Part shown: positions 1-64,000 of the stretch, in pieces
Layout: every line of letters starts with the position of its first letter
Numbering within the stretch: the first letter of the stretch is position 1
Source: Haloferula rosea
GTDB taxonomy: Bacteria > Verrucomicrobiota > Verrucomicrobiia > Verrucomicrobiales > Akkermansiaceae
NCBI RefSeq assembly: GCF_016595525.1
Contig: NZ_JAENII010000006.1
Coordinates: forward strand, 124,001 to 188,000
Length of the DNA: 64,000 bases
Direction: 5' to 3'
Made by a program: the position numbers and the translations under genes
Notes under the pieces: model-generated
Database searches by the model: none
The model's input: only the letters and a program-made list of their open reading frames with translations
Told to the model about the DNA's origin: nothing

Positions 1-1
1 C

Positions 2-1096
2 TCCAATATCGATGGGATCACCAACGCATCGGTGGCGGGGGCTTCCACGGTTTCCACTGGGATCGAGATTTCCATCCCGCTTGACCTCCTCGGAGGTGTC
101 ACCCAGCCACTGAAGATCTGTGCCTTCATCAACAACGGGAATCACACCTTCCTCTCGAATCAGGTGCTTGGCAGCTTGCCGGCAGGAACCAGCAACCTTG
201 GTGGACCGGGCACGGTCAATTTCGAATCGGAGCCATCCGGAACCGACCAGTTCTTCCTCGTCACAGCCGAGATCAATGCCGGAGTGGAGGCGACCCTGGA
301 CGCGGGTGGAGGAAGAACCACGGCAGGAATCGTAGTCAATGATGGGGCAATCGGCGGGATCGTCGGTATCTCGGGCGATACGACCGTGGCGAGGCACGGG
401 TTTGTTGGGCAGATCTATGATGCCGTCGCCTTGGAGCTCGGAGCGAGCCCGGCACAAGTCGACGAAGGGCAAACCAGGCAACTGACGGCGGTGGAGGTGA
501 TGGACGACCAGACGACGCTGGCTCTTGATCCTGCCGAAGTGGAGTGGGTCAACAACAGCGATGCCCTGACTTCGATCAGTGCTGCAGGGCTGGCTACTGC
601 GGGCACCGTATTTAAGGACAGCTTGGCAAACGTCGGCGGCACCCGTGCAGGCCTCGCTGATCCAGACGGCTTCGATCTCACTGTGATCAACGTTGGTGAG
701 GACGATTTTGGCAGTTATGCCGCAGACGGGATCGACGATGATTGGCAGGTGGATTTCTTCGGGATCGGAAATCCAGAAGCCGCACCGGGTGAAAATCCAG
801 ACGGGGACAGAGACGACAATCTGATGGAGTTCCTTGCCGGATTTGATCCGACCGACGCCTCCCAGTTCTTCCAGTTCAAGATCGAAGGTTTCAGTAATCC
901 CGGCACCTTGGATCTGAAGCTCAACAAGGTGATTCCGGGTCGGGTTTATCACTTGTTGGAAAGCGGTAATCTCACCGCGCCGTTCGCCGAGGTCTCGAGC
1001 TTCAGCGTCACGACGGAGGAGCTTGAAAAGATCATCCAGGATGGCGACGCGCCGGCTGATCGAAACTTCTATCGAATCGAAATTTCCAAGCCCTAG
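2..1096 (+). CDS. Secreted protein with shared anchor-type domain, 3' part only
   Basis: The reading frame is open from base 2 of the window, so the gene starts upstream and only the last 364 or so codons are seen. The first visible residues match a domain also found at the N-terminus of the protein at 4521-9137 and in the middle of the one at 9311-13222; the segments with IDG, GIE-x-IPL and ICAFINNGNHTF are shared by all three. Then come a bacterial Ig-like stretch (residues about 130-210 of the visible part), an acidic DGDRDDN linker like thrombospondin type 3 repeats, and a C-terminal domain ending NFYRIEISKP. There is no PEP-CTERM signal. Function unknown; probably a cell-surface or exported protein, the first of three consecutive relatives. 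Confidence 0.75.
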   Translation, partial: SNIDGITNASVAGASTVSTGIEISIPLDLLGGVTQPLKICAFINNGNHTFLSNQVLGSLPAGTSNLGGPGTVNFESEPSGTDQFFLVTAEINAGVEATLDAGGGRTTAGIVVNDGAIGGIVGISGDTTVARHGFVGQIYDAVALELGASPAQVDEGQTRQLTAVEVMDDQTTLALDPAEVEWVNNSDALTSISAAGLATAGTVFKDSLANVGGTRAGLADPDGFDLTVINVGEDDFGSYAADGIDDDWQVDFFGIGNPEAAPGENPDGDRDDNLMEFLAGFDPTDASQFFQFKIEGFSNPGTLDLKLNKVIPGRVYHLLESGNLTAPFAEVSSFSVTTEELEKIIQDGDAPADRNFYRIEISKP

Positions 1097-1167
1097 TCAG
1101 CCCAACGCACGCGACCCGCTTCGACACTCATTTCCAATCCCAAAAATCACCAAACTCCCAAACCACG

Positions 1168-4095
1168 ATGAAACTTCTAGCAACGATCCTCACCTCCCTC
1201 TGTCTGTGTGGTGCGGCGCAGGCGGCACCTCCATCCATCATCAACTACCAGGGCCGCGTCTCGGTGAATGGTGAGAACTTTGATGGCACCGGCTTGTTCA
1301 AGTTCGCGCTGGTTGATGCGGTGGGTTCGACAAGTTACTGGGGCAACGACGGGACCGGCGCGGCAGGGGGCGAACCCACGGCGGCAGTGTCATTGCCGGT
1401 GAACAAGGGACTCTACGCGGTGGGGCTTGGCGACACGGCACTGGGAAACATGACGGAGGTGCCTGCGTCGATTTTCGCGGGTCAGGATGATGTCCGGCTC
1501 AGGGTATGGTTTGATGATGGAGTCAATGGGAGCATTCAGTTGGTGCCCGATCAACGGATCACCTCGGTGGGATACGCCCTGAGTGCTGCCCAGGCGGATA
1601 GTGTGGCGGATGGGTCGATTACCGGTGCGAAGCTTGCCGATGGAGCCGTCAGTGCTTCCAAGTTTGCCCCATCCATCCTTTCGGCGCAGTCCGGAGAAAG
1701 CTATGCCTACGCGCTGAATCCATCGGGAGAACTCGCTGTGAGCGTGGCATTCGATCAGGCGTTTCCACCTGGCACGATTCCTGAAGTAGAACTCCCGGCA
1801 GGTTGGGTTTTGTCCGGTGCCGCGAGCTCGACGGGCTTCTCCGCCACGAACGATTCTCCTACGTTCGGGACAGCGGTTGCCGACAGTTCGGCTGGCTCGG
1901 GGCAGTTCACCTCGCTTGCTCTGGTAGATGGCCGCCCGGCGATCAGTCAGTACAACGCGACGACGGGCGATTTGACCTTTGTGATCGCGGTGGATGCCGG
2001 CGCGACCAGTTGGAACCCTCCGGTCGTGGTGGATTCTGCTGGTGATGTCGGGGCTTACAATTCGCTCGCTGTCGTCGATGGACGACCTGCGATCAGTTAC
2101 TTCGATGACACCAATGACGACCTGAAATATGTGATCGCCGACGATGCGTCCGGCACGACCTGGGGCACACCCGTGACGGTGGATTTCCCAGGTTCTGTTG
2201 GCACCTACACCACGCTGAAAGTCGTGAACGGGCGTCCGGCGATCAGTTATTACAGATCGGATGCGGGAGACTTGAAGTACGTGCGGGCCAATGATGCCAC
2301 GGGTGCAACTTGGCCAGTCCCGGGAACCGTTGCGAGTTTCAACGATGTCGGGCAATACGCGTCGATGGAAATCGTCAACGGTCGGCCAGCCATTAGCTTC
2401 TTCGATGCCACCGAGGAAAGTCTCTACTACGTCCGGGCGGGAAATGAGGACGGGTCGTTTTGGGGTGGGCGGGTGCTGGTGGACCAAGGATCCGCGATAT
2501 TCATATTCAGCCCCGAAGCCGGGCGTTACACCTCGCTGGCGGTGATTTCGGGCAGACCGGCAATCAGCTACACCAGTGGCTCCACGACTTCATCTGACCT
2601 CGCCTACAAACGGGCCAACAACAGTGATGGCACGAGTTGGGGGCCGCGGATTATCGTGGATTCAGCAGGGGCGAACGGCCCATCGACTTCCCTGGTGGAG
2701 ATCAATGGCCGTCCCGCCATTGCGTACTACAGCCCGACTGCCGATTTGCGTTACGTGGTTGCCAGTGACTCAGTCGGTGGAACTTGGATGGCACCCCAAG
2801 TGATCGACAGCGTTGGCGATGTTGGTCGAGAGGCGGCTCTCGCCTTGATCGATGGTCGCCCAGCCATCAGCTACTCGGACCGCACCAATGGACAACTCAA
2901 GTATGCCACTCTCGCCGGACCGGAGTCTTGGACTGCCACGACTGGAGATATCGCGCCTATCCTTGCCACCGGCGTGGCAAGTGGTGGCATCACGGCAAGC
3001 ATGTTGGGAAATGATGCGGTGTCTGGATCAAGCATCGCGGATGGCTCGGTGGGCTCGGCTGATATTGCGGATGGCTCGGTGGGCTCGGCTGATATTGCGG
3101 ATGGCTCAGTGGGCTCAGCTGATATTGCGGATGGCTCGGTGGGCTCGGCTGATATTGCGGATGGCTCGGTGGGCTCGGCTGACATTGCGGACGGCTCGGT
3201 GGGCTCGGCTGCTATCACTGACGGCTCGATCACGGCGGCAGACTTGTCCGGGGCGATTGGAGTATGGACTCAGAGTGGTGGGAATGTGCATCGCACGACC
3301 GGGAATGTCGGAATCGGTCTGTCCAATCCATCCACGGCACTTGAAGTCAACGGCACGGTGAAAGCCACAGCCTTTATCGGGGCACCCAGTCCCAAAGGAT
3401 GGCTGACTTTTGGCCCAGGTAGTTCCAGCTGGGTCTGCCCGCCGAATGTCACGACCATCACCCTAGACATGCGCGGGGGAAATGGCGGCGGCGGTGGTGG
3501 TTCGAGCGGAAACAGTGGACAAACGATTGAGGTGCCAAATCCATTTGGCAGCTTCACGACCCTCCAGCTCGGCGGTTCCGGCGGTGGTTCTGGAGGTGAG
3601 GGTGCCTATCTAAAAATCGCGCTTCCAGTCACCCCCGGGGAAACTTACACCCTTGAGGTCGGTTCCGGTGGGATGGGGGGTGCGCTTGGGGCGGCGGGCG
3701 TTGCGGGTGGTGTGACCCAGTTCAAGCTTGGTTCCACCGTGTTGGCGACCGTGGCTGGCGGCGGCGGGGGAGGAGCGGGGTCGATCATGTCGACGATCCT
3801 CGATGGACCTCGGTTGCTGGGCGTCCCGACTGCCGGAGGTCCGGCAGGACTCGGTGGAGTGTCCCCAGCAATTCCCCTTGCTCTGGCCGAAGACGGAGGT
3901 GGCGGAGTAGCTGGTTCCAGTGCAAACGCAGGCACTGGACCAGGCGGAGGCACCTACTCCGGCGACGCGAACTTTGGAGATCCCAGCACGGAAAGCGGTG
4001 CGGGTGGAGCAGGTCGTCGCTACGGGAACGCTGCCCGTGCTGCCACCGCCGGCCTGCAAGGCGCACCCGGCAGCATCCTGATGAGTCTGTATTGA
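1168..4095 (+). CDS. Secreted seven-repeat propeller, tandem-repeat and glycine-rich protein
   Basis: This 975-residue protein starts with a clear signal peptide (MKLLATILTSLCLCGAAQA) followed by a SIINYQGRVS segment. Residues about 230-590 hold seven units of roughly 50-55 residues, each with the motif GRPAI(S/A), which suggests a seven-bladed beta-propeller. Residues about 620-690 are six near-identical 10-residue repeats (ADGSVGSADI). A segment with GNVGIGLSNPSTALEVNG follows, a motif common in phage tail-fibre-like and adhesin stalk proteins. The last 230 residues are glycine-rich and begin with WVCPPNVTTITL, the entry motif of a known glycine-rich domain class. A surface adhesin or fibre role is inferred. 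No Shine-Dalgarno site is visible before the ATG. Confidence 0.8.
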   Translation: MKLLATILTSLCLCGAAQAAPPSIINYQGRVSVNGENFDGTGLFKFALVDAVGSTSYWGNDGTGAAGGEPTAAVSLPVNKGLYAVGLGDTALGNMTEVPASIFAGQDDVRLRVWFDDGVNGSIQLVPDQRITSVGYALSAAQADSVADGSITGAKLADGAVSASKFAPSILSAQSGESYAYALNPSGELAVSVAFDQAFPPGTIPEVELPAGWVLSGAASSTGFSATNDSPTFGTAVADSSAGSGQFTSLALVDGRPAISQYNATTGDLTFVIAVDAGATSWNPPVVVDSAGDVGAYNSLAVVDGRPAISYFDDTNDDLKYVIADDASGTTWGTPVTVDFPGSVGTYTTLKVVNGRPAISYYRSDAGDLKYVRANDATGATWPVPGTVASFNDVGQYASMEIVNGRPAISFFDATEESLYYVRAGNEDGSFWGGRVLVDQGSAIFIFSPEAGRYTSLAVISGRPAISYTSGSTTSSDLAYKRANNSDGTSWGPRIIVDSAGANGPSTSLVEINGRPAIAYYSPTADLRYVVASDSVGGTWMAPQVIDSVGDVGREAALALIDGRPAISYSDRTNGQLKYATLAGPESWTATTGDIAPILATGVASGGITASMLGNDAVSGSSIADGSVGSADIADGSVGSADIADGSVGSADIADGSVGSADIADGSVGSADIADGSVGSAAITDGSITAADLSGAIGVWTQSGGNVHRTTGNVGIGLSNPSTALEVNGTVKATAFIGAPSPKGWLTFGPGSSSWVCPPNVTTITLDMRGGNGGGGGGSSGNSGQTIEVPNPFGSFTTLQLGGSGGGSGGEGAYLKIALPVTPGETYTLEVGSGGMGGALGAAGVAGGVTQFKLGSTVLATVAGGGGGGAGSIMSTILDGPRLLGVPTAGGPAGLGGVSPAIPLALAEDGGGGVAGSSANAGTGPGGGTYSGDANFGDPSTESGAGGAGRRYGNAARAATAGLQGAPGSILMSLY
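3031..3210 (+). repeat. Six tandem 30-bp coding repeats
   Basis: Six direct copies of a 30-bp unit (gatattgcggatggctcggt plus gggctcggct; the first copy starts agcatc, the last gacatt) lie in frame inside the propeller/glycine-rich protein gene. Copies differ at only a few positions. There are no spacers, so this is not a CRISPR array. Each unit codes for ten residues. Such arrays can change copy number by slippage or recombination. Confidence 0.95.
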
Positions 4096-4520
4096 GGGTC
4101 CAGCCAAGAAGGCCCCATCGATTCACCTGCCTGCCTCCTGGAGCAGTAATCCTGAATTCGGAGATGAGAACCACTGATGACATGGAAGGCACGGATCTAT
4201 AATTCCTTATGAAATTCATCTCGATCCCCCCAGAGGATGAGTCGCCTAGTCAATCCAACTCACTGGTTATCCGGGTAGTTAAGTGCAATCGGTGGTTCCT
4301 GCTTTCTTTCCTAGGGTTATCGCTGAAGCCCGCCAAGACCGACCTGATCCGCAGGCACCAGAACCAAGAGGTTTTCCACGACGAAGACAGCCCCCCGGGC
4401 CGCTGGCACCGGGCGCGGGTCGAGGCGCTGGGAGGCGGGTCGAGGTGAAAATTCGGTCACACCCTGAAACGAATCCGTAAAAACGGGAAACTGAATACTA
4501 GCATCCGCTCTTCTCTGGCC
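4096..4520 (+). other. 425-bp intergenic region with duplicated leader
   Basis: No convincing gene is seen here; the short ORFs around 4209-4480 have no recognisable product and lack signal or domain features. The part from about 4330 to 4528 is similar to 9158-9318, upstream of the paralogous gene, including shared tracts such as gtcacaccctgaaacga and tccgtaaaaacggga. The shared stretch probably carries the promoter and 5' leader of the downstream beta-helix gene. Confidence 0.6.
4441..4520 (+). promoter_or_regulatory. Conserved leader of beta-helix gene, copy 1
   Basis: This 80-bp stretch directly before the ATG at 4521 is nearly identical to 9231-9310 before the paralogue. It contains the short palindrome ccgt-aaaa-acgg within tccgtaaaaacgggaaa. 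In this copy the codon matching the ATG at 9281 is CTG, so translation here must start at 4521. Promoter elements cannot be assigned with certainty. Confidence 0.45.
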
Positions 4521-7500
4521 ATGATCCCCCGCAACTCCCTCTTCTCCCTCTTTCTGATGGGCCTCTTCCCGGCTCAGGCGCAGATCACCGTCGATGGCAG
4601 CCGCGACGCTGCCTACGGCCCGCCTGTGGCCGTGCAGCTCGCGCCGACTGGTTTTGGTGACAATATGGATCCTGACCCGCTGATCGCCAACGGCTCGGAA
4701 CTCAATGCCGCCTACGCCGTGATCCGCGACGGCAAACTCCACCTGCTCCTAACAGGAAACCTGGAGACCAACTTCAACACGCTCGAGATCTTCATCGACA
4801 GCATCACGGGGGGCCAGAGCGTCATTCTTCCTGGCAACCCGGATGTCGATGGTGCCTTCCCGGCGCTCGACGGCCTCACCTTCGACAGCGGGTTCGAGGC
4901 CGACCACTATTTCACCCCTACCGGCGGCTTTCCGGGAGGGGCACCGCAGTTGAATTTCTACCCCAGCTACGGGCGGCTCAAGACCGCCACCGACCCTGGC
5001 GTCGGCATCTTCCTCGGCGAGACTGGCGCGGGAAACACCACGCTGCCCTTCGAGTTGGAGGAAGGAGTGCGGCTGGGCATCGACAACTCGAACATTGATG
5101 GAGTGAGCGTTTCCGATGCCTCGGGAGCCTCGGACGCAACCACCGGAATCGAGTGGGAAATCCCGCTTGCCCTCATCGGCAACCCCACCGGCCCCGTCCG
5201 CATCTGCGCCTTCATCAATGGCGGTGGGCATGGCTTCCTTTCCAACCAGTTCCTCGGCTCTCTGGCAGCGGCGACGCCGAACCAAGGATCTAACAAGGAC
5301 CTGAGCAGCCTGGCTGGCGACCAATTCTTCGACGTCCCCTGGCAGGTGACCAGCATTGCCGACAACGGCGCCGGTTCGTTGCGCCAGACCATCATCGACG
5401 CGCCGCCGGGCTCCACCATCACCTTCGATCCCACCCTTTCCGGTCAGACCATCGCGCTCTCCAGTCAAATCACGTTCGGAGAGAGTCTATTGATTGACGC
5501 ATCAGGGCTTTCCGCCGGGCTTACACTTACCGGTGGAGGTGCGCATCGGCACTTTTTGATCCCGGCTGGTATAACCGTAAGCATCCAGGGCCTGACATTT
5601 GAAAACGGTGAGGGCCAGAATGGCGGCTCTATCAGAAATTTTGGCACGCTGACCGTCCGGGATTGCAGCTTTCTCAACAATGGATTGGGCATCGACTTGA
5701 GTGAGGCTGGTCAAGGGGGAGGCATCTACAGTAGCGGAGCTCTGACACTCGAGGGCTGTACCTTCAGCGGCAACAGTGCCTTTCAAGGCGGAGCCGTTCG
5801 GAGCGTGGAGTCCTCCCTGAGCGTGGTGAACTGCACTTTCACTAACAATTCTGCCACCATCGGCGGGGCTTTCTCGGTGGCTGACGGTGGCCCCGATGCC
5901 GTCTTCAGGCATGTCACGATCACGGGCAACGATGCAGTGGTTTCGGGCACCTTCGGCGGCGGTGGGCTTTTCGTTTTTGGGAAAACAGTCAAACTCCAGA
6001 ATTGTATCATCGCCGGAAACACCAGTCCCCATGGGCCTGATATCCAGGCCGAATCGTCGACCTCCATTGATTCGGAAGGGGGCAATCTGGTGGGTAAGGA
6101 CTCCGGGTTCACTTGGAACCTCCTCAACTCCAGTGATCAGATCGGAACCGAGTCAGCTCCACTTGATCCTCTGCTCGCCCCCCTCGGCGACTACGGTGGC
6201 CCGACCCTGACCATGCCACCTCTGCCCGGTTCGGCGGCCATCAACTCAGGCCTCGATACTGGTGGCCTGCCGGCGACCGATCAGCGTGGTTTCCCGCGTT
6301 TCGTCAACAGCAACCCAGACAGCGGTGCGGTGGAGGTGCAGACTGCGTTGACGGTAGCGAATGCCAACGATTCCGGGGCCGGTTCGCTGCGCAATGCGAT
6401 CGCCGGTGCCGCAGTCGATGCCACCATTACCTTTGATGGGTCGCTCTCCGGCGAGACCATTACACTCACCAGCGGGCAACTGGTGATCGCTCGAAACCTT
6501 GAGATCGACGGATCAGTTCTTGGAGAGCGAGTCACGATTGACGCCAATGGCGTGGAGACTAGGCATCGAGTGCTGGAAGTGGCAGCGGGATCGGTCGTGA
6601 CGCTTGATTCACTGCGGTTGACTGGCGGTAACACGCCCGATGGTGGATCGTTAAGTGAGATCTCTGGCGGAGGGGTCTTGAACGGAGGCGACTTGACGCT
6701 TCGACGGGTCGAGATATCAGGAAACACAGCAGGTAGCGGCCTCGACCAGTCGGACGGCGGCGACGGTGGCGGTGTTTACAGCACTGGGCCGCTCGCCCTT
6801 GAAGACTGTCTCGTGCGTGACAACACCGCTGGCAGTGGTGGTGACTTCAGCAGTGATGATCCCGGTGACGGCGGATCCGGGGGAGGGATCTACTGCAACG
6901 GAACGCTTTCGCTCGAGAACAGCACGGTGACGGAAAACCATGCCGGAAAGGGTGGCTCCTACAACGGCAGCGGATCCCGTTCCCGCAACGGCGTGGGTGG
7001 TGCCGGTGGTGGCATCTACGCCAATGGCGCAGTCATGCTCTTGAACAGCGCAGTGACCCACAACGGCGCAGGTGACGGCGGCTTCTCTTCAGCATCGGAA
7101 GGCTGGAGTGGTGGTGATGGCCATGGAGGCTCGGGCGGTGGAATCTGGAGCGAGAGTGGGCTTATCCTGCAGAGAAGCGAGGTCTCCAGAAACTTCGCGG
7201 GTAACGGCGGGATAGCCCCCGAAAGGGAGGCTGCGGGTGGCTTTGGTGGATCAGGGGGTGGTATCTACTGTCGTGACAATCTGACGCTGGTCGACAGTAC
7301 CGTTGCGGAGAACACCACAGGTTCCGGGAATCGTAACGCAGGGGGTGGAGGAGGAGGGATTAGTTGCACCGGCAATTCCATCGTTCTGACGAATTCGACC
7401 GTCTCGGGGAATACCACGGGAACTGGGGGCGGCGTCAGCCCCGGAGGTTCAGGCGGAGGAGTTGGATGCGGTTTTCTATCAGTTGTCACGATGGTGAATT

Positions 7501-9137
7501 CCACCATATCCGGCAATATGGCCTCTGGCGGAATTGGGGGGATAGGCGTTTACGCTTCCCCCTTCACCTGCACCAATTCGATCATCGCCGGGAACACCGC
7601 TGCGTCCGACCCGAACTTATTCCTGAGTGGTGAGGATTTCTCAGCCGTCAACAATAGTCTGATCTCCGGTGAGCCAAAACTTGCCCCACTTGGCAACTAC
7701 GGTGGATCGACTCGAACCATGCCGCCACTCGAAGGTAGCCCCGCGATCGATGGAGGGATCGACACAGGGAGTCTGCCCCTCGCCGATCAGCGAGGCCTTC
7801 CCCGCGTGGTGGGTTTAGCTGTGGACATCGGGGCGGTGGAAACTGGCACAGGCATCGCTGATTTCACCGCACCGGTAGTGACTTCGGCTGGCGATGGGTT
7901 CGACGGGCTCGACACGAACGGAATCACTCTCCGCGAGGCCTGTGATCTCGCTGCCCCAGGTGCGATCATTACGTTTGATCCGAGCTTGGAAGGTCAGACG
8001 ATCATCTTGGAGGGTGGTCCGCTCAGGCTGGCGAGGTCGCTCGACATCATCGCCGCAGGGCTTTCTACGTCAGGGGTGACCATTTCCGGGAATGGGAAAT
8101 CCCGGCTTCTGAGTGTCGACGAAGGGGTGCTTGTGACCTTGGATTCGGTCTCGCTCATCGAGGGCAAGGCGATCGAATCCGGCGGAGCGCTGATCAACGA
8201 GGGTGAACTCACGCTCAGGAATGTCACCATCGCGAGGAGCCTCTCTTTTGAGAACGGAGGCGGTCTCATGAATCTCCCTTCCGGAAGCCTGACCCTGATT
8301 AACACCACCATCGCGGAGAATGTGGCCGCCGAGGCCGGTGGAGGGGTGTTCAACGCTGGCAGCATGAGTGCCACGCACGCCACTGTCTCGGACAACCTGG
8401 CCTTCTTCGGCGGGGGTGGCGGTGTCTTCACCGGAGGCAGTGGCTCAGCGGCGCTGGAGAATAGCATCGTGGCGGGGAACTTGGCCGCCAATGACCCCAA
8501 CCTGAGTGGACCTGCCGCGACCCTCACCGGCAACAACCTCCTCACCGGGAACCCCCTGCTTGCTCCGCTCGGGGACTACGGCGGCCTGGTACTGACCATG
8601 CCACCGCTGCCTGGCTCGCCGAGCATCGAGGGTGCGCTGCTTCTGGACACTACGCCTGACCTCGATCAACTCGGGAATGCGCGCCCTTCCGGTCCGCTGC
8701 CTGATCTGGGTGCGGTGGAGGCCTTCGGCTTCGGCAGCCTCACGCTGGCCGATGCCGACTTCGACGAGATCCCCGACCTCATCGAACCGGCCTACGCCCA
8801 GTTCTCGGTTGGCATCGATGACTCCGGCCTCGACAGTGATGGCGATGGGGTGAGCGATGCGGATGAACTGGGAGACATGACCAACCCGCTAGATCCCGCA
8901 GACTACTTCCGCATCCTGTCCTTCACCAAGGCCGCAGGCTTCACCCCGGAGACACCTGTCTTCGACCTCACCGTGAAGACCTTCCCGGGCCTTAGCTATC
9001 GCCTGGAGCGGCAGCAGGATCTAGCGGCACCGTTCGACCCGTTGGCGGATGGGAGCTTCATTGCGGATGAGTTCAGCGAGACCTTTCAGATCCAGTTGAT
9101 GCCGGGACGGGACTTCATTCGCGCGGTGCGGGAGTGA
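4521..9137 (+). CDS. Giant secreted parallel beta-helix protein (CSLREA / choice-of-anchor Q type)
   Basis: The 1538-residue protein has a signal peptide (MIPRNSLFSLFLMGLFPAQA). Residues about 20-265 are the domain shared with both neighbours. The rest is three to four right-handed beta-helix blocks. Each opens with a CSLREA-like motif (GAGSLRQTI, GAGSLRNAI, ITLREACDL) followed by ITFDP-x-LSGQTI, and closes with a DYGG-TMPPL-GS-DQRG motif typical of choice-of-anchor Q domains. Coils show repeated GGGIY and N-x-AG turns. An acidic DSDGDGVSDADELGD segment, like thrombospondin type 3 repeats, precedes a C-terminal domain ending MPGRDFIRAVRE that is almost identical to that of the next protein. 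No catalytic residues were identified; adhesin or polysaccharide-binding is possible. Confidence 0.85.
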   Translation: MIPRNSLFSLFLMGLFPAQAQITVDGSRDAAYGPPVAVQLAPTGFGDNMDPDPLIANGSELNAAYAVIRDGKLHLLLTGNLETNFNTLEIFIDSITGGQSVILPGNPDVDGAFPALDGLTFDSGFEADHYFTPTGGFPGGAPQLNFYPSYGRLKTATDPGVGIFLGETGAGNTTLPFELEEGVRLGIDNSNIDGVSVSDASGASDATTGIEWEIPLALIGNPTGPVRICAFINGGGHGFLSNQFLGSLAAATPNQGSNKDLSSLAGDQFFDVPWQVTSIADNGAGSLRQTIIDAPPGSTITFDPTLSGQTIALSSQITFGESLLIDASGLSAGLTLTGGGAHRHFLIPAGITVSIQGLTFENGEGQNGGSIRNFGTLTVRDCSFLNNGLGIDLSEAGQGGGIYSSGALTLEGCTFSGNSAFQGGAVRSVESSLSVVNCTFTNNSATIGGAFSVADGGPDAVFRHVTITGNDAVVSGTFGGGGLFVFGKTVKLQNCIIAGNTSPHGPDIQAESSTSIDSEGGNLVGKDSGFTWNLLNSSDQIGTESAPLDPLLAPLGDYGGPTLTMPPLPGSAAINSGLDTGGLPATDQRGFPRFVNSNPDSGAVEVQTALTVANANDSGAGSLRNAIAGAAVDATITFDGSLSGETITLTSGQLVIARNLEIDGSVLGERVTIDANGVETRHRVLEVAAGSVVTLDSLRLTGGNTPDGGSLSEISGGGVLNGGDLTLRRVEISGNTAGSGLDQSDGGDGGGVYSTGPLALEDCLVRDNTAGSGGDFSSDDPGDGGSGGGIYCNGTLSLENSTVTENHAGKGGSYNGSGSRSRNGVGGAGGGIYANGAVMLLNSAVTHNGAGDGGFSSASEGWSGGDGHGGSGGGIWSESGLILQRSEVSRNFAGNGGIAPEREAAGGFGGSGGGIYCRDNLTLVDSTVAENTTGSGNRNAGGGGGGISCTGNSIVLTNSTVSGNTTGTGGGVSPGGSGGGVGCGFLSVVTMVNSTISGNMASGGIGGIGVYASPFTCTNSIIAGNTAASDPNLFLSGEDFSAVNNSLISGEPKLAPLGNYGGSTRTMPPLEGSPAIDGGIDTGSLPLADQRGLPRVVGLAVDIGAVETGTGIADFTAPVVTSAGDGFDGLDTNGITLREACDLAAPGAIITFDPSLEGQTIILEGGPLRLARSLDIIAAGLSTSGVTISGNGKSRLLSVDEGVLVTLDSVSLIEGKAIESGGALINEGELTLRNVTIARSLSFENGGGLMNLPSGSLTLINTTIAENVAAEAGGGVFNAGSMSATHATVSDNLAFFGGGGGVFTGGSGSAALENSIVAGNLAANDPNLSGPAATLTGNNLLTGNPLLAPLGDYGGLVLTMPPLPGSPSIEGALLLDTTPDLDQLGNARPSGPLPDLGAVEAFGFGSLTLADADFDEIPDLIEPAYAQFSVGIDDSGLDSDGDGVSDADELGDMTNPLDPADYFRILSFTKAAGFTPETPVFDLTVKTFPGLSYRLERQQDLAAPFDPLADGSFIADEFSETFQIQLMPGRDFIRAVRE

Positions 9138-9230
9138 TGATCGGGCGACCCCGCCCTTCCAGCGCCAAGACCGACATGCCCCGCTGGCATAGGAACCAGA
9201 AGGTTTTCCACGGCGCGGATCGAGGCGGGG

Positions 9231-9310
9231 AGAGGTGAAAATCCTGTCACACCCTGAAACGACTCCGTAAAAACGGGAAAATGAACACTAGCATTCGATC
9301 TTCTCTCGCC
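9231..9310 (+). promoter_or_regulatory. Conserved leader of beta-helix gene, copy 2
   Basis: Second copy of the leader at 4441-4520, with the same gtcacaccctgaaacga and tccgtaaaaacggga tracts and the ccgt-aaaa-acgg palindrome. Similarity starts further upstream, at about 9158 (gccaagaccgac, agaaccaga-like and ggttttccacg). Together with the similarity of the genes, this indicates a segmental duplication that included the upstream region. Confidence 0.45.
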
Positions 9311-12300
9311 ATGATTCCCCGCAAGCTCTCCCTCTTCTCCCTCTTTCTGACGGGCCTCTTCCTGGCACTGGTCTTGCACGTCCAAGCCGCCGACCGGAGC
9401 TGGAGCGTCAATAACGGCAACTGGAATACCCCGGCGAATTGGTCCGGAAGTGCCATACCAACGAAATTTGACAATGCGTTTATAGACAACGAGGGGACAG
9501 CAAATCTGAATTCCGGAGCCGATGGTGAGGTCCGCGACCTTTACGTCGGCAGCACCTCGAACGGAGAGTTGAACATCGACGGGTCTAGAATACTGACCAG
9601 CGAGAACAGCTACATCGGTGGCAAAGATTTTTCGAGCACTGACAAGAGCTCCGGCACCGCGACGCTCGGAACCGGCATATGGAACAATAACAATGAGTTT
9701 TTCGTCGGTGGCCGGCGCAAAGGAACATTCAATATGACAGGCGGGACGATGAACAGCGGCTCCATGACTTTGGGACACTTGGGCGGCGCCACCGGTACAG
9801 CAACCATCACTAATGGCGTTTGGAGTGTCAGCGGCAATTTCATAGTCGGACGCGCGGGGACGGGCACGCTCAATCTGGCGGGTGGCGCGCTGAACGTCGG
9901 GAACGGCAACGGCACGATCACCATCGCTCAACTCACCAGCGTCTCGGAAGGAACTGTAAATATCGGCACTGGCTTCGCAGCCACTACCCTCAACGCAGGT
10001 GCCATCACCAGCGGCGACGGCACAGCCACGGTCAACTTCAATCACACCGGTCCCCACACCTTCAGCCCTGACATGAACGGGAACATGACTGTTTGCAAGC
10101 TAGCAGCTGGCACCACCACACTAACGGGCACGAGCAGCATTGTCGGTGATCTCAAAGTCGAAGCTGGTAGCCTCATACTCCCAACCGGCGGCAGCTTTGC
10201 AGCAACAAAAACCCTCGTAGGATCAGCGGCCTTTGGCAACGCCACGATGGCAGTCCGTGGCGGCTCGCTGGACGCCGTCGAGATCATCGTCGGACAAGTG
10301 GACGGCAGCACGGGCACCCTCGACCTCACCAGCGGAAGCGTCACCGTCGGCAGTGGTACAGGCATCCTGGAAATTGCCCCGGCCTCCAACTCCACCGGCA
10401 CTCTCAACTTAGGCACCGGTGGCACGGTCGGCACGCTTGGTGTCGCTTCAGTCAACGGTGGCGACGGCACTGCCACGGTCAACTTCAACCACGTCGGCTC
10501 CTACTCCTTCAGCCCTGCTTTGACCGGGAACATCACTGTGAACAAAGAAGGTAGTGGCACCACTAGCCTCACTGGAAGCAATACCTACACCGAGGGCACC
10601 AACATCAACGGCGGTTCCCTCTTGATCGGCGATCTTGCCCACCTGCCGTCGCTAGGCACCGGAACGACCGTCAACTCCGGAGGCGAGCTTGCTTTCGATA
10701 CCAGCACCCTTTCCGATGCGGAGATCGTCACCATTGCCAACAATGTAACCTGGAGCGGCGGCGCCTTGGTCTTTTATGTGGCCAATGGCGAAACCCAGAC
10801 CTTTACCGGCGACCTCACCGGGGGCAATTTTGAAAGCTTGGGGGCGTCCATCCTCGTCAAGGGCGGCGGCACCCTCATCGTTTCCGAGCCCAATCTCCCC
10901 GTGGTGCCCACCGCTGCCGACGGCTCATCGATCACCACCACCCTTTTTGCCGACGGTTTGCTTGACCCGGGCTACGGCCAGCCCCTCGCCGTCCAGCTCG
11001 CGCCCACCGGTTTCGGCGACAATACGGATACCGACCCACTTTCCGCTGATGGCTCCGAGCTCAATGCCGCCTACGCCGTCATCCGCGGCGAATTCTTGCA
11101 TCTCTTCTTCGCTGGCAACCTCCAGACCAATTTCAACAAACTGGAGATCTTCATCGATTCCGTCGATTTCGGCGAAAACACGCTCGGCAACGACAACCCG
11201 GATGTGGATTTCAACGGCCTCAACGCCATGGCTGACCTGACTTTCGACTTTGGGATCGGGATGGATTACTACTTCACGCTCGGCGGCGGTGACTCCGGAA
11301 GCGGTGTCGAGTTCTTTCTCAACTTCGCCGAACTCTCCCAAACCGGCGGCTTTGGCTCATTCCTCGGCGGCACAGGCGCGGGTAACGCCAACTGGCCAGT
11401 CACTCTAACCGACGTGGAAATCGGCATCAACAATTCTAACACCGAGGGCGTCACCGACAGCGCTGCCACTGATGCGGCCAGCGTCGATACCGGCATCGAG
11501 TTCAAGATCCCCCTGAGCCGGATCGGCGACCCCACCGGCCCGGTCAGGATCTGCGCCTTCATCAACAACAACAACCACACTTTCATCTCCAACCAAGTGC
11601 TAGGAAGTTTGCCGACGAACTTTGACAATCTGGGTCCTCCCGCTTCCATCAACTTTGAGAATAACCCCACTCCGACCGAGCAATTTTTCACCGTAGGCCG
11701 TTGGCAAGTCACCCGTATCGACGACAGCGGGCCAGGTTCCCTGCGCCAGGCAATCGCCGATGCGACCGCCGGGGATGTCATCACCTTCGCTCCCGGGCTG
11801 TCTGGCCAGACCATCACCCTCGGCGGCACCGAGCTTCTGATCAACAAAAGCCTGACCATCGATGCCTCCGCGCTCGCCGAAGGCATCACGATCGATGCTG
11901 ACGAGCAATCACGCGTGCTCGGAATCATCGCCGGCAGCGCCGGCAGCACCGTTACCCTCAACTTTCTTACCCTTACAGGCGGACGAAGCACATTTGGCGG
12001 AGGCATCTTCAACTCCCAAGGCACCCTCACGCTCAATCAGTCCACGCTCAGCGGCAATTCCGCAAGTTCACGCGGCGGCGGCATCTACAACGGAAGCACC
12101 CTCACGCTCAACCAGTCCACGCTCAGCGGCAATTCCGCAAGCTCAGGCGGCGGCATCTACAACTTAGACGCCCTCACGCTCAATCAGTCCACGCTCAGCG
12201 GCAATTCCTCAGACCTCGGTGGCGGTATTTACAACTTCCGCACCCTCACGCTCAATCAGTCCACGCTCAGCGGCAATTCCGCAAGTTCACGCGGCGGCGG

Positions 12301-13222
12301 CATCTACAACTCCGAAGGCACCCTCACGCTTAACCAGTCCACGCTTAGCGGCAATTCGGCAGTCAAAGATGGCGGCGGCATCTTCAACTCCGAAGGCCCC
12401 CTCACGCTCAACCAGTCCACGCTCAGCGGCAATTCGGCAGCCAGCGGCGGCGGCATCTTTAGCGATTCATTCTTCGACGTTAGCGTACTCACGCTCAAAA
12501 ATTCGGTGGTGGCCTCCAATACTGCGACGTCTTCTGCTCCGGATATCCTTCAAGAAGGCTTTTACAGCTCCAACTCCGGCGTCAACTTCATTGGCAGCAC
12601 CTCCGGCGCAGGCACCATCCCTGGCACCGTCCTCACCGGCGACCCCCTCCTCGCCCCCCTGGGCGACTACGGCGGCCCCACCCAGACCATGCCGCCGCTT
12701 CCCGGCTCTCCGACCATCGATGCCGCCACCGGCAGCACCGCCGCCAATGACCAGCGGGGTTTCGACCGTCCCAATGGCCCTGCTCCTGACATCGGCGCCG
12801 TGGAGGCCTATCCCTTCGGCTCCCTGGGCTTCGTCGATACGGAACCCGATGGCATCGACGACCGCTTGGAAACCGGCTTCTTCGGAAACACCACCACGGC
12901 GGACGCCATCAGCGATTCCGACGGCGACGGCAGCAGCGACAAGGACGAGATCGCCAACATGACCGATCCCAACGATCCCAACGACTACTTCCGCATCCTC
13001 TCCTTCACCAAGGCCGCCGGCTTCGATCCGCAGACCAACCCGGTCTTCGACCTCACCGTGAAGACCTTCCCGGGTCTTGGCTATCGCTTGGAGCGGAAGC
13101 AGGATCTCTCAACGGACTTCGACCTACTTGATGGCGGTGAGTTCACCGCAGATGGCTTCAGCAAGTCCTTTCAGATCGAGTTGATGCCGGGCCGGGACTT
13201 CATCCGGGCGGTGCGGGAGTGA
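9311..13222 (+). CDS. Giant secreted beta-helix protein with autotransporter-associated strand repeats
   Basis: The start is placed at 9311 (MIPRKLSLFSLFLTGLFLAL) because it matches the start of the paralogue at 4521; an in-frame ATG at 9281 lies in the conserved leader. About 1303 residues. Residues 25-530 hold autotransporter-associated beta-strand repeats (motifs such as GSGTTSLTGSNTYTEGT). The domain shared with both neighbours follows at about 530-790. A block opening with GPGSLRQAIADA leads into a beta-helix with six near-identical LTLNQSTLSGNS repeats, then a choice-of-anchor-Q-like DYGGPTQTMPPLPGS-DQRG motif, an acidic DSDGDGSSD linker and the C-terminal domain ending MPGRDFIRAVRE. 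There is no autotransporter beta-barrel at the end. Surface exposure is inferred. Confidence 0.85.
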   Translation: MIPRKLSLFSLFLTGLFLALVLHVQAADRSWSVNNGNWNTPANWSGSAIPTKFDNAFIDNEGTANLNSGADGEVRDLYVGSTSNGELNIDGSRILTSENSYIGGKDFSSTDKSSGTATLGTGIWNNNNEFFVGGRRKGTFNMTGGTMNSGSMTLGHLGGATGTATITNGVWSVSGNFIVGRAGTGTLNLAGGALNVGNGNGTITIAQLTSVSEGTVNIGTGFAATTLNAGAITSGDGTATVNFNHTGPHTFSPDMNGNMTVCKLAAGTTTLTGTSSIVGDLKVEAGSLILPTGGSFAATKTLVGSAAFGNATMAVRGGSLDAVEIIVGQVDGSTGTLDLTSGSVTVGSGTGILEIAPASNSTGTLNLGTGGTVGTLGVASVNGGDGTATVNFNHVGSYSFSPALTGNITVNKEGSGTTSLTGSNTYTEGTNINGGSLLIGDLAHLPSLGTGTTVNSGGELAFDTSTLSDAEIVTIANNVTWSGGALVFYVANGETQTFTGDLTGGNFESLGASILVKGGGTLIVSEPNLPVVPTAADGSSITTTLFADGLLDPGYGQPLAVQLAPTGFGDNTDTDPLSADGSELNAAYAVIRGEFLHLFFAGNLQTNFNKLEIFIDSVDFGENTLGNDNPDVDFNGLNAMADLTFDFGIGMDYYFTLGGGDSGSGVEFFLNFAELSQTGGFGSFLGGTGAGNANWPVTLTDVEIGINNSNTEGVTDSAATDAASVDTGIEFKIPLSRIGDPTGPVRICAFINNNNHTFISNQVLGSLPTNFDNLGPPASINFENNPTPTEQFFTVGRWQVTRIDDSGPGSLRQAIADATAGDVITFAPGLSGQTITLGGTELLINKSLTIDASALAEGITIDADEQSRVLGIIAGSAGSTVTLNFLTLTGGRSTFGGGIFNSQGTLTLNQSTLSGNSASSRGGGIYNGSTLTLNQSTLSGNSASSGGGIYNLDALTLNQSTLSGNSSDLGGGIYNFRTLTLNQSTLSGNSASSRGGGIYNSEGTLTLNQSTLSGNSAVKDGGGIFNSEGPLTLNQSTLSGNSAASGGGIFSDSFFDVSVLTLKNSVVASNTATSSAPDILQEGFYSSNSGVNFIGSTSGAGTIPGTVLTGDPLLAPLGDYGGPTQTMPPLPGSPTIDAATGSTAANDQRGFDRPNGPAPDIGAVEAYPFGSLGFVDTEPDGIDDRLETGFFGNTTTADAISDSDGDGSSDKDEIANMTDPNDPNDYFRILSFTKAAGFDPQTNPVFDLTVKTFPGLGYRLERKQDLSTDFDLLDGGEFTADGFSKSFQIELMPGRDFIRAVRE
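12022..12460 (+). repeat. Six 70-75-bp coding repeats
   Basis: Six direct copies, 69-75 bp each, with the almost invariant core ctcacgctcaatcagtccac followed by gctcagcggcaattc. They code for LTLNQSTLSGNS followed by a GGGIYN or GGGIFN turn. Linker residues between the cores vary more than the cores, so recent unit duplication or gene conversion is likely. Confidence 0.9.
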
Positions 13223-13250
13223 TGGCTCGCCTTCCTCAAGGTTGTCGTCC

Positions 13251-14642
13251 TCAATCCAGCGCCAGCTCGACCTGGGACTGGAAGAGTTTGATCTGCGGGT
13301 CCTCGGTATCCTTCATCCAGTGCCAGAGGGCCTTGGTCATGGCGCTGGCGCGGGAGTTCCATCCGCCGCCGGGCTCGTTGAGCAGGTTGTGCAGGCAGTC
13401 GGGGTCCTTGCGCAGATCGTAGAGCTCCTCGGTGCAGCGGTATTCGAAGAACTTGGCGCGCTCCCGGTCGGCGGGGTTGTCGGACTCCTTCATGGCCTTG
13501 AAGGTGAAGCCGCTCATCGACTCATTGCGGAAGGCGGTCTCGCCGTCGGACCAGCCGTTCCAGATGTAGAGGTAGTCACCGTCGTTGATCGCCCTGATCG
13601 GATATTCCTTCTTGCTGTGCACCCGGTTCATCACGGTGAAGACCCGGTTGCGGCCTTCCTGGGCTTCACCTTTCAACAAGGGGACGATGCTCCGGCCATC
13701 GGCGCCCGCGAGTGGCGGCAGACCCGCGGCATCGAGCACGGTGGGGGCGAAGTCGATGCCGCTGATGAAGTGGGTCTTGTCGCGGGTGTCGGCCTTCACC
13801 TGGGCGGGCCAGCGGACGATCCACGGGGTGGCGGTGGAAGCGAGGTAGCAGTTGCTCTTGGCAAAGGGCAGCGGCATACCGTGGTCGCTCATGAAGGTCA
13901 CCATGGTGTTGTCGGCCTCGCCGCTGGCTTCGAGGGCTTCGAGGATGGCGCCGACGACCTGGTCCGCACGTTGGACGGACTGGTAGTAGGTGGCGAGTTC
14001 TTCGCGGATTTTCGGCAGATCGGGCAGGAAGCCGGGAACCGGCACATCCTTGGCGGCGAACTTCCGGGGGTAGGGGAATCTCTTGTAGCGATCAGAGGGT
14101 GCTCCTGCGAAGGGGCGGTGAGGGTCATGAGCATTCGCCATGATGAAGAAGGGCTTCTCGGCTTCCTTCGCGGTCACGATCGCTGCGGTGATCTCTTGGG
14201 CATAGCGCTCGGGGCTGCGTCCTTGTCCGAACTGCTGCTGCGTGCGGATGATGTCGAAGGCGGCGTGGCGGGATGGCACGACGTGGTGGTCTTTTCCTAA
14301 CAGACTGGTGTGGTAGCCGCCGGCCTGCAGGGCCTCGGGCAGGGTAGGGATTCCCTTGGAGATGGGGTCGAATCCGAGTGCGCCACTGCGGTGCGGGTAG
14401 CGGCCGGTCATCCAGACGGCGCGGGTGGGCTGACAGATCGCGATGGTGACGAAGGCCTGGTCGAAGCTCAGTCCCTCACCGGCGAGACGGTCAATGTGGG
14501 GTGTGATTCCGGGGATGGGTGAGCCGAAGGAACCGACCGAATCCCGGCTCATGTCGTCGACGGTGATCAGCAGGAGATTCGGGCGTGCGGAAGCCAGACC
14601 GACGAGCGCAAGAGTAATGAGAGCGTGCAGGAGTCGGTGCAT
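13251..14642 (-). CDS. Secreted sulfatase, heparan N-sulfatase-like
   Basis: The 463-residue protein has a signal peptide (MHRLLHALITLALVGLASA) and then the sulfatase entry PNLLLITVDDMSRDSVGSFG, with the metal-binding Asp pair. The formylglycine motif is C70-Q-P-T-R followed by WMTGRYPHRSG, so it is a Cys-type enzyme needing a maturase, which is not in this window. LLGKDHHV and MSDHGMPLPFAKSN match the conserved metal and substrate blocks of the sulfamidase-like group. It is expected to remove sulfate from a glycan outside the cytoplasm. It lies downstream of a small membrane protein gene on the same strand. The exact substrate cannot be read from sequence. Confidence 0.9.
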   Translation of the reverse strand: MHRLLHALITLALVGLASARPNLLLITVDDMSRDSVGSFGSPIPGITPHIDRLAGEGLSFDQAFVTIAICQPTRAVWMTGRYPHRSGALGFDPISKGIPTLPEALQAGGYHTSLLGKDHHVVPSRHAAFDIIRTQQQFGQGRSPERYAQEITAAIVTAKEAEKPFFIMANAHDPHRPFAGAPSDRYKRFPYPRKFAAKDVPVPGFLPDLPKIREELATYYQSVQRADQVVGAILEALEASGEADNTMVTFMSDHGMPLPFAKSNCYLASTATPWIVRWPAQVKADTRDKTHFISGIDFAPTVLDAAGLPPLAGADGRSIVPLLKGEAQEGRNRVFTVMNRVHSKKEYPIRAINDGDYLYIWNGWSDGETAFRNESMSGFTFKAMKESDNPADRERAKFFEYRCTEELYDLRKDPDCLHNLLNEPGGGWNSRASAMTKALWHWMKDTEDPQIKLFQSQVELALD

Positions 14643-14676
14643 GGACGGTGGATACGCGGGGCGGTGCTCGAAAAAA

Positions 14677-15063
14677 TCAGAACATGTTCAGATTGACCAC
14701 CAGCATGCAGCATCCGAAGCCCAGCGTGGGGGTGAGGATGATCTGGCCAAGGACGAACAATCCGCACGCTTTCCAAGCGCGCTGGGTCCGGCCTTCGGGG
14801 CCTCGTTTCACGGCGTGAATCCATCCGCACAGGAAACAGCAACCGACGAGGATGGCGACCCACAGGATGGGAAGGACGACGATCCAGACTTCATACAGGG
14901 TGCTTCGCGCATAGCCGATGCCGAACCAGGCGATGAGGAAAAAGGGTGATGTGAGTCCGGGCATCAGGATGCCGGCCCAGAGCAGGAACTGCTCTCCGGT
15001 GCTCAACGACCGGTTTTCGACTCCCGGGTCCGGGACGATGGGCTGCGGATCTTCAGGGGTCAT
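14677..15063 (-). CDS. Small membrane protein, unknown
   Basis: This 128-residue protein has a proline-rich N-terminus (about 20 residues) and three hydrophobic stretches at roughly 25-50, 58-82 and 98-125, so it is probably an integral membrane protein. I do not recognise the family. It lies 34 bases upstream of the sulfatase and 97 bases downstream of the halogenase-like pair, on the same strand. Length, start and base use are consistent with a real gene, but the support is only this. Confidence 0.6.
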   Translation of the reverse strand: MTPEDPQPIVPDPGVENRSLSTGEQFLLWAGILMPGLTSPFFLIAWFGIGYARSTLYEVWIVVLPILWVAILVGCCFLCGWIHAVKRGPEGRTQRAWKACGLFVLGQIILTPTLGFGCCMLVVNLNMF

Positions 15064-15160
15064 GATCCAGTGAACCCGGTTCTAGCTGCTTCGGGAAGAC
15101 GGTTTTCACGCCGCTCGATCGCAGGCGGCTGGAAGTCTGATCGGTAGGCTGCTTTTCGGA

Positions 15161-16669
15161 TCAGTAGCTGGTCGGGCGTTTCCGAGGCGTGGCGGACTGC
15201 TTGCGCACGGCTTTCAGGCAGGTCTCGGCGGTGGCGCCTTTGGAAGCCTGATCGCTGAGGGATTGGATATGTGTTCGCCATGCCTGGGCATCCTCCGTGG
15301 GGATGGTCGGTGGGTGGCTTACCGGCACTCCGAGACCGATCAGGGCGGTAAGCCAGGTATCGTAACCCAGGGCACACGGTGAATATGGCATGGCATTCTC
15401 GAGGATGGGCTCCGGTCCCCCGCTCATGAAGAGGTCGACGAGTGCATGGTGGACTCCCGGACCGCAGTTTTCCCTCGAGAACTTCCAATAGGGGGAGTCG
15501 GAAGCGGTATTGAACTGGTGATGGACGTTGGTGAAGTCGCGCAGTTCCTGCCAGGCCTCCTTGATCATCCGGTGGTAGAGTGCCTTGCCTTGCTCGCCGG
15601 GGCCGGTGGGGATTTCCGCGACGATGCGTTGGAAGGCATTCAGGTGGAGGATGAGTAGCGGCAGGCGAACGGCGGCGAGCGGCTCGAGGAAGGCGGCTGC
15701 GTCTCCCATCGCCAGTACGTTGCCACTCCATGGGTGACTCTGGCAGCCGTGATTCCACTGATGAAGGATGGGTTCCTCCAGAGGCTCACGCACCATCTCC
15801 CGCAGGTCGGCGAGTGCTTCGTCGTCCGAGGTGAACTCGTGATGAAACGCGAGCCCGATGCCGATGCGGTCGTCGTGTTCGATGCGCCACTTCCAGCCGC
15901 TTTCGTGCGTAACGATGCTCACGAAGGGACGGATGGCTTCGTTGCCGCGTCGTTTGGCGGCCGTCCATGCCCGGGTGCACAGCCCCTGGGTCCCATCGTT
16001 CTGAAGGCTTGAGGTTCCGAGTGCGCCGAGGATGGAGGCATCCTGACCTGTGAGGTCGATGTAGAGGTCGGCGGTGAGCTCGCTGCCGTCAGCGAGGACC
16101 ACCGCCTGCACTTCGCCGTCGGTGACCCGGACTTCCGCGATCTCCGCTTCACGCCGTGGAATGGCCAGAGCCTTGCAGCCCTGGGCGAGGAGTTCCGCAA
16201 GTGGGCCGGGTTGCAGGACCAGACCGGTGATCTGCTCCATCATCTTGACCGAGTTCGGGCCGTTCTTCGGGAAAAGCTTGCCGGAGCTGATCAGGGCGGC
16301 CCCGGCGCTGAACTCGTCGAACCCTTCCTCACGGGCAAGGAATCCATTGCGGGTGGTCAGGCCATCCGTCAGTGCGGTGGGAGCACCGTCGAAAGCCCGG
16401 ACGTAGCGTTCGCGGGCACCCCAGCGCATCTTGAACCCAAGCAGCCAGTTCGGTCTGGCGATCCGGTGGAGGTCAGCGCCCCGGATGCCGAGCGTCTTGA
16501 TCAGCTGCTGAAGTACGAAGGGTGTGGTAGCTTCTCCCGCGGGGTCCAGCCGGGTCGGGGTGACCAGCAGCTGGATGTCGAAGGATGGATTCCCCCGTTT
16601 CAGGAACATGGCGGCCAGCGCGGCATCCGTCGCAGGCCCGGCAATCAGGATTTTCTTCAAGTGTTTCAT
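15161..16669 (-). CDS. Tryptophan-halogenase-family protein, probably non-catalytic
   Basis: I choose the start at 16669 (MKHLKKILIAGPATDA), which overlaps the upstream stop as ATGA; a start at 16675 is also possible. The 502-residue protein aligns along its length with the neighbour at 16666-18168. The FAD-binding GGGSAG is replaced by GPATDA (11-16). The position of the catalytic lysine of flavin-dependent tryptophan halogenases (K82 in the neighbour) is L76: ARPNWLLGFK against AKPTWKQGIK. The GWKWRIEHD block (WxWxI) and GDAAAFLEPL are retained. Inference: a partner or regulatory subunit of the neighbour, or a protein with another function; halogenation by this chain alone is unlikely. Confidence 0.8.
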   Translation of the reverse strand: MKHLKKILIAGPATDAALAAMFLKRGNPSFDIQLLVTPTRLDPAGEATTPFVLQQLIKTLGIRGADLHRIARPNWLLGFKMRWGARERYVRAFDGAPTALTDGLTTRNGFLAREEGFDEFSAGAALISSGKLFPKNGPNSVKMMEQITGLVLQPGPLAELLAQGCKALAIPRREAEIAEVRVTDGEVQAVVLADGSELTADLYIDLTGQDASILGALGTSSLQNDGTQGLCTRAWTAAKRRGNEAIRPFVSIVTHESGWKWRIEHDDRIGIGLAFHHEFTSDDEALADLREMVREPLEEPILHQWNHGCQSHPWSGNVLAMGDAAAFLEPLAAVRLPLLILHLNAFQRIVAEIPTGPGEQGKALYHRMIKEAWQELRDFTNVHHQFNTASDSPYWKFSRENCGPGVHHALVDLFMSGGPEPILENAMPYSPCALGYDTWLTALIGLGVPVSHPPTIPTEDAQAWRTHIQSLSDQASKGATAETCLKAVRKQSATPRKRPTSY

Positions 16670-18168
16670 GACCATTGCCAGCTGGGTTGACGGATGGCGT
16701 CGAGGGCGCGGCGGACGTCGACTCCCGCGGCGGCCCGTGTCGCGATCTTCTTGCGGCCGCGTTGCCACTGCTGGAGTTCAGCTTCCGCGGGTGTGTGGGG
16801 GTTTTTATGTGGAACCTTCATGCCTACGAGCATGGCGAGGAATCCCTCGATGCCGTAGATGTTCGGGCGGTTCGGCAGGGTGCTGGTGAGCAGTGGTGAG
16901 GGTCCGATCTCCTGATAGAGGTCGTAGAGCGCCTGATAGTCGCCGAGTTCCGTGTGCTCCCGGCAGTGTTTCCAGAATGGGGTGTCGAGGCGGGTATTGA
17001 ACTTGTAGTGGAAGGCGAGGAAGTCGCGGATCTCGTCCCACGCGACGCCGATGGCGTGGTTGTAGAAGTCGCGCTGGGCTTCAGCGGGTTGGCAGTCGCT
17101 GTTTTCCAGCAGTTCCTTGACCCAACGACATTCGTAGAGGATCTGGGCCAGAGCGGTGGCTTCGAGGGGCTCGACAAATCCCGAGGCGTTGCCGATGGCG
17201 ACGACATTGCCGACCCAGCTGCGCTTGTAGCGGCCGCTGCGGAATTTCAGGATGCGTGGTTCTTCGGGGGTCTTCGGATTCTTCTTCCGGAATTCGGCGT
17301 GGGCGTCCTCGTCACTGACGAAGTCCGAGGCATAGACGTAGCCGCGGTTGATGAAGGTCTCATGCTCGATCTGCCAGCACCATCCATGGTCCATGGTTTC
17401 CGCCGTGGTGTAGGCCTGGATCGGTTCGCCATCGCGTTCCCAGCCGCCGATCACGGCCCGGTCACAGAACAGCCCGCCGGAGAATGATTTGAACGGTTCT
17501 TCCAGCGCCTTGCCGAGGAGCTCGGAACGGAAGCCGGAGGCGTCGATGTAGAGGTCGGCGCTTCGGCGTCCGCCTTTTTCAAAGTGGAGCGCGCTCACCT
17601 GTCCGCCATCGTGCTCGGCGGAGGCGAAGGTGTCTTCCGTAAGCACCACGCCGCAGCGCTTGGCCTCCCCCTCGAGGTAGGCGACGAGGTGATGGTTCTC
17701 GATGTGGAAGGCGTGGGCTCCCTTGATGACGGGTTTGCCAAGCGGGCCGGTGGGAAAGGCCTTGCCGCGCTGCATGAGTCCGCAGGCAAGTGAGAGGTCC
17801 GAGCAGTCCTCGTCGACGTAGTAGCCATTGGCCTTGGACACGCCGTCGAAGCGTTGGTCATACTGAAACTCGAAGTCGTAGAAGAAGTGGTCCCGGGGTC
17901 CCCATACGAACTTGATGCCCTGTTTCCAGGTGGGCTTCGCCTCGCGATAGAACTCGTCGCGTGGGATGCCGAGAATGTTGAACAGGTATTCGGGGAAGAC
18001 GGCCGTCGTGCCTTCTCCGACCCCGATGATGCCGATCTCAGGGCTGTGGATGAGCTCGACGTCGAGCTGGGGAATCAGGCGTTTCAGGGTGATGGCCGCC
18101 AGCATGCCGGCGCTGCCGCCACCGAGAACGATGACGGATTGGACACGGGAAGAGGGCGATGAAGTCAT
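16666..18168 (-). CDS. Flavin-dependent tryptophan-halogenase-family enzyme
   Basis: The 500-residue protein has the FAD motif GGGSAG (16-21), the GVGEGTT block (49-55), a lysine at 82 in PTWKQGIKF that matches the active-site lysine of PrnA/RebH, GWCWQIEHE (the WxWxIP motif with Glu for Pro), and GFVEPLEATA near the flavin. These enzymes use FADH2, O2 and halide to halogenate indoles or other aromatics, with an external flavin reductase. No reductase is evident nearby. It is coupled by a 4-base overlap to a degenerate paralogue. The natural substrate is unknown; related genes in marine bacteria often lie with carbohydrate genes rather than with indole biosynthesis. Confidence 0.85.
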   Translation of the reverse strand: MTSSPSSRVQSVIVLGGGSAGMLAAITLKRLIPQLDVELIHSPEIGIIGVGEGTTAVFPEYLFNILGIPRDEFYREAKPTWKQGIKFVWGPRDHFFYDFEFQYDQRFDGVSKANGYYVDEDCSDLSLACGLMQRGKAFPTGPLGKPVIKGAHAFHIENHHLVAYLEGEAKRCGVVLTEDTFASAEHDGGQVSALHFEKGGRRSADLYIDASGFRSELLGKALEEPFKSFSGGLFCDRAVIGGWERDGEPIQAYTTAETMDHGWCWQIEHETFINRGYVYASDFVSDEDAHAEFRKKNPKTPEEPRILKFRSGRYKRSWVGNVVAIGNASGFVEPLEATALAQILYECRWVKELLENSDCQPAEAQRDFYNHAIGVAWDEIRDFLAFHYKFNTRLDTPFWKHCREHTELGDYQALYDLYQEIGPSPLLTSTLPNRPNIYGIEGFLAMLVGMKVPHKNPHTPAEAELQQWQRGRKKIATRAAAGVDVRRALDAIRQPSWQWS

Positions 18169-18246
18169 CTTTAGAGCAGGATTTACCCTATAAAGAGTGG
18201 AACCCTGTCTCTCCGCAAGCTGGAAGGTGGCGAGAAGTGAGTCACC

Positions 18247-19071
18247 CTACTTTTGGTAAACCCTGACGTAGTCGACCTCGTAGCGCTGGGGGAAGGCCGT
18301 CTTTGAGGGGTCTCCCCCCTGTCCGCCGATGGCGAGATTGAGCCGGAGCCGCTGGGCATCGTGAAATGGATTCACCTTGGGGCCATCGGCATTTGTGGTG
18401 GTGCCCAGATCGATGTCGTTCAGGAGCTTGCCGTCGAGGTAGATCCGGATGGCTTTGTCATCCCACTCCATGACCCAGAGGTGAAACTGCTCGGCCCAGG
18501 TGTCGACGTCGAACCCGGCGATCGGATGCTTGGATGAATTCCACACCGTCTTCCCTCCTTTTCCGGCGTGCACGGTGTTGGCGAGGATCTGGTCCTGATA
18601 GAACTCCATGATGTCGATCTCGCCGGCGTGGGGCCAGCGGCCGTGTCCGGTGGTCCAGATGGCAGGCCACATGCCGTCCAGTGCGTTGAAGCGGGCGCGG
18701 ATCTCGAAGCGTCCGAAGGTCCATGAATACTTCGGCCGACTGATGATCGATGCCGAGGTGTAGTTGGCGTGCTTGCGTGAGTGCTTCCAGTTGCGTGAAC
18801 CCGCCTTGAAGTCCGGGTTCTTCACCTGTTCCCGGCGGGCTTCAAAGACGAGCAGGCCGTCCTTGCAGGTGGCGTTGTCGGACTGGTACCACTGCAATTC
18901 GTGGTTGCGCACGAATCCGTGCTCAAACTGCCAGACCTCTCGGTTGGGCGGGCCGTCCTGATTGAATTCATCGGACCACACCAGTTTCCACTCAGGGCCA
19001 CGTGGTGGGGTGACTTCTTCCGCGACGGCGGTGAGGGTGATGCATCCGAGAAGCAGCAGGGCGGGGTTCAT
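18247..19071 (-). CDS. Secreted GH16 endo-glycanase (laminarinase-like)
   Basis: The start is set at 19071 (MNPALLLLGCITLTAVAEE); a longer form from 19125 would overlap the upstream gene. The 274-residue product is a single GH16 jelly-roll: WKLVWSDEFNQ at the start, catalytic E151-I-D-I-M-E156 (ExDxxE, acid/base and nucleophile) within GEIDIMEF, and WPAIWTTG before it. The end (YEVDYVRVYQK) is the usual GH16 terminus. The signal peptide is short and LLGC could be a lipobox. Likely target: beta-1,3-glucan or a related beta-glycan, which can only be decided by phylogeny or assay. Confidence 0.9.
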   Translation of the reverse strand: MNPALLLLGCITLTAVAEEVTPPRGPEWKLVWSDEFNQDGPPNREVWQFEHGFVRNHELQWYQSDNATCKDGLLVFEARREQVKNPDFKAGSRNWKHSRKHANYTSASIISRPKYSWTFGRFEIRARFNALDGMWPAIWTTGHGRWPHAGEIDIMEFYQDQILANTVHAGKGGKTVWNSSKHPIAGFDVDTWAEQFHLWVMEWDDKAIRIYLDGKLLNDIDLGTTTNADGPKVNPFHDAQRLRLNLAIGGQGGDPSKTAFPQRYEVDYVRVYQK

Positions 19072-19078
19072 GCGGATA

Positions 19079-19465
19079 CTACGGCGGAGATCCGGCGGGG
19101 ATATCGGGAAACTCCTCCGAAGCATGGTCTGCGGTCGGCCTGGGGTCCGCCAGCGGCCTGCGGCCGAAGACGAGGTAGATGCCGACGAAGTAGCCGAGTA
19201 GTATTCCGAGCCAGCCGCCGCGGGCGATGGTCAATGGGGAGGGAGGACGGTTGATCCGCTCCTGGTAGTTCCGCCACAGCTCGACCGCCTGCTCGACGTC
19301 CTTGGGTGGCACCACGACGCGCACACCGCCGATGGCATCGCTCAGTGTCCACTGCCACTGGATCATGAACTCATCGAAGACATAGGCGTCGATTTCCTGG
19401 TCCCGGAGGTAGCTCTGGAAGAGCCAGGCATACTCCGGATACTGGAAGCGGGCGATGGTCCTCAT
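19079..19465 (-). CDS. DUF2007-like protein with C-terminal membrane segment
   Basis: The start is set at 19465 (MRTIARFQYPEYAWLFQSYL), where the DUF2007 (putative signal-transducing protein) fold begins; an upstream ATG at 19504 adds 13 residues with no homology. The N-terminal 75 residues follow the family pattern: uptake of sequence position along a chain (EYAWLFQSYLRDQ), then GGVRVVVPPKDVEQAVELW. A hydrophobic helix at about 90-110 (GGWLGILLGYFVGIYLVF) follows, then a proline-rich tail. Function unknown. It ends 7 bases before the GH16 start, so the two may be co-transcribed. Confidence 0.7.
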   Translation of the reverse strand: MRTIARFQYPEYAWLFQSYLRDQEIDAYVFDEFMIQWQWTLSDAIGGVRVVVPPKDVEQAVELWRNYQERINRPPSPLTIARGGWLGILLGYFVGIYLVFGRRPLADPRPTADHASEEFPDIPAGSPP

Positions 19466-19563
19466 GCTCGCTGCTAGACTAGCGACGGGCACGGGCGGTG
19501 GCAAAGCATCGTGGTCTTTTTCTTGCGCCTCCCCAGTGGAACGCGAGAGTCTTGGGTTCGACC

Positions 19564-20640
19564 ATGAACGCTCCGGCCTCCGTCAACATCGCACGCCTCG
19601 TCTATCTGCTCATCTGCGAGGCGGCAGGCTGGGTGCTCGCTTTCAGTACGAAGGGCAACGAGGCCTTCGAGATCCCGGTGTGGGCGGGTCTCCTCATCGG
19701 CTTGCTGGTGGCAGGCCTGTTCATCTTTGTCGAAACCCTGATCAAGGGTTTCACCTTGCGCGGGTTTTCGACGGCGACCTTCGGGCTGCTGGTCGGCTTG
19801 TTCTGCGCCTTCCTGCTCACCCGTGTCGGCTTGGCCGATGTGCTCGCCGCGGCGCTGGATCGGAGCTTCGAAATGGACAGCGGCGAGATCATTTCCGGAC
19901 CGGATGTGGCGGAGACCATCGCCCTGGGTGCGGCCTCGATGATCTACGCCAGCCTTGGCTTTCTCGGTGCGGTGCTGGCGCTCCGCAGCACGCGGGACGA
20001 CTTTGCCTTCATCATCCCCTACGTCCGTTTCCGCCAGGACGGGACCTCGGGGCAGCCGGTGGTGCTCGATGGCGAGGCGATCATGGATGGCCGGGTGCCG
20101 GGCGTGATCCGTGCGGGCTTCCTCAGTGGTCGTTTGATCGTGCCCCAGTTCGTGCTTGGTGAATTGCAGACCATGGCGGGTTCCGCTTCGCAGAATGACC
20201 GGGTGCGTGCCGAGCGCGGGCTCGAGCTGTTGGAGAAGATGCAGGATTCGAAAGGGCTCGCGGTTTCCATCGAGGACGTGGCGTCGAATGATGACAGCAG
20301 TGAGTCGCGCCTGCTGCAGACGGCGCAACTTCTCGGTGCCCGCTTGCTGACGACGGATGAAAGCCTGAGCAAAGTCGCCAAGCTTCGTGGAATCGATGTG
20401 CTCAACCTCCATGACCTGATGGATGCACTGCGGCCTGCGATCGTGGTGGGCGAGAAGATCCGGCTACCCTTGGTGCGGCCCGGGAAGGACGAACACCAGG
20501 CGGTGGGCTATCTCACCGACGGCACCATGATCGTGGTCAACCACGCCATCGACCGGATCGGAAGCACCCTGGATGTGCGGGTCATCAGCACCTTGCAGAC
20601 GACCGCCGGGGTGATGGTTTTCGCGGAGATCGTCGACTGA
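19564..20640 (+). CDS. Membrane-anchored PIN-TRAM protein (YacL-like)
   Basis: The start at 19564 (MNAPASVNIARLVYLL) is preferred; an upstream ATG at 19498 gives an unlikely leader. Of 358 residues, about the first 140 form four transmembrane helices. A PIN nuclease fold follows with the acidic residues in VVLDGEAIMDGR, LGELQTMAG and TTDESLSKVA. The C-terminal TRAM domain (about 300-358) contains GKDEHQAVGYLTDGTMIVV. This domain order is that of YacL-type proteins, widespread single-copy genes thought to act on RNA at the membrane. Divergent from the DUF2007 gene across 98 bases that should hold both promoters. Confidence 0.9.
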   Translation: MNAPASVNIARLVYLLICEAAGWVLAFSTKGNEAFEIPVWAGLLIGLLVAGLFIFVETLIKGFTLRGFSTATFGLLVGLFCAFLLTRVGLADVLAAALDRSFEMDSGEIISGPDVAETIALGAASMIYASLGFLGAVLALRSTRDDFAFIIPYVRFRQDGTSGQPVVLDGEAIMDGRVPGVIRAGFLSGRLIVPQFVLGELQTMAGSASQNDRVRAERGLELLEKMQDSKGLAVSIEDVASNDDSSESRLLQTAQLLGARLLTTDESLSKVAKLRGIDVLNLHDLMDALRPAIVVGEKIRLPLVRPGKDEHQAVGYLTDGTMIVVNHAIDRIGSTLDVRVISTLQTTAGVMVFAEIVD

Positions 20641-20734
20641 GAGGATCCTGATGGCTGGCGATTGCCGGGAATTCGGCACAAGCTTCGGGTGTCATTGACA
20701 GCGCCTGGGCGAGGCATCATCAGTACGAGCTGAG

Positions 20735-22105
20735 ATGATTTCCGCGCTCGACCTGTTCACCATCGGCATCGGTCCTTCGTCGTCCCATACCGTGGGTCCG
20801 ATGAGGGCGGCACGGAGATTTGTGCGTGGGCTCGCGGATGCCGGTCAGTTGGCGACGGTCCGGCGCGTCCGTTGCGATCTCTATGGGTCGCTGGCGGCGA
20901 CGGGAAAAGGTCACGCCACGGACCGGGCGCTCATTCTGGGTCTGGCTGGAGAGGACCCCGAAGATGTCGATCTCGAGCAGGCGGAGGCGCTGATCGAACG
21001 CATCCGACGCGACGGAGTGCTGCCGCTTTCCCACGACTGCTCGGTTCCCTTCAATGAGTCGAAGGATCTGAGCTTCAAGCGGATGAAACCCCTGCCGGAG
21101 CATCCGAACGGCATGCACTTCACGGCGATCGGGGCGGATGGTGAGGCCGTCGCGGATCAGATTTTCTATTCCGTCGGTGGGGGATTCATCGCCGCAGCCG
21201 GGGAAGCGACTTCCGGCTCGGAAGAGCCGACCGAGCTACCCCATTCCTTCGAGTCGGCCGCCGGGTTGCTGGCGCTTTGTGGGGAGACCGGCCTGTCGAT
21301 CAGTGGGCTGGTGCTCGCCAACGAGAAGGTGTTCCGGACCGAGGAAGAGACGCGTGGGAGGCTGGAGCAGATCTGGGAGGTCATGCAGTCATGCGTCGAG
21401 CGTGGGTGCCGCGGGAGTGGTGAGCTTCCCGGCGGGTTGAAGGTCGCGCGGCGTGCGAGCCGAATCTACGAGAAGCTTCGTAGTTCGAATGAGGCCGCGC
21501 TCGTTGATCCGCTCGCGATCCTCGACTGGGTGAACCTGTATGCGCTCGCGGTGAATGAAGAGAATGCCGCGGGGGGGCGGGTGGTCACTGCCCCCACGAA
21601 TGGTGCCGCCGGGATCATCCCGGCCGTGCTTCACTACGCCGTGCGTTTCCGGCACTCGCCGCACCCGGATGGAGTCCATCGATTTCTCCTCACGGCAGCG
21701 GCGATCGGCATGCTCTACAAGCGGAATGCCTCGATTTCCGGCGCGGAGGCCGGGTGTCAGGGGGAGGTCGGCGTGGCCTGCTCGATGGCGGCTGCGGGTC
21801 TGGTCGATTACCTCGGTGGCACGCCCGGTCAGTGTGAGAATGCGGCGGAGGTGGGTATGGAACACAATCTCGGGCTCACATGCGACCCCATTGGTGGACT
21901 CGTGCAGATCCCCTGCATCGAGCGCAACGCGATGGGAGCCGTGAAGGCAATCAATGCGGCCCGGCTCGCGATGAGCGGCGATGGCAGCCACTTCGTGTCG
22001 CTCGACAAGGTGATCAAGACGATGCGCGACACGGGTCGGGACATGAAGGCGAAGTACAAGGAAACGTCCCGCGGTGGCCTGGCGGTCAATGTGGTGGAGT
22101 GCTGA
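20735..22105 (+). CDS. sdaA: L-serine dehydratase, iron-sulfur, single chain
   Basis: The 456-residue protein begins [20 protein letters not shown], the signature of the beta part of L-serine ammonia-lyase, and continues into the alpha part with [16 protein letters not shown] and [16 protein letters not shown], which hold the cysteines for the 4Fe-4S cluster. It converts L-serine to pyruvate and ammonia in the cytoplasm. Length is the normal length for the fused form. Its last 20 bases overlap the convergent membrane-protein gene. High confidence from motif and length. Confidence 0.97.
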
Positions 22106-22646
22106 CCGGTGGTAGGGGCCGGGCTTCTTGGGCTTCCTTCTGCCATTTCTCGCGGAGTCGCTTGGATCGGGTATTTAGGGAGTGGGCGATGAAGAAGCTG
22201 ATGCCGGTGATGGGGAGGAGCCAAAGGGCTCGCGGGGTAGTTTCCTGGATCAGGAGACAGCCCCCCGCCAGGCCGGCACCGAGGCTGTAGAAGAGGGTTC
22301 GCAGGGCGTCCAGAACCGTGACGATGCACAGTTTCGGTGTGTCGAAGACGACCAAGACATCGCGGCAGAGGATGTCTGCGGTCACCCTCATGGCCTGGCC
22401 GATCACGACCATGCCTCCATAGATCAGGCTTCCGAGGATGAACTGAATGACGAAGTGCCACTCGTGGATCGGGCCGTCTGAGATGAAGGCGCCGGTGATG
22501 GCCGCTCCAGCAAGTGCCGTGGCGGCGACTCCGATGAACCACAGCGCGACACCCGGAATCCGGATCATCAGGGTGATGAGTAGGCGGAAGGTTCCGCTTG
22601 GTTGGTTTCCTGGGATCGGGCTCTCGGTGGGTTCGGCCTCCATCAT
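22086..22646 (-). CDS. Membrane protein, unknown, last gene of dprA operon
   Basis: This 186-residue protein has four or five hydrophobic segments (about 21-50, 62-85, 105-130 and 140-158) and a charged C-terminal tail rich in Lys, Arg and Pro. I do not recognise the family. The start ATG overlaps the dprA stop by four bases (ATGA), which supports co-translation. It is convergent with sdaA and overlaps its end by 20 bases. Confidence 0.7.
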
Positions 22647-23749
22647 TGGCGCTTGGTGTAGCGGAAGCCGGGGAGCGGGCGCACGAGTCGTTTGATCTCG
22701 AGTTTCAGCAGGGTGGCGGTGACCGTGGCGGCAGGCAGTCCGGTGCGCTCGATGAGTTGATCGATGCCTGCCTCGTCGTCGCCGAGGCTGTCGAAGACCG
22801 TTTGTTCGTCTCCTTCCAGAGCGGGACGGTTGTCGGGCTGTTGTTGAGTGGGGGAGGTCGAAGGTTCCGGCGTGCCCAGTGCGAGGCCGCCGAGGTCATC
22901 GAGGAGTTCGGTGCCGTCGGTGAGCAGGGTGGCGCCGTCGCGGATGAGACGGTTGCATCCGGCGGACATGGGTTTGTCGATGGGTCCCGGAACGGCGTAG
23001 ACGGGGCGCCCGTATTCGCCGGCGAGGTTGGCGGTGATCAGGGAGCCCGACCAGAGCGGGGACTCGGTGACGATGAGCGCCCGCGACCAGGCTGCGACGA
23101 TGCGGTTGCGCTGGGGGAAGGTCTTCTTGTCGGGTGAGGTGTGGAGGGGGAACTCGCTGACCACCGCGCCGTTTCCGTCGGCAATGCGTTCCGCCAGTCC
23201 GAGGTTCTCGGCGGGGAAGACCTTGGCCAGCCCGGAACCGATCACGGCAATGGTCCGGCCCCCGGCGGCGAGCGCGGCTTCGTGGGCCGTCGTGTCGATC
23301 CCGCGTGCCAGGCCGGACAGCACGGTGAAGCCGGCGTGGGCGAGCTGGTAGGACAGCTTCTTGGTACTGTTTTTCCCGTAGATGGAGCATCGGCGGGTGC
23401 CGACCACGCCGACGGCGTGGCGGTCGCGCGCTTCGACCTTGCCCCAGACGTAGAGGAGAATGGGGGCGTCGTAGGATTCGCGCAGCGCAGGGGGGAATTC
23501 GGGATCATCGGGCGTGATGATGGAAAGCCCGCGTTCGTTCAACTCGCGCAGCTCGCCGGTGGGGTCGGTGTGGGATTCCCAGTCGCTGAGGATGGTTGCG
23601 AGTTCCGGGCCGATGCCGTCGACCTGCATGAGGGTGTCCTTGGGATTCCTCAGCACGGCATCGGCGGAGCCGAAGGCATCGAGCAGTCTGCGGATGCGGA
23701 CTGGGCCGATCTTTGGCAGGGCATTCAGGGCGAGGAGGGACTCAAGCAT
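22643..23749 (-). CDS. dprA: DNA-processing protein DprA
   Basis: The 368-residue protein has an N-terminal helix-hairpin-helix-like region (LNALPKIGPVRIRRLLDAFG), the Rossmann-like DNA-binding core with GVVGTRRCSIYGK, GLARGIDTTAHEAAL and FPQRNRIVAAWSRALIVTE, and a C-terminal winged helix (about 295-365). DprA loads RecA on single-stranded DNA taken up during natural transformation. It lies 6 bases after the DUF2851 gene and overlaps the following membrane protein gene. No other competence genes are visible in the window. Confidence 0.97.
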   Translation of the reverse strand: MLESLLALNALPKIGPVRIRRLLDAFGSADAVLRNPKDTLMQVDGIGPELATILSDWESHTDPTGELRELNERGLSIITPDDPEFPPALRESYDAPILLYVWGKVEARDRHAVGVVGTRRCSIYGKNSTKKLSYQLAHAGFTVLSGLARGIDTTAHEAALAAGGRTIAVIGSGLAKVFPAENLGLAERIADGNGAVVSEFPLHTSPDKKTFPQRNRIVAAWSRALIVTESPLWSGSLITANLAGEYGRPVYAVPGPIDKPMSAGCNRLIRDGATLLTDGTELLDDLGGLALGTPEPSTSPTQQQPDNRPALEGDEQTVFDSLGDDEAGIDQLIERTGLPAATVTATLLKLEIKRLVRPLPGFRYTKRQ

Positions 23750-23755
23750 GGCGGA

Positions 23756-25126
23756 CTAGGTGGGTGGGTTCCACTGGGAGAGTTGTTCGGGAAACGGGCA
23801 GTCGTCGCAATCGCTCAGGTCCTCGAGGCAGAAGTCGTGATAGATCTGGAGGAGGGCCTGGTGGTGGACGGCCTTCCTCAGCCATGGGGCTGCGGTTTCC
23901 TCGGAGCCGAACAGGCGGATGGCGGCGCGGCGGACCTTTTCGTTGAGGGTGCCTGCGGGGAGCTGGGCGAACTGCTCGAAGCCGAAGTTGGGGTCTTCGT
24001 GGAGGGCGAGCGGCATCAGGTGGTTGGCAAGAAGCTCGATGGCCTTGGCCTTGCCGAAGAGGGCGATGGGGCGGGCGGATTTCCTGGATGAAAGGGTGTG
24101 GCGGTGACTCCAGAAGGGGTCTTCGAGCCGGGTGAGGAAGTCGACGAGTACCTTCGGGCTGAAGGGGCGACCGAGGGCCCGGGCGCGGTAGGTCGGCCAG
24201 TGCCGGGCGAGGGCGGTGAGGGTGCCGACGCGCCGGTGGGGGTGGTTGGCCGGACGCTGGCCGTGCATGCGCCATGGGATCGGGTGCTGGGATTCCCAGT
24301 GGGCGCGGTGTTTCCATGCCACATCCCAGAGGGCGCGGAGGTGTTCCCGGGTATCGGGCGGCGCCTGCTCGTGCAGTGAGGAGGAAAGGAAGCCGGCGGC
24401 TCCGAAGAGCAGGGACTCGAGGGCAGCGGGTTCATCGCGCAGGACGGTCAGCGGCATGCGCTGGGCGAGCAGCCGCATGGGCAGGGCATTGGCGCGGTAG
24501 CCGAGGGTTTCTGCCGTGGACTGGAACAGGGCGGCATCCCTGCCGTGGGCATCCGCGGTCTGGAGGAATCTCGAGGCCTTGAGCTGCATGCGGTGGCGGG
24601 CCGCCTGCTCGAGAAGATCGCGGATGGAGGGTTCGCTGAGCTGGGAGAGCGGGTGGACGCAGCGGCCGGGGCGTGCGATGGCGACGGCGGAGGCTGGGCG
24701 CTGAAGGGCGGCCTCGACGGTGGCGGGTGGCACCAGCACCTGGGGGACTTCGCGATGCTCTTCGTTTCGCGTGAAGCTGGTGGCCGACGACGGGCGGAAG
24801 ACGACGTGGAGGACGACCTCGTTGAATGCCGGATCGGCGCCGTGGCCGTGGTGCTCCCAGTCGGCGGGTTCGGTATCCAGCTCGATGGCGCCCGCGTGAC
24901 GTTCCCCGTTGATCTCGACCACTCCATGGAGGAAGTCCGGTCCGGCGCTCCGGTTCCATTCGCCGAACTGGATGATGCGGACCGGTTGGCCGGCCTGGTC
25001 GATGAAATCGCGACCCATCGCACCGGCGAACCACAGCGCCTGCATTTCGAGCTCGGAGGGCAGCTCGGGAGGAGGTCCTTCGGCAACCTGCCCGTGGACC
25101 TGTTGGAGGAGGTTCTCGTAGGTCAT
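23756..25126 (-). CDS. DUF2851 family protein
   Basis: This 456-residue cytoplasmic protein matches the DUF2851 pattern: IIQFGEWNRSAGPDFLHGVV, then GAIELDTEPADWEHHGHGAD and NEVVLHVVF near the N-terminus (about 50-125), a long helical middle, and a cysteine-rich end (CDDCPFPEQLSQW). The N-terminal core resembles restriction-endonuclease-like or nuclease-like folds, but the family has no settled function. It sits 6 bases after the TIGR03790 gene and 6 bases before dprA, so it is part of a tight operon. Confidence 0.85.
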   Translation of the reverse strand: MTYENLLQQVHGQVAEGPPPELPSELEMQALWFAGAMGRDFIDQAGQPVRIIQFGEWNRSAGPDFLHGVVEINGERHAGAIELDTEPADWEHHGHGADPAFNEVVLHVVFRPSSATSFTRNEEHREVPQVLVPPATVEAALQRPASAVAIARPGRCVHPLSQLSEPSIRDLLEQAARHRMQLKASRFLQTADAHGRDAALFQSTAETLGYRANALPMRLLAQRMPLTVLRDEPAALESLLFGAAGFLSSSLHEQAPPDTREHLRALWDVAWKHRAHWESQHPIPWRMHGQRPANHPHRRVGTLTALARHWPTYRARALGRPFSPKVLVDFLTRLEDPFWSHRHTLSSRKSARPIALFGKAKAIELLANHLMPLALHEDPNFGFEQFAQLPAGTLNEKVRRAAIRLFGSEETAAPWLRKAVHHQALLQIYHDFCLEDLSDCDDCPFPEQLSQWNPPT

Positions 25127-25132
25127 GGCGAA

Positions 25133-26692
25133 CTACTTCTTCGGTTGGGCGGGGGGTGGTGGAGGCGGGTCGAGGATGTTGAGCCAGGCGGCCGCCGCCT
25201 CTGATTCAGCAAGGGTGGAGTAGCGGAGCTTGGCATCACGCAGGCCCTGGATGGCCGCCGCGGTGCGCTTCCCCTCGCGATCGATCATCGCCACGAAGAG
25301 ATCCATCCTCAGTTTGTCGAACTGATCGGTGTAGAGCAGCTTGGCTTCACCGAAGGTGGAGGCGGCGAGCGCGGTGTTCTTCCGTGCGAGCAGGTCGAGA
25401 CCGACCGCTTCGAGAAAGGTCGGGTCGTTCATGCGCTTGGCGGCGCTGCGCAGTTGGTTCTCGCGTTCGAGCGGATCCGTCGGCCAACGGAGCTTGGCGA
25501 TGCGCAGGGCACGGAAGACCTTGTCGTCGGCCTCTTTCCTGCCGGAGCCGTCGAGCCTGAGGAAGGGGCGGTAGAGCGGGTCACCGAGGACGACTGCCTG
25601 CCATGAAAGTGCGGGGCACGCCATGTAGGCCGCTTCGACCAGCGAGTAGCCGGCGAGCAGGCGACGGTTGAGGATGTTGAAGTGGTGGGTGAGGTGGAGG
25701 AAGGGCTCGTAGGTGTTGCCGATCGTGGCAGCGGCTCCCTTGTTGAGAAGCGGGGCGCTCCAGTTCTTCGACGGGTTTCGCAGTTGGGCCGCGCTGAACG
25801 AGTGGAGGTGGGCCGCGACGGCGCCCTTCTTGAAGCGGAATTTCGGATTCTTGAACGGGCCGTTCACGTTCCAGTCGTACCAGCCGAAGTAGACCGCGGT
25901 GTCACGGAGTGGAAAGTTGACCGGCAGGGTGTCCTTCGAGCGGTCGACCAGCGTGGGGATGCCGGCCTCGTTCAGGTCCCGGGCGACGTCCTCCATCCAC
26001 TGGTCTCCCTGGGGCACTTTTTGGGCGATGTCCACCACGCCGTATCCCCAGAGGCCGGTGGCCTCGACCGCCAGCGCGTCCGCCATCATTCGCTTGCAGA
26101 CGTCCCATGAGTGGGCATCGATGCGGCCGACCAGGAGAATGGGCAGCTTGGCCTCGGCGATCGGCTTGTTCTGGCTGAAATACGGGTTCTTCAGGGCGCC
26201 GACCAGGCTTTGTCCATCCACTCCCAGCATGGTGAGTTCCGAGTCGACCGAAGCGCTCTTGGTCGAGATCTGCATCTCCTGGGTCACCGGTGGGGCGGGC
26301 TCGCCTTCGGGCGGCTTCGGGCGTGGATGCAGGATGCGGCTGGGTACGCCGCGCATGCAGCAGAGGATGTTGATCCGGGTCGAGCGGATCTGCAGATGGC
26401 CATTGCCGTCGCGGGCGCGGTCCCACCATTTCCGCCGTTCGAACTCCGCGGCGAGCGGCTTGCGGATCAGGGTGTCGTATTCCTCGCGGCTGATCTCCTC
26501 CTTGTCGGGGAGGGGAAGGCCGATCAAGCGGTCCTGCGGGATGCCGCGGCCCATGGCATACAGATCGGCAAGTTCCTTCGACTCGGGGATCTCCGAATTG
26601 TAGATGATCGCCACGCTGTCGGGACGGGGTGGAGCGGGCAGCCCGGCGCCGAGAGCGGGGAGCAAAAGAAGCAGGCAGAGCATGCGCAACAT
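25133..26692 (-). CDS. TIGR03790 family exported protein
   Basis: The 519-residue protein has a hydrophobic leader (LCLLLLLPALGAG) and then SVAIIYNSEIPESKELADLYAMGRGIP, the start pattern of TIGR03790 proteins, which occur in Planctomycetes and Verrucomicrobia. Later blocks include NILCCMRGVPSRI and the pattern PLYRPF. The last 100 residues look helical and TPR-like and end with a proline tail. The role is unknown. It heads an operon with DUF2851, dprA and a membrane protein; the MBL-fold gene is 48 bases upstream on the same strand. Confidence 0.85.
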   Translation of the reverse strand: MLRMLCLLLLLPALGAGLPAPPRPDSVAIIYNSEIPESKELADLYAMGRGIPQDRLIGLPLPDKEEISREEYDTLIRKPLAAEFERRKWWDRARDGNGHLQIRSTRINILCCMRGVPSRILHPRPKPPEGEPAPPVTQEMQISTKSASVDSELTMLGVDGQSLVGALKNPYFSQNKPIAEAKLPILLVGRIDAHSWDVCKRMMADALAVEATGLWGYGVVDIAQKVPQGDQWMEDVARDLNEAGIPTLVDRSKDTLPVNFPLRDTAVYFGWYDWNVNGPFKNPKFRFKKGAVAAHLHSFSAAQLRNPSKNWSAPLLNKGAAATIGNTYEPFLHLTHHFNILNRRLLAGYSLVEAAYMACPALSWQAVVLGDPLYRPFLRLDGSGRKEADDKVFRALRIAKLRWPTDPLERENQLRSAAKRMNDPTFLEAVGLDLLARKNTALAASTFGEAKLLYTDQFDKLRMDLFVAMIDREGKRTAAAIQGLRDAKLRYSTLAESEAAAAWLNILDPPPPPPAQPKK

Positions 26693-26740
26693 GCCCCCAT
26701 TCCGACCTGTTGGGCCGCAAATGTCGAATTCGGAATGGAA

Positions 26741-27526
26741 CTATCCTGGCAGCCGGAGTCCGTCGAATGCGACATGCACGTGGGCTGGCAGCGTCGCCTC
26801 CAGGGCGGCGTGCTCGTTCTCGTGTCCGAGGTGGGTCAACCACGCCTGGCCCGCGCCACAGGTCTTGATGGTGGCCAGTGCTTCCTCGACGGACATGTGG
26901 GTCGGGTGGGGTGAGGGGCGGAGCGAGTCGATGATCAGGATGTCGACATTCCGGATCAGCGCCATGGTGGCGGCGGGGATTTCCTTCACGTCCGGCATGT
27001 AGGCGACCGGCGGGTGGCCGGGGTGTTCGAAAAGGAATCCCGAGGTCTCCACCCGGCCATGGATGACGGGTAGGGGGGAAATACGAAGTTTGCCGTAGTT
27101 GAAGTGGCCCTGGATCTCGATTGCCGCGGGTTTGACGTATCCCCGATAGACGTTGTCGGGCGAGAATGCCCAGCCGAACATCGTCTTGAGGATGCCGAGG
27201 GTTTCGGCATTACCGTGCATCGGCAGCGGGGTGTCCCGCCTCCAGCAGAAGGCGCGGAGTTCGTCGAAACCGGCGACATGGTCGACGTGCCCGTGGGTGT
27301 AGATCACGGCATCGATCTCGCGGAGTCGCTCACGGAGCGCCTGCTCGCGGAGGTCGGGGCCGGAATCGACGAGGATGCTCTGAGCGCCATAGCGGAGATG
27401 GATGGAGGACCGGGTGCGCCGGTTCCGCGGGTCTTCCGAGGTGCATACCGGGCAGTCGCAACCAATGACCGGGACACCCACCGAAGTGCCTGTGCCGAGA
27501 AAGGTGATTTCGAATTCCGCCGCCAT
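26741..27526 (-). CDS. MBL-fold phosphodiesterase-like hydrolase (PhnP type)
   Basis: The start is set at 27526 (MAAEFEITFLGTGTSVGVP), 16 codons after the first possible ATG, because the fold begins here. The 261-residue protein has the metallo-beta-lactamase metal motif THGHVDH, an early metal-site strand with CDCPVCTSEDPRNRRTRSS, SGPDLREQ, and late histidines in PHPTHMSVEEAL and THLGHENEH. Proteins of this PhnP-like group hydrolyse phosphodiesters, including cyclic phosphates, in the cytoplasm. The natural substrate is not given by sequence. Confidence 0.88.
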   Translation of the reverse strand: MAAEFEITFLGTGTSVGVPVIGCDCPVCTSEDPRNRRTRSSIHLRYGAQSILVDSGPDLREQALRERLREIDAVIYTHGHVDHVAGFDELRAFCWRRDTPLPMHGNAETLGILKTMFGWAFSPDNVYRGYVKPAAIEIQGHFNYGKLRISPLPVIHGRVETSGFLFEHPGHPPVAYMPDVKEIPAATMALIRNVDILIIDSLRPSPHPTHMSVEEALATIKTCGAGQAWLTHLGHENEHAALEATLPAHVHVAFDGLRLPG

Positions 27527-27684
27527 GATCTGCTTCACGAGGCTGGCACAGCGGGAATGACTGGGCAAAGACAATGCTCGTCAGGTGTCCGAAGAAGCTG
27601 GCATTCAGGATTTTACGCGAACTTAACAATTGGGTGGTCTCCTGCACACACCTGCTTCACGATGGTGCTTTGAAATTTCCCCCC

Positions 27685-29109
27685 ATGACCCGAAAACCCC
27701 TCAAACTGTCCGTGGCGGTGCTGGCATGCCTCGGCCCTGCTTCGCTGGCTGCGGTGGTGGGCAGTGGAGAAGGTGGAACGCTCGATCTGACCAATCCACC
27801 GAATTACGCGAATCAACCGGTGCCGCCTTACATCACCCGGGACAATACCCCGCAGGGAAACGAGATCACGGATCAGGGGGCGATGCTCGGACGGGTGCTT
27901 TTCTACGATCCACGGCTTTCGCGGAACGATTCCGTGTCCTGTGCTTCGTGCCACCAGCAGGAACATGCCTTTTCGGACACCTCGCTCTCGAGTCAGGGGG
28001 TGGCGGGCCAGACGGCGAGGCATTCGATGCGTTTGATCAACCCGCGCTTCTCGAACGAGCGCAGGTTCTTCTGGGACGAAAGGGCGGCGAATCTGGAGGT
28101 CCAGTCGACCCAACCGATCCATGATCCGGTCGAGATGGGTTTCAGTGGAGAGAACGGCGACCCGGAATTCTCCGAGTTGGAGGCCAAGCTCGCGGCGATC
28201 GAGGAGTATCAGGTGATGTTCACCGCGGTTTACGGCGATGGCGGGGTGACCGAGGAACGGATGCAGAATGCGCTCGCCCAGTTCATCCGGAGCATCCAGT
28301 CATTCGACAGCAAGTACGACGAAGGTCGTAGCCAAGTCCCGGCGGATGGGGCCCCGTTCCCGAATTTCACGCCTGCGGAGAACGAGGGGAAGCGATTGTT
28401 TCTTGCTCCTCCCGGCGGGGGTCCCGGACCGGGGCCGGGCAGCGGGGCGGGATGTGCGGCCTGCCACCAGCCACCGGGGTTCGATATTGATCCGAATTCC
28501 GGTCACAACGGGGTGACGACTTCGATTGGAGGTGGTGTGGATCTCACGGTGACCCGCGCGCCGAGCCTGAGGGATCTGGTCGCTGCGGATGGCACGCCGC
28601 ATGGCAATTTCATGCACAACGGGCAGTTCGCCACGATCGACGAGGTGATCGGCCACTACAACGCGATCCCTGAAGTACGGCCCCGTCTGGACCCCCGACT
28701 TGCAGGCCCTCCCGGCTCGGGTGGTCAGCGGCTCAACCTCACCGCGGCGGATCGGGCGAACCTGCAGGCCTTCCTCGAAACCCTGACCGGTTCGAATGTT
28801 TACACTGATCCCAAGTGGTCCACGCCGTTTGATGAGCAGGGTGAGCTGTCGATCGTGGTGCTTCCGACCGATGGTCTGGAGATATCCTTTTCCGGGGCTG
28901 GCGAGTCGCGCCAAGCGACGATCCTGATGTTCCGGGGCGTGCCGAATGTGGAGTATCTCTTCCAGTCATCCCATGATCTGGAAGCGTGGGGATCCACCCC
29001 TGTGACCGCGGGCTCTGATGGCAGGATAAGTGTCACGGTGGAGGCTCCCGTCAGCGAAGGTCACTGCTTTTACCGCTTCGCGTATCCGGTCGAGGACGAA
29101 GCACCCTGA
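27685..29109 (+). CDS. Secreted di-haem cytochrome c peroxidase
   Basis: The start at 27685 (MTRKPLKLSVAVLACLG) gives a signal peptide; upstream in-frame codons have none. Of 474 residues, two c-type haem motifs are seen: C86-A-S-C-H90 and C257-A-A-C-H261. The order (GRVLFYDPRLSRNDSVSCASCH, DTSLSSQG, MRLINPRFSN, then ITDTRAPSLRD-like VTRAPSLRDL and the distal FMHNGQFATIDEV) is that of the bacterial CCP/MauG family. It acts in the periplasm, reducing hydrogen peroxide or oxidising a partner. About 90 C-terminal residues form an extra domain ending GHCFYRFAYP, as in other secreted proteins of this window. Confidence 0.92.
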   Translation: MTRKPLKLSVAVLACLGPASLAAVVGSGEGGTLDLTNPPNYANQPVPPYITRDNTPQGNEITDQGAMLGRVLFYDPRLSRNDSVSCASCHQQEHAFSDTSLSSQGVAGQTARHSMRLINPRFSNERRFFWDERAANLEVQSTQPIHDPVEMGFSGENGDPEFSELEAKLAAIEEYQVMFTAVYGDGGVTEERMQNALAQFIRSIQSFDSKYDEGRSQVPADGAPFPNFTPAENEGKRLFLAPPGGGPGPGPGSGAGCAACHQPPGFDIDPNSGHNGVTTSIGGGVDLTVTRAPSLRDLVAADGTPHGNFMHNGQFATIDEVIGHYNAIPEVRPRLDPRLAGPPGSGGQRLNLTAADRANLQAFLETLTGSNVYTDPKWSTPFDEQGELSIVVLPTDGLEISFSGAGESRQATILMFRGVPNVEYLFQSSHDLEAWGSTPVTAGSDGRISVTVEAPVSEGHCFYRFAYPVEDEAP

Positions 29110-29124
29110 TCCGGGGTCACCCGT

Positions 29125-32100
29125 TCATGCATCGAGCGGCTTGAGCAATTGGCCGAGGGTCTTGGCGTCGAGCTTGAGGCCGCTGGTTTCGTCGGACAGC
29201 AGGGCGTCCACGAGTTTGGCCTTGTGGGCCTGGAGTTCGAGGATGCGGTCTTCGATGCTGCCGGTGCAGATGAGCTTGTGGACGAAGACGGGCTTGGTCT
29301 GGCCGATGCGGTGGGCGCGGTCGGTCGCCTGGTTTTCGGCCGCAGGATTCCACCAGGGGTCGTAGTGGATGACGGTGTCGGCGGCGGTCAGGTTGAGGCC
29401 GGTGCCGCCGGCTTTGAGTGAGATGAGGAAGACCGGCGTCTCGCCCAGTTGGAACTTCTCGACGAGCGCTCCCCGGTTCTTGGATTGGCCGGTGAGCTTG
29501 AGGAAGGGGATGTGGGCTTTTTCCAGCTGCTCCTGAATGAGGGAGAGCATGGAAGTGAACTGGGAGAAGAGCAGGATGCGGCGACCTTCCTCGATGAGGG
29601 TGGGAAGGAGCTCGTCGGTCAGGAAGTCGAGTTTGGCGGAGTCGACCGTCTCGGTGGATCCTTTCAGCAGCTGTGGGTGGCAGCAGATCTGGCGGAGCTT
29701 CATCAGGGCATCGAGTGCGATGATGTGCGACTGGCCGACGCCCTTCTCGGAAATGGCTTCGCGCACGCGCTTGTCCATCGACGCGCGGACGGATTCGTAG
29801 AGCCGGGTCTGTGGCTTGTTGAGATCGACGTGGTGGATGGTCTCGGTCTTGGCCGGCAGCTCGCTGGCGACCTGATCCTTGGTGCGCCGCAGGATGAGTG
29901 GCCCGACACGCTGGTTGAGCACTTGCTGGATGTCCTTGGAGTGCTCGCTCTCGATCGGTCGGCGGAACTGGGTCTGGAAGGATTTTTCGGTGCCGAGAAA
30001 GCCGGGCATCAGGAAGTGCATCAGGCTCCAGAGTTCGCCGAGGTGGTTCTCCATCGGCGTGCCGGAAAGACAGATCCGCTGGGTGGCTTTCAGGTGGCAG
30101 GCGGAGCGGGCGTTGATCGATTTCGGGTTCTTGATGTGCTGGGCTTCATCGAGAACCACGACGTGCCAGTCGTGACTGACGAGCTCGTCGTGGTCCCGAC
30201 CCAGCAAGGGGTAGGAGGTCAGAACGAGATCCGCATCGGGGATGGCTTCGAAGTGCTTCCGGCGCTCAGGTCCCTGCAGGGTGAGAAGTTTGAGGTGGGG
30301 CACGAATTTGGCGGCTTCGGCCGACCAGTTGGGCACCACCGAGGATGGGGCGACGATGAGCGAGGGCCGACCGGGGCGCTTGGCGTGCTCGGCGGCGAGG
30401 TGGGTCAGGGTTTGCAGGGTCTTTCCGAGACCCATGTCGTCGGCGAGGATCCCGTGGAGTCCCTGCTCGGCGAGGAACTGCAGCCAGCGGAATCCGTCCT
30501 TCTGATAGTCGCGCAGCTCCGCCCTGACGGCGGCGGGAATTTCAATGGCGGGCAGTCCGTCGATGTCGCGCAAGCCGCGTCCCAACCGGGCAAGGGTGCG
30601 GCTGGTATCCGAATCGTCGATCTCTAACGCGTCCGCCATGTTGGCGGCGGCGAGTCGGTCGATCCGCAAGGCTCCACCGGTGGGCTTGCCGGAGAAAAGG
30701 TGCCGGACCTGATCGACGGTTTCCATCAACTGACGCGCGGGAAAGCGGATGAATCCTTCTTCGGGATTCTCGCAGGGAAGCAGGATGTGCTCGGGCAAGT
30801 CCGGGGAGTCGGCCGGCGGGTAATCCTGCTCGATGGCGCGGGCGATGAAGGGGATGAGGCTGAACTTTTGACCCTCGATCTCGTAAGAGATGTCGAAGCG
30901 GAACCAGTCGATGCCATGGCCGGTCTCGGCTTCGATGGCGGGGATGAATGACGACGCATCCCGCGCGCTGAGTCCGGCGCTGGGATCGATTTCGATGATC
31001 CATCCGTCCTCGCGAAGTCGCTGGAATTCCGGGCCATCGAGGAGTTGCAGCCACGCCATTTCGTGGCCTGCTTTCTGGTTGGCGGGGACGAAGGCGCTGG
31101 ATGAGGGTTCGAGTGGGACCAACGAGGCTCCTCGTAGTTCGGCCTCAGCGGTTCGCTCGGCCTTGAGACTGCGTGGCCAGATGACCCGAGTGCCGTCGAC
31201 CTGCCCGACGTGTTCCCGTGGGGCGCGGCTGGTGAGCATCGGCAGACGCGGGCTGTCTCCATACTGGAAGAGAAGTTCGCCGATGAACTGGTGGGTGCGC
31301 TCCCATGATGGCCCGCGGGCGACCCGCTTGATCTGGAGCACGGGAGTGGGCGTGACGGCGGGCCGGGTGACGGTCTCGATGGTTTTCGGCACCGGGAGTT
31401 GGGCACCGGGGAAGCGCGATAGCCGTTCGATGAGGGCGGGGATGTTGTCGGGCTTGATCACCGGGCTGCGCATCCAGGTCGCGAGCACGCTGGCGGGCAC
31501 GTTGCTTTTCACAGGGCCGAGCCATGCTTGTTTCGGGTCAAGGTAGCGGGCGGGCACCACCGGGAGCAGATCGATGCCGGCACGTCCGGTGCGGATCATC
31601 GGCCGGGCGCTACCATCCGGAAGGGTCTTCCAGTAGGCTTCCGCCTTTTCCAAGGGACCCGCGCTGAGTGGTTCATGGTCGGTGCTTCCCCGGTGATTAT
31701 TCGGTTCCTTGCCAAGGAAGAGGCGTCCGGTGGCGAGGGCGCCATCAAGCAGTTCGTCCCACTCGGATCCTTCGAGCGGCATCGCGCCGAAGGTCTGGTT
31801 GTCGAGTTGCCGTTTCGAGAACTGACGCACGAGTTCGATGTCCCCGTCGGCCATGCTGTCGGTGGGCTTGTCGGCGTCGATGGAGGCCACGCCGCTGAGG
31901 ATTTTCACCCGCCCGTTGCTGAGGCGCTTGGCCGTGCGAATCGCGAACTGGAAGGCGAACGCGTCAGTCTGCAGGGGTCGCTCGATGCAGTAGGCGAGGA
32001 AGTTCGAGGAGTCTCCGCCCGGCTTTGTGGCCTGCTTTTTCGGCGGGGTCGAGGGGTCGCGTGCCAGGGGGAGTTCATCCTGCACGAGGCGTGGTGTGGG

Positions 32101-32451
32101 GGTCTTCCCGGTGAGCTTGCTGAGGATCACCCGCAGGGTCGCGGCGGCGTGTTTGCATTCGTGGCTGACCGGGCAGGTGCAGTCGGATTCGACCATCCAG
32201 GCGCCACGCGACTCGCTGAAGAGATTCGTCGTCTGAACCCGCACTCCGCCGGGTGCCCCGACCAGCGAGGTGACGGTCAGCTCGCCGCTTCCGTCGAGAT
32301 CGATCCACTCGACATTCGTGACGCAGCCGTCCTTCGTGAAGTCGTGGGAACGAATCAGCGTGGCGAAGTCGAAGTGCTCCTCCCACGCACCCGACGTCAG
32401 CCACTCGAGGAGTGACGGTCGTTCGGCAATACGCTCGAGGGTTTCGTCCAT
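29125..32451 (-). CDS. SNF2/Swi2 helicase with SWIM zinc finger
   Basis: The start at 32451 (MDETLERIAERPSLLEW) follows the leuS stop by 74 bases; longer reading would run into leuS. Of 1108 residues, C91-T-C-P and C99-K-H101 form a SWIM zinc finger. The C-terminal 600 residues are a SNF2 motor: DDMGLGKTLQTLTHL (Walker A), VVLDEAQHIKN (DEAH type), and the second RecA lobe with DPWWNPAAENQATDRAHRIG. It belongs to the bacterial HepA/RapA-like remodeller group, acting on nucleic-acid-protein complexes with ATP. The target is unknown. It may be co-transcribed with leuS. Confidence 0.93.
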   Translation of the reverse strand: MDETLERIAERPSLLEWLTSGAWEEHFDFATLIRSHDFTKDGCVTNVEWIDLDGSGELTVTSLVGAPGGVRVQTTNLFSESRGAWMVESDCTCPVSHECKHAAATLRVILSKLTGKTPTPRLVQDELPLARDPSTPPKKQATKPGGDSSNFLAYCIERPLQTDAFAFQFAIRTAKRLSNGRVKILSGVASIDADKPTDSMADGDIELVRQFSKRQLDNQTFGAMPLEGSEWDELLDGALATGRLFLGKEPNNHRGSTDHEPLSAGPLEKAEAYWKTLPDGSARPMIRTGRAGIDLLPVVPARYLDPKQAWLGPVKSNVPASVLATWMRSPVIKPDNIPALIERLSRFPGAQLPVPKTIETVTRPAVTPTPVLQIKRVARGPSWERTHQFIGELLFQYGDSPRLPMLTSRAPREHVGQVDGTRVIWPRSLKAERTAEAELRGASLVPLEPSSSAFVPANQKAGHEMAWLQLLDGPEFQRLREDGWIIEIDPSAGLSARDASSFIPAIEAETGHGIDWFRFDISYEIEGQKFSLIPFIARAIEQDYPPADSPDLPEHILLPCENPEEGFIRFPARQLMETVDQVRHLFSGKPTGGALRIDRLAAANMADALEIDDSDTSRTLARLGRGLRDIDGLPAIEIPAAVRAELRDYQKDGFRWLQFLAEQGLHGILADDMGLGKTLQTLTHLAAEHAKRPGRPSLIVAPSSVVPNWSAEAAKFVPHLKLLTLQGPERRKHFEAIPDADLVLTSYPLLGRDHDELVSHDWHVVVLDEAQHIKNPKSINARSACHLKATQRICLSGTPMENHLGELWSLMHFLMPGFLGTEKSFQTQFRRPIESEHSKDIQQVLNQRVGPLILRRTKDQVASELPAKTETIHHVDLNKPQTRLYESVRASMDKRVREAISEKGVGQSHIIALDALMKLRQICCHPQLLKGSTETVDSAKLDFLTDELLPTLIEEGRRILLFSQFTSMLSLIQEQLEKAHIPFLKLTGQSKNRGALVEKFQLGETPVFLISLKAGGTGLNLTAADTVIHYDPWWNPAAENQATDRAHRIGQTKPVFVHKLICTGSIEDRILELQAHKAKLVDALLSDETSGLKLDAKTLGQLLKPLDA

Positions 32452-32525
32452 CGTTTCGTCAGGTCGACGCCGCGGCGGGGAAACCGACTCGCTCTGATCG
32501 GGCACCCGTGTGGCACCACGGTTTG

Positions 32526-35500
32526 TTAGTTCGCCACGATGTTCACGAGGCGTCCGGGGACGACGATGACCTTGCGGACCGTCTTGTCCTTGGTGAACTC
32601 CTGAACCTTGGCGGATGCCTGGGCGGCGGCTTCGATCTCGTCCTTGGGCGCGTCCTTGGCGACGGTGATCTTGTCGCGCAACTTCCCGTTCACCTGCACG
32701 ACCATCTCGATCTCGCTTTCGATCAGGGCATCTTCGTCCCACTCCGGCCACGGCTGGGTGGCGAGGGGAGCGAAGGCATCTTGCCTTCGGGTGTCGATGG
32801 TCGAAGGCTGGAAGCCTTCGCTCCCCTGGAGCCGCTCGTTGATTTCCTCAGTCAGATGCGGAGCGAAGGGATTGAGCACGGAAAGCAGCAGCTTGAATTC
32901 GTTCAGCGGCACCACCTCGGCGGCGGTGAAGGCATTGGTGCACACCATCATCTGCGAGATGGCCGTGTTGAAGGACATCTTGGCGATGTCCTCGGTCACC
33001 TTCTTGACGGTTTCGTGGACGACCTTGAGCAGGGCCTTGTCGGTGCAAGGGGTGTCTTGGAGCTTGGACGAAACCGTCCATTCGCCGGCCTGGTTCTGCT
33101 CCATGGCGACACGCCAGACGCGGGCGAGGAAGCGGGACACGCCTTCGACCCCTTTCATCTGCCATGGTTTCACCTCGGTCAGGGGGCCCATGAACATCTC
33201 GTAGAGGCGCAGGGCGTCGGCACCGTACTCGCGGACCACTTCGTCGGGGTTGACGACGTTGCCACGCGACTTGGACATCTTCTGGCCGTCTTCGCCGAGG
33301 ATGAGGCCTTGGTTGACCAGCTTCTGGAAGGGCTCGTTGGTGCTCAGGTGGCCGAGGTCGAAGAGGACCTTGTGCCAGAAACGGGCGTAGAGCAGGTGCA
33401 ACACGGCGTGCTCGGTGCCGCCGACGTAGAGGTCGACCATCGCGCCTTCCCCGCCGGACCAGTAATGCTCGGCCTCCTTCGAGATGAAGCGATCGGTGTT
33501 ACGAGGATCGCAGTAGCGGAGGTAGTACCAGCAGGAACCGGCCCACTGGGGCATGGTGTTGGTTTCGCGCTCCAGCTTGTCGCTGTAGTTGATCCAGTCG
33601 GTCGCCTTGACCAGCGGGCCACGCGGGTCGCCGGTCGGCTTGAAGTCCTCCATTTCCGGCTGCAGCAGCGGTAGCTCGTCTTCCGGCAGCGCCGAGTGCT
33701 CGCCGGTTTCCTTGTTCCACAGCAGGGGGAAAGGTTCGCCCCAGTAGCGCTGACGGGAGAACAACCAGTCGCGGAGCTTGTAGTTGATCTGACCGCTGCC
33801 TTTGCCGTTTTCCTCGAGCCAGGCGATCATCTTCGCCTTGGCTTCGGCGGTGGGCATGCCGTCGAGGAAGCCGGAGTTCACGGCGGTGCCAGTGCCGGAA
33901 AAGGGGAGCGTAGGCTTCCAGCCTTCGTGGCCACCCGCGCTTTCGAAGAAAGCGAATTCACCTTCCGTAAGCCGGGCCTTCTTCGGATTGGTGCGGATGT
34001 AGTCCGAGATGCGGGCGAAGTGCTTTTCACTGCGAACCAAGCGGTCGTAGTAGTCCTTCTGCCAGAAGGAGCCGCTGCCATCAGTCGCCTTGTTGATCGC
34101 ATTGGCGGTGAAGCTTTTCCATGAGTGTACGATTCCCTGCACCTCATGGCCTTCCGCTGGAGTGAAAAGCACGTGCACGTGATTTGGCATCACCGCCGCA
34201 GAGTGGAGATGATATCGATCGCCATCAAAATGCTTCAGGGCATCCAGCACGATTCCGCTGAGCTTCGGATCCCTGAGCAGGCATGCGCCGGCACCCGCAT
34301 CGAGCCATTCATCGACGCGATCAGAGAATTGCTGGTGATACTTGTGCTCGATCTCGTCAGACCAAGGTTCCGGGTGTTCTCGGAGGAAGGCTTCCCGTTC
34401 GGTGGTGAGTTGTGTTAGCTTTTCTTGGGGCAGACTGTCACCAGTGCGCCAAGTGACGAAGCATGCCGTTTCTCCCTGCGACCAGTGGGGGAGATTGATG
34501 ATTGTTTTGTGAGTATTGCCTTCACGATCGTAGTAGTTGGTCGAAGGCTGGAAGCCTTCGCTCCCCTCTTGGACGACCTGCAGGATGGGTAGCTCGAACT
34601 TGGTGGCGAATTCGAAGTCGCGTTCGTCGTGTGCGGGCACGGCCATGATGGCGCCGGTTCCGTAGCCCATCATGACGTAGTCGGCGATCCAGACGGGGAT
34701 CTTCTCGTTGTTTACCGGATTGATGGCGAAGGCGCCGGTGAAGATGCCGGTCTTGTCCTTGTTCAGGTCGCCGCGGTCCATGTCGGACTTGCTGGCGCAG
34801 GCCTTGATGTAGTCTTCGACCGCCTGCTTCTGTTCACCGGTGGTGATTTCCGCGACCAGCGGGTGCTCGGGAGCGAGCACCATGTAAGTGGCACCGAACA
34901 GCGTGTCGGGACGCGTGGTGAAGACGGAAAGGGGAGCGAAGGCATCCTGCCTTCGGGCCCCATCATTCGAAGGCTGGAAGCCTTCGCTCCCCTCTGCGAT
35001 CTCGAAGGTGACCTCAGCACCTTCCGAACGGCCGATCCAGTTCTTCTGCAGCAGCTTGATGCCTTCCGGCCAGTCGAGCGGGTCGAGGTCGTCGATCAGG
35101 CGCTGGGCGAACTTGGTGATGCGCAGCATCCACTGGCGCAGCGGTCGGCGCTCGACGGTATGGCCCTTGGATTTCCATTCCTCGACTTCCTCATTGGCCA
35201 GCACGGTGCCGAGATCGGGCGACCAGTTGACGGGTGCTTCGTGGATGAAGGCGAGGCGGACTTCATCGATCTGCTCGGGAGTCCAGCCCTTCGCTTCCAG
35301 CTCCGAAACGGGCGCGGCCTTCTGGGTCTCTTCGTTGAAATACGACTTGTAGAGCTGCAGGAAAATCCACTGGGTCCAGCGGACGTATTCCGGGTCGGTG
35401 GTGGCGACTTCGCGGTCCCAATCGTAGCCGAAGCCCAGCGACTTCAGCTGGCGCTTGAAGGTGACGATGTTCGCCTCGGTGGTGACGCGGGGGTGTTGGC

Positions 35501-35813
35501 CGGTCTTGATGGCATACTGCTCGGCGGGCAGGCCAAAGGAGTCCCATCCCATCGGGTGGAGGACGTTGAAGCCTTGGCGTGACTTGGTGCGACCGATGAT
35601 GTCGGTGGCGGTGTAGCCTTCCGGGTGGCCGACGTGGAGGCCGGAACCGGAGGGGTAGGGGAACATGTCGAGGACGAAGAACTTCGGCTTCGAGGCATCG
35701 AAGTCCGCATCACCCGGATTGGGTGCTCGGAAGGTCTTCTCTTCATCCCAGGTCTGCTGCCACTTGGGCTCGAACTGGTCGAAGGGGAATGGTTTGCGTC
35801 GTTCGTCGGACAT
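32526..35813 (-). CDS. leuS: Leucyl-tRNA synthetase carrying three in-frame inserts, one a whole RAYT
   Basis: One open frame of 1095 residues, against about 810-880 usual for bacterial LeuRS. The signature H60-V-G-H63, editing-domain [12 protein letters not shown] and PAHDERD (about 392-398), [13 protein letters not shown] and KMSKS (about 843-847) are all present, and the end [10 protein letters not shown] is normal. Three segments are foreign: residues about 274-295, 416-638 and 996-1017, falling between conserved blocks in loops. The two short ones are 64-bp palindromic elements; the long one is a REP-associated tyrosine transposase. Without them the protein is near 830 residues. LeuRS charges tRNA-Leu and edits mischarged tRNA. 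Whether this inflated protein is the sole, working LeuRS cannot be told from the window. Confidence 0.95.
32764..32827 (-). repeat. 64-bp double-hairpin palindromic element, copy A in leuS
   Basis: The element is bounded by 14-bp inverted repeats (aggggagcgaaggc and its complement). It contains two 19-nt hairpins with 8-bp stems and 3-nt loops: cgaaggcatcttgccttcg at 32771-32789 and cgaaggctggaagccttcg at 32802-32820. In leuS it codes for [20 protein letters not shown], inserted after INERLQ in the C-terminal part. No stop occurs in any of the six frames. Confidence 0.95.
33903..33927. repeat. REP-like inverted end of the RAYT insert, end 1
   Basis: Positions 33903-33927 read ggggagcgtaggcttccagc then cttcg. 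This is the reverse complement of 34542-34566 except for one base (t for a at 33911). It holds an imperfect hairpin (cgtaggct/agccttcg, loop tcc). Confidence 0.9.
34542..34566. repeat. REP-like inverted end of the RAYT insert, end 2
   Basis: The end contains the perfect hairpin cgaaggctggaagccttcg at 34542-34560, identical to the second hairpin of the two 64-bp elements, followed by ctcccc. Confidence 0.9.
34930..34993 (-). repeat. 64-bp double-hairpin palindromic element, copy C in leuS
   Basis: Same architecture as copy A, with hairpins at 34937-34955 (cgaaggcatcctgccttcg) and 34968-34986 (cgaaggctggaagccttcg) separated by 12 bases. It codes for [20 protein letters not shown], inserted before the editing-domain block TTRPDTLFG. 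The two copies differ in one loop base and most of the 12-base spacer, while the hairpin stems are identical. Confidence 0.95.
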
Positions 35814-35839
35814 GGTTCTCGAAGGGCCAAAGGCTGAAG

Positions 35840-35863
35840 TTCCAAGGCCAAATGAGCTTGGAA
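35840..35863. promoter_or_regulatory. Inverted repeat upstream of leuS
   Basis: A 7-bp inverted repeat, ttccaag with cttggaa after a 10-base spacer, lies about 27 bases before the leuS start, in the 237-bp region divergent to the GH30 gene. It could be an operator or leader hairpin. No T-box features were seen. Promoter positions cannot be assigned. Confidence 0.3.
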
Positions 35864-36050
35864 GGGGCGCGGAAATTGGCCCAAGGGGCTGATCTTGAAA
35901 AGAAAAACCCCTATCGGCTGTGGAGGAAGCGGGAGCGCTGTGGAATCAGAGCGATTCCAACGGGGGGCTTGGTCCGAATTGGTATTTGTTTGGTCCAAGT
36001 CGGCAAATTTGCAAGATGACTTGTGATTGGCTGGGTTTCGGCTCGGGTAA

Positions 36051-39000
36051 TTGGTGTTGAACGTCCGTTTTCCATGCCTTTTGGCCCTAGCCCTTCTGCC
36101 GACGAGTCTCTTGGCGGTTGAGATCCCAGCGTCCGCCGTATCACCGGGACAGACGAGCTACACGACCGCCGATGGTGGGGTGACCCTGGGGTCCAGCAGT
36201 CCCTTTACCCAGAGCAGCAATTACTTCGGGATCGAAGGAGGAACGAATGCGCTGGCGATCGACGATGCCGATGGCCTGGCCCCTGCGGACGAAGTCCTGA
36301 CGATCCAGCTCCAGCCGGGTTTTCATGCGACGGGACTGCGTCTGCGTTGGGCTCGAGGGTTGATCTCGATTTCCGGCCTGGCGGGGGATCCTGAGGCGGG
36401 GTTGGGCGACTATGATGCGGAGACCGGGACGTGGACGTATTATCAGGCTTGGACGAGTTCGTCCTCGGTCAGTTACACGTTTGCGAACCGAGATGCCACG
36501 CTGGGGCGGAGTCTGAGCCTGACCGTTCTGGATCCGGTGGTGAGCAACCCGCAGTTCTCCCTGGTCTCGATCAGCTACGAGAATCTCAATGACGAGGGCA
36601 GTCCGGTTCCCATCTTCATTGATGGGTCGAACCGCCAGCAGGTCATGGAGTCCTTCGGGGCATCGGGCTATTGGTCGTTCGATCCGACCGAGTCTTGGCC
36701 GGAGGAGTTGAAGGAACGGATGGCTGAGTATCTTTTCTCGGAGGCCGGTGGGATCGGCTTGTCGAGTTTCCGGTTTGATTTCGGGGGCGGGGATCTCGAT
36801 GAGAACGGGAATCGCATCACGGGTCTGCAGACTTCCGAGCCGGGGAGTTGGCGGTTTCCCGAAGCGCTGAAGACTTCGGCTGAGGGGGATTATGACTGGT
36901 CGCGGCGAATGGGGCAGCAGTGGTTCCTGCGACGGGCTCATGAGTATGGCATCCGCCAATTGACACTGGGTTCGAATTCTCCTCCCGCCTGGGCGACGAA
37001 GAATGGCCGGACGTTCTGCGATGAGAGCGTGGTCGCCATCGGCAATACCAATCTGGATCCCGCGATGCGTGACGAATACGCCGCCTACCTGTGCGACGTG
37101 ATCGAGCACTTCCGCGATCAGGACGGGATCGTCTTCAGTGAAGTGAGCCCGCTCAACGAGCCCGAATATCTGTGGGACAACGGGTCGCAGGAGGGCTGCC
37201 GCTACTTCGACCTGGTCGAAATCCGTGAGTTGGTGAACGCGCTGCATTCCGAGATGAGTGGGCGGGATCTTGTGGATGGAACCCGCATCCTGCTGGGCGA
37301 CCACGCGTCGATCCGGTCGGTGAACAACAGGAACTATCTGTCGGAACTCTATGGGCATCCGGATACGGCTGGGAAGCTGGCACCCGTGGTGGGTTATCAT
37401 TCCTACTTCACGGACCTTGATCCTGATTTGGATTCGTCCCTGCGCGACGACCTGCGCTCCGATGCGGCAGAACTCGGCATGGCCACAATGATGACGGAGT
37501 TCTGCCCGCTTCGGCAGTATGGCAATGGTCGGGACCTGTCGATTGAACCTGCGTGGTATGTCTTCAAGGTGATTCATCGTGATCTGACCCGCGCCAACAA
37601 TACGGCGTGGAGTTGGTGGAGAGCGTTGTCGCCGGCGGACTACAAGGATGGATTGCTCTACACGGATTTTCGCGCGGTGGGTTCTCCCGACCCGGAGGTC
37701 TTCGATTCGAAGTTGCTGTGGATGCTGGGAAATTTTTCGCGATTCATCCGACCCGGGGCGACCCGACTTGGCGTGCAGGCACCGGATGAACTTTCCGGCT
37801 TGATGGTGAGTGCCTGGCTTGGGCCGGACGAACGTGAGGTGGTGGTCGTGGCGGGGAATGCGTCCACCGAACCTCAGGAGATCCGGCTGAGTCCGAGCCT
37901 TTCCGGGGCGGCGGGTGATGTCCTCGAATGGCAACCTTGGCTGACCGATGCGGGTCATAGCCTGGAACGGGGTGCGGCGTTCACCGAGGTGTATGAGATG
38001 CCGCCACGGAGTTTCGTGACCTTTGTCGGCAGACGCACGACTTCGCCGTTCCGGCTGCACGCGGTGGTGACGGCGGATGATGCCTACTACGATCCCTCCG
38101 TGACGCCGCAGGTTTCGCTTAGCGCCAGAGCGACCTGGGAAGACGGTGTGGTGACACTGCGCTCGATGGAAACGGGTGGGGCTCTGTCACTCGGGGAGCA
38201 ATCGGAGTGGGTGCTCCGTCCGGTTGAGCGCGAGCCTCTGGGGATGATCACGGAGAGTCGCTATGAAGTGTGCGCCGCGACGTCCGGTCGGCGGCTTGGT
38301 CTGGGTGGTGATGAGTCAATGCTGCAAAGGCCGCTGGCTCTGGTGGATGAAGCGATCGCCTGGGATCTGGAACGTGACCTGCAGGGGCGTCTCCGCTTGC
38401 GGCATGTTTCCAGCCAGCGGGTGCTCGGCTTGAGCCCCGCCGGGGAGTGGGTGGGTGTGATTGATGGGGGTGAAGCCCGTGAGCGGGTGAACCTCGAAGC
38501 AGTTCCCGTGGCGGCGGAGTTCGAGTGGGCCGACGGTTTCGGTGACGGACCGGTGATCCATGATGATCCAGTGGTGCCGCGATGGTACCAGGTCAGGGCT
38601 CGCTTTGAAGGAAGTGTGGCCACCGGGCGCTTGTTGGTTCGGCCCGGAGAGTCCGCGTCGGTCATCGCCGGCGTGCCTGATCAGGTGGAGGTCCTGAAGG
38701 GGCAGAGCGTGAGCCTGAGTGCGGACCGACGCGAAGGGGGCGGCACCGTGCGGTTTCGGATCAATGCGGCCCATGCGGATGTGACGCTTCTTGATGACGG
38801 TGGGGATGGCCCGGAGCTGCCGGTGCTGAGCGAGGCTCCGAAGGGTGGAGATGATGAATTATGGGAGTGGATCGATCCTCTAACAGGAGAGTCTCGTGTG
38901 ACATTGGAGAATGGTGATCAGGGAAGACTGAGGAATGTCCAGTCCGGTCGTTTCCTCTGGCCGCAGGGTGGTTCGTCGGGTGCTGATGCTCCGGTGGTGC

Positions 39001-39701
39001 AGGCCCCGCTACTGGAGAGTGGACCGGCGACCTTGTGGGAGATCTCTGAAGTGGAATCGGGGCGTTGGCGGATCCAGCATGTGGTATCCGGCCATGTGCT
39101 GTCGATTTCCGGGACGACGGGTCTGCCGGTCACCTGGCCCGACGGGCCTGAGCTCAATCTTCGTTTCTATCTGGATGTCGCGGATGCCAGACCATCGCAG
39201 CGGTGGTGGTCGGGTGGTTTCGGTTCGGCGCGCACGATCGACGTGACCCCGCAGCAGTCCGGCCGGATCAGCGTGCATGAAACGACGGCGGGCTTGCTGA
39301 CGACGGCCTCCGTCGACGTGCGTGTCCTGCAGCGCTACTCGGATTGGGCGGAGCAATGGTTCGTAGATCCGGAGCTGGCTGACACCGGGTCTTCAGCGGA
39401 TTTCGACGGTGACGGTCTGAGCAATGAGTTTGAATACATCCATGGGTTGAATCCCAGAGACGGGGTGATCGAAACTCGGCCGGTCACGGTGGATGACATC
39501 GGTGCGGGGCAAGTGGAGGTGGTCTTTCTCAGGAACCCGGATGCGGCTGGCCAGTGGCAGCTCGAAACCAGTCCTGACTGCAACGAATGGCGGGTCATGG
39601 ACACGGCCGAATATGAGGAACGGGATCGATCCTTCCGGGTGGTCGCGAATCGGGACGGCCGTGGATTCTACCGGCTTCGGTTCATCGAGGTGGATTCCTG
39701 A
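36051..39701 (+). CDS. Secreted GH30 glycosidase with accessory modules
   Basis: No ATG is available; the frame offers TTG at 36051, GTG at 36054 and TTG at 36057, followed by a signal peptide (VRFPCLLALALLPTSLLA). Residues about 25-180 form a beta-sandwich module seen in other proteins here. The GH30 barrel (about 185-600) has FIDGSNRQQVMESFGASGYW, acid/base E370 in SPLNEPEY and nucleophile E483 in MTEFCPL. The pattern is that of endo-beta-1,6-galactanase or xylanase-like members. Ricin-like beta-trefoil segments (about 700-820 and 920-1040) and a C-terminal domain ending GFYRLRFIEVDS follow. Likely extracellular glycan endo-hydrolase; specificity unproven. Confidence 0.85.
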   Translation: MVLNVRFPCLLALALLPTSLLAVEIPASAVSPGQTSYTTADGGVTLGSSSPFTQSSNYFGIEGGTNALAIDDADGLAPADEVLTIQLQPGFHATGLRLRWARGLISISGLAGDPEAGLGDYDAETGTWTYYQAWTSSSSVSYTFANRDATLGRSLSLTVLDPVVSNPQFSLVSISYENLNDEGSPVPIFIDGSNRQQVMESFGASGYWSFDPTESWPEELKERMAEYLFSEAGGIGLSSFRFDFGGGDLDENGNRITGLQTSEPGSWRFPEALKTSAEGDYDWSRRMGQQWFLRRAHEYGIRQLTLGSNSPPAWATKNGRTFCDESVVAIGNTNLDPAMRDEYAAYLCDVIEHFRDQDGIVFSEVSPLNEPEYLWDNGSQEGCRYFDLVEIRELVNALHSEMSGRDLVDGTRILLGDHASIRSVNNRNYLSELYGHPDTAGKLAPVVGYHSYFTDLDPDLDSSLRDDLRSDAAELGMATMMTEFCPLRQYGNGRDLSIEPAWYVFKVIHRDLTRANNTAWSWWRALSPADYKDGLLYTDFRAVGSPDPEVFDSKLLWMLGNFSRFIRPGATRLGVQAPDELSGLMVSAWLGPDEREVVVVAGNASTEPQEIRLSPSLSGAAGDVLEWQPWLTDAGHSLERGAAFTEVYEMPPRSFVTFVGRRTTSPFRLHAVVTADDAYYDPSVTPQVSLSARATWEDGVVTLRSMETGGALSLGEQSEWVLRPVEREPLGMITESRYEVCAATSGRRLGLGGDESMLQRPLALVDEAIAWDLERDLQGRLRLRHVSSQRVLGLSPAGEWVGVIDGGEARERVNLEAVPVAAEFEWADGFGDGPVIHDDPVVPRWYQVRARFEGSVATGRLLVRPGESASVIAGVPDQVEVLKGQSVSLSADRREGGGTVRFRINAAHADVTLLDDGGDGPELPVLSEAPKGGDDELWEWIDPLTGESRVTLENGDQGRLRNVQSGRFLWPQGGSSGADAPVVQAPLLESGPATLWEISEVESGRWRIQHVVSGHVLSISGTTGLPVTWPDGPELNLRFYLDVADARPSQRWWSGGFGSARTIDVTPQQSGRISVHETTAGLLTTASVDVRVLQRYSDWAEQWFVDPELADTGSSADFDGDGLSNEFEYIHGLNPRDGVIETRPVTVDDIGAGQVEVVFLRNPDAAGQWQLETSPDCNEWRVMDTAEYEERDRSFRVVANRDGRGFYRLRFIEVDS

Positions 39702-39712
39702 GGCAGTAGCCT

Positions 39713-41581
39713 TCAGCGAGGTCCCGGTTCGAGAATCGGGCGCTGGTCGAGCATGTGCAGGGACATCTCGGCGGAATTCCGGCAGTCCAAATCACGGCTT
39801 TTCAGGCTGTGCTCGAGGACCTCGGTGAAATCTGCAGCTTTCTGGCCGAATGACTGGATGCGCTGGAGGGCGTGCAGCCGGAGGCGTGGGTCGAAGGAGC
39901 GGGCGAACTTCTCCAGCTCGGCTTTGGCCGCAGGGTCCTGGTCAAAGTGGTAGCGTCCCGCGGCGAACTCGATGCGTGCCGGGGGGTAGGGGAAATCCTC
40001 CAGTTTGAATGGATCGCGAGGGTAGCCTTCGACCCGGCCGAGGGCGGTGGCGGCCCAGTAGGTGATGACGGGTGACTCGCTTCTGGCCAGCTTGAGGATT
40101 TCCCGATGAACCCCCGGTCGGCTGGCGAGGTCGGCGGCATACAGCCGGTGGCGGAGTTCCTTGGGTTTTGCAGCTTGTCCGGTTTCGTAGGGAGTCGATT
40201 TGCGGCTGATCTCGATGAGTTCATACTCAGGGCAGAGCATGATGTCCCGGCTGGTGATGATGTGCTCGAAGAGGGTGGAGCGCAGGTGGGCGACCTTTTC
40301 GGCGTGGGCGGGGTCCGCGGCGAGGTTTTCGATCTCCCATGGGTCGCTTTCCAGATCGTAAAGCACCTCATGGGGTTGGTCCTCGAACAAGCGGGTCTGA
40401 ACCTCATTCAGCTCCCCCTCACGGTGCATGCCACGCAGCTCCTGCGAAATGTCGGAGACATCGAAGTAGCGGACGTACTGAAGTTCGGGTGCCGGGAGAA
40501 AGTGCCGGGTGTAGATGAAGCGTCCGTCGGTGATTGACCGGGAGCACCCGGCACTCTCGTCGATGCGGTTCCGCGAGCAGAAAATGTACGGGCGCGTCGC
40601 GGACCGATGTTCACCCATGAGAGGACGTCCCGTCATCCATGGGGCCGGCTTCCTGCCGACAAGGCTCAACATGGTGGGGCCGAGGTCATCGAAGCAGATC
40701 AACTCATCGCTCGTCGAACCCGGGGGACCCCATGGGTTCAGGTGCTTCCATTTTTCGGGGATGCTGATGATGAATGGAACGCGGTAGCCGAGGGCGATGG
40801 GGTTGGCCTTGCCTCGTGGCATGGCCTCGCCGTGGTCGGCGTAGCAGAAGATGATGGTGTCGTCGCTGAGGCCTTCGGATTCCAGTCGCGCGAGAAGATC
40901 ACCCACTTGCTCGTCGGTCCGGGCGATGCAGTTGTAGACTCGCGCGAAATGGCGTCGGATCTCGGGTGTATCCGGGTAGAAGGGAGGGACGGCGAACGCC
41001 TTGTCGGAAACCCGGCGCTCGGGCGAGGTCTTGTTGAAGATGTTCTCCCGATACCAGGCATAGGGCCAGGTCATGGTGCGGGACTGGTGGGTGTCGTTGA
41101 AGTTGAACACGCTGAAGAACGGTTGCTCCTTCCCGCGTTTCCACCAGCCGGCCTGTCCGGATGATTCGTTCCACGATTCCTGGATCAACCGTTTGGCATC
41201 GGAGGTGGAGTAGTCCGTCTTGTAGTTATTGCTTGTGTAGTAGTTCGCCTCCCGGAGGAAAGTGGGGAATCCCTTGATCCGGTCGGGGATCGGCATGGCA
41301 CTGCGGTGGTGTCCGGTGCCGAGCACTTCATTGAGCGTGCCGGTGATGATGGTTGATCGGGCGGCCGAGCACACCGGGGCATTGGCGAAGGCACGCGTGA
41401 AGCGGATGCCGCGATCCGCGAGTCCGTCGATGTTCGGAGTGCGCGCGGCGGAGTCGCCGTAGCAGCCGATGAAGTGGGGCGAGGTGTCCTCGAGGGTGAT
41501 CCAGAGGACGTTGGGTGTCTCCTTCGACTCACTCTGCAAGAGGAGTGCTGCTGACAGGCAGGCGAGGATGACGGGTCTCAT
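39713..41581 (-). CDS. Secreted sulfatase with C-terminal helical domain
   Basis: The 622-residue protein has a signal peptide and the entry PNVLWITLEDTSPHFIGCYG. The formylglycine motif is C71-S-A-A-R (CxAxR type) followed by STIITGTLNEV. Metal residues appear in FCYADHGEAMPRGK. About 150 C-terminal residues after ~470 look like HEAT-type helices (GVHREILKLARSESPVITYW), as in the sulfatase at 46963. Its ATG overlaps the upstream stop as TAATG, so it is coupled to the SGNH-LamG-sulfatase gene. Expected to desulfate a glycan in the periplasm or outside. Confidence 0.9.
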   Translation of the reverse strand: MRPVILACLSAALLLQSESKETPNVLWITLEDTSPHFIGCYGDSAARTPNIDGLADRGIRFTRAFANAPVCSAARSTIITGTLNEVLGTGHHRSAMPIPDRIKGFPTFLREANYYTSNNYKTDYSTSDAKRLIQESWNESSGQAGWWKRGKEQPFFSVFNFNDTHQSRTMTWPYAWYRENIFNKTSPERRVSDKAFAVPPFYPDTPEIRRHFARVYNCIARTDEQVGDLLARLESEGLSDDTIIFCYADHGEAMPRGKANPIALGYRVPFIISIPEKWKHLNPWGPPGSTSDELICFDDLGPTMLSLVGRKPAPWMTGRPLMGEHRSATRPYIFCSRNRIDESAGCSRSITDGRFIYTRHFLPAPELQYVRYFDVSDISQELRGMHREGELNEVQTRLFEDQPHEVLYDLESDPWEIENLAADPAHAEKVAHLRSTLFEHIITSRDIMLCPEYELIEISRKSTPYETGQAAKPKELRHRLYAADLASRPGVHREILKLARSESPVITYWAATALGRVEGYPRDPFKLEDFPYPPARIEFAAGRYHFDQDPAAKAELEKFARSFDPRLRLHALQRIQSFGQKAADFTEVLEHSLKSRDLDCRNSAEMSLHMLDQRPILEPGPR

Positions 41582-44500
41582 TACGGCAGGTCGGTGACGA
41601 TTCGATAGAACCTGCTTGGTGGGGAGAGCGGTCCGATGATGTCCTCGAATTGCACGGGTTCAGCCGTTGCGAGGGGGCCGAACGTTTCGAGTGGGAACCA
41701 CGAGTTCGCGGTCAATGTCTCGGAAACCTCCAGCTGATAGCGACGTCCCTCCACGCCGAGCCACGCCATGCTGAATGTCCCTGAATCCATCATCGGGACA
41801 GGGGCGAAGTAGGACTGGGCGTCGAGCGGGTCGGTGCCTTCGAGGGTTTCCTGAAGATCGTCGCGGCCATCGCCATCCTGATCATTCTCCGGCGACACCA
41901 GAGGGACGGGCGGTTCCTCCGCCAGGGTGCTGACGTTGCGGGGGTAGTTGGCATCCAGATTCTCCAGTCCATTCGCCAGTGCCCACGAAAGAACTGCCTG
42001 ACGATCGGCCTCCGTGCTGATCCGGTTGGTGGTTTCGCCGATGTCTTCGGCGAGGTTGTAGAGTTCCCACGAAGCGTTCGTGTAGTTGTAGAGGAGTTTC
42101 CAGTCACCCTGACGAATGGCGGAGTAGGGGGAACCTCCCTGTGGCGACCAGTGGGGGTAGTGGAAGACGAGGGGTTCTTCCCGTTCGAAGGAAGTGCCTT
42201 CCAAAAGCGGCGACAGGTCCTGACCGTTGACCTCGTGTCCCTCCGGCACCGGGATTCCGGCCTTGGACAGGATGGTGGGGAAGAGGTCGTGGGAGACGAT
42301 GGGTTCCGGGTTGATGCCGGGGGCAATGGTGCCGGGCCACCAGAAAACCCAGGGCTCGCGGATTCCACCTTCATAGTTGCCGCCTTTGCCATCGCGGAGC
42401 GGGCGGTTCGAAGTGGCACTCAGAAGCCCTCCGTTGTCCGCCGTGAAGACAATCATGGTGTTTTCGGCGATCGAGTCGTCGGTCATAGGGTCGCCATCGG
42501 GATCGGCGAGCGTGGCCATGATGGCACCGAGCGAGAGGTCGACGTGTTCGACCATCGCGGCGTAGGTTGGATTCGTCTGCCCCTGCCAGTCCATGCCCGG
42601 ATTGTTGTCGAGCTTGGCCTGATACTTCGCGACGGTCGCCGCAGGTGCCTGAATCGGAGTGTGGACGGCAAAGTGGGAGAGATACATGACGAAGGCGGTG
42701 TCCTCTTCCGCCGCCAGTTGGATCTGCTCGACCGCTTGCTCGGTCAGTACGTCGGTCAGGTAGCTACCGGGTGGGGCGATGTCGGGCCCCATGTTCGGCA
42801 GGCCTGAGAAGCCGTTGGCGGAGGCAAAGTAGCGCTCCGGTGCCGGGGGGGTACCGAACTGGTTGCCCCCCACGTTGAATTCGAATCCGTGGTTCAACGG
42901 GTTGGCCTCAGCGGAGGTTCCGGCTCCGAGGTGCCACTTGCCGATATGCAGTGCCCGGTAACCGCATTCGCGCAGGACACTGCCGAAGTTCGGCGTGTCG
43001 GTGGAGAGTTTCTTGATCCATTCGGCCTCACGTACTGACTTCCCTGCGTCGCCTGCGCCGCTGATCCAGTCGGTCAGCTTGTTGTAGGCGGGGCTCTGGC
43101 CGGTCAAGAGGGACCCGCGTGTGGGCGAGCAGACGGGGGTCGAGGCATAGCCGTTCGGGAAGTACATCCCTTCGGCGGCGAGTTGGTTCATGTTCGGGGT
43201 TTCGTGGAACACCGAACCGGTGGAGGCGCCGTTCTGTTCCCAGTCGGACCAGCCGAAGTCATCAAGGAAGAAGACAATGACGTTCGGATACGGTTCCGCG
43301 CCGACATTGATGATGACCTCATCCGTGGCGTCCAGGTTGGTGCCGTCGGATGCCGTCAGGGTGTAGGTGGTTTTCTCCGTGGGATTCACCACGGTCGAAG
43401 TAAGGCCGGTCACGTCGATCATGCCGGGGTTCAGCGTCAGGGTGGTGGCATTCTCGGTGGTCCAACTGAGCGTCACCGCACTGCCGGAGGGCACGCGGTT
43501 CTGGGGCGAGGCGGAGAATTGGACAATGGTGGGAACCGGAGGTGCCTCGGCAAGTTCCTGGATCTGGATGCCCGTGAGCGCGCTGTCCCATGCCATGAAT
43601 TCATCGAGGTAACCGTCGAAACCCAGGGCCGAAGCGGGCGTTGCGCTCGACCCGATGGCGAAGGATGAGTTCGCTGTGTTCAGGGCGACCGAGGTGGCTC
43701 CGCCGGCTTCAGGAAGCAGGCGTCGGCCATCGAGGAAGACATCAACGTCGGCGAAGGTCGTGGCATTTTCGCCAACCCTGAGGGCCACGTGATGCCATCC
43801 GCCGTCGGTTCCGGCGAAGTCGAAGCCGGTCCCGTAGGTGATGCTGCCTCCCCAGTGCCGGATTCTCAGCCCACCGGCCTCCAGTCCGAAATCGATGGCC
43901 TGGCCAGCGGCGTTGTTTCCGTATCCGAACAACTTGTCCTGACCCGCTTCGGCGGCCTGCTTGAACCACATCGAGAAGGTTCTTGGGGAGTTACCCGATG
44001 GGACGGTGGAAGCCGGAATGGAAACGATCCCGCCCGGGTCATCCCCTGAGACGAAGCGGAAGCTCTGCTCGAAAAGTCCGGGTTCGTCGGTGACGGGTGC
44101 TGTGCCGGAAGGGACGATCGTGGCGTTGTTCCCATTTCCGGATGCATCGCTCACGGTGGTGCCCGAGACCGAACCGGTGTCGAAGGTGTAGTGAACGAGC
44201 GGATCCGGTGCAGGCGTGCCCGTGACCCGATACACGAAGGACGTCACGGCGGTCTGGCGGTTCGCTGGCGGCGCGGCGAACGAGAAGTTGAGCGTTTGCC
44301 CGTCGGATGCCGCTGGATTGGAGAAGGTGATGCCGTCGCCCACCCCTGCGTCCCATGACATCGTGAGGGTCAGGGTGTTGCTTCCTGAGTTCCAGACGAC
44401 GGCTCCGCCGCGGGTGATGGTCGCCCCCGGATCCTCGGTGAATCCGCTGATGACGATGTTCCCCGTCGTCCATCGGGTGTTGATTTCGGTCAGGCCCACG

Positions 44501-45402
44501 CCACCTTCGAATTCGACGGTAAGGGTGTCGTTCAAGTCCCATGCATTCACATTGTTGCCGCCTGCATCGCCGATGAAATTCCCGTTGCCACTGAAATACG
44601 TGCTGGTCTGGAAAACGACCAGTCCGTCCGGAGATACGAAGCTCGCCGTAGATCCATCATTGGGGAAGTCCGGTCCGTTGACGGTGATGGTTGATTGGGA
44701 TGTGGCGTTCGAGAATGTCGTCCAGATGGTGTCGGCGGCGAGTTGATGGCCGGCGAGATTCGGGTGGTTCCCCTGGCTCAGCAGGTTGGCCTCCGGCGTC
44801 CCTGAAGCGATCTCCGCAAGCCATGCGGCGGAGACGTCTGCGAGTAGCACGTCCTCGGTGTCAGCGAGATCACGGATCAGGTCGGCACGTTCGGTCAGAG
44901 GGTCGCCCGGGTTCGAGAGGTCCTCGCCGGACACGCCGGTGGGGGTGAGGAGGATGACCGGCACGCCGGCGGTCTGAGCTTCATCAATCATCGACTGCCA
45001 GGCGGTCTCCACCGCAGGGATTGCCTGCGAGCGATCGTTGATCGCGTAGTCGATGAGGATGAGGTCGGGTTGCTGCGCGAACACGTCGGTGCTGAATCTG
45101 GCGGCACCATCGATGCTGTGTTCTCCGCCGATCGAGGTGGTGATGATGTTCACCACGGCATTCGGGTATCTCTGTTTCAGCTGCTGGCCGAAGAGATAGG
45201 GATAGGATTCGAATGGCTTCACCTCACCGGCGCGATGATATCCGGACGGCACGCTATGGCCGTGGAAGACAATGTTGATCGTCCGGTTGTCCGGCCAGGC
45301 TTTGGAAAGCTCGGCGTCGAGAGCTGAAAGCTCGGCTGCATGCAGTGATCCTGCCGTGAGGGTCAGGCCCAGAAGACCGATGATGAATTGATGTGCTTTC
45401 AC
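41581..45402 (-). CDS. Multidomain SGNH esterase - LamG - sulfatase fusion
   Basis: Translation begins at GTG 45402, overlapping the upstream stop as GTGA. Of 1273 residues: signal peptide (about 1-22); SGNH hydrolase (about 35-235) with FHGHSVPSGYH in place of GDS, IGGEHSIDG, YAINDRS and NHPNLAGHQ; the shared beta-sandwich module (about 240-395); LamG/concanavalin-like domain (about 400-610); an Ig-like segment (610-700); a sulfatase (about 705-1170) with IVFFLDDFGWSDWEQNG and formylglycine C758-S-P-T-R; and a C-terminal domain ending FYRIVTDLP. Inference: removes both an ester group and sulfate from the same polysaccharide. Secreted. Confidence 0.9.
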   Translation of the reverse strand: MKAHQFIIGLLGLTLTAGSLHAAELSALDAELSKAWPDNRTINIVFHGHSVPSGYHRAGEVKPFESYPYLFGQQLKQRYPNAVVNIITTSIGGEHSIDGAARFSTDVFAQQPDLILIDYAINDRSQAIPAVETAWQSMIDEAQTAGVPVILLTPTGVSGEDLSNPGDPLTERADLIRDLADTEDVLLADVSAAWLAEIASGTPEANLLSQGNHPNLAGHQLAADTIWTTFSNATSQSTITVNGPDFPNDGSTASFVSPDGLVVFQTSTYFSGNGNFIGDAGGNNVNAWDLNDTLTVEFEGGVGLTEINTRWTTGNIVISGFTEDPGATITRGGAVVWNSGSNTLTLTMSWDAGVGDGITFSNPAASDGQTLNFSFAAPPANRQTAVTSFVYRVTGTPAPDPLVHYTFDTGSVSGTTVSDASGNGNNATIVPSGTAPVTDEPGLFEQSFRFVSGDDPGGIVSIPASTVPSGNSPRTFSMWFKQAAEAGQDKLFGYGNNAAGQAIDFGLEAGGLRIRHWGGSITYGTGFDFAGTDGGWHHVALRVGENATTFADVDVFLDGRRLLPEAGGATSVALNTANSSFAIGSSATPASALGFDGYLDEFMAWDSALTGIQIQELAEAPPVPTIVQFSASPQNRVPSGSAVTLSWTTENATTLTLNPGMIDVTGLTSTVVNPTEKTTYTLTASDGTNLDATDEVIINVGAEPYPNVIVFFLDDFGWSDWEQNGASTGSVFHETPNMNQLAAEGMYFPNGYASTPVCSPTRGSLLTGQSPAYNKLTDWISGAGDAGKSVREAEWIKKLSTDTPNFGSVLRECGYRALHIGKWHLGAGTSAEANPLNHGFEFNVGGNQFGTPPAPERYFASANGFSGLPNMGPDIAPPGSYLTDVLTEQAVEQIQLAAEEDTAFVMYLSHFAVHTPIQAPAATVAKYQAKLDNNPGMDWQGQTNPTYAAMVEHVDLSLGAIMATLADPDGDPMTDDSIAENTMIVFTADNGGLLSATSNRPLRDGKGGNYEGGIREPWVFWWPGTIAPGINPEPIVSHDLFPTILSKAGIPVPEGHEVNGQDLSPLLEGTSFEREEPLVFHYPHWSPQGGSPYSAIRQGDWKLLYNYTNASWELYNLAEDIGETTNRISTEADRQAVLSWALANGLENLDANYPRNVSTLAEEPPVPLVSPENDQDGDGRDDLQETLEGTDPLDAQSYFAPVPMMDSGTFSMAWLGVEGRRYQLEVSETLTANSWFPLETFGPLATAEPVQFEDIIGPLSPPSRFYRIVTDLP

Positions 45403-46595
45403 GGATTGAGAGTCTGGTGGGTGAAGTCGGTGAAGGTGGCCTGATGGATGCGTGCTCCGTTATTGGCGAAGGCAAGGTTCAGGGTTTGCCCCAGGGAGGC
45501 ATCCGGCGAGGTGAAGGTGACGTGACGCCGCCGATTGTTGTCCCATGGGATGGCCAAGGTCAGAGTCTTGCTTGGGTCGTCCCAGGTGATTGATCCCGGG
45601 AGATTGTTGACGGTTCCAATCCGTGCACCCGGGTCGGACAGGAAGCCGGTGATGGTGATGGTGGCCTCCGTGTATCGCAGGGCGAAACCGGTCAGGCGTG
45701 TGTTGGTGCCCAGCGCGATCTGCAGAGTCTCCGATCCATCGAAGGCCTCCACGCGATTGGCGGTTCCGCCGCTGTCGCCGAGGAAGTCACCCTGACCACT
45801 GAAGTTGTTGGTGGCGGTGAATGTCACCTCGGAGTCCGGGGTGGTGAAAGTGCCCACGGTCTTGTCACGGACGAAGTCCACGGCTGGGGTGGTCACCGTC
45901 GAGGTCGCCTCACTGAATGTTTCGAACAAGCGGTCGGCGGCGAGCTGGTGGCCCACCAGATTCGGATGATTGCCTTGACTGAGCAGGTCTCCCTGTGGCG
46001 TTCCTCCCTGGATGGCTGCCAGCCAATCCGTTGAAACGTCAGCGACTGGCACACCCTCGGAGCTTGCGATATTCCGGATGAGTTGAGCCCGTTCGGTCAG
46101 TGGATCCGCCGGGTTGGTGAAGTCGGCATTGGTGGCTCCGGTCGGTGTGATCAGGATGACCGGGACATTTGCTGCCTGGGCCGCGTCCACCATCGACCGC
46201 CAGGCGGTTTCGACCGACGCGAGGGGTTGGGGGCGGTCGTTCAGTGCGTAGTCGATGAAGATGAGATCAGGATTCCGGGTCAGGACGTCGTTGTTGAAGC
46301 GTGCTGCTCCAGCGATGCTGTTTTCACCACCGATCGAAGTCGTGATCACGTTGATCACCGCATAGGGGTATCTCTTGGCAAGCTGAGTCCGGAAGAGGTG
46401 GGGGTAGGACTCGTAGGGTTTGACCAAGGGCGTGAGGTGGTAGCCCGCCGGGACACTGTGGCCATGGAAGATGACGTTGATGGTCCGGTTGTCCGGCCAG
46501 GGTTTCTGCAACTCCGAATCAAGATCGGGGAAAGTGCCGGCTGATGACGTCGCGACAGCAATGCTGGCGATGAGAAGTTTACGAATCATATCCAT
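45399..46595 (-). CDS. Secreted SGNH-type esterase with accessory module
   Basis: The start is set at 46595 (MDMIRKLLIASIAVATSSAG), giving a signal peptide; a longer frame to 46718 codes for an unlikely leader. The 398-residue protein has FHGHSVPAGYH (nucleophile Ser), IGGENSIAG, YALNDRPQ and NHPNLVGHQ, so it is a close paralogue of the N-terminus of the next protein. The C-terminal 160 residues are the beta-sandwich module found also in the GH30 and PEP-CTERM proteins. It is the first gene of the coupled three-gene set. Likely deacetylase of a polysaccharide, by inference. Confidence 0.85.
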   Translation of the reverse strand: MDMIRKLLIASIAVATSSAGTFPDLDSELQKPWPDNRTINVIFHGHSVPAGYHLTPLVKPYESYPHLFRTQLAKRYPYAVINVITTSIGGENSIAGAARFNNDVLTRNPDLIFIDYALNDRPQPLASVETAWRSMVDAAQAANVPVILITPTGATNADFTNPADPLTERAQLIRNIASSEGVPVADVSTDWLAAIQGGTPQGDLLSQGNHPNLVGHQLAADRLFETFSEATSTVTTPAVDFVRDKTVGTFTTPDSEVTFTATNNFSGQGDFLGDSGGTANRVEAFDGSETLQIALGTNTRLTGFALRYTEATITITGFLSDPGARIGTVNNLPGSITWDDPSKTLTLAIPWDNNRRRHVTFTSPDASLGQTLNLAFANNGARIHQATFTDFTHQTLNP

Positions 46596-46962
46596 GGGTA
46601 TTTTGAGTCTGCACGTTCCGATCATCCGATTCAGTAGGCGAACGATACGGGTGGAGGAAGGGGGCGGCAAGTTGCTCAAATGTAGAAAATCATAGCCTGT
46701 AATCCTCTTCGCTGACATAACGGAGCTACTCTTGTGTGCCAGATCATTGCTTTCGGAGCAAATGGTGAGGAATGGGGGAAGCGGGCGAGGTCGTCGCCAC
46801 CGAGAGCCAGGCCTCGGCGGGTCATGGGAGTCGTAGATGTTCCCTCATCAGCGATTGTGGTTTGACGGACGAGATCAAGATCAGGTCAGCCGCCGGACTG
46901 ACAAGGATGACGAGCCGGTCTTGGTGGTCGCCCCCATGCGCGATCTCGAGTGCACTCGTGAT
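46596..46962. other. 367-bp intergenic region, nothing recognised
   Basis: This region lies between the stop of the sulfatase at 46963 and the start of the SGNH operon. Short ORFs exist on both strands but have no recognisable product. It should contain the promoter of the SGNH operon and perhaps the end of the upstream transcript, but no clear hairpin with a T-run was seen. Confidence 0.5.
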
Positions 46963-49854
46963 TCAGTTTTGAATCTCAAGGCGAAGGAAGCGGGGAGACG
47001 GTTGCACGAGGTCGATCGTGACCCGTTCCCAATCGGAGTTGATGGATTCGACGTTTCCGCTGGCCCCGAGTGGTAGCCAGGTATCGAGGTCTTGCGAATC
47101 CTGCACCTGATAGGTGACACGTGGATCAGATGAGCTGGTTCGGCGGACGAACTGGTATTTCAAGTTGAGGTCCGTCGGATCCTGAAAGATCGTGGGTAGC
47201 CCTCGGTTTCCATCTGGCACCATGAAATGCGGACTCACCGGATTGAGGAGGTCCCCGTCGTTGGGAGACAGATTGAAGGCGTAGCGGACCAAATTGGGGA
47301 TGCCGTCATTGGACGGGTTGGCGAAGTCGTCGGCTCCGGTCTTGTCGAGCCCGTGGATGGATCGGAACTCAGCGAGAGGGTGGTTGAACTCCTCGTCGAA
47401 CCAGTAGAAAACCTGCTGGCGGTAGGCCCGGGTCGCATACGTTTCGTTGTTCATCGTGGAAGTCAGGGCGAAGTAGCTTTGATCGAGATACGGAAGACTG
47501 CTGATCGCCTCGCCCGCGAAATGGATCTCCCTTTCCAAGGAACGATCGACGACTCCCCCGTTCACGACACCCGTCTGCTGGGTAAAGCCGAACAAGGCGT
47601 CGACCGAGTTGCCTCGAAGAGGTTCCGTGGCATGTCTCGCCAAGGCCTGACGTGCACTCACCTGGACCCAGTGGTCGGAGTCACCAGCCGCTGTGAGCAA
47701 TGCCGGTTGGTGATTGCGAACGGCGTCCCGACCGTGGTAGCCGAGTCCGCGTGCTGCCCACATCCGCACGGTTGCATCGGCGTGCGTCAATCGGCTCGCC
47801 AATACCGCCACATCCGCCGGGTCCGAGGAAGATGCCCTCCATGCGGTATCCACGAGGTCGTCGTAGGGGACGTGCGTGTTGTTCGCCAGCACGTCCCAAG
47901 ACCGCAGGCCGGTCGCATCGACCAGGTCATAGAGGCGTCCTTCCGGAACCAATCCGCCGTCACGCACGTCGTTTTGCAGGTCTGAAAGGTAGCCTCGCAT
48001 GGTCTGGGCGACGCTGGTGTAGGCGGGGTCGTTGATGAGATTGATGGTTTCATCCGGGTCCGTTTGCAGATCATAGAGTTGCTCGCCACCGCTGTTGATG
48101 AAGAAATGAGCCTCGCGCGGGCTCAAGCCGCCTTGGAGGAAGGCCAGCAGCCATTCGCCGGCGCCCAGGGTGGCGTAGGTCGGGGTCGTCGCGTCATTGC
48201 CGACGGTGTAGGCGGACCAGCTCCCGTGCGGCGTATCGGCTTGGAAGTTCCGGATGTAAACGTAGCGACCGTCGGTGACCGAGCGGGTGTTGGCGATCCG
48301 GGTGTCGTGGCGGCAGACGTAGCCGAACAGGGCCGGAGGTTCAGCTTGTCGGCGGGTTCCGGCGAAAGCGCGCCCATCCATCCATCCAGGAGGATCGATG
48401 TCGAGCAGACTGAGCAGGGTCGGTGCGAAATCGACGAAGGACACCAGCTCATCGGTCGTCGCATCCGCCGTATATCCGTTTGGAGCGAGGTGGGCATATT
48501 TTGCCGGGACCCGCATGATCAGCGGAACCTGCTGGCCGCGGTTCCCGACAAAGCGCTTGTACCCGGGAACGCACGACCCGTGGTCCGAATAGAAGAAAAC
48601 AATCGTATCGTCTGCCAGCCCGTCCGCCTCGAGTTGATCGAGGATCGCCCCGACCTGGCCGTCCATGTGGGTGATGGTGTCGTGGTGCCTGGCCCATGAC
48701 TCGCGCAGCTTCGGCAGGTCAGGGTGGCAATCCGGCAGCACGATGTTGGCGGGGTCGTGGACCTGGGGAATGTAGGAGTACGTGCCTCCCACCGGCCGGA
48801 TCCTTGACTCGTGGGTGTCATCGAAATTGAAGACCGCCATGAAGGGCTGCCCGTTCGGTCGGTTGCGCCAGTGCGCCGTGCCCGAGGAGTCGTTCCAGCC
48901 TCTGCGCCATTCCTCTCCGGAGGGAGGCTGGATGTTGTAGTCCTCCTTCGAACGGTTGGTGGTGTAGTAACCCGCCTCCTGGAGCAGGCGCGGGTAGAAG
49001 CGCATGAAGCCGGGCATCGAGAGTTCCTCGGTGGAGCGGTGCATGGTGCCGCCGGTGCGGACAGCGTGGGTTCCTGAAATCAGGGTGGTCCGTGCCACCG
49101 AGCAGATCGGTGCGTTCGACCAGCACATGTCAAAGCGCAGGCTCTCCCCAGCCAGCGCATCGATTCGCGGTGTGATGGCGTTCGGATCGCCGTAGCAGCC
49201 GAGGGTCGGCGACATGTCCTCGGCCACCAGCCAAAGGATGTTCGGGCGGTCAGGCAGGGTTCCATTGGCTTCAATGGTGACTTGGTCAATGGTGGAACGG
49301 CCATTGCCGGACTCAAGGTTGCGGAAGAAGACGACGATGTTTCCGAGTCCGGACACATCCTGGCCAGTTGTGAAGGAATAGCTCACGACCTCGACCATGG
49401 TTTGGGGAGGAAAAATCGAGGTGTCCGTGATCTGACCTCCGGTTTGATCGGGTGCGAGAGCTGGCTCAGTCGCCGGGGAGGCGGGGACGCCACCCCAAAG
49501 CCCGAATTCGATCTCTCCACCCGCCTGGTAGGCTGAGTTCTGGCGCGAGCCGGCATAGAACCTCAGCGTGTAGGTCGTGTTCGGCGAGTATGGGGTGCCG
49601 GTGTCCCGGTAGAGCCAGGAGTTCGAGGGATCGGGGTTCAGCGAGATGGCGCGCGCCCCGAGTGGCGTACTGGCGCGGTTCAGAATGCCACCTCCCGCGG
49701 CATAGTTCTCGACGTAGGCTGCCGTTCCCCGAACCCAAGGCCCGGCAGGACTGGAATCGGTGAAGATCGATGCCCCTTCGAAATCATCCTCGACCAGCGC
49801 ACCAACTGCGAGATTTGTCAGCGGAATCAAGAATGCGAGAAGGTGGGTTTTCAT
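46963..49854 (-). CDS. Secreted sulfatase with N-terminal jelly-roll and HEAT-like region
   Basis: The start at 49854 (MKTHLLAFLIPLTNLAVGA) gives a signal peptide. Of 963 residues, about 20-198 form a beta-rich, CBM-like domain; about 203-690 is the sulfatase (PNILWLVAEDMSPTLGCYG). The motif at the formylglycine position is C251-S-V-A-R: valine stands where Pro or Ala is normal. FFYSDHGSCVPGYKRF gives the metal residues. HEAT-like helices follow (about 720-800: DATVRMWAARGLGYHG), then a C-terminal domain ending PRFLRLEIQN. If the odd motif is not matured, the enzyme would be inactive; otherwise a glycan sulfatase. Confidence 0.85.
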   Translation of the reverse strand: MKTHLLAFLIPLTNLAVGALVEDDFEGASIFTDSSPAGPWVRGTAAYVENYAAGGGILNRASTPLGARAISLNPDPSNSWLYRDTGTPYSPNTTYTLRFYAGSRQNSAYQAGGEIEFGLWGGVPASPATEPALAPDQTGGQITDTSIFPPQTMVEVVSYSFTTGQDVSGLGNIVVFFRNLESGNGRSTIDQVTIEANGTLPDRPNILWLVAEDMSPTLGCYGDPNAITPRIDALAGESLRFDMCWSNAPICSVARTTLISGTHAVRTGGTMHRSTEELSMPGFMRFYPRLLQEAGYYTTNRSKEDYNIQPPSGEEWRRGWNDSSGTAHWRNRPNGQPFMAVFNFDDTHESRIRPVGGTYSYIPQVHDPANIVLPDCHPDLPKLRESWARHHDTITHMDGQVGAILDQLEADGLADDTIVFFYSDHGSCVPGYKRFVGNRGQQVPLIMRVPAKYAHLAPNGYTADATTDELVSFVDFAPTLLSLLDIDPPGWMDGRAFAGTRRQAEPPALFGYVCRHDTRIANTRSVTDGRYVYIRNFQADTPHGSWSAYTVGNDATTPTYATLGAGEWLLAFLQGGLSPREAHFFINSGGEQLYDLQTDPDETINLINDPAYTSVAQTMRGYLSDLQNDVRDGGLVPEGRLYDLVDATGLRSWDVLANNTHVPYDDLVDTAWRASSSDPADVAVLASRLTHADATVRMWAARGLGYHGRDAVRNHQPALLTAAGDSDHWVQVSARQALARHATEPLRGNSVDALFGFTQQTGVVNGGVVDRSLEREIHFAGEAISSLPYLDQSYFALTSTMNNETYATRAYRQQVFYWFDEEFNHPLAEFRSIHGLDKTGADDFANPSNDGIPNLVRYAFNLSPNDGDLLNPVSPHFMVPDGNRGLPTIFQDPTDLNLKYQFVRRTSSSDPRVTYQVQDSQDLDTWLPLGASGNVESINSDWERVTIDLVQPSPRFLRLEIQN

Positions 49855-49897
49855 GAGGTGGTGCGATGTTGATGTCGCCGAGGAGATGGCTGCTGGC

Positions 49898-49948
49898 AAA
49901 AAAAATCCGGCTTTTGTCCCATCCATGACGGGAGACAAAAGCCGGGAT
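49898..49948 (-). terminator. Intrinsic terminator after PEP-CTERM gene
   Basis: Read on the minus strand, a long stem (atcccggcttttgtc paired with gacaaaagccgga, with one small interruption) is followed by eight T (bases 49898-49905). It lies 32 bases after the stop of the PEP-CTERM gene and 44 bases before the next start, so it separates the two transcripts. Confidence 0.85.
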
Positions 49949-49980
49949 TGAATGAAGTCTCGTGGTGTTACGGTTGTCGC

Positions 49981-50673
49981 TCAACCTCGGCGGCGGCGCA
50001 TCAGGGCGAGGCCTCCGAGTGAAAGCAAAGCAAGTGCGCTTGGTTCCGGCACAACATCGTAGCTGATACTAGTGATGGCGAGTTGAGCTCCGTGCTGGGT
50101 CGTATCCGTCACGGTCAGAAGCAGCGTTTGTCCCGCACTGGCGAAGAGGTTGGAGAGATTGAGGATTCCATCGGCACCACCGAAGTCAGCCCCAGTCAGG
50201 TCAAGTTGCAGTGTACCGGTGCCGCTATCGTATGAAACCGTGCTGGTGGTGATCGCTCCGCTTAGAGTCGCTCCCGGATCGGCGACGAAACCCGTAATGA
50301 AGACACCATCGTTGGGGCCGGGTCCGTCTGCCCGCGAGAAATCCCAAGTCATCTGGCTGAATCCAATGGTCGGAGCGAAGATGAACTGAAGCTGTTGCTC
50401 ATTCCCATTGTTTGGATTGGTATCCACATCATTGAAAGCATTTGCGTTGTTCGCGATCGTTCCGGCAGGGGTCGGCGCATCATCAATGCCCAAGCGGAGG
50501 GCGTTATCGTTGAAGGTTGATGGGGAGCCAGCTTCGAGAGGGTTCAGGGTGATGTTGCCATCCGTGAACGTGCTCCTAGAAGTGTCACCTCCATTGATGG
50601 TGGCCGGAGTGAGTAGCGTGGCTGCCGAGGATGCTCCCGTGAGGAGACAAAGGAAAATGAGCTGTTTTTTCAT
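49981..50673 (-). CDS. PEP-CTERM sorted secreted protein
   Basis: The 230-residue protein has a signal peptide (MKKQLIFLCLLTGASSAA), one beta-sandwich module (about 20-205), and the tripartite PEP-CTERM signal at the end: VPEPSALALLSLGGLALMRR, with the VPEP motif, a hydrophobic stretch and an Arg cluster. It is expected to be exported, processed by an exosortase-type system and fixed at the envelope. The module is closely similar to residues 30-220 of the next upstream protein (ADGP-x-DGV-x-GF pattern). No enzyme residues seen. Confidence 0.9.
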   Translation of the reverse strand: MKKQLIFLCLLTGASSAATLLTPATINGGDTSRSTFTDGNITLNPLEAGSPSTFNDNALRLGIDDAPTPAGTIANNANAFNDVDTNPNNGNEQQLQFIFAPTIGFSQMTWDFSRADGPGPNDGVFITGFVADPGATLSGAITTSTVSYDSGTGTLQLDLTGADFGGADGILNLSNLFASAGQTLLLTVTDTTQHGAQLAITSISYDVVPEPSALALLSLGGLALMRRRRG

Positions 50674-50823
50674 AGGACAGGGGGTTTTTGAATCTAGACG
50701 ATGCGGCCAATCTCAATACTCAGTCTGAGAGTTTCCGGCTTGCTTTGAAAATAGACGGTTTCGGTAACTGCATGGTCTGAATCCGTGAAGACGTGGCTCG
50801 CAATCTGAGGCTTCCGGATAAGA

Positions 50824-50858
50824 GAAACCCGCTGCCCTTGTCGTGGGCAGCGGGTATG
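50824..50858 (-). terminator. Hairpin after the large repeat protein gene
   Basis: A 10-bp perfect stem (cccgctgccc at 50828-50837 with gggcagcggg at 50845-50854) lies about 25 bases after the stop of the gene ending at 50880. Read on the minus strand it is followed by a modest T-rich run (tttctctta). Probable intrinsic terminator, weaker than the one at 49898. Confidence 0.6.
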
Positions 50859-50879
50859 GGGAAACGGGTCGTTTCGCAA

Positions 50880-53800
50880 TTACTGTTCGCTCACCCGGTA
50901 AAAGGCCTTTCCGGTAGGGGCGGAAGGGTCGGTTACCTGGGTAGTGCCGGGGCTTAGAACGAGTGGGCTGCCCACCTGCACCCAGTCGTTGTTCAGCGTG
51001 AGGCTGCGCTCAAGGATGTATGTGCCTGCGGTGTCCGTGGTGAAATCAGCTGTGAAGACTGACCCCGTGAGGGCTGGATTGGCCAGGCTGACCACGGCTC
51101 CACCTGTTGCACCCGTGTTGATGACCTGGACGCCGTAGATGCCCATTGAGTTCTGCAGCGCTCCGGTGGTCACCGTCACGTTGAAGTCGGTGCCGGTCTG
51201 CCCACTGAAAACCGCATAGTTGGCCTGCGGGAATCCACTACCAGTATCAGTGGTCTGTGTGTAAACCCCCGGGAATCCAGTATTGGAATCAGTAGTGAAC
51301 GAGTAGGTCGTCACGCCGTCGGTCAAGGTGCCGGTGCGGCCATCGCTATCGGATCCAAAATACACGTAGACGTCATAGCTGGTGTAGGGAATCCCGGTGA
51401 GGGAGACACTGGAGTCGTTGTTTCCTGAAGCGTTGTTCCCGTAGATGAAGGAGTTGAACAGGCGACCGTAAGGGGTGCGGGCATCCGTTACCGACGAGTA
51501 GGCTCCGGCGCCCGCGGTGAAGGTGAGCCCGACTCCGCTGATATCGTCTCCGATGATATTGCCCGATGAATCCACAAGCTCCTCATTGCTCGGAGTTGCG
51601 ATTTTGAGAATGTCGCCGCTTGCATCCGTCGCATTGTTCGCGAGATCGATCGTGCGGTTCCAATTCTTCATTTCGATACCCGGAGCACCGGCATAAACGC
51701 CGGGGCCAAACTCAGTAAGAGCGGCTGCCCCTGCGGCACCCCCAACACCTGCTACTGCATTGAAGGCGATGCCAAACCCATCCGGATTCGGGCCTCCGGG
51801 AGCTTCCGGATCATAGAGATCGGAGCCAAGCTCCACCCATTCGTAGTCATCCCGGTAGCCATCGTTGTCCGCATCCCCGTTGCTGAATACGATCGGATCG
51901 GTGCCAGCTTCCACTCCTGCGACGAAGTTTCCGCTATTGGTCTCGGCACCATCAAGGATTCCATCACTGTCGAAGTCGGCAATGCGGGGGTCCGTACCGG
52001 TATCCGTAATGGAAACAAAGATGCCTGTATCCGTTTCGTATTGGTCGAGATAGCCATCATTGTCGGTATCATCCGATGTCGGGTTGGTTCCGGCATTGTG
52101 TTCGTCAATGTTTGAGATGGTGTCGCTATCAAAGTCCGCGCCGGGTGCCTGCAGCGGGTCCGTGGTGCCGTCATCATTCGGATCAAGGCCGACCGAGATC
52201 TCGTAGTTGTCGCCCATGCCGTCTCCATCCGAGTCCAAGTCTTCGACGATCTGGATGGCGGCGATGCCGATGTTGTCGAGAGTGCGGACAAGGTCCAGCG
52301 TGACAACGTCCGAGGTGAGGCCGCGGAAGACGAGGTGGGTGGCCCGAGGGAAGTTCTCGAAGTCACCGCTGCTCGCGGTGGTTTGATCGGCAGACAGATA
52401 GTAGGTGGGTTCGGTGCCATTGGCGAGGAGCGCAGGTGTCCGAACCGCGAACTCTTTACCCGAAGCGAGCTCGAGAAGGGTGCCCCTCTGGTTGCCGTTG
52501 AAGCCGAGCGGGTAGATGACGACATCATAGCGGCTGTAGGGAATGTCGGTCACGTCGATCTCGACCGTGTCGTTGACGGCATCGGCAAAGAGATAGGCGG
52601 AGTAGAGTCCACCGTAGGGTTGTTCGCTATTGTTTGGCACGCTGAACACGCCAGCCATGCCAATGGTGAATCCAGCGGTGGTGCTGTTTCCGTTGCTGTC
52701 TACCAGAACCCCAGTAGAAGGTGTCGCCACGTCAAGGTCCGTGGTGCTGGTTGCATTGCCAGCGAGTGCAATGGTGCTGTTCCAGTTCTTCTGGGAGTAG
52801 CCAGGAGCTCCGGCGAGCATGAGAGGTCCAAGCGTCGTGTTTGGATTCTGGCCATTGGTCGTATTGAAGGTGATGCCGATCGCATTGCGGTTGTCATCCA
52901 CTCCAGGCGAGCTTGCGGCATCGTTCGGCAAGGTGGCTGGGTCCGCATCGTTGACCTCATAGCCGTCCGAGTAGCCGTCACCGTCGGTATCCGCCAGGAG
53001 TGGGTTGGTGGAATTGACAACTTCCTCCCCATCGGTGAGCCCATCATCGTCGGTGTCGGGATCGAGGGGATTCGTATTGTCGGTCCATTCCTGGAAATTG
53101 TTGCGGCCATCGGGCGCTGGAGTGCCAGCCAAGGTGCCTTCCTGTGTATCGACGTCGTCGGTCTCATCGTAGAGTAGGAAGTCGCCGAAGTTGTCGACCT
53201 CCCATTGGTTGTCGATGCCGTCGCCGTCGTCGATTGCGCTGACCGCAACGGTGGCAACGGCATCGCTACCGACGCCATTGCTTACAGTGATTCGGTAGTC
53301 CCCATCCGCTGCAGGTCCTGCCACGAAAGTGACCGATTCCGTGGTGCTCACGGTTACAAAGCCACCGCCGTCATCGTATTCCCAGAGATAGGTCGGTCCG
53401 GGAGCGGTGCCGGCTTCCAAAGCTGCCGTAAGGGTGGTTGAAACACCAATGCCGGGTGCCAGCGTGGCTGGCAGCGGAGGATCAAGCACTGGAGCCTTGG
53501 TCGGCACTGCGTCTTCATAAGAGATGCCGGTTATCGGGAGTTGCGCACCGGCTTGCGTACTGTCGTTGACCGTCAAAAGCAGGGTCGCGCCCGTGCTTGC
53601 TGCAGGGTTGGCAAGAGTGAGAACCCCGTCAGTTCCGGTAAAGCCCGCGCTGCTGATGTCGAATCTGAGGGTTCCCGCGCTGTAGCTCAGGCCGCTCGTG
53701 CCGGGGCCTGTCAATGTGGCCAGCGGATCCGAGGTGAAACCGGAAATCCGCACGCCGTCGGTCGCCAGCGGACCATCGGCACGGGCGAAGTCCCAGCTCA

Positions 53801-54131
53801 AGCGGGTAAGCCCTGAATTTGGTGAGAAGACGAACTCAAGTTGCTCATCATTGGCGTTTCCAGCTGTGGTGTCCGGGTCGTTGAGGGCGTTCGCATTCGT
53901 TCCGAAATCGTCGATGCCGAGTCGGTCGGCGTTCGCGTTGAATGTGGCGGGAACACCATTCTGGAGTGGAGTGAGGAGGATGTCTCCGTTGTCGAACTCG
54001 ATGGTGGCGGAATCCAAGCCATTGATGCCGCCCGGCGTCAGGGCAACTTCAGCGGCATGGGCAAGCGGGATGGCAAGAAGCAGCGTGAGACACGTGGATC
54101 TCCCATTCGGGGTTATTGTTGGTTTTTTCAT
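50880..54131 (-). CDS. Large secreted protein with two repeated modules and calcium-binding linkers
   Basis: The start at 54131 (MKKPTITPNGRSTCLTLLLA) gives a signal peptide. Of 1083 residues: beta-sandwich module close to the PEP-CTERM neighbour (about 28-220); Ig-like domain (225-320); thrombospondin type 3-like acidic linkers (DTDGDGYSDGYEVND, DSDGDGMGDNYE) at about 335-425 and 610-720; two copies of a roughly 220-residue beta domain, at about 430-615 and 740-985, sharing AGAPG-x-KNWN and IPY-x-YDV motifs; and a C-terminal domain ending GKAFYRVSEQ. No catalytic motif found. Extracellular, probably calcium-dependent structure; function unknown. Confidence 0.8.
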   Translation of the reverse strand: MKKPTITPNGRSTCLTLLLAIPLAHAAEVALTPGGINGLDSATIEFDNGDILLTPLQNGVPATFNANADRLGIDDFGTNANALNDPDTTAGNANDEQLEFVFSPNSGLTRLSWDFARADGPLATDGVRISGFTSDPLATLTGPGTSGLSYSAGTLRFDISSAGFTGTDGVLTLANPAASTGATLLLTVNDSTQAGAQLPITGISYEDAVPTKAPVLDPPLPATLAPGIGVSTTLTAALEAGTAPGPTYLWEYDDGGGFVTVSTTESVTFVAGPAADGDYRITVSNGVGSDAVATVAVSAIDDGDGIDNQWEVDNFGDFLLYDETDDVDTQEGTLAGTPAPDGRNNFQEWTDNTNPLDPDTDDDGLTDGEEVVNSTNPLLADTDGDGYSDGYEVNDADPATLPNDAASSPGVDDNRNAIGITFNTTNGQNPNTTLGPLMLAGAPGYSQKNWNSTIALAGNATSTTDLDVATPSTGVLVDSNGNSTTAGFTIGMAGVFSVPNNSEQPYGGLYSAYLFADAVNDTVEIDVTDIPYSRYDVVIYPLGFNGNQRGTLLELASGKEFAVRTPALLANGTEPTYYLSADQTTASSGDFENFPRATHLVFRGLTSDVVTLDLVRTLDNIGIAAIQIVEDLDSDGDGMGDNYEISVGLDPNDDGTTDPLQAPGADFDSDTISNIDEHNAGTNPTSDDTDNDGYLDQYETDTGIFVSITDTGTDPRIADFDSDGILDGAETNSGNFVAGVEAGTDPIVFSNGDADNDGYRDDYEWVELGSDLYDPEAPGGPNPDGFGIAFNAVAGVGGAAGAAALTEFGPGVYAGAPGIEMKNWNRTIDLANNATDASGDILKIATPSNEELVDSSGNIIGDDISGVGLTFTAGAGAYSSVTDARTPYGRLFNSFIYGNNASGNNDSSVSLTGIPYTSYDVYVYFGSDSDGRTGTLTDGVTTYSFTTDSNTGFPGVYTQTTDTGSGFPQANYAVFSGQTGTDFNVTVTTGALQNSMGIYGVQVINTGATGGAVVSLANPALTGSVFTADFTTDTAGTYILERSLTLNNDWVQVGSPLVLSPGTTQVTDPSAPTGKAFYRVSEQ

Positions 54132-54347
54132 TGGAATCAGCTGGTGGAACTGAAGGCCCCCACTCGAGAGCAGGAGTCTCAGGGTATTGAGAAAAATGCA
54201 TCCAAGGTGTGATGGTTGGCTATGGCCCAATCATCCAATACTCTTGTCCAAATGCCCAATTTTTGGGGCGGGAATGCGCAATTTGCCATCAATGGCCTTC
54301 GCAATTTCGATGGGGGTGGCGGAAGTCCCCATCGGAGTGACGGCCAG

Positions 54348-54863
54348 TCACTCCCCAAGTTGATCGAGGGCCTTCTTGTAGGCCTTGTCGAAGTCGCGCT
54401 CGGTGGAATCCCCGTGCCAGAGCATGGTCCCATCAGGGAGGAAAATCGCGGCGTGCGGCATGCCGCCGATGCTGGCCGGCAGGAAGCCGTTCTTGCGGAT
54501 GATGATTTCCGCACGCGCCTTTTCCACCGCATCAGCGATCTGCTGATCGGGGACATCGCGTTGGCGATGGATGGCGATGATGACGACCTTCAGCTCATCG
54601 CGCTCAATCTTTTTGGCCAGACGTCCGAGGTCCTTGATGCGTTGGACGCACGCAGGGGTCTTGACTCCGAACTCTTCCACGACCACGACCTTGCCCTTGA
54701 GACTGGAGGCGTCGAACTTTTCAGTCTTCTCCTTGTCACCGACTGCCAGGGCTTCGCCCCAGTTGACCATGTTGATCTTGTAGTCCGCGACGTTCTCCTT
54801 CTCTGCGAAGCCTGGGAGAAGTGAAATCAGAAAGATGGCGGCAATGGAGAGCTGCTTAGTCAT
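54348..54863 (-). CDS. Exported thioredoxin-like protein without CxxC
   Basis: The 171-residue protein has a signal peptide (MTKQLSIAAIFLISLLPGFA) and a TlpA/redoxin-type fold: SLKGKVVVVEEFGVKTPACV, KVVIIAIHRQRD, and the cis-proline loop GGMPHAAIFLPDG. The active site has one cysteine (TPAC) instead of CxxC, so ordinary dithiol exchange is not expected. Possible thiol-binding, peroxidase-like or structural role. It is 28 bases after the stop-side of the pseudopilin gene on the same strand. Confidence 0.8.
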   Translation of the reverse strand: MTKQLSIAAIFLISLLPGFAEKENVADYKINMVNWGEALAVGDKEKTEKFDASSLKGKVVVVEEFGVKTPACVQRIKDLGRLAKKIERDELKVVIIAIHRQRDVPDQQIADAVEKARAEIIIRKNGFLPASIGGMPHAAIFLPDGTMLWHGDSTERDFDKAYKKALDQLGE

Positions 54864-54891
54864 CAGGTGTTGATTCTAGATCACGTCATTC

Positions 54892-55650
54892 CTAATAGGA
54901 AATTGCGAAATGCTTGTTCTTCAGATCCTCCGGGCGGAGTGCGTCGACATGACCGTCTGCAAAGAAGAAGTGTCCTCGGCCATTGCTCCGGAAGGCGGGA
55001 AGGCCCTTGCCTCCATCCTGAGTCATCTCGACGATGTTTCCGGGCAGGCTCACCGGTGTGTTTCCACGGGCTTCGTTCGAGACGGGTGGGGTGCCCGAGT
55101 TACCGGTGGCCTGACCACGGAGCCCCCACCAAACGACCATCGAGAAGCCGTAGGGCGCTTCGTCGTTTCTCGGCAGGGCATCACCCAGTAGAATCTGGTT
55201 GGCCGGGCGCCGGAGGCGGGCTGGTGTGACGCGGTAGAACAAGCCGTTCACCCCTTCCTGAGGGAAAATGATGGGGTTCACCGAGTAGTTGCTGATGGCG
55301 GTTCCAGCGAGGCCGGGATCGATGTTCTTCGCGATCTGTGGCGAAAGCAGGATGTCATCCTGGTTGATCGAGTCGCCATGCATCTGGTCGATCACCAAAT
55401 CCGCCCATGACTGGCCTTTGGCAAAACTCCATCCGGGTGGAAAGGCTCCGTTGTCCTGAGACAGCATGCTGACCATGCTGCCCAGGTTGCGGACGTTTCC
55501 GAGGTTTGAGGCTGCCTTCGCCCGGTCCATCGCCTTGCCGGAGATGACAAATACCAAGGAGGCCAGTGTCGCAACGATCACGATGGTGACCATCAGTTCC
55601 ACGAGGGTGAAACCATGGGCTGGGCGAGAACCTGCACTTTTCATTATCAC
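54892..55650 (-). CDS. Prepilin-type N-terminal cleavage protein (pseudopilin)
   Basis: The 252-residue protein has a type IV prepilin leader ending G-FTLVELMVTIVIVATLAS, with the Glu at +5, then a globular domain typical of Planctomycetes/Verrucomicrobia prepilin-like proteins: an N-terminal helix, GRGHFFFADGHVDAL near the end. An ATG at 55644 is an alternative start. Such proteins are exported by a type II secretion or pilus-like machine. It lies upstream of the thioredoxin-like gene and 101 bases after the XylR-type regulator. Confidence 0.88.
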   Translation of the reverse strand: MIMKSAGSRPAHGFTLVELMVTIVIVATLASLVFVISGKAMDRAKAASNLGNVRNLGSMVSMLSQDNGAFPPGWSFAKGQSWADLVIDQMHGDSINQDDILLSPQIAKNIDPGLAGTAISNYSVNPIIFPQEGVNGLFYRVTPARLRRPANQILLGDALPRNDEAPYGFSMVVWWGLRGQATGNSGTPPVSNEARGNTPVSLPGNIVEMTQDGGKGLPAFRSNGRGHFFFADGHVDALRPEDLKNKHFAISY

Positions 55651-55751
55651 ACAGCATTCCAGCTTTCTCCCGAGTTGCCATAGTCCACAATGGTGAAGCG
55701 CTTGCCTGAAGTTCCCGGGTCAATCCTGAAGATCACGCGGGCTGGCCGGTG

Positions 55752-56936
55752 TCATTTGTCGCGGGCGTGCGCAGCTCTGAAGGCGCCCGGGGTGACTCCC
55801 TCCGCCTGTTTGAACATCCGGCAGAAGTGGGAAGCGGTCGCGAAGCCACAGGCATTCGCGACCTGCTGGAGCGTCATGTTGGTTTCCCTGAGGAGGATCA
55901 GGGAGCGAGCCAGGCGGGAGCGGGTGATCTCATCCTTGATACTGCGTCCGAGGTAGCTGCGGAAGCGGTTCTCAAGGGTCGACCTTGAACGGCCGACCTG
56001 TTGGATGACGTTCCTGGCATCGATGCCTTCATGCGCATGGTTTCGGATGTATCTCAATGCCGTGACGAAGATCTCGTCGTCCGATGCGATGGTATCGGTG
56101 GAGGCGCGCTCGGTGATGTGAAGTGGAGGCACGAGGAGGCTTTGATAAGGGAGGGTTCGTCCTTCCATCAACAAGTGAAGCCAGTGGGCCGCGGTGTAAC
56201 CCAAAGTACGGGTGTCCGGATGGATACTGGTCAAGCGCGGGTTGGTCAGCTCGCAGAGCAGTTCGTCGTCGTCGACTCCCATGACGGCGAGTTCTTCCGG
56301 GACTCGTCTGCCGATCCGCATGGCAACCTTGAGGAGTTGCTGGGCGCGCACGTCATTGCAGGCAAGAATGGCCGTACTTTCGGGAAGGGCCTTGACCCAG
56401 GCTTCGAGCTCTTTCGAGCCATCCGGGTGGAGGGCTTCGCGGCGCGCTACGTCGTGGGAACTCCAGCTGTGTGGCGGTTCGTAGAGGATGACTTCGGATC
56501 CGAGCCGGCGGATGGCCTTCTGGAACGATTGGCTACGGCCATCGGAAAACCAAAGCCCGGGGAATCCGCAGAATGCGAAGTTCGAGAAGGTGGCATTGAC
56601 GAAGAAGCGGGCGGCCATGTCGGCGACTGCATCCGGGTCCGTATCCAGGAAGGGGATCCTCGGGTGCTGGACCTGGCCGTAGATGTCGATGACCGGGCAA
56701 GGGGCATCGGCGAGGAGGTCGGCGAGTTCGGGGTCGGCGAGGCGGCACAGGATGCCGTCTCCGTCCCAGGTCTCGAGCCACTCTGGAATGCCGCCGCGCA
56801 GGTCGCGTTCCTCGATGAGGAAATTCCACTCCCCATGGCCTCGGGCATACTCGGCGATGCCAAGACACAGATCCCGGCCATAGGCTCGGGACGTCTCGAT
56901 CAGCAGTGCGACGGTGGGTTTGTGGGGTGTGCTCAT
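55752..56936 (-). CDS. XylR/LacI-AraC type transcription regulator
   Basis: The start at 56936 (MSTPHKPTVALLIETSRAYG) is preferred; 69 upstream codons overlap the GH2 gene and have no homology. The 394-residue protein has an N-terminal periplasmic-binding-protein-like sensor (about 8-285: ILACNDVRAQQLL, LAVMGVDDDELL) and a C-terminal AraC HTH (about 300-392: MTLQQVANACGFATASHFCR). This is the XylR family, which senses a sugar and controls sugar genes. The gene follows the GH2 genes by 13 bases, so it may control its own operon. Ligand unknown. Confidence 0.92.
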   Translation of the reverse strand: MSTPHKPTVALLIETSRAYGRDLCLGIAEYARGHGEWNFLIEERDLRGGIPEWLETWDGDGILCRLADPELADLLADAPCPVIDIYGQVQHPRIPFLDTDPDAVADMAARFFVNATFSNFAFCGFPGLWFSDGRSQSFQKAIRRLGSEVILYEPPHSWSSHDVARREALHPDGSKELEAWVKALPESTAILACNDVRAQQLLKVAMRIGRRVPEELAVMGVDDDELLCELTNPRLTSIHPDTRTLGYTAAHWLHLLMEGRTLPYQSLLVPPLHITERASTDTIASDDEIFVTALRYIRNHAHEGIDARNVIQQVGRSRSTLENRFRSYLGRSIKDEITRSRLARSLILLRETNMTLQQVANACGFATASHFCRMFKQAEGVTPGAFRAAHARDK

Positions 56937-56949
56937 CGAACGAGTTTCT

Positions 56950-59900
56950 TCAGTCGTTGAATCCAGGGATGATGCCGAGATCGCGGACGTCACCCGGGTC
57001 TCCAAGCAGTGGTTCGATTTCAGCCATGCTGGCGAAACCGCGGTTGCCGTGATCGCGAAGGATGGAGAGACGAAGGTAACGTGCCTTGATGGGGTCCTTG
57101 AAGCGGATTTCCTGAGTGTTCCCGGAATTTGCCAGTTTGCCATTCGTGGCGATCTTCAACCATTTGCTTCCATCGATGGAAACCTCGACCTCGTAGGCGG
57201 AAACCCGGCCGTTCTCCATGTCCTTCCTCTGAGTGCATCGAAGTCCAAGGATGGGCTTCGGACCAAGAAGGTCGATGGTGAGGTCGGCCGGAAGTTTTTC
57301 GCCGGTGGTCCAGTCGGTGTGCCATAGCGTGGTGGGGTCGCCATCGGCGGCATGCGACGCGGGTGTGGTGCTGTGGGCGCTGCTGGCGGTGACGACGAGG
57401 GATGTCTCGCCGATCAACTCCTGGAGCTGGGATGGGCTCAACACGCCGGATGGATTGAAATCCGATGACTGGATGCGCTGGATGAGAGCCCGTTTCAACT
57501 GGCGGGCAACGATGCGCTCGTCGGGTCGGGATTCGACATCGAGCGTGCAGACGAGAAGTTTGCCGGGGCCGACCCGGGCTTCGAAGATTCCGGTTGGCAA
57601 GGCGTTGCGATCGTACTTGTCGATGAACCGGAATGGTTTCGCGACGGAGGCATCCACGCCGCTCAGGTCGACGGCGGTGGAGGTTGCCGTCAGTTCCCAC
57701 CACTGCCAGTTGGTGTGGCTGTCGGTCGGGAAATGATTCCACAACGGGTGGTCGGTCTCGATGGTTGCCCCGAGCGTGCCCGGTTGGTTGGGGAAATGGA
57801 GCGGTGACCAGAAGACCGGGATGAACCGGGCGGGAAGGGATTTGCGAACCGCGCCCGAGGGCGGCAGAAGAAGCACGGACTTGCCTGCTGCGAGATCGGC
57901 CATGCATTCTTCGGTCGTGCCGCGGTGGATGATGAGGTCCTTTTCCGCGGCTGGCGCGTTCCTGGGGTAAACCCAGATCGGCCAGGAGTTCGTGATGTCT
58001 TCGCTCGGTCCCGACACCTCGAGCGTGAGCTGCACGGGGCGGGTGAAGGCACTCAAGTCCGCGCGGAAAGCTCCGATCTCCAGTCCGTTGCCGAGCGGGA
58101 ACCGGCGAGCGTCAAATGCCTGCTCGGCCACGACCTCTCCGCCGGGTGCGATGAGACGTGCGGAGAATCCGACGGCGTCCAGCGGCAACTCGCTGAAGTT
58201 GGCGAGTTCAAGATCAGCGGTGAAGGTTTCGCTGTTCTCCCAGACGAACTTCTCCATCCGTGCGAGCGGCACCACGGCATCGGAGAATTGCCGGAATTCG
58301 TCGGCTGTGATCACGCCCTTCGAATCCCAGAAGGCGTCGAGGAGCCCGACCGTTGCGGTGCTTTGTCCGGGGAAGTCCTGAAGTTGTAGTAATTGAATGC
58401 CGGCGAGCCCCTTGGTTCTCAGGGCTCGTTCGATGTCCTCCTTGTAGAGTAGTGCCGCGAGCTTGCCGGAGTCGCGGGTGAACCGTTCCGCGTCATCGAG
58501 CAGCGACTTGGCTTCGAGGTCCTGCTTGATCACCTCCAGCGCGGTCGAGCGGAGCGGGGTGTCTTCGTATTTCGGCAGTTCCGCAAGATTCGGGTAAACG
58601 ACGTATTGTCCGACCTCGTGGGTGACGAGCGGGATTTCAAGGCACTCGAGGCCTTCGGCGTAGTCGGTGTCGGTCGAGGGAAAGGTGGTGTTGAGGAATC
58701 CCTGACCGCGCACCCAGCCCGATTTGGAGCGCTGGGTGATGAAGAAGTCGTCCTCGGGGCCGGGCAGCAGGCCGCGCGGGGAGAAGGCGTAACTGGTGGA
58801 CGTGAAGAGCATGTCCGGCGCGATCTCGCGGAAGTGCCCGATCAGGGCGTCCATGTGTTTGAGGTTGCCTTTCAGTTCATTGCCGAGCGAAAACATGACG
58901 AAGGACGGGTGGTGTCCGTATTCGCGGAAGATCCGCTCGCCTTCCGCCTTGAAGAACTCGTCTGCCGGCGGGTTCTTGCCCATTTCGAAGGTCCAGTTCG
59001 GGAGTTCGACCTGCAGGTAGATGCCGTGGCGATCGGCGGCTTCGAAGGCTGCTTCCGGCGGGCACCACGAGTGGAAACGAAGGTGGTTCAGTCCGTGGTC
59101 GCGGGAGACCTGCATGATCTTTTCCCACTGTGGTCCCTCGGCATCGGGGTGGCCGGTCTGTGGGAAGATGGCGCATTCGAGATTGCCGCGCAGGAATGTC
59201 GGTTGGCCGTTGATCAGCAGGTCGCGTCCTTTCGCCGTGAAGTCGCGGAAGCCGATGGTGCGCGTCAACTGGTGAAGCGGCTGCCCGTCTTCGTCGAGGA
59301 GCTGGATCTCGAGCTGATAGAGTGTGGGGGAAAGTTCCGACCAGGGTTTCGCTGCCCCGAAGCGTGCGACGAAGGTCTTGCTCTGACCGAGGTCCTTCAC
59401 GGTCGGCATCCGTGTGGTGGATGTGGCCCCGGGTTCGGAGATGGAGACGCTGAGTCGACTGCGCGGGGGAAAGTCGCCGGCGGCAGTGATTTTCATGGTC
59501 CCGTCCGATCGGGTCATGATGCGGAGGTCATCGATGCGTGCCTTGGGCACCTGCTGGATCTCGAGGTCACCGATCACGCCATTCCAGATCGTTTGGGTGC
59601 CTGCGGTGTAGGCATGGCCGATGTCGCCGATGGGAACCATCTGGCGGTTGTCGATACGCAGCGTGAGGGTGTGGGTTTGCCCGGGCTTGAGGTAGCCCGT
59701 CAGATCGTAGCGGTGGGGGGCGGAAAGTGAGTTCTGAGGTGCTCCCACGGGCTGCTTGTCGACCCAAACGCGGGACTCCCACAGGACGCGCTCCAGGATG
59801 AGGATGGAATCGTGGTCGCCACGCCAGTCGTCGGGCACGCGGATCTCCCGTTGGTACCATGCCGGACCGACGTAGGGATGGCGCTCGCGGAGCCGGTTCA

Positions 59901-60147
59901 TGGTCTCCTTGTCGAGCTTGAGATCCATCTGGAACTCGGGCCCCTTGGATTGTGCGGCTGTGCTGCCCGGGAGGTTGATGGTATCGGGGAAATCCCAGGT
60001 CGATGGCCCTGCTGCCAGGCCCAGGTCCTTGGCATCAAGGCTGAATTTCCAAGTGCCGGACAGGTCCAGGCTGTTGGCGAGGAGTGGCAGGCAGGTACTC
60101 AAGGTGCAGGCGAGAAGGGCGCTGCTGATGGTGCGGAGCGGTTTCAC
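56950..60147 (-). CDS. Secreted GH2 glycosidase with C-terminal discoidin domain (second)
   Basis: Starts at GTG 60147, overlapping the upstream stop as GTGA. Of 1065 residues: signal peptide (1-26); GH2 sugar-binding domain opening with LDLSGTWKFSLDAKDLG; Ig-like domain; TIM barrel with acid/base E424 in SLGNELKG and nucleophile E511 in VTHEVGQYVV; a further domain; and an F5/8 type C (discoidin) domain (about 930-1055) with ASHAADGDPTTLWHTDW. Likely exo-acting beta-glycosidase (beta-galactosidase, glucuronidase or similar). It is similar to the preceding gene product along most of its length. Confidence 0.9.
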   Translation of the reverse strand: MKPLRTISSALLACTLSTCLPLLANSLDLSGTWKFSLDAKDLGLAAGPSTWDFPDTINLPGSTAAQSKGPEFQMDLKLDKETMNRLRERHPYVGPAWYQREIRVPDDWRGDHDSILILERVLWESRVWVDKQPVGAPQNSLSAPHRYDLTGYLKPGQTHTLTLRIDNRQMVPIGDIGHAYTAGTQTIWNGVIGDLEIQQVPKARIDDLRIMTRSDGTMKITAAGDFPPRSRLSVSISEPGATSTTRMPTVKDLGQSKTFVARFGAAKPWSELSPTLYQLEIQLLDEDGQPLHQLTRTIGFRDFTAKGRDLLINGQPTFLRGNLECAIFPQTGHPDAEGPQWEKIMQVSRDHGLNHLRFHSWCPPEAAFEAADRHGIYLQVELPNWTFEMGKNPPADEFFKAEGERIFREYGHHPSFVMFSLGNELKGNLKHMDALIGHFREIAPDMLFTSTSYAFSPRGLLPGPEDDFFITQRSKSGWVRGQGFLNTTFPSTDTDYAEGLECLEIPLVTHEVGQYVVYPNLAELPKYEDTPLRSTALEVIKQDLEAKSLLDDAERFTRDSGKLAALLYKEDIERALRTKGLAGIQLLQLQDFPGQSTATVGLLDAFWDSKGVITADEFRQFSDAVVPLARMEKFVWENSETFTADLELANFSELPLDAVGFSARLIAPGGEVVAEQAFDARRFPLGNGLEIGAFRADLSAFTRPVQLTLEVSGPSEDITNSWPIWVYPRNAPAAEKDLIIHRGTTEECMADLAAGKSVLLLPPSGAVRKSLPARFIPVFWSPLHFPNQPGTLGATIETDHPLWNHFPTDSHTNWQWWELTATSTAVDLSGVDASVAKPFRFIDKYDRNALPTGIFEARVGPGKLLVCTLDVESRPDERIVARQLKRALIQRIQSSDFNPSGVLSPSQLQELIGETSLVVTASSAHSTTPASHAADGDPTTLWHTDWTTGEKLPADLTIDLLGPKPILGLRCTQRKDMENGRVSAYEVEVSIDGSKWLKIATNGKLANSGNTQEIRFKDPIKARYLRLSILRDHGNRGFASMAEIEPLLGDPGDVRDLGIIPGFND

Positions 60148-63100
60148 GGATTCTGGGGAGATGGGACGATGTCGATCTCGGCGATGGCGGCATTTTTGCC
60201 ATTGGCGACGGTGGGCATGCGGAGAGTCAGGGAACGGGTCTTGATGGCGCCCGGCAGCGGGATCCGGAACTTCCCGGCGCCTTCGCGCACCTCGGTGGTG
60301 GCGAGTACCCCGCCGTCCTCGTTGAGCACTTCGACGGTCTTGAGGTGGCCGTTCTTGTTCCCGTCCTGCCTCTGGGTGACGAGGACCGCCTCGATCTCGA
60401 TGGCTTCGGGGAGGGTCAAGGTCAGGGTGTGGGGTGGTAGTGCGGGATTCGGTTCGAACCGGCTGTGCCAGAAAGTACTGCGATCCCCGTCGATGGCCTT
60501 CATGGTCTCGTAGCCCTTCGCTTCGCTGCTGGCTTTGGCCGTGGCATTCATCCGGGAAAGCCTCGAGGGCTGAACGACGAGTTCGGCAAGGTCCGCAGCG
60601 GTCAATGTGACTTCGGGGTCGAACTCCGTGCTGCCAAGGTAGGTCTCCAGCGAGTGGCGGAGCTGGCGGGCGGCAGGGCGGTTGTCGAGCCTGCTCTCGA
60701 GATCGGCGCTGCAGGCGATGAGCTTGCCCTTGCCGACCTTTGCTTCAAAGACGAGACCGAGTTTCCGGTTGGTGAACCAGTCGTCGATGGGTTGGACGAA
60801 TGGGATCAGGTCCTCGTGCTTCGTCAGCAGGAACGGCTGGGATCCGGTGACGATCTCCCACCACTGCCAGTTGGTGTGGATGTCGGTGGGGAACCGGGAA
60901 AGGGCCGGGTGCTCGGGCTCGATGAGCAGACCGAGGGTATGCGGGGGCTGCCAGTTCGTGTAGGCGGTGTTCCAAAAGACGGTGGAGAAGCCGGTCTTGA
61001 TCGGGTGCTCGAAGTCATCGGCGACCTGACCGGGTGGCACCAGCCAGAGTACGTTCTTGCCGGCTGCGAGTGCCTCCTGAGCGGTTTTCAGGTCCTTGGT
61101 GATCAAGCTTTCGGAGTTCTTTTCCGGGGCCTCGCTGATGACATTCGGGTAAACGAAGAGATCCCATGAATTGCGTGCGTCGGTTCCCTCGATGCTGACA
61201 CTGAGGGTGAGCTTGGCGGGTGCTTCGATCTGATTGAGCGGCACCCGAATGGTGGCGAGGTCGTGAAGGGCGGATTTCGATAGCTGCCGGGCGGGCAGCT
61301 TGCCGCCGGCAACGGTCTTTTCGCCGTGACGGATGGTCCAGACGGGGGTGGCCTCACTGAGGTCTTCCGGCCCGAAGTGGGAAAGCTGGAGTGCGGCCTC
61401 GAGGGTCTCGTTCGCGGTGTAGACCATCTTCTTCAGGCGGGCGAGGGGGACGATGGGGCCGCTGAATGCGTGGTATTCCTCAGGCGAGATGTATCCCTTT
61501 TCGTCCCAGAAGGCATCGAGCACGCCGACCAGTGCGGTTCCTTGGCCGGGGAAGTCGTGCAGGTCGAGGAGCTGGAACCCGCCGAAGCCTTCGGTGCGCA
61601 GGGCGGCTTCGATGTCATGCTTGTAACAAAGGGCCTGCCACTTGCCGGAGGCCATGAGGAAGTCCTCGGATTGTTTCAGGACGCCGTTGCGACGCGCCAC
61701 TTCGCGGAAGATCTCGAAGTTTCGTGCCTTGAAATAGCCCGTGTATTTGTCGATCTCCTTGAAGTTCGGGTAGGCGCACCATTGACCGATTTCGTGGGAG
61801 ATGACCGGGGCGTCGGTGTGTTTCCTGAGGTAGTCGGACCAATCGAAGTCGGTCTGCGGTGGTTTGGCATTGATGATGGAGCCCAGTCCTTCACCCCAGC
61901 GCTGGACGCGTGGCTGGAACGGGTTGTGGAAGTCACTTCCCTTGACCACCGGCCACCCGGCACCGGTCGTGTAGAGCCGGCGGGAGTCGGCCTGCTGCTG
62001 ACGCTTGACCCAATCGGCGAGCCACTTTGCGTGGTTCGGGCCTCCCGGTTCGTTGCCGTAGGCCATCAGGAGGAAACTCGGATGGTTGCCGTACTCCTCG
62101 CGGATCCGTTCGGTTTCGGCATTGATCCACGCATCGACCGGGCGACCTGATCCGACCGCAGCAGTTCCGTTTGCCCAGGCGGATGCTTCGACCTGATAGT
62201 AGAAGCCGAGTTCATCCGCTGCGATGAAGGCGGCCTTGGGTGGGCACCACGAGTGGAAACGAATGTGGTTCAGGCCGTGGGCCTTGCAGATGCGGATGAT
62301 GCGTTTCCATGGTTCCACCTCGGTCGGCGGGTGCCCGAGTATCGGGAAGATCGCGCACTCAAGCGTGCCGCGGAGGAAGGCTGGCTCACCATTCAGGATG
62401 AGGCGTCCGTCGCGGTTCTCGATTTCGCGGAAGCCAAAGGTGGTGTGGTGGGTGTCCTCGGCCATGTCGTCGCCGGTCTGGAGAAAGACGGTCGCCTGAT
62501 AGAGCGTGGGACTGAATTCGTTCCACAGCTTCGGGTCCTCGACCTTGGCCACGCGTTCGGCGTTGAAACTTCCATCTGCCGCCTGCTTCACCACTTCGGA
62601 TTTGAGAAAGGTCGTCTTGTTGCTGTCGCCGACCGGGTGGATTTCGACGCGGAGGGTCGCCTCGCCGACCTGATCACTGAGTTGGCCATCGACCTTGATC
62701 CGGACGGTGCCATCGGCCGATGGGAACAGGTCGACCCGTTCGATGTGGCTGGCGGCCAGTGCCTGAAGCTCCATGGTGCCGACCACGCCATTCCAGTTGC
62801 CCTGGGTTTGGTCGCTGACACTATGGGCGGAAGGACCGACGTTGATCTTGTCCAGGCGGTTATCGATCCGCATGGTCAGCGTGTGGGTACCCGGTGCGAG
62901 TTCACCGAGACGGAGTCGATGGGGGGTGCCGAGAGCGTTCGCTTCTCCGATTTTCCTGCCATCGAGCCACACTGTGCTCTGCCAATGGACCCGCTCGAGA
63001 AACAGGTCGACGGGATGGCCTTTCCAGTCGTCCGGGACTTCGATCTCCCGCTGGTACCATGCCGGGCCGAGGAAATGCAGGGGCGGCTGGAGGAAGAAGG

Positions 63101-63395
63101 GGAACTTGAAGTTGTCGGGCGCCTGCCACTCGACGAACATGTCGGGATAGCGCCACGTTTCACCGGTCCAGTTGGTTTCGAATGACGGCTCGTCGCCGAA
63201 TCCCTGGGCGGTGACCATGCCGGGCAGTTGGATGACATCGGGAAACTTCCATCGGTCAGGCGCCTCCTTGATGCCATAGTCCTCGGCATCGAGGGCGAAC
63301 TTCCATTCACCAGCGAGGTCGAGGGTTTCGATCGGCTGGGGAGATGCGCTCAGGACACCGATCGACACGAGTGTGGGGAGGTAGAGGGATTTCAT
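60144..63395 (-). CDS. Secreted GH2 glycosidase with C-terminal discoidin-like domain (first)
   Basis: Starts at 63395, overlapping the upstream stop (63392) by four bases. Of 1083 residues: signal peptide (MKSLYLPTLVSIGVLSAS); GH2 sugar-binding domain (LDLAGEWKFALDAEDYG); Ig-like domain; TIM barrel with acid/base E449 in AYGNEPGGPN and nucleophile E535 in ISHEIGQWCAYP; and a discoidin-like domain at the end (AIDGDRSTFWHSRF). It is a paralogue of the next gene, including a shared region around LFPTDIHTNWQWWE (FPTD-x-HTNWQWWE in both). Likely beta-glycosidase of one glycan pathway with its neighbour. Confidence 0.9.
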   Translation of the reverse strand: MKSLYLPTLVSIGVLSASPQPIETLDLAGEWKFALDAEDYGIKEAPDRWKFPDVIQLPGMVTAQGFGDEPSFETNWTGETWRYPDMFVEWQAPDNFKFPFFLQPPLHFLGPAWYQREIEVPDDWKGHPVDLFLERVHWQSTVWLDGRKIGEANALGTPHRLRLGELAPGTHTLTMRIDNRLDKINVGPSAHSVSDQTQGNWNGVVGTMELQALAASHIERVDLFPSADGTVRIKVDGQLSDQVGEATLRVEIHPVGDSNKTTFLKSEVVKQAADGSFNAERVAKVEDPKLWNEFSPTLYQATVFLQTGDDMAEDTHHTTFGFREIENRDGRLILNGEPAFLRGTLECAIFPILGHPPTEVEPWKRIIRICKAHGLNHIRFHSWCPPKAAFIAADELGFYYQVEASAWANGTAAVGSGRPVDAWINAETERIREEYGNHPSFLLMAYGNEPGGPNHAKWLADWVKRQQQADSRRLYTTGAGWPVVKGSDFHNPFQPRVQRWGEGLGSIINAKPPQTDFDWSDYLRKHTDAPVISHEIGQWCAYPNFKEIDKYTGYFKARNFEIFREVARRNGVLKQSEDFLMASGKWQALCYKHDIEAALRTEGFGGFQLLDLHDFPGQGTALVGVLDAFWDEKGYISPEEYHAFSGPIVPLARLKKMVYTANETLEAALQLSHFGPEDLSEATPVWTIRHGEKTVAGGKLPARQLSKSALHDLATIRVPLNQIEAPAKLTLSVSIEGTDARNSWDLFVYPNVISEAPEKNSESLITKDLKTAQEALAAGKNVLWLVPPGQVADDFEHPIKTGFSTVFWNTAYTNWQPPHTLGLLIEPEHPALSRFPTDIHTNWQWWEIVTGSQPFLLTKHEDLIPFVQPIDDWFTNRKLGLVFEAKVGKGKLIACSADLESRLDNRPAARQLRHSLETYLGSTEFDPEVTLTAADLAELVVQPSRLSRMNATAKASSEAKGYETMKAIDGDRSTFWHSRFEPNPALPPHTLTLTLPEAIEIEAVLVTQRQDGNKNGHLKTVEVLNEDGGVLATTEVREGAGKFRIPLPGAIKTRSLTLRMPTVANGKNAAIAEIDIVPSPQNP

Positions 63396-64000
63396 GCAGG
63401 ATTGAGCGAAAGGGTGCGGTTGAGCATTGCTGCCATCGGGTCTGTGAGTGTGAAGGCGAGGGTTTTCCGGAGTTCCGTGACCGCATTTTCCGTTTCTTCC
63501 AGACCGTGATGGGCCAGAGCCATGAGAAGGTGGTGGTCGGCATCGCGCCTCTTCTGGAGGTCTTCCTCGAAGACGAGCAGGTTCGGCAGCGAAGTGGCGA
63601 AGTAATCGATCTTGGCCTTGGTCCTGAGTCCTTCCCGGGCGAATTCGGCAAGGCCGGTGAAGAGGCGGCGTGCCTCTTCCTCACGTCCCATTTCCCGCAG
63701 GGACAGGCCACGGAAGTAGGAAAGGGGGGAGTGGCTTGTGACGGCCATCTCGCTGAAGTCGCCTTCTTCCTCCGCAGACAGCTTGAAGTGCTGCAGCGCT
63801 TCCTCTTCCCTGCCCATGGCGCGCAAACTACGGCCAAGCCAGTAGTTCACGTCGGCCTTGGCCTGGAGGAGGTGGTAGGCTTCCCCGAGTGACTCGGGCG
63901 TGTCCATGGCGAGCGAGAACTGCTCGTAGGCGCCCGGGGCATCATCATTCTCCAATGCCTGCTGGCCGAGGAGGAGGCGGGCGTCGGTGTATTGCTTGAG
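63392..64000 (-). CDS. TPR protein, 3' part only, DUF5107-like
   Basis: The reading frame continues to the window end, so the N-terminus is missing; about 202 residues are seen. They form TPR-like helices (LGEAYHLLQAKADVNYWLGR, SLREMGREEEARRLFTG) followed by KIDYFATSLPNLLVFEEDLQ. This end pattern is what I know from the C-terminus of large DUF5107 proteins, which are often next to GH2 genes. Its stop overlaps the GH2 start by four bases, so it heads this operon segment. The identification as DUF5107 is inference from the tail. Confidence 0.65.
   Translation of the reverse strand, partial: LKQYTDARLLLGQQALENDDAPGAYEQFSLAMDTPESLGEAYHLLQAKADVNYWLGRSLRAMGREEEALQHFKLSAEEEGDFSEMAVTSHSPLSYFRGLSLREMGREEEARRLFTGLAEFAREGLRTKAKIDYFATSLPNLLVFEEDLQKRRDADHHLLMALAHHGLEETENAVTELRKTLAFTLTDPMAAMLNRTLSLNPA

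Follow-up and report, generated by a model that had tools for sequence, protein, structure and literature searches.

How a RAYT transposase comes to lie in frame within leucyl-tRNA synthetase (LeuRS), and whether it resides there as a mobile element or as a lasting part of the enzyme, is the question raised by a locus of Haloferula rosea. The DNA analysed, called the window below, is a stretch of 64,000 nt (GCF_016595525.1, contig NZ_JAENII010000006.1, positions 124,001-188,000). The available text of PMC8049555 describes RAYTs as domesticated free genes that are present in single copy, pass down vertically and make no copies of themselves. A preliminary description of the window had offered two readings of the locus, namely a mobile element landed harmlessly in a surface loop of the CP1 region or a domain that has become permanent. 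Genomes, contigs and loci are designated by G, C and L numbers, and genera and families by g and f numbers.

The leuS reading frame and its RAYT domain

The fused gene comprises the following features, given in window coordinates.

32526..35813, minus strand: leuS open reading frame with embedded RAYT, 1095 aa, HIGH-type (HVGH) and AVPAHD motifs present
33902..34567, minus strand: RAYT cassette, 666 nt, stop-free, replacing the linker P....DWQGYTDP of empty same-genus alleles
34173..34181, minus strand: RAYT-domain HUH motif, His-Val-His, invariant in both alignments (A1, A2), aligned to 4er8
33999..34001, minus strand: presumed catalytic tyrosine, Y190 of the insert, in DYIRTNP, aligned to the DYIYINP tyrosine of 4er8

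That a single open frame carries LeuRS blocks on either side of a RAYT segment, as proposed from the letters, is borne out by the LeuRS family model TIGR00396, which scores the 1095-aa product at 957 bits (cut-off 548.4) with matched stretches flanking the segment on both sides. Pfam places the LeuRS editing domain at residues 257-432 and Y1_Tnp at residues 534-608, and no splicing (Hint) domain is found among the Pfam matches of the fused protein at E ≤ 0.01. In the 24 fused LeuRSs examined, the first three LeuRS motifs are always present and AVPAHD is found in 23, the fused LeuRS of G199 having AVPGHD in its place. A second leuS, which the preliminary description had suggested seeking, was not found in the 97.5% complete genome: one leuS was found, and the other TIGR00396 matches fall below the cut-off. 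The insertion site belongs to the CP1 editing domain and corresponds, in an alignment with Thermus thermophilus LeuRS, to a linker at the end of that domain (residues ~364-377). Placement of the RAYT domain from a model of the whole fusion was rejected since this model is too poor, with low confidence over most of the catalytic and editing parts (mean pLDDT 59.7).

The identification of the 222-codon segment as a RAYT stands, with 38.2 bits on Pfam Y1_Tnp (cut-off 23), intact HUH and tyrosine motifs, and a TnpAREP as top fold match. The model of the RAYT domain, based on 63 sequences, has a mean pLDDT of 91.4 and a pTM of 0.84; its best PDB match is 4er8, TnpAREP with a REP hairpin (E 6.2e-7), and the sequence match of the insert to 4er8 (E 0.00099) aligns the HUH histidines and the DYI..NP tyrosine. 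On NF047646 (REP_Tyr_transpos), residues 517-617 of the fused ORF score 67.4 bits and the insert alone 70.9 bits, both short of the curated cut-off of 80; of eight other embedded RAYTs, those in IspG, AlaRS and HsdR reach 80.7-84.5 and five remain below 80. HUH and tyrosine are invariant in 63 aligned rows, and a motif search in related domains finds HUH in 88/88 and the tyrosine in 86/88, the exceptions being L088, whose domain is cut by a contig end, and L158, an IspG-borne RAYT that has lost it. At L158 (G187) the tyrosine position reads DDVLDNP, and this RAYT is apparently dead yet in frame.

The segment was also said to lack a start and a stop of its own, which holds: the 45 codons preceding the domain core contain no ATG, GTG or TTG, and the segment is stop-free. 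Its proposed limits, 33902-34567, are right for the DNA element, whereas the in-frame codons occupy 33903-34568, one base off. In other LeuRS-borne RAYTs internal starts are possible, because GTG or TTG lies upstream of many: a start codon of any kind (ATG, GTG or TTG) precedes the domain in 24/28 LeuRS-RAYTs and ATG in 4/28, the values for free RAYTs being 15/16 and 13/16, respectively.

Some neighbouring observations may be recorded here. The genome of the window (G000) has three free RAYTs (L001, L002 and L007), which belong to lineages other than the LeuRS-borne one. The adjacent ORF at 29125-32751 (minus strand), which from its motifs we take to be a SNF2-type helicase, has a listed start region overlapping the end of leuS. 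In the unfused LeuRSs of the order, L281 (G012) and L114 (G245) show an insertion of ~60 residues directly before KMSKS.

REP arms and RAYT-less REP pairs

Four further features of the window, which the preliminary description does not mention, concern the ends of the cassette and related palindromes elsewhere in leuS.

34542..34567, minus strand: left REP arm, AGGGGAG plus 8-bp hairpin, DNA fold -8.4 kcal/mol, z -3.3, read as GSEGFQPS
33902..33927, plus strand: inverted right REP arm, differing from the left arm by one mismatch, DNA fold -5.0 kcal/mol, z -1.6, read as HEGWKPTLP
34930..34993, minus strand: RAYT-less REP pair (REP, 12 nt, inverted REP), 64 nt, in frame in the editing domain, fold -28.8, z -7.6
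32764..32827, minus strand: second RAYT-less REP pair, 64 nt, in frame near the LeuRS C-terminus, fold -26.5, z -9.0

The cassette has the inverted flanking REP hairpins that characterize RAYTs, the right arm being a weak hairpin for which 15 of 200 shuffles are as good. Chance palindromes are rejected as an explanation, with six half-sites in the window and none in any of 100 shuffles. A high-copy spread of REPs is likewise rejected, as the whole genome holds just eight half-sites at ≤3 mismatches, six of them inside leuS; the other two sit at two contig ends sharing a 22-nt overlap and resemble a single intergenic REP pair divided between these ends. No GTAG-type tetranucleotide is present at the REP foot, the arms of the window consisting of AGGGGAG and a hairpin. 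The 26-nt arm of the window is stop-free in all six frames, but frame neutrality was rejected as a general rule of such REPs since it holds for 12/21 left arms. In the five same-genus genomes compared, both leuS REP pairs and the RAYT are absent.

Beyond the window, inverted arms of 24-32 nt bound 21 of the 22 LeuRS inserts measured, left and right arms being identical in 5/21 and arms differing between genomes; the fused insert of G074 has none. This measurement missed six fused loci because of the motif used, and the incomplete genes L088, L089 and G259 were excluded. Among the matches listed, arm type tracks RAYT clade, with G140/G145/G221 mostly on one side and G171/G045/G203/G127/G199 on the other (with single exceptions in G171 and in G199), and copies of the arms occur in 14/20 genomes, 2-25 in each, the reversed-pattern control giving 0. 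In G203, again among the matches listed and at the pattern used, the arm type is limited to its two leuS copies. Tandem arrays of REP arms, in steps of 30 and 87 bases, are seen at G151:C196:7142-7314 and G199:C3:3143-3426, and repeated REP-like peptides (GGTPTLLE and RSKAVPALS types) are piled beside the RAYT inside the LeuRSs L090 (G199) and L092 (G277).

Recurrence, probable exchange and probable selection at the leuS site

With the fused protein as query, a RAYT at the same leuS site is found in at least 31 of the 386 genomes of the order, in four families and 10 genera, a lower bound because 91/386 genomes have no match at the threshold and because the count, of matches running through or into the RAYT region, was taken among the matches listed. 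Recurrence elsewhere does not figure in the preliminary description. Many of these genomes are fragmented drafts, and the fused leuS of G259 is split over two contigs. Carriers number, as minima, 1 in g1, 3 in g8, 2 in g10, 2 in g11 and 16 in g13 (family f1), 2 in g17 (f2), 1 in g18 and 2 in g25 (f3), and 1 each in g39 and g45 (f4). The comparison of leuS among relatives, proposed beforehand for presence or absence of the insert, finds the same-genus relatives empty: among the matches listed, 16 same-genus genomes have a LeuRS match and that of the window alone is fused. A sample of 387 genomes of the phylum at E ≤ 1e-230, a threshold too strict for weaker fusions, yields nine matches, all in family f1, and no fusion outside the order.

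That the fusion is an artefact of assembly or binning is hardly credible. The genomes are drafts, many of them MAGs by title, and two contig ends of the window's own genome fall in a REP pair; against this, the frame is open throughout, the RAYTs at the site in at least 31 genomes differ in their insert DNA, and RAYTs in hosts other than leuS also occur in records not titled MAG (Chloroflexales bacterium ZM16-3 and Pontiellaceae bacterium B12227).

Twenty-five inserts, two of which are cut on the right by a contig end, start after ..VV or similar in the loop following AVPAHDERD, and their visible right ends run into ..VNSGF or similar; for five further inserts, the left junction is visible in four and the right junction in five. 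The linker W.G[YF] is found in 28/43 unfused alleles and, left of the insert, in 0/30 fused ones; the remaining 15/43 unfused alleles mostly have other linkers, or else scars. A single REP-like arm is retained at the leuS site of G034 and G020, and G142 is scar-like by peptide only. The f2 carrier G270 seems to have kept, to the left and right of its insert, linker residues resembling those of G256, an empty allele of f2, and this suggests a plain insertion with its own origin in that genome; the pair of g17 carriers in f2 looks like a separate insertion. An unrelated stretch of ~60 residues, with no RAYT, occupies the same linker site in L099 (G101).

The history of host and insert can be compared through trees. 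In the LeuRS tree (52 rows, insert excluded, quick method), species group mostly by genus, the exceptions being G101 (g1) among g13 and G262 (f3) among f4, and fused and empty rows are intermixed with at least 12 changes forced. Acquisition of the whole leuS from another genus is not supported, the nearest LeuRS to that of the window being the empty one of G093, in the same genus, at 90% identity. In the tree of 88 RAYT domains (L059 dropped as too short), host-gene labels cluster, with 18 changes vs 53.2 in shuffled labels (0/200 as low), and IspG-borne (9/9) and AlaRS-borne (4/4) domains each form one clade. A larger tree of 158 domains with named records, where AlaRS is left out and at least two records are doubled (L193/L145 and L191/L086), gives 36 changes vs 95.8. 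Constraining 27/30 LeuRS-RAYTs to one clade improves on the likelihood of the unconstrained search (lnL +15.1); the three excluded rows (g17, g25) were chosen once the tree had been seen. A single clade for all 30 lowers lnL by 47 units without being rejected (p 0.061). Within the LeuRS-RAYTs, grouping by host is rejected both for genus g13 (AU p 1.5e-6) and for family f1 (AU p 1.8e-4). The fit of the 27-member clade and the rejection of host clades suggest that the RAYT moved between genera and families at the leuS locus, and the whole is read as spread between species at one leuS locus, with losses.

The competing account, in which RAYTs transposed repeatedly and independently into a leuS hot spot with no transfer of alleles, deserves some, if limited, credence. 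It would agree with arms that, for several carriers, have matching copies dispersed over their own genome, with a free tree in which the LeuRS label needs at least three changes, with the two g17 carriers of f2 whose RAYTs fall apart from the rest, and with the linker residues of G270, preserved as a plain insertion would leave them. It sits poorly with the better likelihood of the 27-member clade, with the W.G[YF] linker missing left of the insert in all 30 fused alleles compared, and with the G203 arm type, which at the pattern used and among the matches listed is confined to leuS. A minimum of three origins, as read from the free tree, was dropped as a firm claim given the better tree with 27 held together.

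Exchange at the site is most visible in the pair G140/G203, in which near-identical LeuRS hosts (dN 0.01, dS 0.31) carry different RAYTs (dN 0.52) in inserts that start at the same position. A wide tract of co-conversion was not seen between the two; next to the insert, identity drops only slightly, and the G203 gene is partial. Selection on the insert can be gauged roughly, as dS is mostly 1-2.5: RAYT dN/dS is 0.05-0.19 in 12/20 pairs with computable dS, 8/20 being saturated, and LeuRS dN/dS is 0.03-0.20 in 11 pairs. The low RAYT values speak against a dead passenger, and the cassette seems to be kept under purifying selection.

Two other explanations bear on these data. That the RAYT is a neutral remnant, an old insertion tolerated in a permissive loop and no longer mobile, is distinctly improbable. 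The linker of T. thermophilus LeuRS to which the site aligns may indeed be tolerant, and one embedded RAYT lacks its tyrosine; however, dN/dS is well below 1 even if rough, HUH is kept in all 88 rows, arms are alike within genomes and unlike between them, and the leuS REP pairs are missing from the five same-genus genomes. That LeuRS has taken in the RAYT for good as a functional domain, for instance to sense single-stranded DNA or to regulate leuS, appears improbable. Purifying selection of the same order as on LeuRS, intact catalytic motifs and a common site in at least 31 genomes are in its favour, whereas the distribution is patchy (one fused among the 16 same-genus genomes with a LeuRS match, among the matches listed), near-identical hosts such as G140 and G203 have different RAYTs, and the same domain type occurs in unrelated proteins. 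Because a RAYT is found in at least 31/386 genomes, and because the LeuRS tree mingles alleles with and without it, the second of the two initial readings, a permanent part of LeuRS, is unsupported; the first, a mobile element in a harmless CP1 loop, gains support, in the form of a mobile cassette in a permissive loop, from inverted REP ends, empty same-genus relatives and cassette swaps.

The locus is probably a translation-integrated REP/RAYT element that behaves like an intein without splicing. The cassette consists of a REP, the RAYT domain and an inverted REP; as it has no start or stop of its own, ribosomes would read LeuRS, RAYT and LeuRS as one chain, and each round of LeuRS synthesis would also yield the RAYT, as a side domain on the CP1 loop. 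Both enzymes are presumably active; the frame, the arms, the HUH and tyrosine motifs, the LeuRS motifs and the single leuS are seen in the sequence. The RAYT would be expected to nick its own REP hairpins in single-stranded DNA and so to move either the cassette or RAYT-less REP pairs. Between species, the pattern is that of a cassette spreading as a leuS allele and entering one site, possibly by recombination or by homing through the conserved LeuRS flanks. It would replace the short linker, could be swapped for another RAYT and could be lost, sometimes leaving a REP scar, and such scars may be landing pads. Since insertions that break a vital gene die, survivors would be those in frame in permissive loops. 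The outcome would be a mobile element that finds shelter in an essential protein and is expressed along with it, with the population behaviour of an intein and no protein splicing.

RAYTs in other host proteins and relation to known elements

The preliminary description had taken RAYTs to be normally single-copy free genes, a view that does not fit these genomes. In the 31 fused genomes, 63/114 RAYT matches lie in open frames of at least 700 aa, and 34/83 still do so when the 31 leuS matches used to choose the genomes are excluded. An open frame alone is no proof of a host gene, and hosts were checked by family scans. Among the loci retrieved from these and further genomes of the order, hosts labelled by motif are MetH (11), IspG (9), CarB (4), AlaRS (4), HsdR (3), an adenosine-deaminase protein (2) and a glycosyltransferase (2). 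In scans of one example each, CarB, MetH, IspG, AlaRS and HsdR exceed an NCBIfam cut-off, and the adenosine deaminase, the glycosyltransferase and an eighth, TPR-like protein give matches below theirs.

Among named records, 41 of 80 RAYT loci (the best 80 of at least 424, ranked by likeness to LeuRS-borne RAYTs) lie in frames of at least 468 aa. Seventeen of the 41 were scanned, and a host family was recognized in 17/17 and Y1_Tnp in 15/17. The hosts are Eco57I-type methylases, type I restriction R subunits, ValRS-type and AlaRS-type synthetases, a polyA-polymerase-head protein, the exonuclease VII large subunit, MmeI-type, SNF2 and UxaC proteins, and others, in records titled Verrucomicrobia, Planctomycetota, Chloroflexales, Chlorobiaceae, Methylomirabilis, Methylobacter and others.

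Two sets of embedded RAYTs appear to recur at shared sites. RAYTs lie in frame in apparent Eco57I-type methylases, between MVDESL..YLK and LFSY or similar, at L199, L230, L233, L241 and L255 (record titles Chloroflexales, Ignavibacteriales, Terrimicrobiaceae, Bacteroidota and Verrucomicrobiota; Pfam-confirmed for L199 only). Others, at L190, L193, L196, L197, L145 and L146, occupy apparently one site of HsdR-type proteins, in records titled Methylomirabilis, Verrucomicrobia, Chlorobiaceae and Flavobacteriales; in the larger tree these RAYTs group as a single, weakly supported clade (46), and L193 and L145 are apparently one record seen twice.

From these sequences, a wider class of protein-resident mobile elements can be put forward tentatively, at somewhat less than even confidence. 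Start-less, stop-free REP/RAYT cassettes would persist as domains of essential enzymes (LeuRS, AlaRS, ValRS, MetH, IspG, CarB and others) in several phyla; each locus would have its own lineage homing horizontally into empty alleles, REP scars would serve as landing pads for re-invasion, and the HUH nuclease would act as a homing endonuclease with no splicing.

Inteins and homing endonucleases lie in frame in conserved enzymes as locus-specific lineages with patchy, horizontal distributions. The cassette resembles them in lying in frame in a conserved enzyme and in its patchy distribution, and it may also form a locus-specific lineage that spreads horizontally. It differs from inteins in that its host has no splicing domain among its Pfam matches and the insert is not expected to leave the protein, and from homing endonucleases in having an HUH nuclease in their place. 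With RAYT/TnpAREP and its flanking REPs (REPtron) and with REPINs, it shares the HUH/Y1 domain whose best fold match is 4er8 and the inverted REP hairpins on both sides, the RAYT-less REP pairs in leuS being also REPIN-like. The REP foot is AGGGGAG instead of GTAG and, compared with the description available from PMC8049555, the cassette is read as part of LeuRS, not as a free gene, and appears horizontal at one locus. Neither free standing nor vertical descent applies to it, as it is in frame in leuS and clades by host genus and host family are rejected.

Palindromic repeats in frame inside protein genes are documented, in the accessible part of PMC3733652, for Rickettsia palindromic elements (RPEs) and intragenic REPs, which are short repeats. 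The pairs at 34930-34993 and 32764-32827 are comparable to RPEs, being short palindromes in frame in a coding gene, but here the transposase itself is inside the protein. The same text mentions TIRtrons, transposase genes flanked by long TIRs with the motif GGGGWSAS; the arm letters GGGGAGCG fit 7/8 letters of this motif as given there, whereas the arms of the cassette are hairpins that differ from genome to genome. Long TnpAY1 'gene fusions' are mentioned, and discarded, in a survey known here in part (PMC6006769), and these may include cases like the LeuRS-RAYT. No description of a RAYT embedded in a host protein was found in searches of an open-access library of papers. As far as the available portions of PMC3733652 and PMC8049555 go, RAYTs, REPs, REPINs and coding palindromes are known parts, and what appears new is the RAYT as a domain of an essential enzyme.

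The finding links REP/RAYT elements with inteins and with coding palindromes of the Rickettsia type, and points to natural permissive insertion sites in many enzymes. An entire mode of life may escape surveys that drop long fusions, as that of PMC6006769 does in the part available. What RAYTs do and whether they move become testable questions where filled alleles can be paired with empty ones, and RAYTs now look like mobile alleles inside vital proteins, where the host gene would constrain their deletion and silencing.
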